Shown here: positions 1 to 43,501 of the stretch, piece by piece
Layout of the letters: every line of letters begins with the position of its first letter
Numbering within the stretch: position 1 is the stretch's first letter
Origin: Caldifarciminota bacterium
Lineage (GTDB): Bacteria; Hydrothermota; Tepidihabitantia; Tepidihabitantales; Tepidihabitantaceae
Direction of reading: 5' to 3'
DNA length: 43,501 nt
Assembly: GCA_026397595.1 (NCBI GenBank)
Contig: JAPLUO010000130.1
Location: 1-43,501, forward strand
Program-made: the position numbers and the translations under genes
The notes under the pieces: model-generated
Seen by the model: only the letters and a program-made list of their open reading frames with translations
Databases searched by the model: none
Told to the model about the DNA's origin: nothing

Positions 1-1578
1 GTCCGCGTCCAGGATGGCCACCAGGCTCACCTCCGGCAGGTCGAGGCCCTCGCGCAAGAGGTTGATGCCCACCAGCACGTCGAACTCACCCAGCCGCAAC
101 TGCCTGAGGATGTCTACCCGCTCAATCGCGCCAATCTCCGAATGCAGGTATCGCACCTTTATGCCCATCTCCGTGAGATACTCAGCCAGGTCTTCAGCCA
201 TCCGCTTGGTCAGAGTCGTAACCAGCACCCGCTCCCGGCGCTTGACACGCTTCCTGACCTCGGCAATCAGGTCGTCAACCTGCCCCTTGGTCGGCCTGAT
301 GCTCATCTTCGGGTCAATGAGCCCGGTGGGCCGGACAATCAGCTCTGCCACCCGGCCCTGGCTCACCGTCGCCTCGTACGGCCCGGGCGTGGCCGACGTG
401 AACACCGCCTGGTGCACCAGCATCCCAAACTCGTCGAACCGCAGCGGCCGGTTGTCCATGCACGACGGCAGCCTGAACCCGTAGTCCACGAGCGTCTGCT
501 TGCGCACCCGGTCGCCGTTGTACATGCCCTGCACCTGCGGTATGGTCGCGTGCGACTCGTCCATCACCATCAGGTAGTCGGCCGGGAAGTAATCGAGCAA
601 CGTGTACGGCCGCTCCCCCGCCTTCTTGCCCAGCAGGTGGCGCGAGTAGTTCTCGATGCCCGGGCAGTAGCCGAACTCCCGCATCATCTCGAGGTCAAAC
701 TTCGTGCGGGTCTTCAGCCGCTGGGCTTCAAGCAGCTTGCCCTGCGCCTCGAACTCAGACACGCGCGTGGCGAGTTCCTGCTCAATCGTCACCTCTGCGC
801 CCGCAATCTGCTGCTCGGTCGTAATGAACTGCTTGGCCGGGTACATCACCATTCGCGGCTTCCGCTCAATCATGTCCCCGGAAACGACATCGAACACGGT
901 CAGCCTTCCAATCTGGCCGCCGTCGAACTCAACCCGCACCCCGTAGTCCCGGTGCGACGGATGGACGTCAACCACGTCGCCCCTGACGCGGAACGTTGAC
1001 CGCTTCAGCTCCACGTCATTCCGCGTGTACTGCAGCTTCACCAGTTCCTCAAGCAGATGCTCCCGGTCCATGTCCTTGCCGATTTCGACTGGCAGTATCG
1101 AATTCCTGAACTCCCAAGGCTCGCCGAGGTTGTAGATACACGATACCGATGCCACGACCACTACGTCCCGCCGTTCCACCAGGGCCGACGTGGCCCGCAG
1201 CCGAAGCCGCTCAATCTCCTCGTTGATTGAGGCGTCCTTCTCGATGTCTAGGTCGTGCTCCGGGACGTACGCCTCGGGCTGGTAGTAATCGTAGTACGAG
1301 ACAAAGTACTCGACCGCGTTCTCCGGGAAGAATCCCTTGAACTCGCCATAGAGCTGCGCGGCCAGAGTCTTGTTATGCGACATGATGATGGTCGGCCGGT
1401 TCAGCCGCTCGATGACATTCGCCATCGCGAACGTCTTTCCCGACCCGGTCACGCCCAGCAAGGTCGCATACTTCTCCCCGCTACCAATGAACTCTAGCAG
1501 CCGCTCAATCGCCTCCGGCTGGTCACCGGATGGCTTGAACGGCGCGACCAACTTGAACCGGTCGGGGTATTCGTTCAC
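1..1578 (-). CDS. uvrB: UvrABC excinuclease subunit B, N-terminal 526 codons
   Basis: UvrB is the damage-verifying helicase-like subunit of nucleotide excision repair; it is loaded by UvrA and recruits UvrC. Visible on the minus strand are the N-terminal [14 protein letters not shown] region, Walker A GVTGSGKT, the [13 protein letters not shown] beta-hairpin that inserts between DNA strands, the Walker B-type DESHATIPQ and the late helicase motif [13 protein letters not shown]. The gene runs off the left edge, so the C-terminal UvrC-binding part is not seen. The start is GTG at 1578; an in-frame TAG at 1588-1590 excludes anything further upstream except that GTG. The TAG lies inside the -10 box, so translation must begin within a few bases of the transcript 5' end. 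Identification is secure. Confidence 0.97.
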
Positions 1579-1584
1579 CGCCTG

Positions 1585-1612
1585 ATTCTAGGACTGCAAC
1601 GCCACGGGTCAA
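1585..1612 (-). promoter_or_regulatory. uvrB promoter, leaderless type
   Basis: Read on the minus strand: TTGACC (1607-1612), 16-base spacer, TAGAAT (1585-1590), then 6 bases to the GTG start. No Shine-Dalgarno sequence fits. A near copy of this segment drives the gene starting at 4119. Confidence 0.75.
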
Positions 1613-1629
1613 GCAGTCCGCATCCCACG

Positions 1630-4119
1630 TTATCTGATGCCGACCGCTTTGATGATTGTCGTCCGATTGCCGACAAGACGGCAAGTGTACACGCCGGCCG
1701 TTGCCGCACCGGTCTGCCAGCGGCACGCGCGGTCCGAGCTCGCGCTCGTCGCGAACACTGTCCTGCCTGCCGCGTCGAAGATCGTCAGACGCGTCCCGGC
1801 TGGGACGCCGGCAAACACAACCTCTGCGCCCTGCCTGAACACGCGCCCGCTGACCTGACCCGGCTTGAGCCTCTGAGCTTCGCTGCCGATGCCGGTCGCG
1901 GTCGAGCCGAGCCTGATTCCTGCACCGAAGCTCGTGACCCACAGTCCACTCGTGTCGTATGGGTCATGGAAGACCCGCTCCGGGTGCCGGAACGAGTAGC
2001 TGCTCACGAGGTCGAATGTGGGGCTGGGCGAACGCAGGTTCGCACTGTACCACAGCCCGTTTACCTCAGTGGTCAGGTACATCTCATTGGTGTCTCGCGG
2101 GCTCACGGTGCAGGAACCGACACGGTCGAGGTCGTTGACGCGGGTCCAGTTCTGCCCGCGATTGGTCGTGCGGTACAGGCCGCCGAGCCCGTTAGGCGGC
2201 CCGCCCCAACCGCTGAACACGCAGCCGTACCACGTGTTCTGCTGGCTGTCGTGCGGGTCAACCACAACGTCCATGGTCCAATAGTCCATGCCTGCGTCCG
2301 ACCGGTCCTGCCACGTCAGGCCCGAGTCCGCGCTTGCGAACACGCCGGAACTGGCGGTGAAGTGCCCGGTCGAATCGATGCGTCCCGAGAACGAGACAAG
2401 CACGGTGCCATCGTTGAGCACGCGGATGTTGTACGGGTGTCCCTGGGTGCGCGGCGGCGCGGTGAGTAGAGTCCAGTTGGATGAAGCCCCGTTCTGCAGG
2501 TCGTTTGTCATCCAGATTCCGCCCTGCCCGCTATTGTGGTTGACGACTGCGGCATACATCCGGTGCGGCCGGTTCGGGTCGAGCTCAATCCAGACTACCG
2601 GCTTCGCGAAGTTGTGGAGAGTATTCCAGCTCGCGCCCCGGTCGGTCGAGAACTTGACGTTACCGTTGCCACCGTCAATCTTCGCGTCCCTGAGATAGGT
2701 GCTCTGGTACAGGTCGTGGACCGACGAAATGGCCGCGTAAAGCACGTGGGTCTGCGGATGCTCGACCAGCCGGCATACCGAGTTCAGAGTCAGGTTTGGA
2801 ATGACGGCCCACGTTGTCCCGGCGTCGGTGCTGTGGATGCCGTTGATGTCCGCGAACCCGACGAAGATGCTGTCACGATTCAGCCAGAGCACGTCCCAGC
2901 ACGAAGTGTTCTCAAGGCCCACGCCTTCATAGAACCGGCCGGGCGTGATGTTGCTGCCTTTTGGGTTCTGGGTCGCCGCAGTCACGTAGCACTGACGCCA
3001 GTTCTGCCCGCCGTCGGCCGAGAGGTGCACGAACCCGTAGTCGCTGAACGCGACCAGGCTCGGATTGTTGGACGCCACGCCGAGGCCCATCGCGCACTCG
3101 GCATAACCCCAGCCCCGGTCTCCGCCGGCTCCGCACCAACCGGTGTAGATGTTCTGGTTGCCCGCCGCAAGAAATGTCTGCACCCAGGTGTCGCCGGCAG
3201 TGGTCGTCTTGAACACCGTGGGCGCGCCGCCAGACCCGCTGCCCGCGACGTATGCCGTACTGGTGTCACTATTCGCCATCGCGACGAAAAATGGATAGTC
3301 GTTGCCAATCTGGATGCCCTTCTCCTTGATGGTCCAACTCGGCTGGCCCACGTCCATCGCATAGATGCCGGTCGCAATGCTCCGGTAGTCGCTGCCGAAG
3401 ATTCCAACGTAGATGCTCCCGGTATCGGCCGCCACTCCTAAGAACCTGGTCTTCCCGCCCTGTTTCGCCCCACAGAACGAGAGCATGGCCTGACCCGCGG
3501 GCAGGCCGGCGTACGGCTGCATGCTGAAGGTGCTGCCGCCGTCGGTCGAAACCAGCAGCCCGGCGTTGGTGCCAAGGTAAATGTTCGGCAGGTCCCAAAA
3601 CGCGCCCGCGACGTACGCGCCGCCTAGCATCGGGCTCGTGTACTTCAGGACGAAGCTGTTCCCGCCGTTGGACGAATAGTAGAGGTGCGTATAGTCAACC
3701 ACGAGCAGGTTGGTCGTGTTTTTCGGGTCAACCGCCATCTCCCAGCACGAACCATAGGTGGGGTCACCGGGCAAGGCCAACCACGAATTGCCCCCGTCTG
3801 CAGTCTTGACCGGTGTCATGCCGTCATTGGTATAGTCAACGCTGTACCGCACCTGTAGGTCAGAGGTGAACTGGACCCCGACGTGATTCCCGCCCTGAAT
3901 CACGTCGAAGTGTTCAATGTTCCAGGTGCGGCCGGTGTCGTACGAATGGAACAGCTCGCTCATGTCGCAGCCCGCGTACATTTCCGCGGGGTTGAACGGG
4001 TTGAACACGGGATTGTACAGCGCGCCACCGCCGCCGATTCCGCGTGACTCCCACGACTGCGGCGGCGCGCCCGCAGTGACAGAACAGGACAGCACTAATG
4101 CCGAACATAGAATTCTCAT
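1630..4119 (-). CDS. Secreted BNR/Asp-box beta-propeller protein with C-terminal sorting-type domain
   Basis: 829-residue exported protein. It has a signal peptide of about 19 residues (ILCSALVLSCSVTAGA), then many Asp-box-like motifs (STDGGSTF, SADGGQNW, STDAGTTW, STDRGASW, TTNRGQNW), as in sialidase/GH74/VPS10-type propellers. The N-terminal GIGGGG...VFNPFNP...MYAGCDMSELF resembles the start of GH74-type two-propeller proteins, but I cannot show catalytic acids, so hydrolase activity is not claimed. The last ~65 residues (LTIFDAAGRTVF...AGVYTCRLVG) look like the Por/type IX secretion sorting domain. I chose ATG 4119, which has AAGGAG five bases upstream, over the GTG at 4125. Unlike uvrB, which shares its promoter sequence, it has a leader of roughly 60 bases. 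Confidence 0.85.
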   Translation of the reverse strand: MRILCSALVLSCSVTAGAPPQSWESRGIGGGGALYNPVFNPFNPAEMYAGCDMSELFHSYDTGRTWNIEHFDVIQGGNHVGVQFTSDLQVRYSVDYTNDGMTPVKTADGGNSWLALPGDPTYGSCWEMAVDPKNTTNLLVVDYTHLYYSSNGGNSFVLKYTSPMLGGAYVAGAFWDLPNIYLGTNAGLLVSTDGGSTFSMQPYAGLPAGQAMLSFCGAKQGGKTRFLGVAADTGSIYVGIFGSDYRSIATGIYAMDVGQPSWTIKEKGIQIGNDYPFFVAMANSDTSTAYVAGSGSGGAPTVFKTTTAGDTWVQTFLAAGNQNIYTGWCGAGGDRGWGYAECAMGLGVASNNPSLVAFSDYGFVHLSADGGQNWRQCYVTAATQNPKGSNITPGRFYEGVGLENTSCWDVLWLNRDSIFVGFADINGIHSTDAGTTWAVIPNLTLNSVCRLVEHPQTHVLYAAISSVHDLYQSTYLRDAKIDGGNGNVKFSTDRGASWNTLHNFAKPVVWIELDPNRPHRMYAAVVNHNSGQGGIWMTNDLQNGASSNWTLLTAPPRTQGHPYNIRVLNDGTVLVSFSGRIDSTGHFTASSGVFASADSGLTWQDRSDAGMDYWTMDVVVDPHDSQQNTWYGCVFSGWGGPPNGLGGLYRTTNRGQNWTRVNDLDRVGSCTVSPRDTNEMYLTTEVNGLWYSANLRSPSPTFDLVSSYSFRHPERVFHDPYDTSGLWVTSFGAGIRLGSTATGIGSEAQRLKPGQVSGRVFRQGAEVVFAGVPAGTRLTIFDAAGRTVFATSASSDRACRWQTGAATAGVYTCRLVGNRTTIIKAVGIR

Positions 4120-4187
4120 TCGCACTCCTTGGCTCCAGTGAATGATACGACCGGCTTGAGCCTATCAGAAGGCTCACTCACCGCCTG

Positions 4188-4215
4188 ATTCTAGGACTGC
4201 GGCGCCGCCGGTCAA
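4188..4215 (-). promoter_or_regulatory. Promoter of the BNR-propeller gene
   Basis: Minus strand: TTGACC (4210-4215), 16-base spacer, TAGAAT (4188-4193). The -10 box with flanks, the spacer start and the -35 box match the uvrB promoter almost base for base. Confidence 0.7.
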
Positions 4216-4222
4216 GCAGTCC

Positions 4223-4546
4223 ATGACGGGCGCCGCAAGTCTCTCCGCGACTCAAACCGCAAGTGCCTCTGCGAACCGGCCCGCGAACGCCCCGGCAAAT
4301 AGCACTCCGAGCCACGGTCAGCACCGAGATGGAAACCACGGGCCGGTTCGTGCTCCGAGACAACCGGGCTCTCCACCCGAGAATGCAGGTCCGAATCGCG
4401 GGCCAGACCCGCCCGGCTCTCGCCTTGGCATTCGGCCCGACAGTCGCACTACCGGTCGCCTTCCGAGCCACCCCGTGAACCGTTCCGGGAACGGTTCCCA
4501 CCGTAACTCTCGGAATGTCGATTCTAGTGACATTCATGACTCCTAA
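4223..4546. repeat. Degenerate 12-bp tandem array in the spacer
   Basis: The spacer can be laid out in about 23 units of 12 bases of the loose form CGnnnnCCGnnn, for example CGGCCCGCGAAC, CACGGGCCGGTT, CGCCTTCCGAGC. Open frames exist on both strands but read as tetrapeptide-periodic low-complexity protein with no recognisable domain, so I treat this as DNA repeat rather than gene. It is the most degenerate of the four 12-bp arrays in the window. Confidence 0.5.
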
Positions 4547-4630
4547 CGCATTCTCTTTCGGCCACTTAAGCTAATTTATGTACAGACTTTCTCACGATTC
4601 GGGCTGCTGCGATGGTGAACACCTTGGATT

Positions 4631-4653
4631 GCGGGAGCGATGCTCCCGCTTTT
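4631..4653 (+). terminator. Hairpin followed by T-run
   Basis: GCGGGAGC (4631-4638), loop GAT, GCTCCCGC (4642-4649), then TTTT. A perfect 8-bp stem. It has the form of an intrinsic terminator, but no plus-strand gene lies directly upstream, so its transcript is unclear. The remaining spacer from 4654 to 4761 shows nothing further. Confidence 0.45.
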
Positions 4654-4761
4654 CCCAAATCCGGGCTACAGGCCGGGAGCCGCGGGCTATCGGCTATCCA
4701 CCGAATCCCCAGTTCTGGACCTGGCCCTCGTTCGAACCGTGGGCCTCGGCCTGATGCGCCC

Positions 4762-4795
4762 CTGAATGCTGACTACTGAACGCTGTATGCTCCCG
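4762..4795. repeat. Heptad array, core CTGA
   Basis: Units CTGAATG CTGACTA, then CTGAACG CTGTATG. Period is exactly 7: constant CTGA plus three variable bases. A sister array with the same core lies at 32956-32990. Confidence 0.7.
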
Positions 4796-4817
4796 TCCTA
4801 CTCTCCTCGCGCCCGCG

Positions 4818-4845
4818 TTGACTTCCGGCCGGGCGTGTCTATGCT
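4818..4845 (+). promoter_or_regulatory. Leaderless-type promoter of the MFS gene
   Basis: TTGACT (4818-4823), 16-base spacer, TATGCT (4840-4845), then 6 bases to ATG 4852. Confidence 0.7.
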
Positions 4846-4851
4846 GGCTCC

Positions 4852-6090
4852 ATGACAAACGCTGAAGCGCCGGTCGCGGAACCGCAGCCGTTTCGAGTTT
4901 ACGGCTACCGCTGGGTTGTCCTGCTGAGCTTCATGTTCATCGCCGGGATGACCCAATTGCTCTGGATAACCTTTGCCCCGATTACCGGCGCGGCAGCGCA
5001 GTTCTACCACACGTCGGACCTTGTCATCGGCCTGTTGTCCATGAGCTTCATGGCCATCTACGTTGTGCTGGTGATTCCTTCGGCGTGGATGATAGACACG
5101 CTCGGGTTCCGCACCGCGGTCGGTATCGGCGCGGTACTGACCGCATTCTTCGCGCTCACGCGCGGCCTGTTCGCCGCGAGCTTCCCGCTCATGTTTGCCT
5201 CCCAGATGGGCATCGCCCTCGGCCAGCCGCTCGTGGTCGGCGCGGTCACCAAGCTGGCCGCGGCGTGGTTTCCCACCAAGGAACGCGCCACCGCCGTGGG
5301 CCTGGGCACGCTTGCCATCTATCTCGGCATCCTCGTCGCCATGCTCATTACGCCCGCGTTCTTGGTCAAGTACGACATGCCGACCATGCTCCTCATCTAC
5401 GGAATTGTCGCAGTCGCAGCCGCGCTCGGGTTCATTGTCTTTGCCAGGGCCAAGCCCCCGACCCCGCCCTGCCCGGCCGGCCAGGACGAACGGGTGCTGA
5501 TGTTCGACGGCCTGAAGCAGATGCTCCGCCAGCGCGACTTCCTGCTCCTGCTCGCGGTCTTCTTCATCGGCCTCGGCATGTTCAACGGAGTCTCGACATG
5601 GATTGAGAACATCGTGCGACCGCGCGGGTTCTCGATATCCCAGGCCGGGCTGCTCGGCGGCCTGATGCTCATCGGCGGCATCATCGGCGCCGTAATCATG
5701 CCCATCCTCTCGGACAAGGCCCGTCGCCGCAAGCCGTACATTATTCTCTCGCTCTGCGGCCTCATTCCCGGGCTTGCCGGTATGGCCTTTGCGACCAGCT
5801 ACTGGCTGCTGCTGGTCTCCGGATTCGTGTTCGGGTTCTTCCTGCTCAGCTCCGGACCGATCGGGTTCCAGTTTGGGGCCGAACTTACCCACCCGGCGCC
5901 GGAAGGCACGTCCAACAGCCTCCTGATAGTGATGGGCCAGATTTCGGGCATCGTCTTCATCTTCGGCATGGACGCGCTCAAGTCCCCTGCGACCGGCGCG
6001 ATGACCGGCTCCCTGCTTGCGCTGCTCGTCCTGACCGTACTCAGCATCATCCTCAGCGCCCTCATCAGAGAGCGACCCATCAGTTGCTAG
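4852..6090 (+). CDS. Major facilitator superfamily transporter
   Basis: 412-residue integral membrane protein with about twelve hydrophobic segments in two halves separated by a hydrophilic loop around residues 200-225 (FARAKPPTPPCPAGQDER). After TM2 comes SAWMIDTLGFRTAVGIG, an MFS motif-A-like D..G.R turn, and the second half has the equivalent SDKARRRKPYII. The architecture resembles the FLVCR-like/oxalate-formate group of MFS carriers, but the substrate cannot be read from sequence. It has its own promoter with only 6 bases between the -10 box and ATG and no Shine-Dalgarno sequence. It stands alone. Confidence 0.88.
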   Translation: MTNAEAPVAEPQPFRVYGYRWVVLLSFMFIAGMTQLLWITFAPITGAAAQFYHTSDLVIGLLSMSFMAIYVVLVIPSAWMIDTLGFRTAVGIGAVLTAFFALTRGLFAASFPLMFASQMGIALGQPLVVGAVTKLAAAWFPTKERATAVGLGTLAIYLGILVAMLITPAFLVKYDMPTMLLIYGIVAVAAALGFIVFARAKPPTPPCPAGQDERVLMFDGLKQMLRQRDFLLLLAVFFIGLGMFNGVSTWIENIVRPRGFSISQAGLLGGLMLIGGIIGAVIMPILSDKARRRKPYIILSLCGLIPGLAGMAFATSYWLLLVSGFVFGFFLLSSGPIGFQFGAELTHPAPEGTSNSLLIVMGQISGIVFIFGMDALKSPATGAMTGSLLALLVLTVLSIILSALIRERPISC

Positions 6091-6115
6091 CCCGCCGGAC
6101 GCTGTGCCCGTGCGT

Positions 6116-6144
6116 TTGACACCCGCCCGCCGATATCATACAAT
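6116..6144 (+). promoter_or_regulatory. Leaderless-type promoter of the small membrane-protein gene
   Basis: TTGACA (6116-6121), 17-base spacer, TACAAT (6139-6144), 6 bases to ATG 6151. Among the strongest matches to consensus in the window. Confidence 0.8.
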
Positions 6145-6150
6145 CCCGCA

Positions 6151-6759
6151 ATGAGCAGCTACCTGAAAGTCATGGTGCTGTTGGCAGTCGTGGCTGCCAC
6201 GATTGTCGACGGCCAGACGTACGAGACGCCGCGACGCGAGCCGAACTTCGGTATCTACGCGGCTGAGGCAGGTGGTGCGGTTGCCGGCGCCCTTGTGGGA
6301 GCGTGCTTCGGCGTGGCCATCGGCATAGGGTCAGGCGGGAATAACACGAACCGGATGCTTGCGATTGGCGGCCTTTTCGGCATCCCAGCCGTCCTCGCCG
6401 GCTGGGCGGGCGGGACTTGCGTCGCGGGTAACGCCTTCCAGCAGCACGGTCGATTCCTACCCACCCTGGGTTGGACGGCTGGCACGGCAACCTTAGGCGT
6501 GGTCCTGCTGGATGCCGGGACGTGGGTAGACGTTACCAGCAGGATCGGCCCCGGCGGCGGCGCTGCGGTCAGCGACCTTGGCCTCGCGGTGCTGGCCGCC
6601 ATGCCTATCATCACAGTGTACGGCTACAACCTCAGTCGGCCTCGAGATTCGTACGGAAGCAGGTTCGTGCCGGGGTCGGTCGGTCTGGCGTCGGTGCGGC
6701 AAATAGACGGAACCAAACGCCCATCTGTCAACATCCGGTTCCTCTCCGTCAGATTCTGA
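6151..6759 (+). CDS. Exported or membrane protein of unknown function
   Basis: 202 residues. An N-terminal signal peptide (VMVLLAVVAATIVDGQ) is followed by glycine- and alanine-rich hydrophobic stretches around residues 38-60, 70-90, 108-122 and 140-156, separated by short polar turns. No family is recognised. The N-terminal GGAVAGALVGACFGVAIG segment is glycine-zipper-like, as in several small outer-membrane or lipoprotein-like proteins. The strong leaderless-type promoter directly upstream supports it being a real single-gene unit. Confidence 0.75.
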   Translation: MSSYLKVMVLLAVVAATIVDGQTYETPRREPNFGIYAAEAGGAVAGALVGACFGVAIGIGSGGNNTNRMLAIGGLFGIPAVLAGWAGGTCVAGNAFQQHGRFLPTLGWTAGTATLGVVLLDAGTWVDVTSRIGPGGGAAVSDLGLAVLAAMPIITVYGYNLSRPRDSYGSRFVPGSVGLASVRQIDGTKRPSVNIRFLSVRF

Positions 6760-6855
6760 CGCGACGGAATCCCGGCGCCGCTGCTTGACCCAAGCTCGAA
6801 TCAGCCCCATCGCTCATACTCATCGTGGCTGCTCGGTCCGCGTGGCGAGTCAGTG

Positions 6856-7632
6856 CTAGGGCTCTGCGCCACTCACGCCGCCGAGGCGTCGTACCGTCCG
6901 TTTGACGGTATCCACGCAGTGGCCGGTATCGCGCAGGATTCTCCTGCCTGAGAAGCGGAGTATGTGCCAACCCGCGGTCGTGAGCGTGTTGTCGCGCTCG
7001 CGGTCTTGGTCGGCCTTGTCCCGGCCCGAGTGGTAGGTATCGCCGTCGCACTCGATGTCGAGGTTGTTGTCACGGCAGAACACGGCCATGTCGAGCATGT
7101 AGCCTGAACCCTCTTCGCGCACAAAGTACTGCCGCTCGGCAGGCAGGCCGGCGTCCTGAAGCGTGAAGTAGAGCTTCTCCTCAATCGGGCTGACCTTGAA
7201 CAGGTCATTGATTTCCCGCGCGTGCAGCAGGCGCTCAAGACTGGTAGGAATGAACACAATCCTGCGCCAGCGATGACTCGGAATCGGATGCGGCAGCCGC
7301 TGCAACTCACCAAGCTCGACCTTGTAGTACTCGGCCCCGGCACGCGCGTGCGCCGGTTCGTCCGGCAGCAGCTCGCGCCGCGTCGCCTTGCTGATACCGC
7401 GCACTCGCGCGTACCACTTCACCGCCCACTTCTCCTTGCCGAACAACCTTGTCTGGTAGAAAGCAAGATACTGAATGCTCTCGAACCCTTCCGGCGCGTT
7501 GCGCACCGGAATTCGGTACCAGTGTTCGGACCGCACGAGTTCCCAGTCCTTCATCCGCGTAACGATGCCGACCAGCGCCGGCGTCTCCGGGCCGAACACT
7601 CTCACCCGCCACACTGGACTGCTGCCGCTCAC
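6856..7632 (-). CDS. DUF559 (restriction-endonuclease-like fold) protein
   Basis: 258 residues. The C-terminal third carries the DUF559 pattern related to Vsr-type nucleases: SPIEEKLYFTLQDAG, YMLDMAVFCRDNNLDIECDGDTYH and TTAGWHILRFSGRRI. The D...E-x-D-G-D core is the expected metal-binding site of the PD-(D/E)XK fold. The N-terminal ~130 residues (MSGSSPVWRVRVF..., HRWRRIVFIPTSLERLL) match nothing I recognise and may bind a target. The start is GTG at 7632, 5 bases after a -10 box. Its in vivo role is unknown; such genes often accompany mobile or defence DNA. Confidence 0.82.
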   Translation of the reverse strand: MSGSSPVWRVRVFGPETPALVGIVTRMKDWELVRSEHWYRIPVRNAPEGFESIQYLAFYQTRLFGKEKWAVKWYARVRGISKATRRELLPDEPAHARAGAEYYKVELGELQRLPHPIPSHRWRRIVFIPTSLERLLHAREINDLFKVSPIEEKLYFTLQDAGLPAERQYFVREEGSGYMLDMAVFCRDNNLDIECDGDTYHSGRDKADQDRERDNTLTTAGWHILRFSGRRILRDTGHCVDTVKRTVRRLGGVSGAEP

Positions 7633-7637
7633 TCTCT

Positions 7638-7665
7638 ATTGTAGGTCACAGACATTCGGACGCAA
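7638..7665 (-). promoter_or_regulatory. Leaderless-type promoter of the DUF559 gene
   Basis: Minus strand: TTGCGT (7660-7665), 16-base spacer, TACAAT (7638-7643), 5 bases to GTG 7632. Confidence 0.6.
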
Positions 7666-8059
7666 GTCCGCTCCTGAATCCCGGAAACCGGAATAGAACC
7701 GCCAAGGACGCGCCCTGGAGCGTGAGTGCCCAACTCACAAGTGCAAGTATCCAGAGGCGGGTTTGGCGGTTCTGCCTTCTGGTCTCTGATTTCTGAATTC
7801 TGGTCTGTCTGAATCCGCCTACGAGCGGTTGGGTGCCCTGCTCGGCCGGTCGAGGCCACTGCAGCTTCTCGGACATGACCGTCGGTTCGAGCGAGATGGG
7901 CTCGGCCACGCGGTCCTTCAGATGACGTCAGAGCGGGCTGTCCTTGATTACCTCTCGCGTCCTGTGCGCCCGCTCTTACCAAGACAGGCCCTCATCCTCT
8001 CGGTCAATCTCCTCACGGCGACGCCGCATGAAAGCGACGACGTCAAAGTCCTTACTCAT
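7646..8059 (-). pseudogene. Antitoxin-like gene with two in-frame stops
   Basis: From ATG 8059 the minus strand reads SKDFDVVAFMRRRREEID then REDEGLSW, a TAA (7976-7978), then ERAHRTREVIKDSPL, a TGA (7928-7930), RHLKDRVAEP and an open tail to 7646. The text continues in one frame across both stops and resembles short antitoxin-type proteins with an FDxVxFMRxRREEI start and a later W-E-E. The simplest reading is two nonsense mutations (GAA or GAG to TAA, TGG to TGA). The tail runs into the heptad array at 7761-7820. The start overlaps the stop of the small frame upstream, as in a co-translated pair. Family assignment is tentative. Confidence 0.5.
7761..7820. repeat. Heptad array, core CAGA (minus strand)
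   Basis: On the minus strand CAGAATT CAGAAAT, then CAGAGAC CAGAAGG and CAGAACC. Constant CAGA plus three variable bases, period 7. A diverged relative lies at 8135-8174 beside the same flank (GGCGGATTCAGAC). Confidence 0.75.
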
Positions 8060-8135
8060 AGTCGAGCACCTCAGGAAGCTTCAGCGCGTACTCGGTTGAT
8101 GGTAGATGGAAAGCCCGGCTCAGGCGAGTCCGCAT
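8052..8135 (-). CDS. Short frame upstream of the antitoxin-like pseudogene, probably a gene remnant
   Basis: 27 codons from ATG 8135: MRTRLSRAFHLPSTEYALK, then LPEVLDYE and TAA. The stop overlaps the ATG at 8057-8059 of the next frame, a typical operon junction. The sequence looks like the C-terminal part of a larger protein whose N-terminus was replaced or displaced by the heptad array at 8135-8174. It may never be translated alone. Function unknown. Confidence 0.3.
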   Translation of the reverse strand: MRTRLSRAFHLPSTEYALKLPEVLDYE

Positions 8136-8257
8136 CCCCCGGTCTCCGATTTCCGGTCCGTCTGAATCCGCCTCCCGGCGTCTACCTGTCCTCGATTGAT
8201 GGCTTCGACTGGCGAAAGACACCACCCCGACCGCAATTCTCCATCCTCGTTACTCAT
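8120..8257 (-). CDS. Small ORF behind a dyad operator, possibly truncated
   Basis: 45 codons from ATG 8257: MSNEDGELRSGWCLSPVEA, then INRGQVDAGRR, then repeat-derived sequence. The first ~30 residues look like ordinary protein. The rest is encoded by the heptad array (ACCGGAA ATCGGAG ACCGGGG on the minus strand) and ends at TGA 8120. I suspect one ancestral gene covering 8257-8052 was split by the array. No family is recognised. Confidence 0.35.
   Translation of the reverse strand: MSNEDGELRSGWCLSPVEAINRGQVDAGRRIQTDRKSETGGCGLA
8135..8174. repeat. Heptad array related to 7761-7820
   Basis: On the minus strand CAGACGG ACCGGAA, then ATCGGAG ACCGGGG: period 7 with a drifting CGGA/CAGA core, entered by GGCGGATTCAGAC exactly like the array 350 bases away. 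Confidence 0.6.
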
Positions 8258-8261
8258 ATCT

Positions 8262-8285
8262 ACATTTCTAAAAATATAGAAATGT
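8262..8285. promoter_or_regulatory. AT-rich perfect dyad, candidate operator
   Basis: Arms ACATTTCTA (8262-8270) and TAGAAATGT (8277-8285) flank AAAATA. The dyad sits 5 bases upstream of ATG 8257 and is strikingly AT-rich against this GC-rich background. It could be an autoregulatory operator of the decayed small-gene locus. Confidence 0.5.
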
Positions 8286-8386
8286 GAGACTGAGGAGTGA
8301 GCAACGGTGGAGTGTTGAACTGAGCGCAGCATGTTGAACCGAGGTCGGGATGAGCATCCTGTAGCCGGCCACACAGCACCCCCGAC

Positions 8387-8415
8387 TTGCCGAGGAAGGC
8401 CGCTTCAACTATGAT
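8387..8415 (+). promoter_or_regulatory. Promoter of the ABC exporter operon
   Basis: TTGCCG (8387-8392), 17-base spacer, TATGAT (8410-8415). ATG codons follow at 8418 and 8424; the second is 8 bases downstream and best fits the leaderless pattern. Between 8286 and 8386 I see nothing else. Confidence 0.5.
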
Positions 8416-8423
8416 TCATGTCG

Positions 8424-9335
8424 ATGACGGCAGTGTCTGTGAGCGGACTGGGCAAAACCTATGGCGCCACCAGGGCGCTCGATGGAGTGTCGCTTGACGT
8501 CGCGCCGGGCGAGTTGTTCTGCATCTCGGGGCCTGATGCCGCGGGCAAGTCCACGTTGCTCCGCATCCTCGCCGGCACGCTGAAGCCCGATTCGGGCTCG
8601 GTGACAATCCTCGGCAGTGACGGCATCAACCGGCCGCCAATTCTCCGCTACTCCATCGGCTATATGCCTCAGCGCTTTGCCATCTATGCCGACCTGACGG
8701 CCGAGGAGAACCTCGAGTTCTATTGCGCGTTCTACGGCCTGGACCGGGAGGCAACGCGCGGCCGGGTCGAGAGTCTGTTGCGGTTGACGCACCTGGAGAA
8801 GTTCCGCAAGTTCCAGGCCGGCAATCTTTCCGGCGGGATGAAGCAGAAACTGGTTCTCGCCTGCGCGCTCGTGCACGAGCCGAAGTTGATGATTCTGGAC
8901 GAGCCGACAACCGGCATTGACCCTTTGTCCCGGCGCGAGTTCTGGGGCATCCTGACCGACTACCTGTCGCGCGGCAAGACCATCATCTATTCGACGGTAT
9001 ATCTCGAAGAGGCGCTGCGCTCGAACCGCATCGCGCTGATGGACTCTGGTACAATCAAGGTCTGCGACACGCCTGAGAAACTGCTGGCGCGTTTGCGCGG
9101 CCGCCGCTTCTTTGTTGCCACAGACGCACACGGACAAGCAGCGGCAGCACTCCGCGCCTGCCCACGGATAACTTCGGTCCAACCGCTCGGCGCTGGTGTA
9201 GCTTTCCTCATCACGGACGAACACGGAGCGCTGGAGTGCGCGGTGGAGGCGCTCGCAGCAGCCGGCATATCAGCGCGGCCGGAATCAGCCCAACCCACGC
9301 TTGAGGATGTGCTCATCCTCGCCGGGGCCCGATGA
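8424..9335 (+). CDS. ABC-2 exporter ATP-binding protein A (lacks H-loop histidine)
   Basis: About 303 residues, drug-exporter (CcmA/YbhF-type) ATPase. Walker A is GPDAAGKST, the signature LSGGMKQK is intact, Walker B is LMILDEPTTGIDP. Where the H-loop histidine is expected the sequence is STVYLEEA, valine instead of histidine. The neighbouring ATPase has the opposite defect, so the two probably form a heterodimer with one competent ATP site. The C-terminal ~80 residues end in the QPTLEDVLI motif of this subfamily. The stop overlaps the next start by 4 bases (ATGA). An in-frame ATG at 8418 is the alternative start. Confidence 0.9.
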   Translation: MTAVSVSGLGKTYGATRALDGVSLDVAPGELFCISGPDAAGKSTLLRILAGTLKPDSGSVTILGSDGINRPPILRYSIGYMPQRFAIYADLTAEENLEFYCAFYGLDREATRGRVESLLRLTHLEKFRKFQAGNLSGGMKQKLVLACALVHEPKLMILDEPTTGIDPLSRREFWGILTDYLSRGKTIIYSTVYLEEALRSNRIALMDSGTIKVCDTPEKLLARLRGRRFFVATDAHGQAAAALRACPRITSVQPLGAGVAFLITDEHGALECAVEALAAAGISARPESAQPTLEDVLILAGAR

Positions 9336-10261
9336 CCAACAACGCCATCGAAGTACGCGACCTCGTGCGCCGGTTCGGCAGCTTCACCGCGGTCGACCAC
9401 ATCTCGTTCCATATCGAACGCGGCGAGGTATTCGGTTTCCTCGGCCCGAACGGCGCGGGCAAGACGACCACAATCAAGGTACTCATCGGCATCCTCGCGC
9501 CCACGTCCGGGACCTGCCGCGTACTCGGCCTGGACGTGCTGCGTGACACCGCCCGGCTCAAGCAGTCGGTCGGGTACATGTCCCAGAAGTTCTCCTTGTA
9601 CGAGGACCTGACCGCGCAGGAGAACCTGGATTTCTTCGGCTCGGTGTACGGCTTGTCGCGGCTTGCGCTGGGGCCCGCAATCGACCACGCCCTGGCCCGG
9701 TTCGAGCTGGAGCGATTCAGGCAGGTGCAGGCGTCCGAGCTACCAACCGGCGTCCGCCAGCGCCTAGCCCTGGCATGCGCAATCCTGCACGACCCCGGTG
9801 TGCTGTTCCTCGACGAGCCGACGTCGGGGATGGACCCGGCATCGCGCCGCAAGTTCTGGGAGTTGATTCACGTACTCGCTGGCCAGGGCAAGACTGTGCT
9901 CGTCACGACCCATTATCTCGACGAGGCCGAGTACTGCAACCGGCTGTGCCTGATAAGCCAGGCACGGATCATCGCCGAGGGTACGCCGGAACACGTGCGC
10001 AGCCTCGCCAAAGGCGGCGCCCTCAACATCGCCTGTTCGCCACTGGGCAAGTGCCTCTCGGCCCTGCTCGGCCGGCCGGACCTGGGCGAGACTTCGATAT
10101 ACGGAGGCAGTTTGCGGCTGGTCACTCGTGACCCGGACCGGGCGCGGGCTGCTCTGCCCGGCCTGCTGACCCAGGCCGGCACGTCGCTCGAATCGGTAAC
10201 GCCCGACCGGCCCACGCTTGAGGATGTTTTCGTGCAGCTTGTGAGGGCATCGAATGCGTGA
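9332..10261 (+). CDS. ABC-2 exporter ATP-binding protein B (degenerate signature)
   Basis: 309 residues, cytoplasmic ATPase partnering the previous gene. Walker A GPNGAGKTT, Walker B VLFLDEPTSGMDP and the H-loop TTHYLDEAEY are canonical, but the signature is LPTGVRQR in place of LSGGxxQR. The C-terminal RPTLEDVFVQL is typical of YbhF/CcmA-like exporters. In Escherichia coli YbhF two such ATPase domains are fused; here they are separate, translationally coupled genes. The end overlaps the following permease by 8 bases. Confidence 0.92.
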   Translation: MTNNAIEVRDLVRRFGSFTAVDHISFHIERGEVFGFLGPNGAGKTTTIKVLIGILAPTSGTCRVLGLDVLRDTARLKQSVGYMSQKFSLYEDLTAQENLDFFGSVYGLSRLALGPAIDHALARFELERFRQVQASELPTGVRQRLALACAILHDPGVLFLDEPTSGMDPASRRKFWELIHVLAGQGKTVLVTTHYLDEAEYCNRLCLISQARIIAEGTPEHVRSLAKGGALNIACSPLGKCLSALLGRPDLGETSIYGGSLRLVTRDPDRARAALPGLLTQAGTSLESVTPDRPTLEDVFVQLVRASNA

Positions 10262-11372
10262 GGTGAAGCGCACCGGCGAGGGACGACTCGCGCTCCGCTC
10301 GCTCTCTGCTGTGATGAACAAGGAGTTCATCCACATCATCCGCGACCCCGGCACGCTCTTCATATCGCTGATAATACCGGTCTTCCTACTGCTGCTGTTC
10401 GGCTACGCGCTGTCGCTGGACGTCAGAGATGTGCCCTTCTGCCTCGTCGACATGGACCGGTCGGCGCAAAGCCGGGGCTTCGTGGAAAGTTTCACCGCCT
10501 CCGGCTACTTCAAGCTGGTCGGTTCGGCCGATGCGGAATCAGAAGCCCGGCACCTCATCGACCGAGGGCAGTGCCGGATGGGACTCGTAATACCGATTGG
10601 GTTCAGCCGCGACCTGCAGGCCGGCAGACAGGTGCAGGTAGGACTCCTGGTCGACGGGTCCAATTCGACGACCGGTTCAGTCATCCTCGCCTACACCCAG
10701 GCCCTGATGGTGCAACGTTCCGGTGCCGCCTCTTTCTTCTCACGACCCAAGATTCTCTTCAACGCTTCCCAGCGTAGCACCGCGTTCCTGGTTCCCGGCC
10801 TGCTGGCCATCATCACAATGTTCATGACCATCCTGCTGCCGTCTTTGGCGGTGGTCAGGGAGAAGGAGCGCGGCACTATCGAAATCCTGCGCGCCGGGCC
10901 GATTCGACCGACCGCGTTTATAATCGGCAAGCTGCTCCCCTATGGCTTAATCTGCGTCTTCGACCTGCTGGCCGTGGTGATCGCCGGCGCCCTGGTATTC
11001 GGAGTCACGATGCAAGGCAGCTTCCTGCTGATGGTACTGCTCTCCCTGCCGTTCCTGCTCGCCGGTCTCGCACTCGGCCTGCTGATTTCCACTTTCGTGG
11101 ACAGCCTGCAGGTGGCGATGTACGTGGCATTTCTCGCCTCGATACTGCCGACCATCCTCTTGTCCGGCTTTGTCTTCCCGATCGCTTCGATGCCGCGCCT
11201 GGTCCAGCTCGTCGCCGACATGGTCCCGGCCAGCTACTTCCTGACGATGCTCCGGGCAATCTACATGAAGGGCGCCGGGCTGGAAGCCGTGCTGCAGCCG
11301 CTGCTCGTCAGCCTGCTGTTTGCGGCCGTGCTCATCGGCACGTCAGTCGGGCGGCTACGGAGGTCGCTGTGA
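10254..11372 (+). CDS. ABC-2 type permease (YbhS/YbhR-like) 1
   Basis: 372 residues. One N-terminal membrane span (SLIIPVFLLLLFGYALSLDV), a periplasmic domain of about 130 residues (FCLVDMDRSAQS..., DGSNSTTGSVI), then about five C-terminal spans, the ABC2_membrane_3 layout. The motif REKERGTIEILRAGPIRP after the second span is the coupling region typical of these exporters. It overlaps both neighbours, so the operon is tightly coupled. Substrate unknown; relatives export drugs or hydrophobic compounds. Confidence 0.9.
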   Translation: MREVKRTGEGRLALRSLSAVMNKEFIHIIRDPGTLFISLIIPVFLLLLFGYALSLDVRDVPFCLVDMDRSAQSRGFVESFTASGYFKLVGSADAESEARHLIDRGQCRMGLVIPIGFSRDLQAGRQVQVGLLVDGSNSTTGSVILAYTQALMVQRSGAASFFSRPKILFNASQRSTAFLVPGLLAIITMFMTILLPSLAVVREKERGTIEILRAGPIRPTAFIIGKLLPYGLICVFDLLAVVIAGALVFGVTMQGSFLLMVLLSLPFLLAGLALGLLISTFVDSLQVAMYVAFLASILPTILLSGFVFPIASMPRLVQLVADMVPASYFLTMLRAIYMKGAGLEAVLQPLLVSLLFAAVLIGTSVGRLRRSL

Positions 11373-12484
11373 TTGAACGCATACTGAGCGTCGCGCGCAA
11401 GGAGGTCATCCAGTTGCGCCGGGACCGCCGCACCCTGCCGCTCGTGCTGCTCGCCCCGGTCATCCAGCTCCTGCTCTTCGGCTACGCGGCAACCCAGGAC
11501 GTCCGCAACGTGCGACTGGCGGTGGTCGACCAGTCCCATACGCCGGTCTCGCGTGAAATCACCCGCAGCCTCGCGGCCACGGTGACGTTCCGTGTCACCG
11601 AAGTGCCGGACCGCTGGGCAATCCAGCAGGAGCTGTTCGCGAGCCGGGCGAGCGTCGGCCTCGTGATACCGACCGGACTCGAACGCGACCTGCTCCACCG
11701 CACCGGCACTGGGCTGGAACTGTTCGCCGATGGGTCCAACCCCAGCACCGCCGCGGTCGCTGCGTCCTACGTCCAGCAGATTGTCGGCGCGACACTCCAG
11801 CGAGAGGCGGGCGCGCGCTTCCCCAGCATCGTCCGGCCTGCGGACGTCGTGCTGGTGCCCCGCGTCATGTACAACCCGAACCTCACGAGCCGGAACTACA
11901 TGGTGCCGGGTGTACTGGTCATGATTCTCATGATAATGACCACGATAATGACGTCGATGGCCATCGTTCGCGAGTTCGAGCGCGGCACCAGCGAACAACT
12001 GGCGGTGACGCCCATCCATGCCTACGAGCTCCTCGCGGGCAAACTCATACCTTACATCGTCATCGGGTACATCGATATTCTGCTCGTGACCGCGGTCGCC
12101 GTGGCGTGGTTCCGTGTTCCCATCCACGGATCGGTCGTCCTGCTCTTTCTGCTGGCCGCGCCGTTCCTCCTGAGCACGCTTGGCATCGGTATCCTTACCT
12201 CGACCATCGCCCGCACCCAGCAGCAATCGATGATGATATCATTCTTCTTCATGATGCCCAACACACTGCTGGCCGGATTCATGTTCCCGATCGAGAACAT
12301 GCCCGTGCCTGCCCAGTACTTCACCTACCTGATTCCCGGTCGCTACTTCATGACCATCGTCCGTGCGATATTCCTGAAGGGCGTGGGCATCTCGGTCCTC
12401 TGGCCCGAAACCGTGGCGCTGACCGTGCTCGGCGCCGTCATCCTCGGCCTCGCGGTCTGGCGCTATCAATCGCGGCGTGCCTGA
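11369..12484 (+). CDS. ABC-2 type permease (YbhS/YbhR-like) 2
   Basis: 371 residues, same fold as the preceding permease: N-terminal span (LAPVIQLLLFGYAATQDV), periplasmic domain with DGSNPSTAAV, then five to six spans, with REFERGTSEQLAVTPI as the coupling motif. It starts with GTG at 11369 inside the stop region of the upstream gene. With its partner it would form the heterodimeric channel. Confidence 0.9.
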   Translation: MIERILSVARKEVIQLRRDRRTLPLVLLAPVIQLLLFGYAATQDVRNVRLAVVDQSHTPVSREITRSLAATVTFRVTEVPDRWAIQQELFASRASVGLVIPTGLERDLLHRTGTGLELFADGSNPSTAAVAASYVQQIVGATLQREAGARFPSIVRPADVVLVPRVMYNPNLTSRNYMVPGVLVMILMIMTTIMTSMAIVREFERGTSEQLAVTPIHAYELLAGKLIPYIVIGYIDILLVTAVAVAWFRVPIHGSVVLLFLLAAPFLLSTLGIGILTSTIARTQQQSMMISFFFMMPNTLLAGFMFPIENMPVPAQYFTYLIPGRYFMTIVRAIFLKGVGISVLWPETVALTVLGAVILGLAVWRYQSRRA

Positions 12485-12488
12485 TTTC

Positions 12489-12516
12489 TTGACCTGGCCG
12501 CACGCCGGACTAGACT
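12489..12516 (+). promoter_or_regulatory. Internal promoter before the HlyD-type gene
   Basis: TTGACC (12489-12494), 16-base spacer, TAGACT (12511-12516), 10 bases to ATG 12527. It lies in the 42-base gap between the last permease and the adaptor gene, so the adaptor may also be transcribed alone. Confidence 0.7.
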
Positions 12517-12526
12517 ACTCGACAAG

Positions 12527-13396
12527 ATGAGACGCCGTCTGCCCTTCATCGCGCTGGCCGCCGTCATCGCCGCGCTGGTCATTGCCTTGGTGGTCACGCA
12601 GAACGGCCGGCGCCGGTCCGACAACGAGCTTTCCGGGACAATCGAGGCCTACGAGGTCCAGTTGACGTCCAAGGTAGCAGCGCGGGTGGTTGAAGTCCGC
12701 TGCGAAGAAGGCAAGACGGTCAATACGGGTGACACCCTCATGCGGCTGGACGACGCCGACTACCGCAACGCGGCGCTCGCGGCCCAGGCCCAGGTCCAGG
12801 CAGCCGAGGCCGGCCTGTCGGCGGCGGCCTCCCGCGCTCGGCTGGCTGAGACCAGCCTGGCACGCGTGGAGAAACTCTACGCCGGAGGCAACTTGACCCG
12901 CCAGGAAATCGACCGCGCACGCAGCGATGCAACTGCGGCCCGCGACGCGTTGGCCGCGGCCGGCACCGCCGTCGACGCGGCCCGCGCGCAGCACGACATT
13001 GCGCAGGCAAGGATGAACGACTGCACGGTCATCGCCCCGGTTTCCGGCACCGTCTCTGCGGTCGCGTTCCGCCTCGGCGAGACCGTGCTTGCCGGCTCAG
13101 TCCCTGTCACCATCATCGACCTCAGCCAGACCTGGCTCACCGTATACCTTCCCGAGCGGCTGCTAGGGCGGGTGAAGCTCGGCGACACCTGTCGCGCCCG
13201 CGTCGACGCCTACCCGAAGAGGGACTTCCCCGGTGCGCTCACCTTCATCGCCGACAAGGCCGAGTTCACGCCCAAGGACATCCAGACCAAAGAGGAACGC
13301 ATCAACCAAGTGTATCGCGTGAAGATAACGCTGCCTAATCCTGACCGCATTCTCAAGCCCGGCATGCCCGCCGACGCGTACCTTACCGTGCACTAG
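12527..13396 (+). CDS. HlyD-family membrane fusion (periplasmic adaptor) protein
   Basis: 289 residues: N-terminal anchor (LPFIALAAVIAALVIALVV), lipoyl/barrel-sandwich half (SGTIEAYEVQLTSKVAARVV, EGKTVNTGDTLMRLD), an alanine-rich coiled-coil hairpin (about residues 80-160), the second half-motif CTVIAPVSGTVSAV and a beta-barrel region. This is a YbhG-like adaptor linking the ABC pair upstream to an outer-membrane exit. No outer-membrane TolC gene is in the window. Confidence 0.92.
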   Translation: MRRRLPFIALAAVIAALVIALVVTQNGRRRSDNELSGTIEAYEVQLTSKVAARVVEVRCEEGKTVNTGDTLMRLDDADYRNAALAAQAQVQAAEAGLSAAASRARLAETSLARVEKLYAGGNLTRQEIDRARSDATAARDALAAAGTAVDAARAQHDIAQARMNDCTVIAPVSGTVSAVAFRLGETVLAGSVPVTIIDLSQTWLTVYLPERLLGRVKLGDTCRARVDAYPKRDFPGALTFIADKAEFTPKDIQTKEERINQVYRVKITLPNPDRILKPGMPADAYLTVH

Positions 13397-13415
13397 TCTT
13401 GGTGCTGTCTTCCCA

Positions 13416-13525
13416 ACCCTTGGCGCTTTCGGCATCCTCTCGGCTCCGCTCCGGCCCTTGGCGTTCTTGGCGGCCTTGGCGGCTCTTCTCTCCGCTCCGC
13501 TCGGGACAGGCCTTGGCGGTTTCTT
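13416..13525. repeat. Nine-base array, core CTTGGCG, plus CCGCT-rich flank
   Basis: CTTGGCGTT CTTGGCGGC, then CTTGGCGGC, with outlying CCTTGGCGC and CCTTGGCGG copies and the word CCGCTCCG repeated between. Same style as the heptad spacers but with period 9. Confidence 0.6.
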
Positions 13526-13540
13526 TCCGGGGCACCTGAC

Positions 13541-14659
13541 GTGGCAATCAGAATCCCGCTCTACGATACCGTAACCGAGAACCGGCAGTTCGCCGCGGAC
13601 TTCCACGCTGCGCTTGACCGGGTTCTCGCATCGGGCCGGTTCGCGCTTGGGAATGAACTGGTTACGTTCGAGTCAGCCCTGGCGCAGTATTGCGGAACCG
13701 CCCACGCGGTGGGCCTGAAGAGCGGGACCGACGCGCTGATTCTCACACTGAAGGCCCTTGGCATCGGCGCCGGGGACGAGGTCATTACCACGGCATTCAC
13801 GTTCTTCGCCAGCGTCGAAGCAATCATGCAGGTCGGGGCGCAGCCGGTCTTCGCCGATATCGAACCCGAGACTCTCTGTCTTTCGCCCGACGCCTGCGCA
13901 GCGGCGATCACGCCCGCCACCAGGGCAGTGATGCTCGTCCACGTGTTCGGCCACTGCGCCAACATCGAGCGCTTTCAGTCCATCTGCGATGACAGCAACG
14001 TCCGGCTGATTGAGGATGCCGCCCAGTCAGTCGGCTCGACCTGGAACGGCCGCCCGCTCGGCTCATTCGGCACGGCCGGGACTTTCAGCTTCTACCCAAC
14101 CAAGAACCTGAGTGCGCTCGGTGACGCGGGCGCTGCCGTGACCTCGGACGAGAAACTCGCTGACGCGTTGCGGCAGCTTCGCTCCCATGGCCGCGACGCG
14201 ATGGGACGCCACGCCTGCCTCGGGTACAACTCCCACATGGACGAGCTTCAAGCCGCGTTCCTTAGCGTGAAACTCGGACGGCTCGACGCGGAACTGGCAA
14301 GAAGGCGCGAGCTTGCGGCCCGGTACGACGCGGCGCTGCCGCCCGAAGCCAAACGGGTACATGGCGCGGACGGCTGCGTCTCCAACTACCACCAGTACGC
14401 AATCAGGACCGACCGACGCGACGCGCTCAGGCAGTTCCTTCTTGAGCAGGGAATCGGGACCGGCGACTACTATCCGGCGCCGGCACACCTGGAACCGGCA
14501 TTCGCCGAGGCATCAAGCCGCAAGCCGCAAGCTTCAAGCCTCCCGGAAACAGAACGGGCCTGCAAGGAAGTAGTCACCCTTCCGATTCGGCCCAGCCTGA
14601 CCGACGAACAACAGAAGACAATTGTGGATGCTGTCCGGCGCTTCTTCGCCGGGGTCTGA
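13541..14659 (+). CDS. DegT/DnrJ/EryC1/StrS-family PLP aminotransferase
   Basis: 372 residues. These enzymes transaminate nucleotide-linked keto-sugars for surface polysaccharide synthesis. Hallmarks: GLKSGTDALILTLKALGIG, DEVITTAFTFFAS, IEDAAQSVGSTWNGRPLG and the PLP lysine in FYPTKNLSALGDAGA. Near the C-terminus, between AFAE and LPETERACKEVVTLPI, lies a ten-residue stretch (ASSRKPQASS) encoded by a 7-bp array, GCCGCAA-type, at 14510-14546. Relatives normally pass straight from AF to the P-x-(A/T)E segment, so this looks like an in-frame repeat insertion in a loop. Start GTG 13541 has no Shine-Dalgarno sequence. Confidence 0.92.
   Translation: MAIRIPLYDTVTENRQFAADFHAALDRVLASGRFALGNELVTFESALAQYCGTAHAVGLKSGTDALILTLKALGIGAGDEVITTAFTFFASVEAIMQVGAQPVFADIEPETLCLSPDACAAAITPATRAVMLVHVFGHCANIERFQSICDDSNVRLIEDAAQSVGSTWNGRPLGSFGTAGTFSFYPTKNLSALGDAGAAVTSDEKLADALRQLRSHGRDAMGRHACLGYNSHMDELQAAFLSVKLGRLDAELARRRELAARYDAALPPEAKRVHGADGCVSNYHQYAIRTDRRDALRQFLLEQGIGTGDYYPAPAHLEPAFAEASSRKPQASSLPETERACKEVVTLPIRPSLTDEQQKTIVDAVRRFFAGV
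14510..14546. repeat. Heptad array inside the aminotransferase gene
   Basis: GCATCAA GCCGCAA, then GCCGCAA GCTTCAA GCCTCCC: period 7. It keeps the frame and adds about ten residues to a C-terminal loop. Confidence 0.65.
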
Positions 14660-14662
14660 CGG

Positions 14663-14932
14663 TCAGTCGGGATTGCCGGCCTTGCGCCGGGCCTGAACCT
14701 CTTCCCGCTTCACCTCGACCGTCTCGCCAATCTGCCTGAGAATCTCAAGGTTCTCTTCGGCTTCCTTCTGGTCGAGCACCTGGATGGCGAAGCCGGCATG
14801 GACGATAACGTAGTCCCCGACCTTCACGTCCGGTGTCATCATGATTGATACTTCACGCTGGATTCCCCCGACCTCCCCGACGGCGTCGGTGCCGTTGACG
14901 GAGATCAGCCGCAGCGGAATGGCGAGGCACAT
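14663..14932 (-). CDS. hypC: HypC/HupF hydrogenase maturation chaperone
   Basis: 89 residues starting MCLAIPLRL, with the essential cysteine at position 2 that holds the Fe(CN)2CO precursor during [NiFe]-hydrogenase assembly, followed by the OB-fold pattern VGDYVIVHAGFAIQVLD and a C-terminal helix typical of the family. I set the start at ATG 14932, nine codons inside the longer open frame, because Cys2 must follow the initiator. It stands alone: no other hyp or hydrogenase genes are in the window, and it converges with the aminotransferase gene (3-base gap). Confidence 0.93.
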   Translation of the reverse strand: MCLAIPLRLISVNGTDAVGEVGGIQREVSIMMTPDVKVGDYVIVHAGFAIQVLDQKEAEENLEILRQIGETVEVKREEVQARRKAGNPD

Positions 14933-14938
14933 GTCAGG

Positions 14939-15003
14939 AAAGGTTAAGGTTAAGGTCAAGGTTAAGAACTCGATGCCTCAACCTCAACCTCGACCTCAAC
15001 CTT
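14939..15003. repeat. Six-base arrays GGTTAA and CCTCAA
   Basis: AAGGTTAAGGTTAAGGTCAA, then about 20 bases later CCTCAACCTCAACCTCGACC. Two period-6 blocks, roughly reverse-complementary in style, filling the hypC-side spacer. Confidence 0.65.
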
Positions 15004-15004
15004 C

Positions 15005-16270
15005 TCACGTCTTCAGCGGCTTCTTCTCCGCCGCCGGGAAAAGGACGTTATTCAGAATCAGCCGATAGCCGGGCGAGTTCTTGTGCAGCGACAGGTCAGT
15101 TGCCGGGTCGCCGATTCGGTGCGCATAGTCTTCGGGGTCGTGGCCGCCGAAGAACGTGAACGTCCCCTTGCCGAAGTTCCCGTGGATGTACTTCAACTCC
15201 TCGGTGTTGGCCACCTCGCCCAGCACCAGCACGTCCTTCCTCACCTTGGTCCGTCGGAACCCGCAGTTCTGTCCCAGAAACTCCTTGACCAACCCGACAT
15301 GGTCCTGGACGAGCATGCACGGCACGGGATCGTACTTGGCCGAGAAATCGAATAGTGAGAAGTAAACGTCCGGCCCGCGTGCGGTCGCCTCGAGGTAGGT
15401 ATCAATGTCCGAGTGCTCGTAGACAATCGGGTCGGTCATCAGGTTGAAGTTCTCGAACGCGAAGCAGCCTGAGTAGTCCAGCTTCGATGCATATGCGGGG
15501 TCAATCCCGTCCCCGTCGAACACCGCGGCACAAATGTCGGTATTTCGTGCCGCCCAGGCGATATCCGGCGTGTCGGTGGCCGAGCACATGGCGAACAGCA
15601 TCCCGCCGTCGGCCACGTACTTGTGGATGAGCTCGACAATCGCCAGGTCCATCTTGCTGACCTTCTTGAACCCGAGCTCGGTCGCGGTCTTCGTGTTGAT
15701 GGCAACGTCCTTCTGATACCACGGCTCGCCCCGGTATGAACTATAGAACTTGCCGTACTGGCCCGTGAAATCCTCATGGTGGAGGTGCAGCCAGTCGTAC
15801 TGAGACAGCTTGCCCTCCATCACTTCTTTGTCCCAGACCACGTCGTACTTGATGCCGGCATAATCCAGAACCAGCCGCACCGCATCGTCCCATGGGTCCG
15901 CGGTCGGCGGCGCGTACACCGCAATCTTCGTCGCGCGCTCAAGCATCACCGACTCCATGTTGTTCTTCTCAATCGTCGAGCGAATCTGCACGACTTCGTC
16001 CGGTCCGACCGCCTGGTACGCGACGCCGTCGAGCTTGCACTCCTTCACAGCCTGCTGCTCAGGCGGAAACAGGAACGAGCCACCGCGATAGTTGAGCAGC
16101 CACTCGACCTTCTGCCCGCGCTGGAGCAGCCGGTAGACAACGCCGTATGCCTTCAGGTGGTCGGTCTGAGTCAGGTCCATCGGTATCAGGACCATCGTCT
16201 GCGCCGACAGAGTCGTGAACACCGCCAGCGCAACGAGCACGAGCATCACCTTTCGTCGCGACTCCGCCAT
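15005..16270 (-). CDS. Secreted protein of the family often mislabelled 'asparagine synthetase B'
   Basis: About 421 residues. A signal peptide (VMLVLVALAVFTTLSAQ) precedes VLIPMDLTQTDHLKAYGVVY, VEWLLNYRGGSFLF and WLHLHHEDFTGQYGKFY. These motifs recur in a conserved exported family of Bacteroidetes and relatives that databases often name asparagine synthetase B; no glutamine amidotransferase or synthetase motif is present, so that name is probably wrong. KNSPGYRLILNNVLFPA near the end recalls glutamine-amidotransferase-like folds. The real function is unknown. The start is uncertain: ATG 16270 lies inside the heptad array; the inner ATG of VMLVLVAL has AAAGG just upstream and is possible. Confidence 0.75.
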   Translation of the reverse strand: MAESRRKVMLVLVALAVFTTLSAQTMVLIPMDLTQTDHLKAYGVVYRLLQRGQKVEWLLNYRGGSFLFPPEQQAVKECKLDGVAYQAVGPDEVVQIRSTIEKNNMESVMLERATKIAVYAPPTADPWDDAVRLVLDYAGIKYDVVWDKEVMEGKLSQYDWLHLHHEDFTGQYGKFYSSYRGEPWYQKDVAINTKTATELGFKKVSKMDLAIVELIHKYVADGGMLFAMCSATDTPDIAWAARNTDICAAVFDGDGIDPAYASKLDYSGCFAFENFNLMTDPIVYEHSDIDTYLEATARGPDVYFSLFDFSAKYDPVPCMLVQDHVGLVKEFLGQNCGFRRTKVRKDVLVLGEVANTEELKYIHGNFGKGTFTFFGGHDPEDYAHRIGDPATDLSLHKNSPGYRLILNNVLFPAAEKKPLKT

Positions 16271-16307
16271 TCTGCAATCTGCAATCTGCATTCTGAACTC
16301 TGAATCC
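16269..16307. repeat. Heptad array, core CAGA (minus strand)
   Basis: Minus strand CAGAGTT CAGAATG, then CAGATTG CAGATTG CAGAATG. Same core and period as 7761-7820. It covers the 5' end of the secreted-protein gene and the gap to carbamate kinase. Confidence 0.75.
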
Positions 16308-16310
16308 TCC

Positions 16311-17249
16311 CTAGTTGGTGACATGCGTTCCGGCCTTCCCGGCCAGCGCGTCGGACAGGTGGTCAGGGTCGGTGATGACGACTTCGCGGCCGCCCCGCCT
16401 CAGGAAATCAAGCGCGGCCTCAATCTTCGGGCCCATACTCCCGGACGGGAACTGTCTGGCCACGATGTGCTTGCGCATCTCCTCCATTTGGACGGCTCCC
16501 AAAGCCTGCTGGTTTGCCTGCCCGTAGTTCAGGTAGACCTGCGGCACCGCGGTCGAGATGACGAGCCGTTCAGCCCCAATCTCCCCGGCCAGCAGGCTCG
16601 ACGCCAGGTCCTTGTCGATTACCGCCGCAACCCCGGCCAGCGTGCCGTTCTGCCGGACAACCGGTATCCCGCCACCACCGCAGGCAATGACCACCGCGCC
16701 CGAGCGCAGCAGACACTCAACCTCCGGCTTCTCCACGACTTCCATAGGCTGAGGCGAAGGAACGAGCCTCCGAAAGCCCCGGCCCGCATCCTCACGCAGC
16801 ACCCAGCCCAGCTCTTTCTGCAGTTTCGCGGCCTCCCCTTTGGTGTAGAACGGACCAACCGGCTTGGACGGGTGCTGAAACGCCGGGTCGGCCGCATCAA
16901 CTACGACCTGCGTAACAACGGTAACGACCGGCTTCTTGATGCCGCGCCGCTTGAACTCATTGTCCAGTGACTGCTGTATCATGTAGCCTATCTCGGCCTG
17001 GGTCTGCGCGTTGCAGGCATCGAGCGGAATCTCCGGCAGCCGGTTCCGGGCGAGGTGCGAGCGGATGAGGATGAACCCGACCTGCGGACCGTTGCCATGC
17101 GTAACAACAACCTCGTGCCCGGCCTCAACTATGTCGGCAATGTACCGGCACGTGTCCGCAGTCGTCGCAAGCTGGTCGGCAAAGGAACTCTTGTCCTTGG
17201 ACCGAATCAGCGAATTGCCGCCAATGGCGAGCACGGTGATAGAACTCAC
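16311..17249 (-). CDS. arcC: Carbamate kinase
   Basis: 312 residues, the usual family length. It catalyses the reversible reaction of carbamoyl phosphate and ADP to ATP, NH3 and CO2. Visible motifs: LAIGGNSLI at the N-terminus, VVTHGNGPQVGF, ACGGGGIPVV and DKDLASSLLA (metal/nucleotide site). GTG 17249 gives the expected start MSSITVLAIGGNS and follows a probable -10 box by 9 bases. No arginine deiminase or ornithine carbamoyltransferase gene is adjacent, so whether it acts in arginine catabolism or purine/carbamate metabolism is open. Confidence 0.95.
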   Translation of the reverse strand: MSSITVLAIGGNSLIRSKDKSSFADQLATTADTCRYIADIVEAGHEVVVTHGNGPQVGFILIRSHLARNRLPEIPLDACNAQTQAEIGYMIQQSLDNEFKRRGIKKPVVTVVTQVVVDAADPAFQHPSKPVGPFYTKGEAAKLQKELGWVLREDAGRGFRRLVPSPQPMEVVEKPEVECLLRSGAVVIACGGGGIPVVRQNGTLAGVAAVIDKDLASSLLAGEIGAERLVISTAVPQVYLNYGQANQQALGAVQMEEMRKHIVARQFPSGSMGPKIEAALDFLRRGGREVVITDPDHLSDALAGKAGTHVTN

Positions 17250-17258
17250 AAGACATAT

Positions 17259-17286
17259 AGGTTATCACACCGGTCGAAAGAATCAA
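17259..17286 (-). promoter_or_regulatory. Probable carbamate kinase promoter
   Basis: Minus strand: TTGATT (17281-17286), 16-base spacer, TAACCT (17259-17264), 9 bases to GTG 17249. Confidence 0.5.
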
Positions 17287-17298
17287 GACAACGGTCGT

Positions 17299-17423
17299 GA
17301 ATTCCGAAGCTCGAAGCACGAATTCCGAATGAAGCTCGAATGAAGAAAGCTGGCCAAATCGGACTTAGGGTCTTGCCCGCATTCAATCGTCATTCGGGTT
17401 TCGGACTTCGAGCTTCTGATTCC
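17299..17423. repeat. Two heptad blocks, core CGAA, in opposite orientations
   Basis: Block 1 (17299-17350): CGAAGCT CGAAGCA, then CGAATTC CGAATGA. Block 2 (17379-17423) reads mostly as the complement (TCATTCGGGTTTCGGACTTCG region). Together they form a loose inverted pair just upstream of the RNase P promoter. Confidence 0.7.
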
Positions 17424-17438
17424 TCCACCGCCGCCTGC

Positions 17439-17466
17439 TTGCTATCGCAGGAACTCGGGCTAGAAT
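17439..17466 (+). promoter_or_regulatory. rnpB promoter
   Basis: TTGCTA (17439-17444), 16-base spacer, TAGAAT (17461-17466). The mature RNA 5' end predicted from helix P1 is at 17473, about 7 bases downstream. Confidence 0.7.
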
Positions 17467-17472
17467 TGGAGT

Positions 17473-17835
17473 GGAGGCGGGTCGGACGGTCGCCCCTTGC
17501 GGGGAGGAAAGTCCGAGCACCCAGGGCGAGGCACTCGTTAAGAGCGAGGCTGCGGGCTGGTGACGGCCCGTGGACGGACAGTATCACAGAAACCATACCG
17601 CCGCGTCTTCGGATGCGGTAAGGGTGAAAAAGTGCGGTAAGAGCGCACTATCCCGGGTGGCGACATCCGTGATGGAAAAACCCTGCCCGGTGCAAGACCA
17701 ATATGAGAACCGGACTGGCCCGGTCCACTTAAGTTCTCGGGTAGGTCGCTTGAGACGTGCGGGCAACCGCATGCCCAGATAAATGACCGTCACCCGGCTT
17801 GCCGGGGACAGAACTCGGCTTACAGACCCGCCTCC
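17473..17835 (+). ncRNA. rnpB: RNase P RNA (bacterial type A)
   Basis: About 363 nt catalytic RNA for tRNA 5' maturation. The termini pair perfectly as P1: GGAGGCGGGTC (17473-17483) with GACCCGCCTCC (17825-17835). The universally conserved blocks are present: GAGGAAAGTCCGAGC early in the molecule (CR-I), AGGGTGAAAAAGTGCGGTAAGAG-type sequence around 17620-17645, GGTGCAAGACC with the preceding CCCGG near 17690, the GAGACGTGCGGGCAACCGCA-type region, AGATAAATGACCGTC near 17776 (CR-V) and ACAGAACTCGGCTTACAG before P1. Completeness and order make this certain. Confidence 0.97.
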
Positions 17836-17902
17836 AATCTGCTTCCCCTCTCCCGACCTCGGCCTCAGCCTCAACCTGAATCACGTAGCACTCCCTTTCC
17901 AT

Positions 17903-17946
17903 GTGCGGGCGGAGTCCGGCAGCAGAACTCCGCCCGCACTTTGCTT
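17903..17946 (+). terminator. Intrinsic terminator downstream of rnpB
   Basis: GTGCGGGCGGAGT (17903-17915) pairs without mismatch with ACTCCGCCCGCAC (17927-17939) across an 11-base loop, followed by TTTGCTT. A period-6 block (CTCGGCCTCAGCCTCAACCT) precedes it at about 17856-17877. Confidence 0.75.
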
Positions 17947-17981
17947 CCAGCCCCGGCCGTCAGCCGGTCTCGCAATCGGAC

Positions 17982-18009
17982 TTGACCCAACCGGGTGATG
18001 TCCTATAGT
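17982..18009 (+). promoter_or_regulatory. Host promoter interrupted by the insertion sequence
   Basis: TTGACC (17982-17987), 16-base spacer, TATAGT (18004-18009). The insertion sequence begins at the very next base or one after, exactly where a leaderless gene would start. Confidence 0.55.
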
Positions 18010-19447
18010 TCCTGTAAATTCGGGGACGATTTTGACTGGAAAGAAAGAGGGCGTAAGCTCCATCGTCCGTGTAACAACCGCCGGCGATGACCGGCAGAAA
18101 GGATACTTACGCCATGAAGAGAATAGCTCCGAGTGAGCGTGTGCGCAAGGAGATTGAGGACCTGCTGCAAGGCAAGAGGTCGACCGAGGGCCAGGATGAG
18201 AAGGAACGGATCGAAAGCCAGGACGAGAGAGAACAGAGCCTCCAGCTCTTGGCCATGAAGCGGATACTTCAGGAGGCAGTGGAACGAGAACAGGCCGAGT
18301 TCCTTGGGCGGGAACGCTACAAGCATCAGACCGATGGGAAAGGCTGGCGGAACGGCTACGAGCCCAAGACGCTGCGGACCGTGGCCGGCAAGGTGCCGCT
18401 GGAAGTCCCGCAGACGCGGGGTAGCAGGGAGCCGTTCCACTCCAAGCTCTTGGATGAGTTGGGAGGTCGGACCGGAGCGCTGGAGCGGCTGGCGACCGAG
18501 ATGTATGCCCGGGGACTTTCGGTCCGTGACATCGAGGAGTGCTTTGTCAGTGCGACCGGGGAGCAGTTGTTATCCCGGAGTGTGGTGAGCGAGGTGACTG
18601 AAAGTCTGCAGCAGGAGTTCGAAGCGTTCCAGGAGCACGACCTGGCGGGCTATGACTTGGAGTGTCTGTACCTGGACGCCATCTATGAGGCGTTGCGGCT
18701 GCGGGCGGGCATCAAGGAGGCGGTGCTGTGTGCCTGGGGGATACTACGGGACGGGCGGAAGATAATGCTGCACATGGCGCTGGGTAACAAAGAGAGCTAT
18801 GATGCCTGGCTGGAGATGATGCGGAACATGGTGAGCCGGCATTTGCGGGTTCCGCTGACGATCACGGCGGATGGTGCGCCCGGACTCAACAAGGCGATCG
18901 ACCAGGCCTACCCGAAGAGCCTGCGGATCCGCTGCTGGGTGCACAAGATGCGTAACATCCGGGCCAAACTACCGCGTGACGTGGCGCCGGAGGTGGAAGC
19001 GGAAATCTACACGATTCGGGACGCGGCGACATTCGAGCAGGGGCAGGCGAGAATGCGGGAAGTGATTGCCAAGTACCGGGGGCTGTATCCGAGCGCGATG
19101 ACCTGTCTTGAAGACGATGCGGAGGCGTCGTTGAACCACATAAAGCTGCCGGTGCGGCTCAGGCAACTGGTACGCTCGACGAATCTGTTGGAGCGGACCT
19201 TCGAGGAAGGTCGGCGGCGGACCAAGGTGATCCCGCGGTTCTTCGCCGAGAAGCCCTGTCTGAAGCTGGTGTTTGCCGCACTGATTCGAGCCAGCGAGAA
19301 CTGGGCGCGGGTGAAGTTCAGCGAGACTGAGCTCGAGCAGCTAGACACGCTCCGGCGGATACTGGGACTGGCCGTGGACTGCAAAACGGAGTCTGGCCCT
19401 CAGACTGCCCGTCAAAAACTGTCAGCCTGAGAGGGGATTTTACAGGG
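18010..19447 (+). mobile_element. IS256-family insertion sequence
   Basis: About 1.44 kb with one transposase gene. The left end reads TTCCTGTAAATTC (from 18009-18010); the right end read inward is TCCCTGTAAAATC. They share CCTGTAAA(A/T)TC as the outer inverted repeat. The eight bases outside each end (CTATAGTT and GAAAGTCG) are not a duplication, so either the boundaries are off by a base or two or the target duplication has decayed. The transposase frame is intact, so the element may still be active. Confidence 0.85.
18114..19430 (+). CDS. IS256-family (mutator-type) transposase
   Basis: 438 residues, DDE-type. The catalytic residues fit the family: D in ECLYLDAIYEALR, D in TITADGAPGLNKAI and E in STNLLERTFEEGRRRTK, with the diagnostic CWVHKMRNI between the second and third. 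The N-terminal helix-rich region (GWRNGYEPKTLRTVAGKVPLE) matches the terminal-repeat-binding part. I take ATG 18114, preceded by AGAAAGGAT, over an upstream in-frame ATG at 18087. Complete and apparently functional. Confidence 0.95.
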   Translation: MKRIAPSERVRKEIEDLLQGKRSTEGQDEKERIESQDEREQSLQLLAMKRILQEAVEREQAEFLGRERYKHQTDGKGWRNGYEPKTLRTVAGKVPLEVPQTRGSREPFHSKLLDELGGRTGALERLATEMYARGLSVRDIEECFVSATGEQLLSRSVVSEVTESLQQEFEAFQEHDLAGYDLECLYLDAIYEALRLRAGIKEAVLCAWGILRDGRKIMLHMALGNKESYDAWLEMMRNMVSRHLRVPLTITADGAPGLNKAIDQAYPKSLRIRCWVHKMRNIRAKLPRDVAPEVEAEIYTIRDAATFEQGQARMREVIAKYRGLYPSAMTCLEDDAEASLNHIKLPVRLRQLVRSTNLLERTFEEGRRRTKVIPRFFAEKPCLKLVFAALIRASENWARVKFSETELEQLDTLRRILGLAVDCKTESGPQTARQKLSA

Positions 19448-19450
19448 AAA

Positions 19451-19747
19451 GTCGGACAACCGATGAGTGGAGCAATCTGGAGAACAATTCGGGAAGCTAT
19501 TCCACCCGCAATCGGGCGAGCAACGACCAGAGCTACGAGGAGAACAACTAAGCCGGCAACTCAGACCGCAACGGCCAGAGTGTCCGGTAGAGTAACGGAT
19601 AGAGCAACGGAGCGAGTAACGTGGACCGCTACAAGGATAGCAGCCGGTAGAGCAACCGGGCAAGCGACTCCAAGGGCAATCGGGACCGCAGCGGGGAAGG
19701 CGACCCACACCACCACGGCCAGAGCAACACGGAGAACAACTGAGCAG
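19451..19747. repeat. 12-bp degenerate tandem array (unit near AACNGGNAGAGC)
   Basis: About 24 consecutive 12-base units, e.g. AACGACCAGAGC, TACGAGGAGAAC, AACGGATAGAGC, AACCGGGCAAGC, AACACGGAGAAC. Bases 1-2 and 8-12 are conserved, the middle is free. In the frame set by the unit boundaries it contains stops (AACTAAGCC, GGTAGAG), while another frame is open from ATG 19463 as a threonine/arginine/alanine tetrapeptide repeat. I read it as repeat DNA. It begins at the right end of the insertion sequence. Confidence 0.75.
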
Positions 19748-19792
19748 GCTGCGGGGGGAACGGCGGAGGGGACTTTCCGAAAGGCCAAATAA

Positions 19793-20068
19793 GTAATTGT
19801 GAAGGCTGAAGTTATGACTCGGACGGGCTTGGTGAAGCTGTAGCCTGTGACTAAACTTGCCAATCAGGCTGAGCCCTGCCGCTCGGCTCCCTTCGGGTGG
19901 CTGTCTCGTCGTCAGCCTTCTAGTCCATCACTCGACTCCTCGAATCCTGGACCCCTTGATTCCTCTCTTCCACCCTCTATGTATAATCCGCTCTTTCCAG
20001 CCAAAAAGGGCAGATTTTCTTCGTTTTCCTGGCAGGGGGTCCGGTGGTGGGGCACTCCCCCCGTCAAT
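19793..20068. other. Spacer, no gene seen
   Basis: No convincing coding sequence. It holds an octad-like block TCGACTCC TCGAATCC TGGACCCC TTGATTCC near 19936-19966 and an isolated TATAAT (about 19983) without a well-placed -35 box. Confidence 0.5.
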
Positions 20069-20255
20069 TGGTTCCTTGATTCCTTCCCGGATAGGTTCGT
20101 CGATTCCTTACTCGAATCCTTCCCGGATTATATACTCGATTCTCACCCCGATTCGTTCCTCAAATGGTTCCTCGATTGTTACCCCGATTCCTTCCTTGAA
20201 TGGTTCCTCGATTGCTATCTCGACTCCTTCGTCGAATGGTTCCTCAAAACCTTAG
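20069..20255. repeat. 12-bp degenerate tandem array (unit near CTCGATTCNTTC)
   Basis: About 15 units of 12 bases, e.g. GTCGATTCCTTA, CTCGAATCCTTC, CCCGATTCGTTC, CTTGAATGGTTC, GTCGAATGGTTC. It translates to a W/F-L-D tetrapeptide repeat in one frame, but no start or family supports a gene. A different unit from the arrays at 19451 and 32589, but the same period. Confidence 0.75.
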
Positions 20256-20329
20256 TCAGAACTCTACTCCACTCCTTAGCCCAGCGTTTTCGGGCCAGAC
20301 AACCCCGCCGCCCGGCGCAATTGCGCCGC

Positions 20330-20357
20330 TTGACACCGGGCCTACCCTGACTATTCT
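20330..20357 (+). promoter_or_regulatory. Leaderless-type promoter of the methyltransferase
   Basis: TTGACA (20330-20335), 16-base spacer, TATTCT (20352-20357), then GTG after 5 bases and ATG after 8. Confidence 0.75.
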
Positions 20358-20362
20358 CACCA

Positions 20363-22117
20363 GTGATGCCTGACGGGAACCCGACGAATCTGCTCTACTA
20401 CGGCGACAACCTTGACATCCTGCGCCGTTATGTCAATGACGAGACCGTTGACCTCATCTACCTCGACCCGCCGTTCAAGTCCAACCAGGACTACAACGTC
20501 CTATTCAAGGAACGGAACGGCAAACAGTCTGCGGCCCAGATTCATGCCTTCGAAGACACTTGGCAATGGGATGAAGCAGCGGCTCTGGCCTACAAGGAAA
20601 TTGTTGAGGCCGGCGGCAAGGTCAGTCAGGCAATGCAGGCCTTCCGCACCTATCTTGGGGCGAACGACATGCTGGCCTACCTTGCGATGATGGCCCCGCG
20701 CCTAGTCGAACTCCGCCGAGTCTTGAAGCCGACCGGCAGCATCTATCTTCACTGCGACCCAACCGCCAGCCACTATCTAAAGATACTCATGGATGCCGTC
20801 TTCGGGCCGGAGCACTTCCTAAACGAGATCATCTGGAAGCGCACAAGCGCGCATTCCGCCGCGGTCAGATGGAATGACGTCCACGACGTGATACTTCTCT
20901 ACTCTCGCGCGGACAGCTACCGGTGGAACCGCGTCCTTCTAGCACACAGCAATGAGTACGCCGCCCGATACAGACGCAAAGACGAAGCAGGTAAGCTGTG
21001 GACGGACGACAACTTGACCGGCCCTGGGGTGAGACACGGCGACTCCGGGGCGGAGTGGCGTGGCTTCAACCCCACCACACGGGGACTTCACTGGAAGGTC
21101 AGTGCCAAAACAGTGGAGGATATCGTCGGCTCGGAGAAAGCGGAGTCCCTCTCTACGACCGAAAAACTAGACGTGCTGGACGCTCATGGCTTCATCCACT
21201 GGCCCAGAAGCAGTACGGGCGGCTATCCCAGGTTCAAGCGCTACCTGAGCGAGGGCGCGCCAGTCCAGGACGTCGTCACGGACATACCCCCGATCAATAG
21301 CCAAGCGCAGGAGCGCCTCGGCTATCCGACGCAGAAACCCGAGGCGTTGCTTGAGCGCATCATCAAGGCGTCGTCGAACGAGGGCGACACGATGCTCGAC
21401 CCCTTCGGCGGATGCGGCACGGCCGTTATCGTTGCCCAGCGGCTCGGCCGCCGCTGGATAGGCATCGACATCACGCACCTTGCCATCAACCTGATGAAGC
21501 GCAGACTGCGCGACGCCTTCGGCAAAGATGTGGAGTTCAAGGTCCAGGGCGAGCCCGTTGACGTGGCCGGAGCGCAGGAGCTTGCCGGCAAAGACCCGTA
21601 CCAGTTCCAATGGTGGGCCTTGGGTCTTGTGGACGCCCGCCCGGTCGAGGGCAAGAAAGGCGCGGACAAGGGCATAGATGGCCGTATCTACTTCCACGAC
21701 GAAGCCGACTCAAGCGAGACGAAGCAGGTCATTCTCTCAGTGAAGGCCGGGCATACTGGTGCGGCACACGTACGAGACCTGCGTGGCGTGCTTGACCAGG
21801 AGAAGGCAGCGATTGGCGTGCTTATCTCGTTGCAGGAGCCAACTGGCCCAATGCGCACGGATGCAGCCGAGGCAGGGTTCTACCATTCGCCCGGCTGGAA
21901 CCAGGACTACCCGCGCATCCAGTTGCGCACGATTGCCGAACTGCTGGCAGGCAAAGGCATAGACGCCCCGCCGCAGCACGTCACCTTCAAGCAAGCCCCC
22001 AAGCACGTGAAGGACGGCGGTGTTCAGCTTGAGATCACTCCCGCCACGTCGGACACCAACGCTGCGACCGAGACACTTGTCGTTGCCGACAAGCCGAGAG
22101 GACGGAAGAAGCGCTAG
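20363..22117 (+). CDS. Site-specific DNA methyltransferase fused to a putative PD-(D/E)XK nuclease domain
   Basis: 584 residues. The N-terminal ~380 form a beta-class N4/N6 amino-methyltransferase: catalytic motif [12 protein letters not shown] near residues 29-38 comes before the AdoMet motif [16 protein letters not shown] near 345-360; [14 protein letters not shown] is motif X. The C-terminal ~150 residues ([13 protein letters not shown]..., [22 protein letters not shown]) resemble Mrr/PD-(D/E)XK-type domains, with D in GIDGR and K in SVKAG as candidate catalytic residues. This would make a single-chain modification-restriction enzyme, but nuclease activity is inferred from weak motifs. The start is GTG 20363 or ATG 20366. 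A small winged-helix-like gene follows without a gap. Confidence 0.87.
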
Positions 22118-22435
22118 ATGGACGACCGCAAGAGCCCCGTAACGCTAATACTGGAGCACCTCGAAACGCACGAGAGCGTGAGCGCCAAAGAGGCGGCAGC
22201 GGTCTGCGGCTATGGATGGGACAATGACGCGCGCAGGCTCTTGCAGGCACTTGAGCGGCGGGGACTGCTTGAGCGAAACTGGAAGGTCAAGAGAGGGGCG
22301 ATGCGCTTCACCAAAGGCCGCTACTTTGCCCAGTGGCGCGACTTCGAGGGGAACGGGTTCCAGACCGGCGTACTGACGAGGCACCAGTTCGAAATCCCCG
22401 GCCTCCTCAAACCCCTCATGCCCGGGCTGAGATGA
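22118..22435 (+). CDS. Small winged-helix-like protein co-transcribed with the methyltransferase
   Basis: 105 residues starting on the base after the methyltransferase stop. VSAKEAAAVCGYGWDNDARRLLQALERRGLLER reads as a helix-turn-helix followed by a strand wing (NWKVKRGAMRFTKGRYFAQ). No exact family is recognised. Its position suggests a regulator of, or DNA-binding accessory to, the modification enzyme. No Shine-Dalgarno sequence is evident; translation is probably coupled to the gene before it. Confidence 0.65.
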   Translation: MDDRKSPVTLILEHLETHESVSAKEAAAVCGYGWDNDARRLLQALERRGLLERNWKVKRGAMRFTKGRYFAQWRDFEGNGFQTGVLTRHQFEIPGLLKPLMPGLR

Positions 22436-22459
22436 CCGCCGTCCCTGGCGGGTACTGAA

Positions 22460-23992
22460 TTGAAGACGTCCCCGAAACGCTCTGCAAAGCTGGCCAGCTT
22501 CGTGCGGGGTGCAATCCTAGACCTGCGACGCAGACCGGCTGTTACGGCGGGCATAGCCGCGGCAGTTCTCTACTTCTTGCTCCCGGCAGTGCTCGGCCGA
22601 GACTACGGGTGGTTGGCTCAGAGGGAGACGTACCGGCTCATGTGGCTCAATCTACTGGGCGCTCACTTCCAGCTTCCCCTGGAAACGCCCAAACCTCTGC
22701 CCGTCCTTCTGGCTGGGTTGCTTGGATCCGGACCGGCCTACTACGCCTTGACCTGCGCGATGGTCGGGGTGTGTGTAGCAGCGGCGGTTCGTCTGGGCAA
22801 AGCTGTCACCGGCAGCATCTGGCCTGGCGTGATAGCTACATCGGCAGTGTTTGCGCTCAGGGGCATGTTCATCGGCTACGTCCTCACCGGTGGTATCGAG
22901 CCATTCCACGCGGCGCTCGTCCTGCTGGCGATTGTGGCCGTCGCCGGCGGTCGACTGCACCTTGTATCGCTCGCACTCTTCGGTGCCTGCCTGTGCCGAC
23001 CCGAAACGTGGTCGCTGGCACCCATTCCTCTGTTGCTGACGGTCGTGGCCAAGCGACGGCTCAGCGCACTGTCGCTACTGCCGTTCGCCGCACCGTTGGT
23101 ATGGGTTGGCTTCGATCGGGCAATGACCGGCGACTGGCTCTACTCGCTGCATGTGACGAGATACTACCGGCTCGCCTCTCCGCTTGCTGCATCTCCTACC
23201 GGCAGTCTCTCTGGTGACATGTTCAGCGCGCTGTCGACGGTGGCAGGCGGCGTCCCCTTGGTCGTCGGCTTCGCCGGGCTGATCATCTGGTCGTGGAAGC
23301 TCGCTCGCCGTCGTCCGGCCATCAGAACGACCGATCACGAGCAGTCCCTCCGGTCAACGCGCTATCTCGCAGCGGTAGTCTGGCTGGCCATAGCACTGCC
23401 GCTCATCGCATCCTGGGGGACCTCCTTGTCCGGGCACGTACTGCAGATGGGGAGATTCCACTACCCCGCCGTTGTGCTCCTGACACTCTTCGCAGTATCC
23501 TGCCCGTTCTTCCTGTTCAGCAGTCGCGCGCCGCGCTGGAGCGTATTGGCGCTGTCCGCGGCGATCGCAGCTTTCGCCTTCTCCCCCAGGGATGTCACCG
23601 AGTCGGTGGAAAGGGCACGGATCAACGAGATGCGAGCGACCATCTACGACCCGATAGCCGGCGACGTAAAGCACCTTGTCGAGAACGGCAGCGCCGAGAT
23701 CGTTATTGTATCGGGACGCCAATTGGACTACTTCGCCAAATTGCTTGGCCCGGCCAACTCGTGGAAATTATTATCCATTCGTGAAATGATGTACGGAGCT
23801 CGGGCGATTCCGGCCGGGGCCAGGTCCGCGGTGGTCGCATACATCGAACCGGACGAGATCACCGACCCCTCCGCCGATAGCGTGATTCAGTGGGTCACAA
23901 GGGCCTGGCCGACCCGGTCAGTCCTCGTGCCATACGCGCTGTTCGGATCCGGGCAAGGCGGCGTGTGGCTGGTCAAGTCCGCTCCGCAGTGA
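22460..23992 (+). CDS. Polytopic membrane protein, glycosyltransferase GT-C-like architecture
   Basis: 510 residues. About ten to eleven hydrophobic segments (first AGIAAAVLYFLLPAVLG near residue 33, last LALSAAIAAFAFSP near 360) are followed by a soluble C-terminal domain of about 135 residues with a Rossmann-like AEIVIVSGRQLDYF. The layout resembles lipid-linked-sugar glycosyltransferases of the GT-C class, with acidic residues in the first loop (GRDYGWLAQRETYRL), but no diagnostic motif is certain. The start shown is TTG 22460; a GTG at residue 15 is possible. The gap to the preceding gene is 24 bases and holds a small hairpin. Confidence 0.65.
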   Translation: MKTSPKRSAKLASFVRGAILDLRRRPAVTAGIAAAVLYFLLPAVLGRDYGWLAQRETYRLMWLNLLGAHFQLPLETPKPLPVLLAGLLGSGPAYYALTCAMVGVCVAAAVRLGKAVTGSIWPGVIATSAVFALRGMFIGYVLTGGIEPFHAALVLLAIVAVAGGRLHLVSLALFGACLCRPETWSLAPIPLLLTVVAKRRLSALSLLPFAAPLVWVGFDRAMTGDWLYSLHVTRYYRLASPLAASPTGSLSGDMFSALSTVAGGVPLVVGFAGLIIWSWKLARRRPAIRTTDHEQSLRSTRYLAAVVWLAIALPLIASWGTSLSGHVLQMGRFHYPAVVLLTLFAVSCPFFLFSSRAPRWSVLALSAAIAAFAFSPRDVTESVERARINEMRATIYDPIAGDVKHLVENGSAEIVIVSGRQLDYFAKLLGPANSWKLLSIREMMYGARAIPAGARSAVVAYIEPDEITDPSADSVIQWVTRAWPTRSVLVPYALFGSGQGGVWLVKSAPQ

Positions 23993-24151
23993 ACGCGCCG
24001 GCCCTCTGCGCGATGGAGACTAAGGTCAAAACTCGGAGTCTACCTTGGGGCCCGAAGCTGGCGTGGCGGTTGGCCGGAACACCTATTTGGCGGTGGCCCG
24101 GCCCGACGCGCGGGCGTCTCCCCTGCCATCAGCAGTCGCCGTCGGACGGCG

Positions 24152-24185
24152 AAGTTAGTCAGTTAGCAGATAGCAGTTAGGCAGA
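24152..24185. repeat. Heptad array, core AGTTAG/CAGNTAG
   Basis: AGTTAGT CAGTTAG, then CAGATAG CAGTTAG GCAG. Period 7. A cousin (GAGTTAG type) lies on the other side of the response-regulator gene at 24771-24810. Confidence 0.7.
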
Positions 24186-24291
24186 GACTGGCCGCTCCGG
24201 ACGGCGCGAGTCTCCAAGTCCCACTATCCAGTTGCCAGTATCGGGCTCGAACTACATACTCCTAACCTCACCTCTGCCGGCCATGTCGCGC

Positions 24292-24309
24292 GGTTCATTA
24301 TAGTGAACC
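24292..24309. promoter_or_regulatory. Dyad GGTTCA-TTATAG-TGAACC
   Basis: A perfect 6-bp inverted repeat around TTATAG; the minus strand contains TATAAT. It could be an operator or part of a divergent promoter, but no minus-strand gene follows. Confidence 0.3.
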
Positions 24310-24311
24310 AG

Positions 24312-24351
24312 AAGCCGTAGGCCGTGAACCGCAGGCCGTAGTCCGTCTCCC
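24312..24351. repeat. Heptad array, core CCGT
   Basis: GCCGTAG GCCGTGA, then ACCGCAG GCCGTAG TCCGTCT. Period 7; a second array with this core is at 43121-43162. Confidence 0.7.
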
Positions 24352-24365
24352 GGTCCGGCCCGGTG

Positions 24366-24393
24366 TTGACACGCCCGTATTTGTTCCTAGACT
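24366..24393 (+). promoter_or_regulatory. Leaderless-type promoter of the response regulator
   Basis: TTGACA (24366-24371), 16-base spacer, TAGACT (24388-24393), 7 bases to ATG 24401. Confidence 0.8.
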
Positions 24394-24400
24394 GACTGCG

Positions 24401-24772
24401 ATGGCTCAGAAGCACATTGTCATTGTCGACGACGACACCACATTCCGGTTGATGCTCCGTAAGATGCTTGAGGCGGCGGGCTACCGCGTTAGCGAGGCAA
24501 AGAACGCGCTGGGCGTGTTCAATCTCAGTGCGTATGACCTGATGCTGCTCGACATCCAGATGCCCGGAATCGACGGCTACAAGATCCTGGCGTCGCTCAA
24601 AGAAGACAAAGCCTGCACCGCGCCCATCATTGTCCTTACCGGCATGTCCGACCCGTCATACAAGATACGCGCCCTCGACGAGGGCGCGGACGCGTTCATA
24701 ACCAAGCCGGTGAACCATGAGATGCTGTTGGGCAGGATTTCCGAGCTGCTTGCCCGCGCTCCGGCCAAGTAG
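24401..24772 (+). CDS. Single-domain CheY-like response regulator
   Basis: 123 residues, a receiver domain with no output domain. The acidic pocket is D10-D12 (VDDD), the phospho-acceptor is D51 (LMLLDIQMPG), the switch threonine is T80 (IVLTG) and the conserved lysine K102 is in FITKPVN. All functional residues are present, so it is probably a phosphorylatable stand-alone signalling protein. No histidine kinase is nearby, so its partner is unknown. Confidence 0.95.
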   Translation: MAQKHIVIVDDDTTFRLMLRKMLEAAGYRVSEAKNALGVFNLSAYDLMLLDIQMPGIDGYKILASLKEDKACTAPIIVLTGMSDPSYKIRALDEGADAFITKPVNHEMLLGRISELLARAPAK

Positions 24773-24810
24773 AGTTAGGAGTTAGAAGTTAGCAGGTAGG
24801 AGTTGAGAAC
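24771..24810. repeat. Heptad array, core AGTTAG
   Basis: GAGTTAG GAGTTAG, then AAGTTAG CAGGTAG GAGTTGA. It begins at the response-regulator stop codon. Confidence 0.75.
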
Positions 24811-24863
24811 AGCGACCGCGCAATCGGCGGCCGCCACTGCTAACTGGTGGCGCAGCCGCGGGC

Positions 24864-26000
24864 CTACGGGTTAATCGTGGTTACGTACTTCTGACCGTCC
24901 TTAGTGTACTCCAACACGGCCGCGCTCTTGATTGGGTTGCCCCATTCGTCAAAGGTAATCTTGCCCGATACGCACGGGAAGTCCCTGATAGCGCCGAGCG
25001 CCGTCTTGATTTCCTCCGGCTTCGCATTGGGCGCGTTCTTCAGGGCCTGTATCAGCAGCAAGGCCGCGTCATACCCGAGAGTAGCGAGCGCGTCCGGCTT
25101 CTGGCCGTACTTGGCCTGGTACTTCTTCACCCATTCCTGCACCTCGGGTCGCGGGTCGTCGGGCGAATAGTGATTGGTGAAATAGCCGCCGTAGATGGCA
25201 TCCCCGGCAATCTTGGTCATTTCAGGTGAATCCCAACCGTCCCCGCCAAGGAATACGGCCGTGACCCCGAGCTGGCGCGCCTGCTTGACAATCAGACCGA
25301 CCTTGTTGTAGTAATCTGGGATGAACAGCACGTCCGGGCTGGACTGCTTGATCTTGGTCAGGAGCGCGGAGAAGTCGACGTCGTCCTTGGCGTAGGACTC
25401 GAACGCCGTGACCTTGCCGCCGTCCTTTTCAAACGCGGCCTTGAAGTAGTCGGCCAGTCCCTTCGAGTAGTCGTTGCCGACGTCGTACATCACGGCCGCG
25501 GTCTTTGCCTTCAGACTGTCGTACGCGAACTTCGCTCCGACCGTTCCCTGGAAAGGGTCGATGAAGCACGCACGGAACACGTAGTCCTTCCGCTTGCCGT
25601 CGTCTCCGACCGTTACCTTGGGATTGGTCGAGGTCGGCGTAATCATCGGTATCTTCGCGCTCTGGCACTTGTCCGAGAGCGGAACCGAGCACTTGGACGA
25701 CACCGAGCCGATGATCGCCACGACCTGGTCCATGTCTATCAGCTTGGCCCCGGCATTGCTGGTCTCGGTCGGGTCGTTCTTGTCGTCGGCCGCGATTGCC
25801 TGGACCTTCCGGCCGTTGATGCCGCCGGCGGCGTTGACCTCTTCGATGGCGAGCATCGAGCCGTTGCGGGCCGACTCGCCGAAAGTCTTGACGTCGCCGG
25901 TCAGGGGCACGACCAGACCAATCTTGATTGCGTTGCCGCCTCCGCACGACAGTAACGTCAGCGCGGCGAAACCGGCCAGTACTGCTCTGCTAAGACTCAT
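24864..26000 (-). CDS. Branched-chain amino acid (LivK-type) periplasmic binding lipoprotein
   Basis: 378 residues. It has a lipoprotein signal ending at the lipobox LLSC (residues 16-19), then the leucine-binding-protein fold: IGLVVPLTGDVKTFGESARN, NAAGGINGRKVQAIAADD, VAIIGSVSSKCSVPL, IPMITPTSTNPKVT and FLGGDGWDSPEM. The start is ATG 26000 with AAAGGAGG four bases upstream, one of the strongest ribosome binding sites here. No LivHMGF transporter genes are adjacent, so it is an orphan binding protein; it may feed a distant transporter or act as a sensor. Confidence 0.93.
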   Translation of the reverse strand: MSLSRAVLAGFAALTLLSCGGGNAIKIGLVVPLTGDVKTFGESARNGSMLAIEEVNAAGGINGRKVQAIAADDKNDPTETSNAGAKLIDMDQVVAIIGSVSSKCSVPLSDKCQSAKIPMITPTSTNPKVTVGDDGKRKDYVFRACFIDPFQGTVGAKFAYDSLKAKTAAVMYDVGNDYSKGLADYFKAAFEKDGGKVTAFESYAKDDVDFSALLTKIKQSSPDVLFIPDYYNKVGLIVKQARQLGVTAVFLGGDGWDSPEMTKIAGDAIYGGYFTNHYSPDDPRPEVQEWVKKYQAKYGQKPDALATLGYDAALLLIQALKNAPNAKPEEIKTALGAIRDFPCVSGKITFDEWGNPIKSAAVLEYTKDGQKYVTTINP

Positions 26001-26030
26001 CAAGCCTCCTTTACGGATGAGAATTACTAA

Positions 26031-26072
26031 TACCGAATTCCTGATTTCTAATCAAGTCCCAATGACCCAATG
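26031..26072. repeat. Heptad array, core AAT, plus CCCAATG octads
   Basis: GAATTAC TAATACC, then GAATTCC TGATTTC TAATCAA, followed by CCCAATGA CCCAATGT. A period-7 block passes into a period-8 block in the spacer between tgt and the binding protein. Confidence 0.55.
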
Positions 26073-26087
26073 TCGAAGTGTCCCGCT

Positions 26088-27345
<1,258 letters not shown>

Positions 27346-28323
27346 CTATCCCACTTCCAGCTCGGAGAACCCGCCGAGGTTGAGCCGGCGCGGGCTGTCG
27401 CGAACGACCGAGCTCTCGCCGAGAATGGACCCTTGGAGCAGTGCGTGATCGACCACGACCCGCCGGTTGATGATTGAATCGGAGACGATGGAGCCTCGAA
27501 TCTCCGCTTCTGCCCCGATGGAGACGTTCGGCCCGATGACCGAGCCCTCGATCTTCGCGCTGTCATGGATGAACACCGGCGGCACGATAACCGTGTTCCG
27601 CCTGGGCTTGAAATAGCCCTCCTTTGCCAACAGGTACCGATTGGTCTCAAGCATCGCGTCGCGGGTGCCGCAGTCCAGCCAGTGCTCGATGACCCGGGTC
27701 TTTATCTTCATGCCTGAGTCAATCAGCAGTTGCAGGGCATCGGTAAGCTGGAACTCGCCCCGGGTCCTGCGGCCGCGGGCAATCAGCCGGTCGAGCGCCC
27801 CGAACAGGAGGCCCGAGTCGCGGAAGAAATAGACACCGACAATGGCGAGGTTGCTCCTGGGTCGTTCCGGCTTCTCGACCAGACGGCGCGCGTACCTGCC
27901 CCGTAGCTCGACAATCCCGAACCGGCGCGGGTCCGGTACCGGCTTCACACCGATGACGTTGTCCCGGCCGACCATCTTCGACATGTCGAGGTCGACAATC
28001 GTATCACCGAGCAGGACCAGTATCGGCTCGCCGGCAAAGGCGTCCTTTGCCCTGTACACCGCGTCGCCGAGGCCCTTCGGGTCGGTCTGCTGCACGAACC
28101 GGAACGGACACCGGTACTCGCTCAGCAGGTACTGCTTGACCTGGTCGCCCTGCGCGCCGACCACGACGATTACCTCATCCGGCCTAGCCGGGAGCAAACG
28201 GTCCATGATGTGACCGATAATCGGTTTGCCTGCGACCTGGAGCAGAATCTTGGGCGTTGTGTGAGTATGCGGCTTGAGCCGACGACCCTCACCCGCCGCG
28301 GGAATAACTGCCTTGAACTGCAC
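27346..28323 (-). CDS. Sugar-phosphate nucleotidyltransferase with left-handed beta-helix tail
   Basis: 325 residues. The N-terminal GT-A-type nucleotidyltransferase (VIPAAGEGRRLKPHTHTTPK, the NTP-binding G-x-G-x-R-x-x-P...PK pattern; LVLLGDTIVDLD; VEKPERPRSNLAIVGVYFF) spans about residues 1-240. The C-terminal ~80 residues have hexapeptide repeats (KIEGSVIGPNVSIGAEAEIRG). This is the glucose-1-phosphate thymidylyl/uridylyltransferase-like family, making an NDP-sugar for surface glycans. It follows a sugar isomerase gene by 3 bases, consistent with one sugar-activation unit. Confidence 0.92.
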   Translation of the reverse strand: MQFKAVIPAAGEGRRLKPHTHTTPKILLQVAGKPIIGHIMDRLLPARPDEVIVVVGAQGDQVKQYLLSEYRCPFRFVQQTDPKGLGDAVYRAKDAFAGEPILVLLGDTIVDLDMSKMVGRDNVIGVKPVPDPRRFGIVELRGRYARRLVEKPERPRSNLAIVGVYFFRDSGLLFGALDRLIARGRRTRGEFQLTDALQLLIDSGMKIKTRVIEHWLDCGTRDAMLETNRYLLAKEGYFKPRRNTVIVPPVFIHDSAKIEGSVIGPNVSIGAEAEIRGSIVSDSIINRRVVVDHALLQGSILGESSVVRDSPRRLNLGGFSELEVG

Positions 28324-28326
28324 GGT

Positions 28327-29441
28327 TCAGCCTCTCTTCTGCGCCATGCGGCGCTTCAGTTCATCAATCCTGTCAATCTCCATCGCGTCCTTGCCCAGCA
28401 GCCGCGCCAGTTCCACTGAAACCAAGTCACCGAGCATGATGAGCGAGAATACCCGGGCAAGACGCGACCGGCCCTCGCTTTCAAGACGCATGGCAAGGTG
28501 ATAGGCCTGCTCAGTGATGTCGAGCACCGACTCCAGCCGATACCGCGTGCGCGGGCGGGTTTCGCGGTCCAGCAAGGCGACCACGACAACATCCCGGCCC
28601 GGGTTCTCAGGGTGGCCCATACCGACAATCTCGTTGTGATTATGCTCGGGAAACGAGTTGGTGTGACACAGCACTCCGGCATTCTCGTTGAACTGGCAGC
28701 GCCAGCGGTCCGCGACCGCGTCAAGCATCCGGCTGGTCGAATAGACAATCGGCAACCGACCGTCAATGTGCTTCGCTATCGTGCGGGCTCGCACGAGCCA
28801 GGGCCTGCGTCTGGCTCGCATCAGCCGCACCGCCTCTTCGAGTCCGCGCTGGTGGCCTTTGCACACGCCCGACCGCTCGAGGCTCACCAGCAACGTCGAG
28901 AACAAGTGTCCCAGCGCTGCGCGCGGCGGCATCCCGGCCGGCACTGGGACGACCGAGTACCCAGCCTTTGCCGCGGACCGTCCGAGTTCGCCGCCGCTAG
29001 TAATGGCGATGATGCAGCAGCCCCGTTTGCGGGCCTGCGCATAAGCGGACAGGGTCTCCTCGGTGTTACCCGAGTAGCTGACTGCCACGAACAAAGTCTC
29101 TGAGGAGACCGCAGCCGGGATGTCATAGTCGTTGCACACGAATAGAGGCACGCCCAGTTTGTCGAGCAGCAGTCCGTGGACAATCCTCGCGCTGATTCCG
29201 GACCCGCCCATGCCGGCGACTGCGACCGCATCGAACCTCGGGGACTGTTCCGAGGAGAGGATTGAGGATTGAGGATTGAGGAGGACGGATTAGGATTTCC
29301 CTCTTCAGTCTTCACTCTTCCCTCTTCAGTCTTCCCCCGCACGGGGACTGTCCCCAAAACCGACTTTCCAAGGGTCACCGCACGCGCAGCCCTTGCTCCC
29401 TGCTCAATCTGGTCCGGCAGGCTCATAACAAGTTGCAGCAT
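28327..29441 (-). pseudogene. SIS-domain phosphoglucose/phosphomannose isomerase, frame broken by a repeat insertion
   Basis: The family interconverts glucose-6-P, fructose-6-P and mannose-6-P. The N-terminal piece starts at ATG 29441 (LVMSLPDQIEQGARAARAV). The rest resumes as RFDAVAVAGMGGSGISARIV and continues with VSYSGNTEETLSAY, HNHNEIVGMG and RYRLESVLDI, but in a different frame. In relatives these two parts are separated by only a few residues. Here about 120 bp lie between them (29236-29357): two heptad arrays flanked by GGGGACTGTCCCC-type palindromes. The downstream frame has stops inside the insert, so a full-length product needs a frame change. The distal 885 bases are intact from ATG 29211, which might be translated alone without the N-terminus. 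Confidence 0.8.
29236..29357. repeat. Insertion unit: palindrome, two heptad arrays, palindrome
   Basis: From left: CCTCGGGGACTGTTCCGAGG (29236-29255); GAGGATT units (GGATTGAGGATTGAGGATTG); then CTCTTCA GTCTTCA, CTCTTCC CTCTTCA GTCTTCC to about 29335; then GGGGACTGTCCCC (29343-29355). It lies inside the isomerase coding sequence. Confidence 0.75.
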
Positions 29442-29450
29442 CCGCTCAGT

Positions 29451-29490
29451 CCCGCTATTCGTCATTCGGACTTCGTCATTCGGACTTCGT
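29451..29490. repeat. CGAA heptad array between ptsI and the isomerase
   Basis: Minus strand CGAAGTC CGAATGA, CGAAGTC CGAATGA, CGAATAG. It fills almost the whole 53-base gap. Confidence 0.8.
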
Positions 29491-29494
29491 CGCC

Positions 29495-31270
29495 TCACTT
29501 GCCCTTGTTCTCCTCGAATTGGAACCCGGCGAGATGCGGGAACTTCCGGTCCATCTCGCGCCGGAGCAGGTTCTTCACCTCGAGCGCGGTGCCCAACTTC
29601 AACGCATGTGTTACGACCTCCGCAGCGACGCCGGTGTCGATGTTGCGAATGATGCCTTTGGCTTCGGGAATCATGCCCGGGGAAACCGACATCTCGTCAA
29701 CACCCATGCCGAGCAGTACCAGCATGCCCAGCAGGTCGGACGCGAACTCGCCGCACATGCCCACCCATATCCCCTGCTGGTGCGCCGCATCAATCGTCCT
29801 CTTGATGAGGTACAACACCGCCGGGTGGAGATGGTCGAACAGCTTGGCCACGTGTTCGTTGCCGCGGTCCACAGCCAGCGTGTACTGGGTCAGGTCATTT
29901 GACCCGATTGACAGGAAGCTGCATTCCTTCGCGAGCCGGTCAGCCATGATTGCCGCAGACGGGGTCTCGACCATCAAGCCGACCTCGAAGTCCGGGTCGA
30001 ACTCAACCCCTCTCGCCTTCAACGCTCCCTTTGCCCGCTCGACCTCCAGCTTGGCCCGGCGCAGCTCCTCGATTGTCGAGACCATCGGGAACATCACCTT
30101 CACGTTCCCGAACGCCGACGCCCGCAGGATTGCGCGAAGCTGGTCTCCGAACAAGTCTAACCTGCCAAGGGTCAAACGAATAGCCCGCAAACCCAGAAAA
30201 GGGTTCGCCTCAGTGTATCCGGCCAGCACCTTGTCGCCCCCGAGGTCGAACGTCCGGATGATGACCGGGTACGGCTTGAACATCTTCGCGACCTCGGTGT
30301 AAACCAGGAACTGTTCCTCCTCGGTCGGGGGCCGGCGCTTGGCCAGATACATGTACTCGGTACGGAACAGTCCCACCCCGCGCGCGCCGTACCGCTTCGC
30401 GGCCCTGGCCTCCGCTATGAACTCGATGTTGGCGGACAGGTCGATGGTCCGGCCATCCGCGGTGACCGGGTCGCTGGTCGTGAGGGCGCTCAGCGATTCG
30501 CGGTACACCCTCCTGCGTTCAATCTCGTCGTCGTACGCGCGCAGCCGGTTGGCGCTGGGGTTGAGAATCGCAAGGCCCCGATACCCGTCCACAAAGACCT
30601 TCTGGCCGTCGGCCACGTTCTCGCATAGCGGGCCGGTCCCGGCCACTGCGGGAATCTCCTTGGCCTTGGCCATGATGGCCGTGTGTGAAGTCTTGCCCCC
30701 GGCCTCAAGCACCAAGCCAACGATCCTGCGCGGGTCGAGCAGCGCCGCCTCAGAGGGCGGCAGGTCATGGGCGACCACGACCGTGCCCGGCGCAACCTCA
30801 AGCAGCGACCGCGTATCATCACCGAGCAGGTGGCGCATCACCCGGTTCGACACGTCCGCAATGTCCAGCATCCGCTCCTTGAACAGCGGGTCTGCCGACC
30901 TGGCTACCGGCTCCGACATCGACTTCACGGTCTGGGCGTATGAGAACTCCGCGTTCCGCAGCGCCTCGCGGATGAACGCCTCAGTGTTCTTGATGACTTC
31001 CTCATCACGTATCAACGTAAGCTGGACCTCGATGAAGTCGGCAAAGTCAGGCCCGAGGTCCCGCTTCACCTGTGTGTAGAGCGTGTGCAACTCCCGCTCG
31101 GCCGCGTGCAGCGCCTGCCGGAACCGCTTCAGCTCGTCCGCGACCTGCGCCGGCTCAAGCACCCTCTCCTCCGGGGCAGGCGCGTACTGGCGATAGACCT
31201 GCGCCGCGCCCTGGGCAAACCCCGGGGATACGGGGATTCCCCGACAGCTCTTCTCGATACTACGCGCCAT
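29495..31270 (-). CDS. ptsI: PTS enzyme I (phosphoenolpyruvate-protein phosphotransferase)
   Basis: 591 residues, slightly longer than the usual ~575. It transfers phosphate from PEP to HPr. The phospho-histidine site is GGKTSHTAIMAKAKEIPA (about residues 190-207); the PEP-binding barrel shows GVGLFRTEYMYL, IIRTFDLGGDK, MFPMVSTIEEL, SIGSNDLTQYTLAVDR and the catalytic cysteine in VGMCGEFASD. The start overlaps the end of ptsH by 11 bases. No enzyme II gene occurs in the window, so a regulatory rather than sugar-uptake role is possible. Confidence 0.97.
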   Translation of the reverse strand: MARSIEKSCRGIPVSPGFAQGAAQVYRQYAPAPEERVLEPAQVADELKRFRQALHAAERELHTLYTQVKRDLGPDFADFIEVQLTLIRDEEVIKNTEAFIREALRNAEFSYAQTVKSMSEPVARSADPLFKERMLDIADVSNRVMRHLLGDDTRSLLEVAPGTVVVAHDLPPSEAALLDPRRIVGLVLEAGGKTSHTAIMAKAKEIPAVAGTGPLCENVADGQKVFVDGYRGLAILNPSANRLRAYDDEIERRRVYRESLSALTTSDPVTADGRTIDLSANIEFIAEARAAKRYGARGVGLFRTEYMYLAKRRPPTEEEQFLVYTEVAKMFKPYPVIIRTFDLGGDKVLAGYTEANPFLGLRAIRLTLGRLDLFGDQLRAILRASAFGNVKVMFPMVSTIEELRRAKLEVERAKGALKARGVEFDPDFEVGLMVETPSAAIMADRLAKECSFLSIGSNDLTQYTLAVDRGNEHVAKLFDHLHPAVLYLIKRTIDAAHQQGIWVGMCGEFASDLLGMLVLLGMGVDEMSVSPGMIPEAKGIIRNIDTGVAAEVVTHALKLGTALEVKNLLRREMDRKFPHLAGFQFEENKGK

Positions 31271-31529
31271 CGCGGTCCAATGTCTCGAGCTTCCGCTTCA
31301 GCAGCTCGAACGCGTCGCGCTCATCCTCACCCTGCACCTCAAGCACGACGACGCTCCCCTTGGAGGCTGCCAGCGTCAACAGGGCCAGGATGGACTTGCC
31401 GTTCACGCGCATGCCGTCCTTTGTCAGCCGGATTTCCGAGGAGTATCGCTCAGACAGTCGCACGAAATCCGAGGCCGGCCGGGCATGAAGCCCGACCACG
31501 CCGCCGATAGTCACCTTGCCTTTCAACAT
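31260..31529 (-). CDS. ptsH: HPr phosphocarrier protein
   Basis: 89 residues from ATG 31529 (MLKGKVTIGG). It carries the phospho-accepting histidine in GLHARPASDFV and the regulatory serine in NGKSILALLTLAA, so both His15-type and Ser46-type phosphorylation are possible. I prefer ATG 31529 over an upstream in-frame start at 31583, because the extra residues are encoded by the octad repeat. No ribosome binding site is evident. First gene of the ptsH-ptsI-isomerase-nucleotidyltransferase run. Confidence 0.95.
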   Translation of the reverse strand: MLKGKVTIGGVVGLHARPASDFVRLSERYSSEIRLTKDGMRVNGKSILALLTLAASKGSVVVLEVQGEDERDAFELLKRKLETLDRDGA

Positions 31530-31550
31530 GAGGAGAGAAAGGAAGAAGGG

Positions 31551-31620
31551 ATCGAGGGATCGAGAGATCGAGTGTCCGGACACTCGACCACTAGACCACT
31601 AGACCACTGGGACACATCTC
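31551..31620. repeat. Octad arrays GATCGAGN and ACCACTAG
   Basis: GATCGAGG GATCGAGA, then GATCGAGT, then TGTCCGGACA, then ACCACTAG ACCACTAG ACCACTGG. Period 8 throughout, directly upstream of ptsH on its promoter side. Confidence 0.7.
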
Positions 31621-31715
31621 GAATCACGGGCTAACTATAGCCGCTCGCTGACAACCGTCAACAAATGAGGCGGGCACACGACGCTCAGCCCAAACCGCCG
31701 GGCGCGGCCGGTCGG

Positions 31716-32462
31716 TCAAGCGCCGGGGAAGCGGTCGGGAAAACCCTGCCTCACGGCCCGCTCGAACAGGTCTTTCACCGCGCTCTGTATCTCGCGGATG
31801 AGTTCGACCTTCATTCGGCCCGACGCGATGAGCTTCGCCTCAAGCTCGCCCAACTCCTTCGCCCGCCGTTCCGGCGTACCACGGGTGCGGCCCAGTATCC
31901 CCCACATCTTGCTGCAGTGCTTCTGCAGGATTTCCTCGGTCTCGAGTTCGATGCCACGCGGCTTGAGACTGAGCACGCCGACGACATGGTGATGCAGCCG
32001 TGCGAGCCACAGCCGCCGCGCCGCGAACTTCCGGCTGCGCCGCACCCGCTGCGCGACCGGCTCCGGTAGTTTACCGTCAAACCGGCGAGCGACCGCGGTC
32101 TTCACGTCCAGCTTCTTTACCTCGCGGGAAACCGGCGCGGGAAGGACCGCAACCAACTTCTGCACTTCAGCCAAACCCTGCCGGTCAATAACGCCCGGCC
32201 GGGCCGTGTAGCGCTCCAGGATGTCCAGCAAGTCGCGAAACCCTGCCCCGCAGGCCCGCAGGTAATCGCCGACCAGCCGCAGCGATGGAGTCTTGAACCG
32301 GCCGCGTTCCAGCCGGCAGACCAAAGACTTGCCGCACTTGCCCTGCCGGCCCATGAGCACGGCGAGTTGCTGCTGGGTCAACCTGCGCTTCTGACGAAGC
32401 TCGGCCAGACGCGCACCGAGCTCCCGTGGAAACCAGAACGAATCCTCTAACTGGTACGCCAT
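31716..32462 (-). CDS. XRE-type helix-turn-helix regulator
   Basis: 248 residues. The N-terminal DNA-binding domain is ELGARLAELRQKRRLTQQQLAVLMG...SLVCRLERGRF (about residues 12-55), a typical Cro/C1-type fold. The remaining ~170 residues are basic and helical, with no family recognised; they include HHHVVGVLSLKPRGIELETEE. The start at ATG 32462 is 7 bases after a good -10 box, with no ribosome binding site. Its targets are unknown; it points away from the repeat array and the propeller genes. Confidence 0.82.
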   Translation of the reverse strand: MAYQLEDSFWFPRELGARLAELRQKRRLTQQQLAVLMGRQGKCGKSLVCRLERGRFKTPSLRLVGDYLRACGAGFRDLLDILERYTARPGVIDRQGLAEVQKLVAVLPAPVSREVKKLDVKTAVARRFDGKLPEPVAQRVRRSRKFAARRLWLARLHHHVVGVLSLKPRGIELETEEILQKHCSKMWGILGRTRGTPERRAKELGELEAKLIASGRMKVELIREIQSAVKDLFERAVRQGFPDRFPGA

Positions 32463-32469
32463 ACACCCC

Positions 32470-32498
32470 AGTTTACCGACACGGCAACCGCGGGTCAA
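32470..32498 (-). promoter_or_regulatory. Leaderless-type promoter of the XRE gene
   Basis: Minus strand: TTGACC (32493-32498), 17-base spacer, TAAACT (32470-32475), 7 bases to ATG 32462. Confidence 0.7.
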
Positions 32499-32588
32499 CG
32501 GACGATGGCTCTAAGCTACGCGGCCTCGGCAGGATGGCAACGGAGGTTCCCAACCCCTGTCGCTGGGGAGACGGTATTGAGAGCCCTT

Positions 32589-32850
32589 GTGAAATCCCAA
32601 GTCGAATCCCAAATGGAATCCCAAATGCAGTCCCAAATGGAGTCCCAAATCAAGTCCCAAATCGAATCCTAAATGAAGTCCCAAGTGAACTCCCAAATGA
32701 GATGCCTCTTTCGGACCCAAGTGAAATCCAAAATGCCCTGCCTTCTCCAGTGCCAAATGGAATCCCAAGTGAAGTCCCAAATGAAATCCCCAGTGAAATC
32801 CCTTCTGCAGTCCCTTCTGGAATCCCTACTGGGATCCCTTCTGGAATGAC
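32589..32850. repeat. 12-bp degenerate tandem array (unit near RTGRARTCCCAA)
   Basis: About 20 units: GTGAAATCCCAA, GTCGAATCCCAA, ATGGAATCCCAA, ATGCAGTCCCAA, later drifting to CTGGAATCCCTT. The best preserved 12-bp array in the window. Open frames on both strands encode only tetrapeptide repeats (IPNG-like or GLHL-like), so it is not annotated as protein. A CTGA heptad array (CTGAATG CTGACTA CTGACTA) follows at 32956-32990. Confidence 0.85.
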
Positions 32851-32989
32851 TGCTTCCGATTCTCGCGCGGAGTCTCTCTCGATCTCAGTTCCGGATTCAG
32901 CGCTTTGCCGCGTGTCCTCGCGTCGCGACGGCCGCAAGCTCGGTCGCTCCGCACCCTGAATGCTGACTACTGACTACCGTCTACTCTCC

Positions 32990-33017
32990 TTGACATCCGC
33001 CAGCCCTGTCATAGCAT
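32990..33017 (+). promoter_or_regulatory. Promoter of the propeller gene cluster
   Basis: TTGACA (32990-32995), 16-base spacer, TAGCAT (33012-33017). A leader of roughly 30 bases follows with AGGAGG (33046-33051) five bases before ATG 33057. Same core promoter as the leaderless genes, but with a ribosome binding site. Confidence 0.75.
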
Positions 33018-33056
33018 CTGGCGTGGACGTTCACCAAGACCCAACAGGAGGCAGTC

Positions 33057-34508
33057 ATGTATCGTAGCCGACTGACATTCGCACTGGCCATGGCCGCATT
33101 GGCCGCAATCCTCGTACCCTCAACCCTGACCGCCCAAATCACCTTCCAGCGCACCTACGGCGGCGAAGCCGAAGATCGGGGCCGCTCGGTCCAGCGGACT
33201 GCCGATGGCGGCTACATCATCGGCGGTGAGACCTTTTCCTTCGGTGCAGGATTGAGCGACGTCTATCTTGTTAAGACCACGGCTCAGGGCGAGACTCTCT
33301 GGACCAGGAGCCTCGGCGGCACAGGCTTTGACTACGGCCGGTCGGTCTGCCAGGCCGCAGATGGCGGCTACTTCATCGTCGGTTACACCGAGTCCTACGG
33401 CGTCGGCGGCGACGCCTACGTGATCAAGACCGACGCCTTTGGCCAGATTATTTGGACCAAGACGTTCGGCGGCCAGAACTTTGACTTTGGCGAGTCGGTA
33501 TGGCCAACCGCGGACAGCGGCTTCCTCGTCGCCGGACAGAGCTACTCCTCCGGCGCCGGTAGCGCCGACGTCTACCTCATCAAGGGCAATGCCAATGGCG
33601 ACACTCTCTGGACCCGGACCTTCGGAGGTCTGGATTTCGACTGCGCCCGTTCCGTCCAACAGACTCCCGACGGTGGCTACATCGTCGTAGGATTCACGAA
33701 GTCCTTTGGCGCGGGCCTGGAAGACATCTACCTTATCAAGACCGACGCTCACGGCGACACGCTGTGGACGAGGACGTTCGGCGGTGCCGATGACGACTGC
33801 GGCTTGTCGGTCGCGCGGACCACTGACGGCGGCTATGTCGTCACCGGCTATACCTACTCTTACGGAGCCGGCTACTCTGATATCTATCTATTGAAGACCG
33901 GCGCCTCGGGAGACTCGACATGGACCAGGACGTTCGGGGGCGAGGGCTACGACAAGGGCAACTCCGTCCAGCAGACCACAGATGGTGGCTACATCATCGT
34001 AGGGGAAACGAACTCCTTCGGCGCAGTCAACGGGGACGTCTATCTCGTTAAGACCGACGCCGCCGGCGACGCCATGTGGACCAGGACCTTCGGCGGCGCG
34101 GGCGGCGAGGTGGGCTACTCCGTTCAGCAGACCGCTGACGGCGGCTACGTCATCGCGGGCATTGCAGCCTCCTTCGGCGCAGTCGGGGATGACGTCTATC
34201 TCATCAAGACTGATTCGCTCGGCATTCTCGCTGTGGCGGAGCCGAAGACAAGCCCGGCCCGCGCTCCGGCGCTGTCGCTCTCCTGCGAGCCGAATCCTTG
34301 TCGCGGAGCGACAACGATTCGTACATCGTACATCGTTCCTCGTTCGTCGATGTCCGTCTATGACGCGCAGGGTCGCATGGCGCTGGCGCGTCAGGTCTCG
34401 ACCTCGTCATTTCCCCTTTCCACTTCAGACTTGCCCTCGGGAACTTACTTCATCCGCCTCGCCGCCGCCGGCCATCTCGCGACCCAGCGCCTCATCGTGC
34501 AGCACTAA
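33057..34508 (+). CDS. Secreted seven-repeat beta-propeller protein, paralog 1
   Basis: 483 residues. Signal peptide ends near LTAQ (about residue 30). Seven modules of about 52 residues follow, each of the form SVQQTxDGGYIIxG, GAGxxDVYLIKTDAxGDTLW, TRTFGG; seven copies suit a seven-bladed propeller. The last ~90 residues (SCEPNPCRGA..., MSVYDAQGRM, SGTYFIRLAAAG) form a Por/type IX secretion-type sorting domain. Within that domain lies a heptad array, CGTACAT CGTACAT CGTTCCT CGTTCGT (34319-34352). First of three tandem paralogs. Function unknown; probably cell-surface. Confidence 0.87.
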   Translation: MYRSRLTFALAMAALAAILVPSTLTAQITFQRTYGGEAEDRGRSVQRTADGGYIIGGETFSFGAGLSDVYLVKTTAQGETLWTRSLGGTGFDYGRSVCQAADGGYFIVGYTESYGVGGDAYVIKTDAFGQIIWTKTFGGQNFDFGESVWPTADSGFLVAGQSYSSGAGSADVYLIKGNANGDTLWTRTFGGLDFDCARSVQQTPDGGYIVVGFTKSFGAGLEDIYLIKTDAHGDTLWTRTFGGADDDCGLSVARTTDGGYVVTGYTYSYGAGYSDIYLLKTGASGDSTWTRTFGGEGYDKGNSVQQTTDGGYIIVGETNSFGAVNGDVYLVKTDAAGDAMWTRTFGGAGGEVGYSVQQTADGGYVIAGIAASFGAVGDDVYLIKTDSLGILAVAEPKTSPARAPALSLSCEPNPCRGATTIRTSYIVPRSSMSVYDAQGRMALARQVSTSSFPLSTSDLPSGTYFIRLAAAGHLATQRLIVQH

Positions 34509-36085
34509 CAGGCATGGTTACGAAAGGAAACAGTCATGTATCATAGCAGACTAATGTCCACACTGGCCATGGCCGCATTGGCCGCAATCCTCGTACCCCC
34601 AGCCCTGACAGCCCAAATCACCTTCCAGCGCACCTACGGCGGAACCGCGAATGAAGACGGCCGATCGGTTCAGCAAACCACGGATGGCGGCTACATCATC
34701 GCCGGCTGGACCGACTCTTACGGTGCAGGCGGTGACCTCTATCTCATTAAGACCAACGCCAATGGCGACACCGTGTTGACGAGAACCTTCGGCGGTGTCG
34801 GTATCGATATCGCCAGCGCAGTCCAGCAGACTGCCGACGGCGGTTACATCATCGCCGGTTGGACCACGTCCTTCGGCGCAGGCGACCCCGACGTCTATCT
34901 CATTAAGACCGATGCCGCCGGCGACACACTGTGGACGAGAACCTACGGTGGTTCGATGGAGGACTACGGGTTCTCAGTCCTGCAGACCGCCGACTCCGGC
35001 TACATCATCGCCGGGCAGACCAATTCCTTTGGCGCGGGCGCCACTGACTTCTATCTCGTCAAGACCAATGCCACCGGCGACACGCTCTGGAGCCGAACTT
35101 ACGGCGGCGCTGGCGATGACTGGGGCAACTCAGTCCAGCAGGAGGCCGATGGTGGCTACATCATCGCCGGGTACACCAGTTCCTTTGGCGCAGGCGACGC
35201 CGACGTGTGCCTCATCAAGACCGACGCCAACGGCGACACGCTCTGGAGCCGAACTTACGGCGGGACTTACGAGGACTGGGGCGCCTCAGTCCAGCAGACG
35301 ACTGACGGCGGCTACATCATCGCTGGGGACGCGACGGACTCCGGCGGGGACAATTACAACGTCTACCTCATCAAGACCGGCGCCAATGGCGATACGCTAT
35401 GGACGAGGACATTCGGCGGCGCGTACGGCGACCTTGGCTATTCAGTCCAGCAGACCGCTGACAGCGGTTATGTCATCGTGGGCTACACCGAATCGTTTGG
35501 TGCAGGCAACCGTGACGTCTATCTCATCAAGACCGATGCCAGCGGCGACACGCTATGGACGCGCTCCTTCGGCGGCTCCGACCAGGATTTCGGCAACTCC
35601 GTCCAGCAGACCAACGACGGGGGGTACATCATAACCGGAGGAACCGATTCTTACGGCGCGGGCAACAACGACGTCTATCTCCTCAAGACCGATTCGTTGG
35701 GCAATGTCGCAGTTGCGGAGACGAAGGCAAGCCCGACCCGGACCCGGGCCTTCTCGCTTTCCTGCGAGCCGAACCCGTCCCGCGGTTCCGTCATTATCTC
35801 CCTTTCTCCCTCTATCCCTTTGTCCCTCTCCCCCATCCTGCGCATCTACGACAGTCAGGGCCGCATGGTTCTCTCACGCCCGGTCTCGACCTCGTCATTT
35901 CCCATTTCCACTTCAGACTTGCCATCGGGAACTTACTTCATCCGCCTCGCCGCCGCCGGCCATCTCGCGACCCAGCGCCTCATCCTGCAGCACTAACAGG
36001 CATGGTTACGAAGGGAAACAGTCATGTATCATAGCAGACTAATGTCCACACTGGCCATGGCCGCATTGGCCGCAATCCTCATACC
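34395..36085 (+). repeat. Junction-spanning direct repeat between propeller paralogs
   Basis: About 34395-34605 and 35885-36085 are nearly identical: both cover the last ~35 codons of one paralog, the 27-base gap with CAGGCATGGTTACGAA, and the first ~25 codons of the next. The middle of each gene is far less similar. The two copies are ~1.49 kb apart. Confidence 0.8.
34536..35996 (+). CDS. Secreted seven-repeat beta-propeller protein, paralog 2
   Basis: 486 residues, same plan as paralog 1: signal peptide to LTAQ, seven ~52-residue modules (DGGYIIAGWTDSYGAGGDLY, then YLIKTDAAGDTLWTRTYGG and so on), C-terminal sorting domain. Where paralog 1 has CGTNCNT heptads, this gene has octads TCCCTTTC TCCCTCTA TCCCTTTG TCCCTCTC (35807-35840), encoding SLSPSIPLSLSP. 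The ribosome binding site is GAAAGGAAACAGTC before ATG 34536. Only 27 bases separate it from paralog 1. Confidence 0.87.
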   Translation: MYHSRLMSTLAMAALAAILVPPALTAQITFQRTYGGTANEDGRSVQQTTDGGYIIAGWTDSYGAGGDLYLIKTNANGDTVLTRTFGGVGIDIASAVQQTADGGYIIAGWTTSFGAGDPDVYLIKTDAAGDTLWTRTYGGSMEDYGFSVLQTADSGYIIAGQTNSFGAGATDFYLVKTNATGDTLWSRTYGGAGDDWGNSVQQEADGGYIIAGYTSSFGAGDADVCLIKTDANGDTLWSRTYGGTYEDWGASVQQTTDGGYIIAGDATDSGGDNYNVYLIKTGANGDTLWTRTFGGAYGDLGYSVQQTADSGYVIVGYTESFGAGNRDVYLIKTDASGDTLWTRSFGGSDQDFGNSVQQTNDGGYIITGGTDSYGAGNNDVYLLKTDSLGNVAVAETKASPTRTRAFSLSCEPNPSRGSVIISLSPSIPLSLSPILRIYDSQGRMVLSRPVSTSSFPISTSDLPSGTYFIRLAAAGHLATQRLILQH

Positions 36086-37469
36086 CTCATCCCTGACAGC
36101 CCAAGTCACCTTCCAGCGCACCTACGGCGGAGCTGAAGCTGATTGGGGCTTGGCGGCCCGGCAGACCGCAGACGGCGGGTATATCATAACTGGCTATAGG
36201 TGCGACTCAGGCGGGCTTGGACGCAACGTCTGGCTCATCAAGACCGACGCCCGAGGCGACACAGTATGGACCAGAAAGTTCGGAGGACCACTTGACGACG
36301 AGGGCCTGTCGGTAGAGCAGACTTCGGATGGCGGATACATCATTTCCGGTTACACCACGCCCGGCTACTACGGCCGAGATGCATGGCTCATCAAGACCGA
36401 CGCGCACGGCGACACCCTCTGGAACCGGACCTTCAGAGGAGATACCTACCAGACGGGCTACTGCGTACAGCAGACAGGTGACGGCGGTTACATCATTGCG
36501 GGAGACGTGTCCAACGTCTCACCCTATGGGGACGGGGACGTTCTCGTCATCAAGACTGACGCCGACGGTGACACGCTGTGGACCCGGAGGTTCGGCGGCT
36601 CACGTGATGACTACGCCATGTCACTTCAGCAGACCGCCGATTCGGGCTACATCATTGCCGGGTCCACCGACTCATACGGCGCGGGCGGGCACGACTTCTA
36701 TCTCATCAAGATTCGCGCTAACGGCGACACACTGTGGACAAGGACGTTCGGCGGCGGATCGGATGACCGGGGCTATTGTGTCCGGCAGACCAACGATGGC
36801 GGGTACATCGTGGCCGGGCGCACCGTTTCCTTCGGCGCCGGTGAGTGCGACGCCTACCTGGTCAAGACCGATGCCAATGGCGATTCGCTCTGGACCAGGA
36901 CGATTGGGGACTCGAGTGAAGACGAAGGCTACGCAGTCATTCAGACTACTGATTCCGGCTACGTCGTTGCCGGGTACACCAATGCTCCGGGCACCGACTA
37001 CGATGCTGCCTACCTTGTCAAGACCGACATTTGGGGTGACACCGTATGGACGATGACCTTCGGCGACAGGGGTCAGAACCAAGGCTACTCCGTCCAGCAG
37101 ACCGATGACGGTGGCTACATCGTCGGTGGCTTCAGCACAGACGACGTCTATCTCATAAAGACCGATTCGTCGGGCAATGTCGCGGTGGCAGAGCCGAAGA
37201 CAAACCCGACCCGCGCACGGGCCCTATCGCTAGCCTGCACTCCGAATCCGGCCTCCGGTTCCGTCACTGTCTCCCTTTCTCCCCCTATCCCTTTGTCCCT
37301 CTCCCCCGTACTCCGCATCTACGACAGCCAAGGCCGAATGGTTCTCTCCCATCCGGTCTCGACTTCGCCATTTCCCCTTTCCACTTCAGACTTAGCCTCA
37401 GGTGCCTATTTCGTCCGCTGCGACTTTGCAGGAGGGCACGCGACTGCGCGCATCGTGCTGCAGCGGTAG
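36024..37469 (+). CDS. Secreted seven-repeat beta-propeller protein, paralog 3
   Basis: 481 residues. Signal peptide almost identical in DNA to paralog 2; seven modules, more diverged than those of paralogs 1 and 2 (e.g. GYRCDSGGLGRNVWLIKTD), then the sorting domain with the same TCCCTTTC-type octads (37271-37305). The C-terminus differs in its last residues (AGGHATARIVLQR instead of AGHLATQRLILQH). The leader repeats that of paralog 2 with GAAGGGA as ribosome binding site. Confidence 0.87.
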   Translation: MYHSRLMSTLAMAALAAILIPSSLTAQVTFQRTYGGAEADWGLAARQTADGGYIITGYRCDSGGLGRNVWLIKTDARGDTVWTRKFGGPLDDEGLSVEQTSDGGYIISGYTTPGYYGRDAWLIKTDAHGDTLWNRTFRGDTYQTGYCVQQTGDGGYIIAGDVSNVSPYGDGDVLVIKTDADGDTLWTRRFGGSRDDYAMSLQQTADSGYIIAGSTDSYGAGGHDFYLIKIRANGDTLWTRTFGGGSDDRGYCVRQTNDGGYIVAGRTVSFGAGECDAYLVKTDANGDSLWTRTIGDSSEDEGYAVIQTTDSGYVVAGYTNAPGTDYDAAYLVKTDIWGDTVWTMTFGDRGQNQGYSVQQTDDGGYIVGGFSTDDVYLIKTDSSGNVAVAEPKTNPTRARALSLACTPNPASGSVTVSLSPPIPLSLSPVLRIYDSQGRMVLSHPVSTSPFPLSTSDLASGAYFVRCDFAGGHATARIVLQR

Positions 37470-37599
37470 CCGCTGACGCGAGTGACCAGTGTCCAGTTAG
37501 AACAGACGCTGTCGCGCGTGTTTGTTTCGATTGTGGACGTCACCGGCCTCGGGCCGTTCGAACCGACCCGCGCGAGTCGGCCGGCACCTGAGCCGGCGA
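37470..37599. other. Convergent spacer, no feature seen
   Basis: Short spacer between the last propeller gene and the oppositely oriented MEMO-AMMECR1 gene. No terminator hairpin or repeat array is obvious. Confidence 0.4.
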
Positions 37600-39096
37600 C
37601 TACTGCTGACGCCCCAGTTCTTTCTCGCCGAAGACCTGTCCGGTGAAGCAGGAGAGCTGCGCGTCCTTGTCTTTGTAGGAGTTCGGCGGCAGTCCTGCCT
37701 TCAGGCAGGTATGCATGAGGAACTGCTCGCGGTTCCAGCCCTGTTCGACCGGCACCTGCGGCAGGAGCAGGCCGGAACGAAACCCCTTACGGATGACCAG
37801 GCCGTGCTTGCCCACGATAACCGAATCCGGACTCGGCAGGGGCCGCAGCGGGCTCAGGACAGTTATCTCAATCTCGATGCTGTCCAGTTCGTCGACCTGC
37901 ACCGGGGGAAACCGCGGGTCCTCGGTCGAGGCGGCGACGGCCATATCGCTCACTGCTTGGTACAGCGGCTTTACCGCTTCAACATACCCGATGCACCCGC
38001 GCAGCTCGCCGTGCTCGTGCAGAGTCACAAATGCCCCGCGTTTCTCGCCCAGCTTCGGCGTCAGCGGCTTCGCCTCCGGGACCTTGCCGGAACGGATGTG
38101 GCTTTCCAGCGTGCTGCGAGCAATCCGGAGCAGGCTCTTCTGTTCCGTCTCGGTCAGGTCAGACGACTCCTCTTTGTTCTGTCCGGATGCGAGGAATGCG
38201 ACCACGCTGTATCCAACGCAGTACCCTCCCCGCTCGCCCGTTACGTCGTTCGAGTTGGTCTGCGCCAGCACGACCGCAGCGTCCGCGCCCAGCTCGCGGG
38301 CGGCAACCATCATGGCGGTAATCGCATTTCCCCCGCACGCCTGGGCCTCGTCCCGCTCCAGCGCCGCATGGAATGCCTTCGGGTCAAACTTGGCCATCAA
38401 CCCGACCGTGACGCCGTCGATTCGGTTGGCGTCCTCGTAAGAGTCCCCGTGATACAGGTCGGACGAAGCGAGCAGCAAGACCTTTTTTCCTTTGGCCGCC
38501 TTGGCTATGGCCTTGCCAACCCGCTCGCACTGCTCAAAGGTCGGCTGGAGCAGCATGATCGGGACAATCTTGAAGCTGCCCAGCACCCGCTGCAGGAACG
38601 GCACCTCGACCTCGATCGAGTGTTCCCGCGCGTGCGCCTCGGGCATATCGGCAAGGAACTTGTCCTGCGCCAGAATCGCCTTGGCCAGCGGTTCGTCAAT
38701 TGCCACGTCACCCAGCGGCGTGTGCCACGACCCGCGGGCATACACCGCGGCCTTGTCCAGCATGACGTGATGGCTGGTGCCCAGCATCACGACCGAAGGA
38801 GGACAGTCCCCGATGTCTGACCCGGGCCCTGGGGACTGTCCCCAAGCCTGCAGCAACTTGAAGGCGTGGGCAGCGGTCGGGCCGGAGAAAGGATAGCCCG
38901 CATGCGGTACTTGGATCCCGACCAGTCTGCCCGAAACCGCGGGCACCTCGGCCGCGGCCAGCATCGAGTCAACCATCGTGGTCAGGGTCTTCGCGTCGCC
39001 CGGGTAGAACTGCCCTGCGACCGCCGGTTGTCTTGCCATCGTAACCTCCTTTGGCTGCGCGCACGCCAGCAGCGCCAGCACAGCCAGGCAACTCAT
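37600..39096 (-). CDS. MEMO-AMMECR1 fusion protein (AmmeMemoRadiSam B plus A), possibly a lipoprotein
   Basis: About 498 residues. The N-terminal MEMO-like domain (RQPAVAGQFYPGDAKTL, VPHAGYPFSGPTAAHAF, GTSHHV, AREHSIEVEVPFLQ, LASSDLYH) resembles class III extradiol dioxygenases; the C-terminal AMMECR1 domain shows RGAFVTLHEHGELRGCIGYVE and STEDPRFPPV. Two starts are plausible: ATG 39096, with GGAGG six bases upstream, adds a leader ending LALLAC that looks like a lipobox; ATG 39039 (MARQPAVAG), with AAAGGAGG five bases upstream, gives a cytoplasmic form. A 15-residue insert near AWGQSPGPGSDIGDC is encoded by a hairpin repeat. The radical SAM partner of this system is not in the window. Confidence 0.9.
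   Translation of the reverse strand: MSCLAVLALLACAQPKEVTMARQPAVAGQFYPGDAKTLTTMVDSMLAAAEVPAVSGRLVGIQVPHAGYPFSGPTAAHAFKLLQAWGQSPGPGSDIGDCPPSVVMLGTSHHVMLDKAAVYARGSWHTPLGDVAIDEPLAKAILAQDKFLADMPEAHAREHSIEVEVPFLQRVLGSFKIVPIMLLQPTFEQCERVGKAIAKAAKGKKVLLLASSDLYHGDSYEDANRIDGVTVGLMAKFDPKAFHAALERDEAQACGGNAITAMMVAARELGADAAVVLAQTNSNDVTGERGGYCVGYSVVAFLASGQNKEESSDLTETEQKSLLRIARSTLESHIRSGKVPEAKPLTPKLGEKRGAFVTLHEHGELRGCIGYVEAVKPLYQAVSDMAVAASTEDPRFPPVQVDELDSIEIEITVLSPLRPLPSPDSVIVGKHGLVIRKGFRSGLLLPQVPVEQGWNREQFLMHTCLKAGLPPNSYKDKDAQLSCFTGQVFGEKELGRQQ
38801..38841. repeat. In-frame hairpin insertion in the MEMO domain
   Basis: GGACAGTCCCC (38801-38811) and GGGGACTGTCC (38831-38841) form a perfect 11-bp inverted repeat with a 19-base loop. 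The word GGGGACTGTCCCC recurs in the insertion at 29343-29355. Confidence 0.75.
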
Positions 39097-39125
39097 CCTG
39101 TGCCTCCGCATTCCGTTCCGTCCCG

Positions 39126-39166
39126 TTTCCCTTTTCCCCATTCACTACTCACTATTCACTATTTCC
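39126..39166. repeat. Heptad array, core TCACTA
   Basis: CATTCAC TACTCAC, then TATTCAC TATTTCC in the gap between the activase and MEMO-AMMECR1 genes. Confidence 0.7.
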
Positions 39167-40119
39167 TAGAGCTTCGACCACTTCCCGCACCGGTCGCCAT
39201 ACCGGTCTATCACTTTCAGCTCCCGCAGGGTCTCAATCACCTCGCAGCGGTTCGGGCAGCCCTCGCACTCAAATGCCCGGGTCTCGAACGCCGTGTCAGC
39301 GGTTTCGAAACCGGCGAACCGCGTTGCCTTGCCGTCGGTCTCCTCTGAGGCGACAATCGCGGCTCCGATCGCTCCCATGACCAGGAAATGCTCAGGCACA
39401 ACGACCTCGTGCCCGAGCATCAGCTCGAACGCCTTGCGCACCCCGACGTTAGCCGCAACCCCGCCTTGAAACAGTATCAGCGGGTGAATCCCCTTGCCCT
39501 TGGCCACCGTGTTCATGTAGTTCCGGACAATGGCGTCGCACAGCCCGGCCACGATGTCTTCGGTGGACATGCCGAGCTGGGCCTTGTGAATCATGTCGCT
39601 CTCAGCAAAGACCGTGCACCGGCCCGCGATGTTCACGCGGTTCTTCGCCTGCAGCGCCCGCGTGCCAAACTCCTCGATGGGTATCCCGAGCCTGGTCGCC
39701 TGATGGTCAAGAAAGCTGCCGGTCCCGGCGGCGCAGACCGTGTTCATTGCGAAGTCAACCGGGATGGCGTCGCGCAGGATGATAATCTTTGAGTCCTGCC
39801 CGCCGATTTCGATGACGGTCCTGACCTCGGGATGGAAGTGACTGGCGGCAACCGCGTGGGTGATAATCTCGTTCTTAACGATGTCGGCCTGAACCATCAC
39901 GCCGGCCAGCCTGCGCGCCGAGCCCGTTGTGCCCGCCCCGAGTACCTTTACGCCCGAGCCGACCTGAGCGCCCAGTTCGGCCAGCAGCCGGCGGATGGAG
40001 TCGATCGGGTTGCCCATGGTTCGCAGATACCGGCTGGCCAGCACGTTGAACTCGCGGTCGACGACCACGCCCTTGGTTGAAATCGAGCCGACGTCAATTC
40101 CGATGTAGCCTTCGACCAA
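39166..40119 (-). CDS. 2-hydroxyacyl-CoA dehydratase activator-type ATPase (BadF/HgdC family)
   Basis: 317 residues, ASKHA-fold ATPase that in known systems drives one electron into a 2-hydroxyacyl-CoA dehydratase or benzoyl-CoA reductase. Motifs: GIDVGSISTKGVVVD (phosphate 1), IEIGGQDSKIIIL, CAAGTGSFLDHQATRLG with an iron-sulfur ligand cysteine, GRCTVFAESDMIH and FQGGVAANVGVRKAFE. An extra C-terminal Cys cluster (ECEGCPNRCEV) is like that of the long 'CoA activase' subgroup. Overlaps the upstream gene by 26 bases; probably one operon of three. Confidence 0.92.
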   Translation of the reverse strand: MVEGYIGIDVGSISTKGVVVDREFNVLASRYLRTMGNPIDSIRRLLAELGAQVGSGVKVLGAGTTGSARRLAGVMVQADIVKNEIITHAVAASHFHPEVRTVIEIGGQDSKIIILRDAIPVDFAMNTVCAAGTGSFLDHQATRLGIPIEEFGTRALQAKNRVNIAGRCTVFAESDMIHKAQLGMSTEDIVAGLCDAIVRNYMNTVAKGKGIHPLILFQGGVAANVGVRKAFELMLGHEVVVPEHFLVMGAIGAAIVASEETDGKATRFAGFETADTAFETRAFECEGCPNRCEVIETLRELKVIDRYGDRCGKWSKL

Positions 40120-41158
40120 GCTTTCTCCTCTTTACCAGGTCCACAAACGCCTCCAGCCGGGTAAGCAGCCCGGTCCGCGACGTGTGCTCATCAAAAGAAA
40201 GTGACAAGACCGGCAGGCCGGTCTCCTCGGACAGCTTCTGCAGGGCCTCAAGCGCGATGTTCTCAGGCATGCAGGTGAACGGGAAGATGTGCACGATGCC
40301 ATCCAGACCCTGCTGCTGGAAGTAGACCGCCTCGCCCACCGTGCGTATCGCCTCGCCGCCGGGTGACTCCTCAAGATACCGGTGCGCCAGCCTGGCCGAG
40401 CGCACGAACGCCGGGTCCGAGAACAACAGGTGCCGGATGTGCCGGTACAGGCTCCGCTCAAACACGACCTCGGCGCCCATCCTTCCCAGTTCCTTCTCAA
40501 TCTCCTGGCTGGCGAACTGCTCAATCATGAAGTAGATTTCGCCCACCAGTCCCAGCCGGACTTGCGGCTCGGTCCCGTTCAGGTTGAACAACTGCTTGAC
40601 TTCGTCGCGTGCCGCTTCAATCTGTCCCAGCGTGTGCGCCCGCTCGATGACCGCCAGCGCCTTCGGCTTCACGCTCTCCGCCCCGTCAAAGTCAACTGCC
40701 CGCTTCCGGTTCAGGTACTGGCGAAACTCCTGGGTCAGGCGGCTCTTGGTGAGCATCTTCGCGACCGCCCGCACAACCCGCAGCGGCGACACACCGAATA
40801 TGTCGGGCATCACCTTGAAGACGAACTCGAGAGGTGAATACTGGGTCACGGGGATGAACCGGCACTCCTTGCCCAGGCTCTTCAACGCTCGCTCGTGCAG
40901 ATAATGGTAGTACCCGAACCGGCACTTGCGCGCGCCCGCGGCCATGAACAGTGTGTCCGCTCCGAGTTCCAGCGCCTCCAGCATGTTGCCGAGGGTTATC
41001 TTGTATGGCATGCATATCAGCTCCGGTGAGTGCATCGCCCCGAGTTCGATTGTCCTGCGGGAGTTGGGCGGGGCCAGAATCACCTCTGCCCCGAGGTCCT
41101 CCATGAATGTCTTCAGCGCGTAAGTGTCATAACCGAGATTGGGAAACGATGCTTTCAT
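40094..41158 (-). CDS. 2-hydroxyacyl-CoA dehydratase subunit-like protein (activase-associated)
   Basis: 354 residues. MKASFPNLGYDTYALKTFM, SPELICMPYKITLGNMLEAL, AAGARKCRFGYYHYLHERAL and HIFPFTCMPENIALEALQKL place it in the HgdB-like family commonly joined to CoA activases (the C-terminal module of the very long activase polypeptides). Cysteines in these motifs could bind an iron-sulfur cluster. The final GLPVLSLSFDEHTSRTGLLT matches the D-E-H-x-(S/G) motif that also ends the next gene upstream. Reaction unknown. Confidence 0.85.
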   Translation of the reverse strand: MKASFPNLGYDTYALKTFMEDLGAEVILAPPNSRRTIELGAMHSPELICMPYKITLGNMLEALELGADTLFMAAGARKCRFGYYHYLHERALKSLGKECRFIPVTQYSPLEFVFKVMPDIFGVSPLRVVRAVAKMLTKSRLTQEFRQYLNRKRAVDFDGAESVKPKALAVIERAHTLGQIEAARDEVKQLFNLNGTEPQVRLGLVGEIYFMIEQFASQEIEKELGRMGAEVVFERSLYRHIRHLLFSDPAFVRSARLAHRYLEESPGGEAIRTVGEAVYFQQQGLDGIVHIFPFTCMPENIALEALQKLSEETGLPVLSLSFDEHTSRTGLLTRLEAFVDLVKRRKLGRRLHRN

Positions 41159-41173
41159 GGGCGGACGGACGAA

Positions 41174-42067
41174 TCAGGCGGCTCTCGGCGCAGCCCGCCT
41201 CCGCTCAGCCAATTCGAGAAATGCCTCGACCCGGGTCACGATTCCGGCCGTGCCGCTGTGCTCGTCAATCACCAGTTGCAGGAACGGGACGTCCTGCTGC
41301 TGCGCCTCCTCGCGCATGAACTCGGCCACGAGCGAGTCCGGCCCGCACCCCATCGAGACAATCACGCAGACACCGCTGACCTTGTCGACAAGGAACCGGA
41401 ACGCGTTATACAACTCGCGTTCGTACACCCAGCGAATCTTGCGGGCAAAGCCCTGCCGGCTGCGCAGCACGCTCCCCGGTAGTTCGTCCTTGGTGCAGAT
41501 TCGGTAGCCATGTTCGGTGAAGGTGTCAACCATCGGCCGCGATATGAAATCGTCCTCGAGGTTGTAGAAGTGGCCAATCAAGGCGACCCGCTTCTCGCCT
41601 GCCGGGAAATCCGGGACCCGGTCATGGACGGGCAGGAACCGGCCGGCCCGGGCCAGGGCGCGCACCACCCTTACCGGGTCGTGGCACAGTTCCATTCCGG
41701 CACGGAAGTGCGGAAGCCACAGGCTGCCCTGGATCTTCGGGGCCACAATCGGGACACGGCCATCAAACATCATCCGGGCGATGTCCACGATGCCAATCAT
41801 CTTCGGGCACGCATACAGCTTGTCCTCGAGCCAGAGCAGCCGGGGCAGAAAGATCGCATCAACCTGCCCAGCCAGCTCTTCCAGGTGCCCGGCCATTATC
41901 TTTATCGGGAGGCAGACCTCGCTCGAAACATGGCCGAGGCCATTCTGCAGCAGGACCTTGTCGGTCCGGCGGCTGACCACGACCTCAGCGCCGAGACCGG
42001 TGAGGAACTTCTCCCAAAACCGGCCGTACCGGTAATACAACAGGGCTCTGGGGATGCCGACTTTCAT
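41174..42067 (-). CDS. DUF2229-type activase-associated protein
   Basis: 297 residues. MKVGIPRALLYYRYGRFWEK, SSEVCLPIKIMAGHLEEL and YACPKMIGIVDIARMM are the DUF2229 hallmarks; the C-terminal half has IVSMGCGPDSLVAEFMREEA and LVIDEHSGTAGIVTRVEAFL. With the next two genes it corresponds to a split version of the single-chain activase/DUF2229 proteins of anaerobes. The start is ATG 42067, 6 bases after a -10 box; the longer frame from 42088 would include the promoter. First gene of the unit. Confidence 0.88.
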   Translation of the reverse strand: MKVGIPRALLYYRYGRFWEKFLTGLGAEVVVSRRTDKVLLQNGLGHVSSEVCLPIKIMAGHLEELAGQVDAIFLPRLLWLEDKLYACPKMIGIVDIARMMFDGRVPIVAPKIQGSLWLPHFRAGMELCHDPVRVVRALARAGRFLPVHDRVPDFPAGEKRVALIGHFYNLEDDFISRPMVDTFTEHGYRICTKDELPGSVLRSRQGFARKIRWVYERELYNAFRFLVDKVSGVCVIVSMGCGPDSLVAEFMREEAQQQDVPFLQLVIDEHSGTAGIVTRVEAFLELAERRRAAPRAA

Positions 42068-42073
42068 CACGGA

Positions 42074-42101
42074 ATTGTAGGTTGCCAAGGGTCAAAGTCA
42101 A
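42074..42101 (-). promoter_or_regulatory. Leaderless-type promoter of the activase operon
   Basis: Minus strand: TTGACT (42096-42101), 16-base spacer, TACAAT (42074-42079), 6 bases to ATG 42067. Confidence 0.8.
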
Positions 42102-42127
42102 TAAGGGGCCCGAAAACCGAGTTAGGA

Positions 42128-42228
42128 GTTTACCACCAAGACACAAAGCCACAAAGTCGGATGCGGCCGGAAATGTCCTTGTATGCTTGGTGTCTTGGTG
42201 TCTTTGTGGTTCAATTCCGATTCTCGGA
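42128..42228. repeat. Octad arrays in opposite orientation (ACAAAGCC / CTTGGTGT)
   Basis: ACCAAGAC ACAAAGCC ACAAAG at the left; CTTGGTGT CTTGGTGT CTTTGTGG at the right. The two blocks are complementary in style and could pair as a large cruciform or RNA hairpin with a loop of about 35 bases. Confidence 0.65.
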
Positions 42229-42238
42229 GGCGTGCGTC

Positions 42239-42847
42239 CTACCGTGACCGCGACCGCCACTGCCGCAACCGTGCGAGTAACTCCGACACGACCCCGCTGT
42301 CATACGCGGGTCTACCCCCGGGGAATAGCCGCTGCAGAACCTTGGGATCTTCGGTCGAGAGCCACACCACGAAACCCGCCAGCCTGCCGCCCAGTTCGTC
42401 GCTGCTCTCCGGCGTCAGGCCGATGCGCGCCTGCAGAATCTTCGTCCCTGACACCAGGAACCAGCCGTCGTAAGAGGCATGCTTCGCTCCGAGCAGCCCA
42501 AGCCAGCTATTGGTCTCCTCAAGTCGACACCGGACCGTGTCCTGCCTGACTTCGAAATCCCGTACCGCCAATCGTGAGTGCGCGGCCAACGCATAGTCGG
42601 CCAGCCGCGCGAGCCCCTCCCGACCGACAAAGCTGACGCCCAGACCCTCGAGGTCGAACCGGGCGCTGTCCGCGAACAGGCTCAGTATGCCGAGCCCCTG
42701 CTGCCGGCCGAACTTCCGGCAGAAATCCCGCACCACCATGTCCGCACTCCCGGTCCCGCCGGCCGGTCTCACCACCGACCCGCACCCGACCGCACCCACA
42801 AGGCAGGCTGTGACCAACAAGCCCGACCAGCGCAGTCTGCTTCTCAT
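42239..42847 (-). CDS. Lipoprotein of unknown function
   Basis: About 202 residues from ATG 42847: MRSRLRWSGLLVTACLVGAV then GCGS, a lipoprotein signal with a V-G-C box. The mature part (DFCRKFGRQQGLGILSLFAD, VGREGLARLADYALAAHSR, LAVRDFEVRQDTVRCRLEE) has the helix-then-sheet pattern of NTF2/SnoaL-like domains, which is only a guess. The start is 11 bases after a good -10 box, the longest such gap among the apparently leaderless genes. Confidence 0.72.
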   Translation of the reverse strand: MRSRLRWSGLLVTACLVGAVGCGSVVRPAGGTGSADMVVRDFCRKFGRQQGLGILSLFADSARFDLEGLGVSFVGREGLARLADYALAAHSRLAVRDFEVRQDTVRCRLEETNSWLGLLGAKHASYDGWFLVSGTKILQARIGLTPESSDELGGRLAGFVVWLSTEDPKVLQRLFPGGRPAYDSGVVSELLARLRQWRSRSR

Positions 42848-42858
42848 ACGTACCGAAA

Positions 42859-42886
42859 GTTCTAGCAGCGCTAGTCCCGGTGTCAA
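42859..42886 (-). promoter_or_regulatory. Promoter of the lipoprotein gene
   Basis: Minus strand: TTGACA (42881-42886), 16-base spacer, TAGAAC (42859-42864), 11 bases to ATG 42847. Confidence 0.7.
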
Positions 42887-42904
42887 GCTCGAACGCGCAA
42901 ACCC

Positions 42905-43065
42905 GGAATATCATCCACAGATTTCACAGATTCACACCGATTCTTTGTGTCCCGGACATGAAGTCTCGTCCACGGATTCCACAGATTGACACAGATTAGG
43001 GTCGGGGTTCCGGGCACGACCAGAGAAATCTTCCTTAAATCGGTGTAATCTGTGGATTCAACCTC
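42905..43065. repeat. CACAGATT-type repeats forming an inverted pair
   Basis: Left: CCACAGATTTCACAGATTCA, then CACCGATT. Middle: CCACAGATTGACACAGATT. Right: AATCGGTGTAATCTGTGG, the complement of CCACAGATTACACCGATT. Repeat words of 8-9 bases in a spacer with no gene. Confidence 0.65.
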
Positions 43066-43120
43066 CGACTTCCTCTTCTTCACGTGCAGCTTTGGCGATA
43101 CATATCCTATTCTCGTCGGG

Positions 43121-43162
43121 CCGTAAGCTGTTAGCCGTAAGCCGTCTGCTGTCATCATCCGC
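43121..43162. repeat. Heptad array, core CCGT/CTGT
   Basis: GCCGTAA GCTGTTA, then GCCGTAA GCCGTCT GCTGTCA. Period 7, same core as 24312-24351. Confidence 0.7.
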
Positions 43163-43231
43163 TCGATCAACTCGACCATCTTGTCATGCCGCGCCGAGCA
43201 TGCCTCTGTTCCAACTGCTGTACCGACCCCA

Positions 43232-43501
43232 CTACTGCGCTCCGCGGACAACCGGCACAACCACAAGACCCTGCTCGCCGCACACCACCTGCCAGGAATC
43301 GTGTTCCTTCAGCCTGCCGCTTAGAATCAGTCCGCTCAAAGGGGCTTGGACGAGGGCGGAGGATGGAGGATGGAAGGGATGCCGACTTCGATCCTCATTC
43401 CTCTCTCCTCATTCCTCCTTCCTCTCCTCGAAGTTCCTCTGCAATCGCGTCCAGCCTCGACCGCAGGATTCTCCTCGCGTCCCCCGAATTCCCTGAGTCA
43501 G
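43232..43501 (-). pseudogene. C-terminal fragment of a Clp/Hsp100-type ATPase interrupted by heptad arrays
   Basis: Entering from the right edge the minus strand reads DSGNSGDARRILRSRLDAIA then EEL, the end of a ClpB/ClpC D2-small-domain region. It then runs into heptad repeats (43352-43431) and stops at a TGA within them. Beyond the repeats another frame reads APLSGLILSGRLKEHDSWQV followed by VCGEQGLVVV and a TAG at 43232-43234, matching the usual Clp ending (L-x-G-x-(F/L)-K-E-G-D-x-V). The codon phases before and after the array differ, so the array appears to have been inserted and broken the frame. Only the last ~270 bases are in view, so the state of the rest is unknown. Confidence 0.65.
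43352..43431. repeat. Heptad arrays inside the Clp C-terminus
   Basis: GGAGGAT GGAGGAT GGAAGGG on the left; CCTCATT CCTCTCT, then CCTCATT CCTCCTT CCTCTCC on the right. The two halves are roughly complementary, as in the isomerase insertion at 29236-29357. Confidence 0.75.

Follow-up and report, generated by a model that had tools for sequence, protein, structure and literature searches.

A bifunctional phosphoglucose/phosphomannose isomerase gene (pgi/pmi, hereafter pgi) is written in two reading frames on a contig of an uncultured bacterium, which raises the question of what split the gene and whether it can still be read. The window, meaning the whole stretch of 43,501 nucleotides that was analysed, is contig C313 of G000, a metagenome-assembled genome (MAG) of the WOR-3 phylum (4.7 Mb, 494 contigs, 94% complete, 6.6% contaminated). 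We compared G000 with five congeners; the nearest of the genomes compared was G005 (candidate division WOR-3 bacterium AlinenSedimentsD0_bin-1181).

The pgi gene is split by a nested insertion

Profile searches gave the minus-strand order HPr, PtsI, bifunctional isomerase, nucleotidyltransferase and Tgt, an order that is maintained in the congeners by synteny. The first-pass annotation had described an isomerase gene conserved apart from an insertion, within an intact pts-sugar operon, and both the profile matches and the synteny agree with this for hpr-ptsI-pgi. The distal part of the gene scored 257.6 bits against TIGR02128, above the curated cut-off of 213.9. The features of the locus are:

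28327-29465, minus strand: whole pgi/pmi gene, with its ATG at 29465
28327..29235, minus strand: distal pgi/pmi in frame B, SIS domain onwards (NF006423 and TIGR02128 above curated cut-off; 82% identity to congeners; catalytic-domain alignment to 1tzb)
29240..29248, plus strand: left half (GGGGACTGT) of the first palindrome of a 36-bp element (by position and register against a 39-copy consensus)
29249..29334, no strand assigned: 86-bp composite double heptad array within the first palindrome (a homologous composite in a TPR-type gene is one heptad longer)
29257..29282, no strand assigned: perfect heptad tract (GAGGATT/TCCTCAA, 3.7 units), one unit missing relative to the TPR copies
29297..29336, no strand assigned: second heptad array (TCTTCAG/TCTTCAC/TCTTCCC units)
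29335..29361, plus strand: remainder of the 36-bp element (CCCC-GCAC-GGGGACTGTCCCC-AAAACC), identical to the genome-wide consensus
29362..29465, minus strand: N-terminal pgi/pmi in frame A (MTNSGTERMLQLVMSLPDQIEQGARAARAVTLGKS), in agreement with congener N-termini
29458..29491, no strand assigned: heptad array at the ptsI-pgi junction, separate from the insertion; related heptad-like sequence lies at the equivalent place in G005 and G003
29495..31270, minus strand: intact ptsI (PTS enzyme I; TIGR01417, synteny)
31260..31583, minus strand: intact HPr phosphocarrier gene (TIGR01003)

The N-terminal frame (MTNSGTERMLQLVMSLPDQIEQGARAARAVTLGKS) and the distal frame (FDAVAVAGMGGSGISAR...) differ, which bears out the earlier statement that the N-terminal and catalytic parts are out of register, and the gene is uninterrupted in five of five congeners. 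The proposed disruption by an insertion was likewise confirmed, as alignment with the orthologues of these five relatives showed that they lack the segment. The N-terminal frame enters the insertion and continues out of frame; a TAA within the insertion precedes the start of the distal frame (FDAVAVAGMGGSG...). Between conserved anchors, the net gain relative to G003 is 119 bp, or 2 mod 3. No target duplication was visible in the comparison with congeners, and DNA folding of the entire insert as a hairpin is not unusual (z -0.65).

The segment had been read as two heptad arrays and two bounding palindromes. It does consist only of two heptad arrays and palindrome sequence, but the arrays interrupt one dimeric element, and the two palindromes are its halves. 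The register of the 39-copy consensus rules out two independent palindromes bounding the array, and only one palindrome (29343-29355) is intact. The insertion is nested: the arrays lie inside the element and the element lies inside the gene. The 86 bp of the composite equal 2 mod 3, and a change of +7 or -14 bp would restore the frame.

In G005, the pgi linker is replaced by a different heptad array, which is in frame. Common ancestry of the two pgi arrays was rejected on the TGTCAAT-type units of the G005 linker, which we treated as an independent event. The G005 gene is itself split over two contigs (C441 and C174; L060 and L070); one part has 79% identity to G000 and the last 70 codons have 97%, a jump that points to possible recombination or strain mixture.

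The palindromic element occupies loops of conserved proteins in frame

Alignment of 39 dimers of G000 revealed a sharply bounded 36-bp element, GGGGACTGTCCCC-GCAC-GGGGACTGTCCCC-AAAACC, with no conservation outside it. It comprises two 13-bp palindromes in a 30-bp dimer followed by an AAAACC tail, and its 36 bp amount to 12 codons. The exact 13-bp palindrome occurs in 125 copies in G000 and in 8-29 copies in each of the five congeners, with sporadic copies elsewhere in the phylum; the reversed control gave 0 in G000 and 0 in the genus. Within the window, five matches with at most one mismatch were found, compared to 0.06 expected.

In-frame copies of the element in G000 occupy loops in UvrC, ThrRS, AlaRS, MEMO and GTPase genes, where they yield recurring short peptides (GDCPRTGTVPKT, LGTVPVRGQSP) within conserved proteins. 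The hosts of the element by Pfam are MEMO, the AlaRS DHHA1 domain, an MMR_HSR1 GTPase and an antiporter subunit; UvrC, the ThrRS N-terminus and a group of C-terminal sorting-like domains were recognised by eye. Ten further genes with the element and a congener comparison have orthologues without it, and the length differences are frame-preserving. At several element sites of G000, a congener has a heptad array instead. A second copy of the element is present in the window:

38799..38843, minus strand: 36-bp element in frame in a MEMO-family gene

In the C-terminal sorting-like domains (RGVLFLxGDCPRTGTVPKTVLLDISGRKVLDL...) of L033, L034, L037, L044, L077, L085 and others, the element sits at one common spot, often with a heptad array directly upstream. 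A repeat of another class, GCAGATGGACGCCGATGGAC-type with units of ~12 bp, fills the loop of UvrC in the congener G004 (L156) where the G000 protein has the palindromic element. In G136, from a distant family of the phylum, palindrome pairs occur at the 17-bp spacing seen in this genus, and most intermediate genomes are without the palindrome; horizontal spread is possible.

One flank of the element carries the A-rich AAAACC, the other shows no conserved tag, and a GT(A/G)G / CGTC tag at the foot is absent. Among 34 Y1 loci, taken from draft assemblies that may lack a partner, no Y1 transposase gene was flanked by GGGGACTGTCCCC. The terminal repeats of the Y1 transposases in the genus are of GGGGAC type, similar but not equal to the element, and two family members that have the palindrome give no Y1 hit. 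A direct RAYT partner of the element was sought without success among the Y1 loci examined.

A homologous composite is present in a TPR-type gene

In G000, a search with the pgi insertion brought up one further strong match to the double array, inside an unrelated 591-codon gene that we assigned by eye to the TPR type. The sister species G005 has the composite in the same gene. There it is in frame, reading RGKSEERGVKTEEGNPKPPSSILHPHSSILSSDR. The presence of the same double array in an unrelated gene upholds the earlier suggestion that the arrays arrive as a discrete unit, and we infer that the composite moved as a block, from the TPR gene to pgi or to both from a third place, either of which may be the case.

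The pgi composite aligns with the G005 TPR copy over 95 columns with a single 7-bp gap in the TCCTCAA tract. The score of the pgi-TPR alignment is 111; in 106 comparisons with other arrays, the best was 41. We rejected an alignment without gaps between the pgi and G000 TPR composites, since it mismatches the spacer that the 7-bp gap brings into line. On entry into the composite, the pgi frame has the phase of the TPR gene (RGKTEEGRVKTEEGNPNPSSSILNPQSS), and on exit the distal pgi frame has that phase too (SSILSSEQSPRFDAV). Since both ends are in TPR phase and the pgi copy is short by one heptad, a single missing heptad accounts for the frameshift. The TPR copies of G000 and G005 differ by 21 bp, equal to three heptads, and the pgi copy differs from the G000 TPR copy in the other array too.

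Heptad arrays are frequent in the genus and normally preserve the frame

Over 373 kb of G000, we counted 66 arrays at lag 7, compared to 0-4 at lags 5, 6 and 9-11. Frames were called with a hexamer-based test, in which many elements stayed uncalled (one flank only), so that the counts are a sample. For 22 elements (13 arrays, 9 palindromes), the two flanks were both called as coding and share one frame; none of these elements shifts its gene, and two of the 13 frame-preserving arrays have a stop that fits the gene end. Four frame changes across elements are boundaries between neighbouring genes, and the candidate frame-broken genes at L086 5621/6371, L087 9027 and L079 9505 were rejected as gene junctions. 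For ten in-frame arrays, the orthologous loops of the congeners mostly contain arrays or array-like linkers as well, often of different heptad units and in frame; hosts recognised by eye include LipA, ThiL, NadB and a radical SAM protein. Coding arrays are normally frame-preserving in this genus.

At L079 (~9505-9622), a heptad block seems to make up the N-terminal end (MKKLQTANCKLQTFSSA...) of a protein predicted to be exported, and arrays may be recruited as coding starts there. The window also contains repeats of other period classes, namely arrays of 12- and 36-bp units at 32593-32847 and 20072-20245 (AATCCCAAATG..., TTCCTCGATTCG...) and ~156-bp tandem repeats encoding GGYIIAG-type units at 33921-35693.

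A proposed history of the locus

We consider it probable, from comparison of the aligned copies, that the assembled pgi is a recent or polymorphic allele, one heptad short, that followed nested insertion of the element and then of the composite. Comparison with relatives shows that a 36-bp REP/RPE-like element came into pgi in the G000 lineage, at a point between helix 1 and the first SIS strand; alone, it would preserve the frame and read LGTVPVRGQSP as elsewhere. The homology to the in-frame TPR-gene composite suggests that the first palindrome then received a copy of a two-array composite. A plausible route for this presumed copying would be template switching at the hairpin, by way of short GGA matches. 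Finally, the length of the TCCTCAA tract, one heptad below both TPR copies, points to a change that shifted the frame, presumably by loss of one unit. The order of these steps is our reading, because the pgi copy also differs from the TPR copy of its own genome in the other array.

As assembled, the allele would encode a truncated N-terminal product and leave a still-conserved catalytic part untranslated. It would be either a recent loss of function or a member of a length-variable population in which +1 or -2 units gives an in-frame gene. At 3.7 units, the perfect tract is short for frequent slippage, which counts against the loss of one heptad. As the frame error equals one heptad, the likely cause is a change of repeat count at the DNA level or an assembly collapse of one unit. 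Judged from sequence, the lesion would be recent, polymorphic, or one heptad dropped in assembly.

Alternative explanations

The main rival, which we regard as unlikely but serious, is that the true array is one heptad longer with pgi in frame, and that a k-mer assembler collapsed a TCCTCAA unit or joined this place to the TPR copy. In favour of this, a single repeat unit makes up the whole difference, every other gene that can be compared stays in frame, and the pgi region shares a 25-bp exact match with the TPR locus of G000, the perfect tract itself measuring 26 bp. However, the 43.5-kb contig continues through this place, and a tract one unit longer would measure ~33 bp, so that a collapse would need short k-mers. 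Such a length is well below the read length and the final k-mer sizes of current short-read assemblers.

We find it rather doubtful that pgi is a phase-variable contingency locus whose heptad copy number toggles the gene in the population, by analogy with neuO of E. coli K1, a surface-modifying accessory gene with 3-53 heptad repeats and a frame set by their count modulo three (PMC13001214). The pgi heptads also lie in coding sequence, with a frame set by the count modulo three and restored by +1 or -2 units, and neuO, which is ON only at multiples of three, provides a precedent for coding heptads. Unlike neuO, pgi has a perfect tract of only 3.7 units, and a sole enzyme of central metabolism would be an unusual target.

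The first-pass annotation had itself offered three outcomes, namely a dead gene, a restart of the distal frame at 29211, or rescue by slippage. For the first, in which pgi is a fixed pseudogene and the cell manages without it, the broken consensus frame stands, but the remaining evidence points the other way and we hold this to be improbable. The distal 302 codons show no other lesion, the operon is conserved, and dN/dS of the distal part against congeners is 0.10-0.15. The dN from G000 to every outgroup is smaller than that from G005, so there is no acceleration on the G000 branch, and relaxed selection was rejected on these values. We found no other PGI (PF00342, PF06560) in G000, which has one G6PI_arch-type gene only, although another may be missing from a MAG that is 94% complete and 6.6% contaminated.

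That the gene works as it is, by restart or by a -1 ribosomal shift, is very improbable: the distal ORF from ATG 29211 spans 294 codons, but in the 1tzb alignment it starts inside GMGGSG and loses the first SIS strand, whose placement we take from the known fold, with no ATG, GTG or TTG upstream of 29211 in the distal frame after the TAA; and two -1 slippery heptamers (X_XXY_YYZ) exist in frame A, but both lie upstream of stops in the target frame and none falls in the open stretch before FDAVAVAG.

Relation to known systems

Taken singly, heptamer arrays, palindromic insertions that keep the frame and phase variation by heptads all have precedents. Rickettsia palindromic elements (RPE, Ogata et al. 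2000) are short palindromic repeats found in frame in many conserved protein genes and also between genes, at 105-146 bp (PMC2229807), and shorter families exist (PMC3733652). The WOR-3 element resembles them in behaviour, as a multi-copy palindrome in frame within genes with empty sites in congeners; it differs in its 36-bp length, its presumably distinct sequence and its capacity to receive heptad arrays. REPs are high-copy palindromes of 20-40 bp, mostly dimers, and some lie inside genes including uvr genes (PMC2817692, PMC3733652). The WOR-3 element is likewise short, high-copy and often dimeric, and Y1 transposases with GGGGAC-type terminal repeats are present, but it is without the GTAG/CGTC tag and no examined Y1 gene is flanked by its palindrome.

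Heptanucleotide arrays (cyanobacterial STRR, TAACTGA and LSSR surveys) are reported as the most frequent kind of longer repeat in many genomes (PMC4679880), and the WOR-3 genome has them at many places. Its arrays are, in contrast, degenerate, belong to many unit families, lie in frame within conserved-enzyme loops and, in the same loop, have units that differ between sister species; TAACTGA arrays, unlike these, are chiefly upstream of genes. The tandem repeats of Borg elements evolve fast and lie in ORFs with reading frames undisturbed (PMC9879509), a likeness to the WOR-3 arrays. Borg ORF units are divisible by three, whereas the WOR-3 unit is seven and the frame is kept through total length. 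In the open-access literature searched, we found neither the exact palindrome nor the nesting, the copied composite, a frame one unit off in a sole PGI, or unit turnover between sister species in the same enzyme loops.

Tentatively, and with less confidence than in the history proposed for pgi, the genus may actively write or copy blocks of heptad arrays, as mobile units, into those loops of essential enzymes that tolerate them; the heptad count modulo three would police the frame, units would turn over from species to species, and pgi would have been caught one unit off, perhaps because it switches central sugar metabolism on and off. In conclusion, layers of repeat invasion can be read in order within one enzyme gene, with an element in the gene, an array in the element, and the array one unit off. 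In this genus, palindromes or heptad arrays fill loops of core enzymes (UvrC, ThrRS, AlaRS, LipA, ThiL and NadB), with sequences that vary from one species to the next, and a copied composite with donor-like and recipient sites makes the origin and spread of seven-base arrays in bacteria testable.
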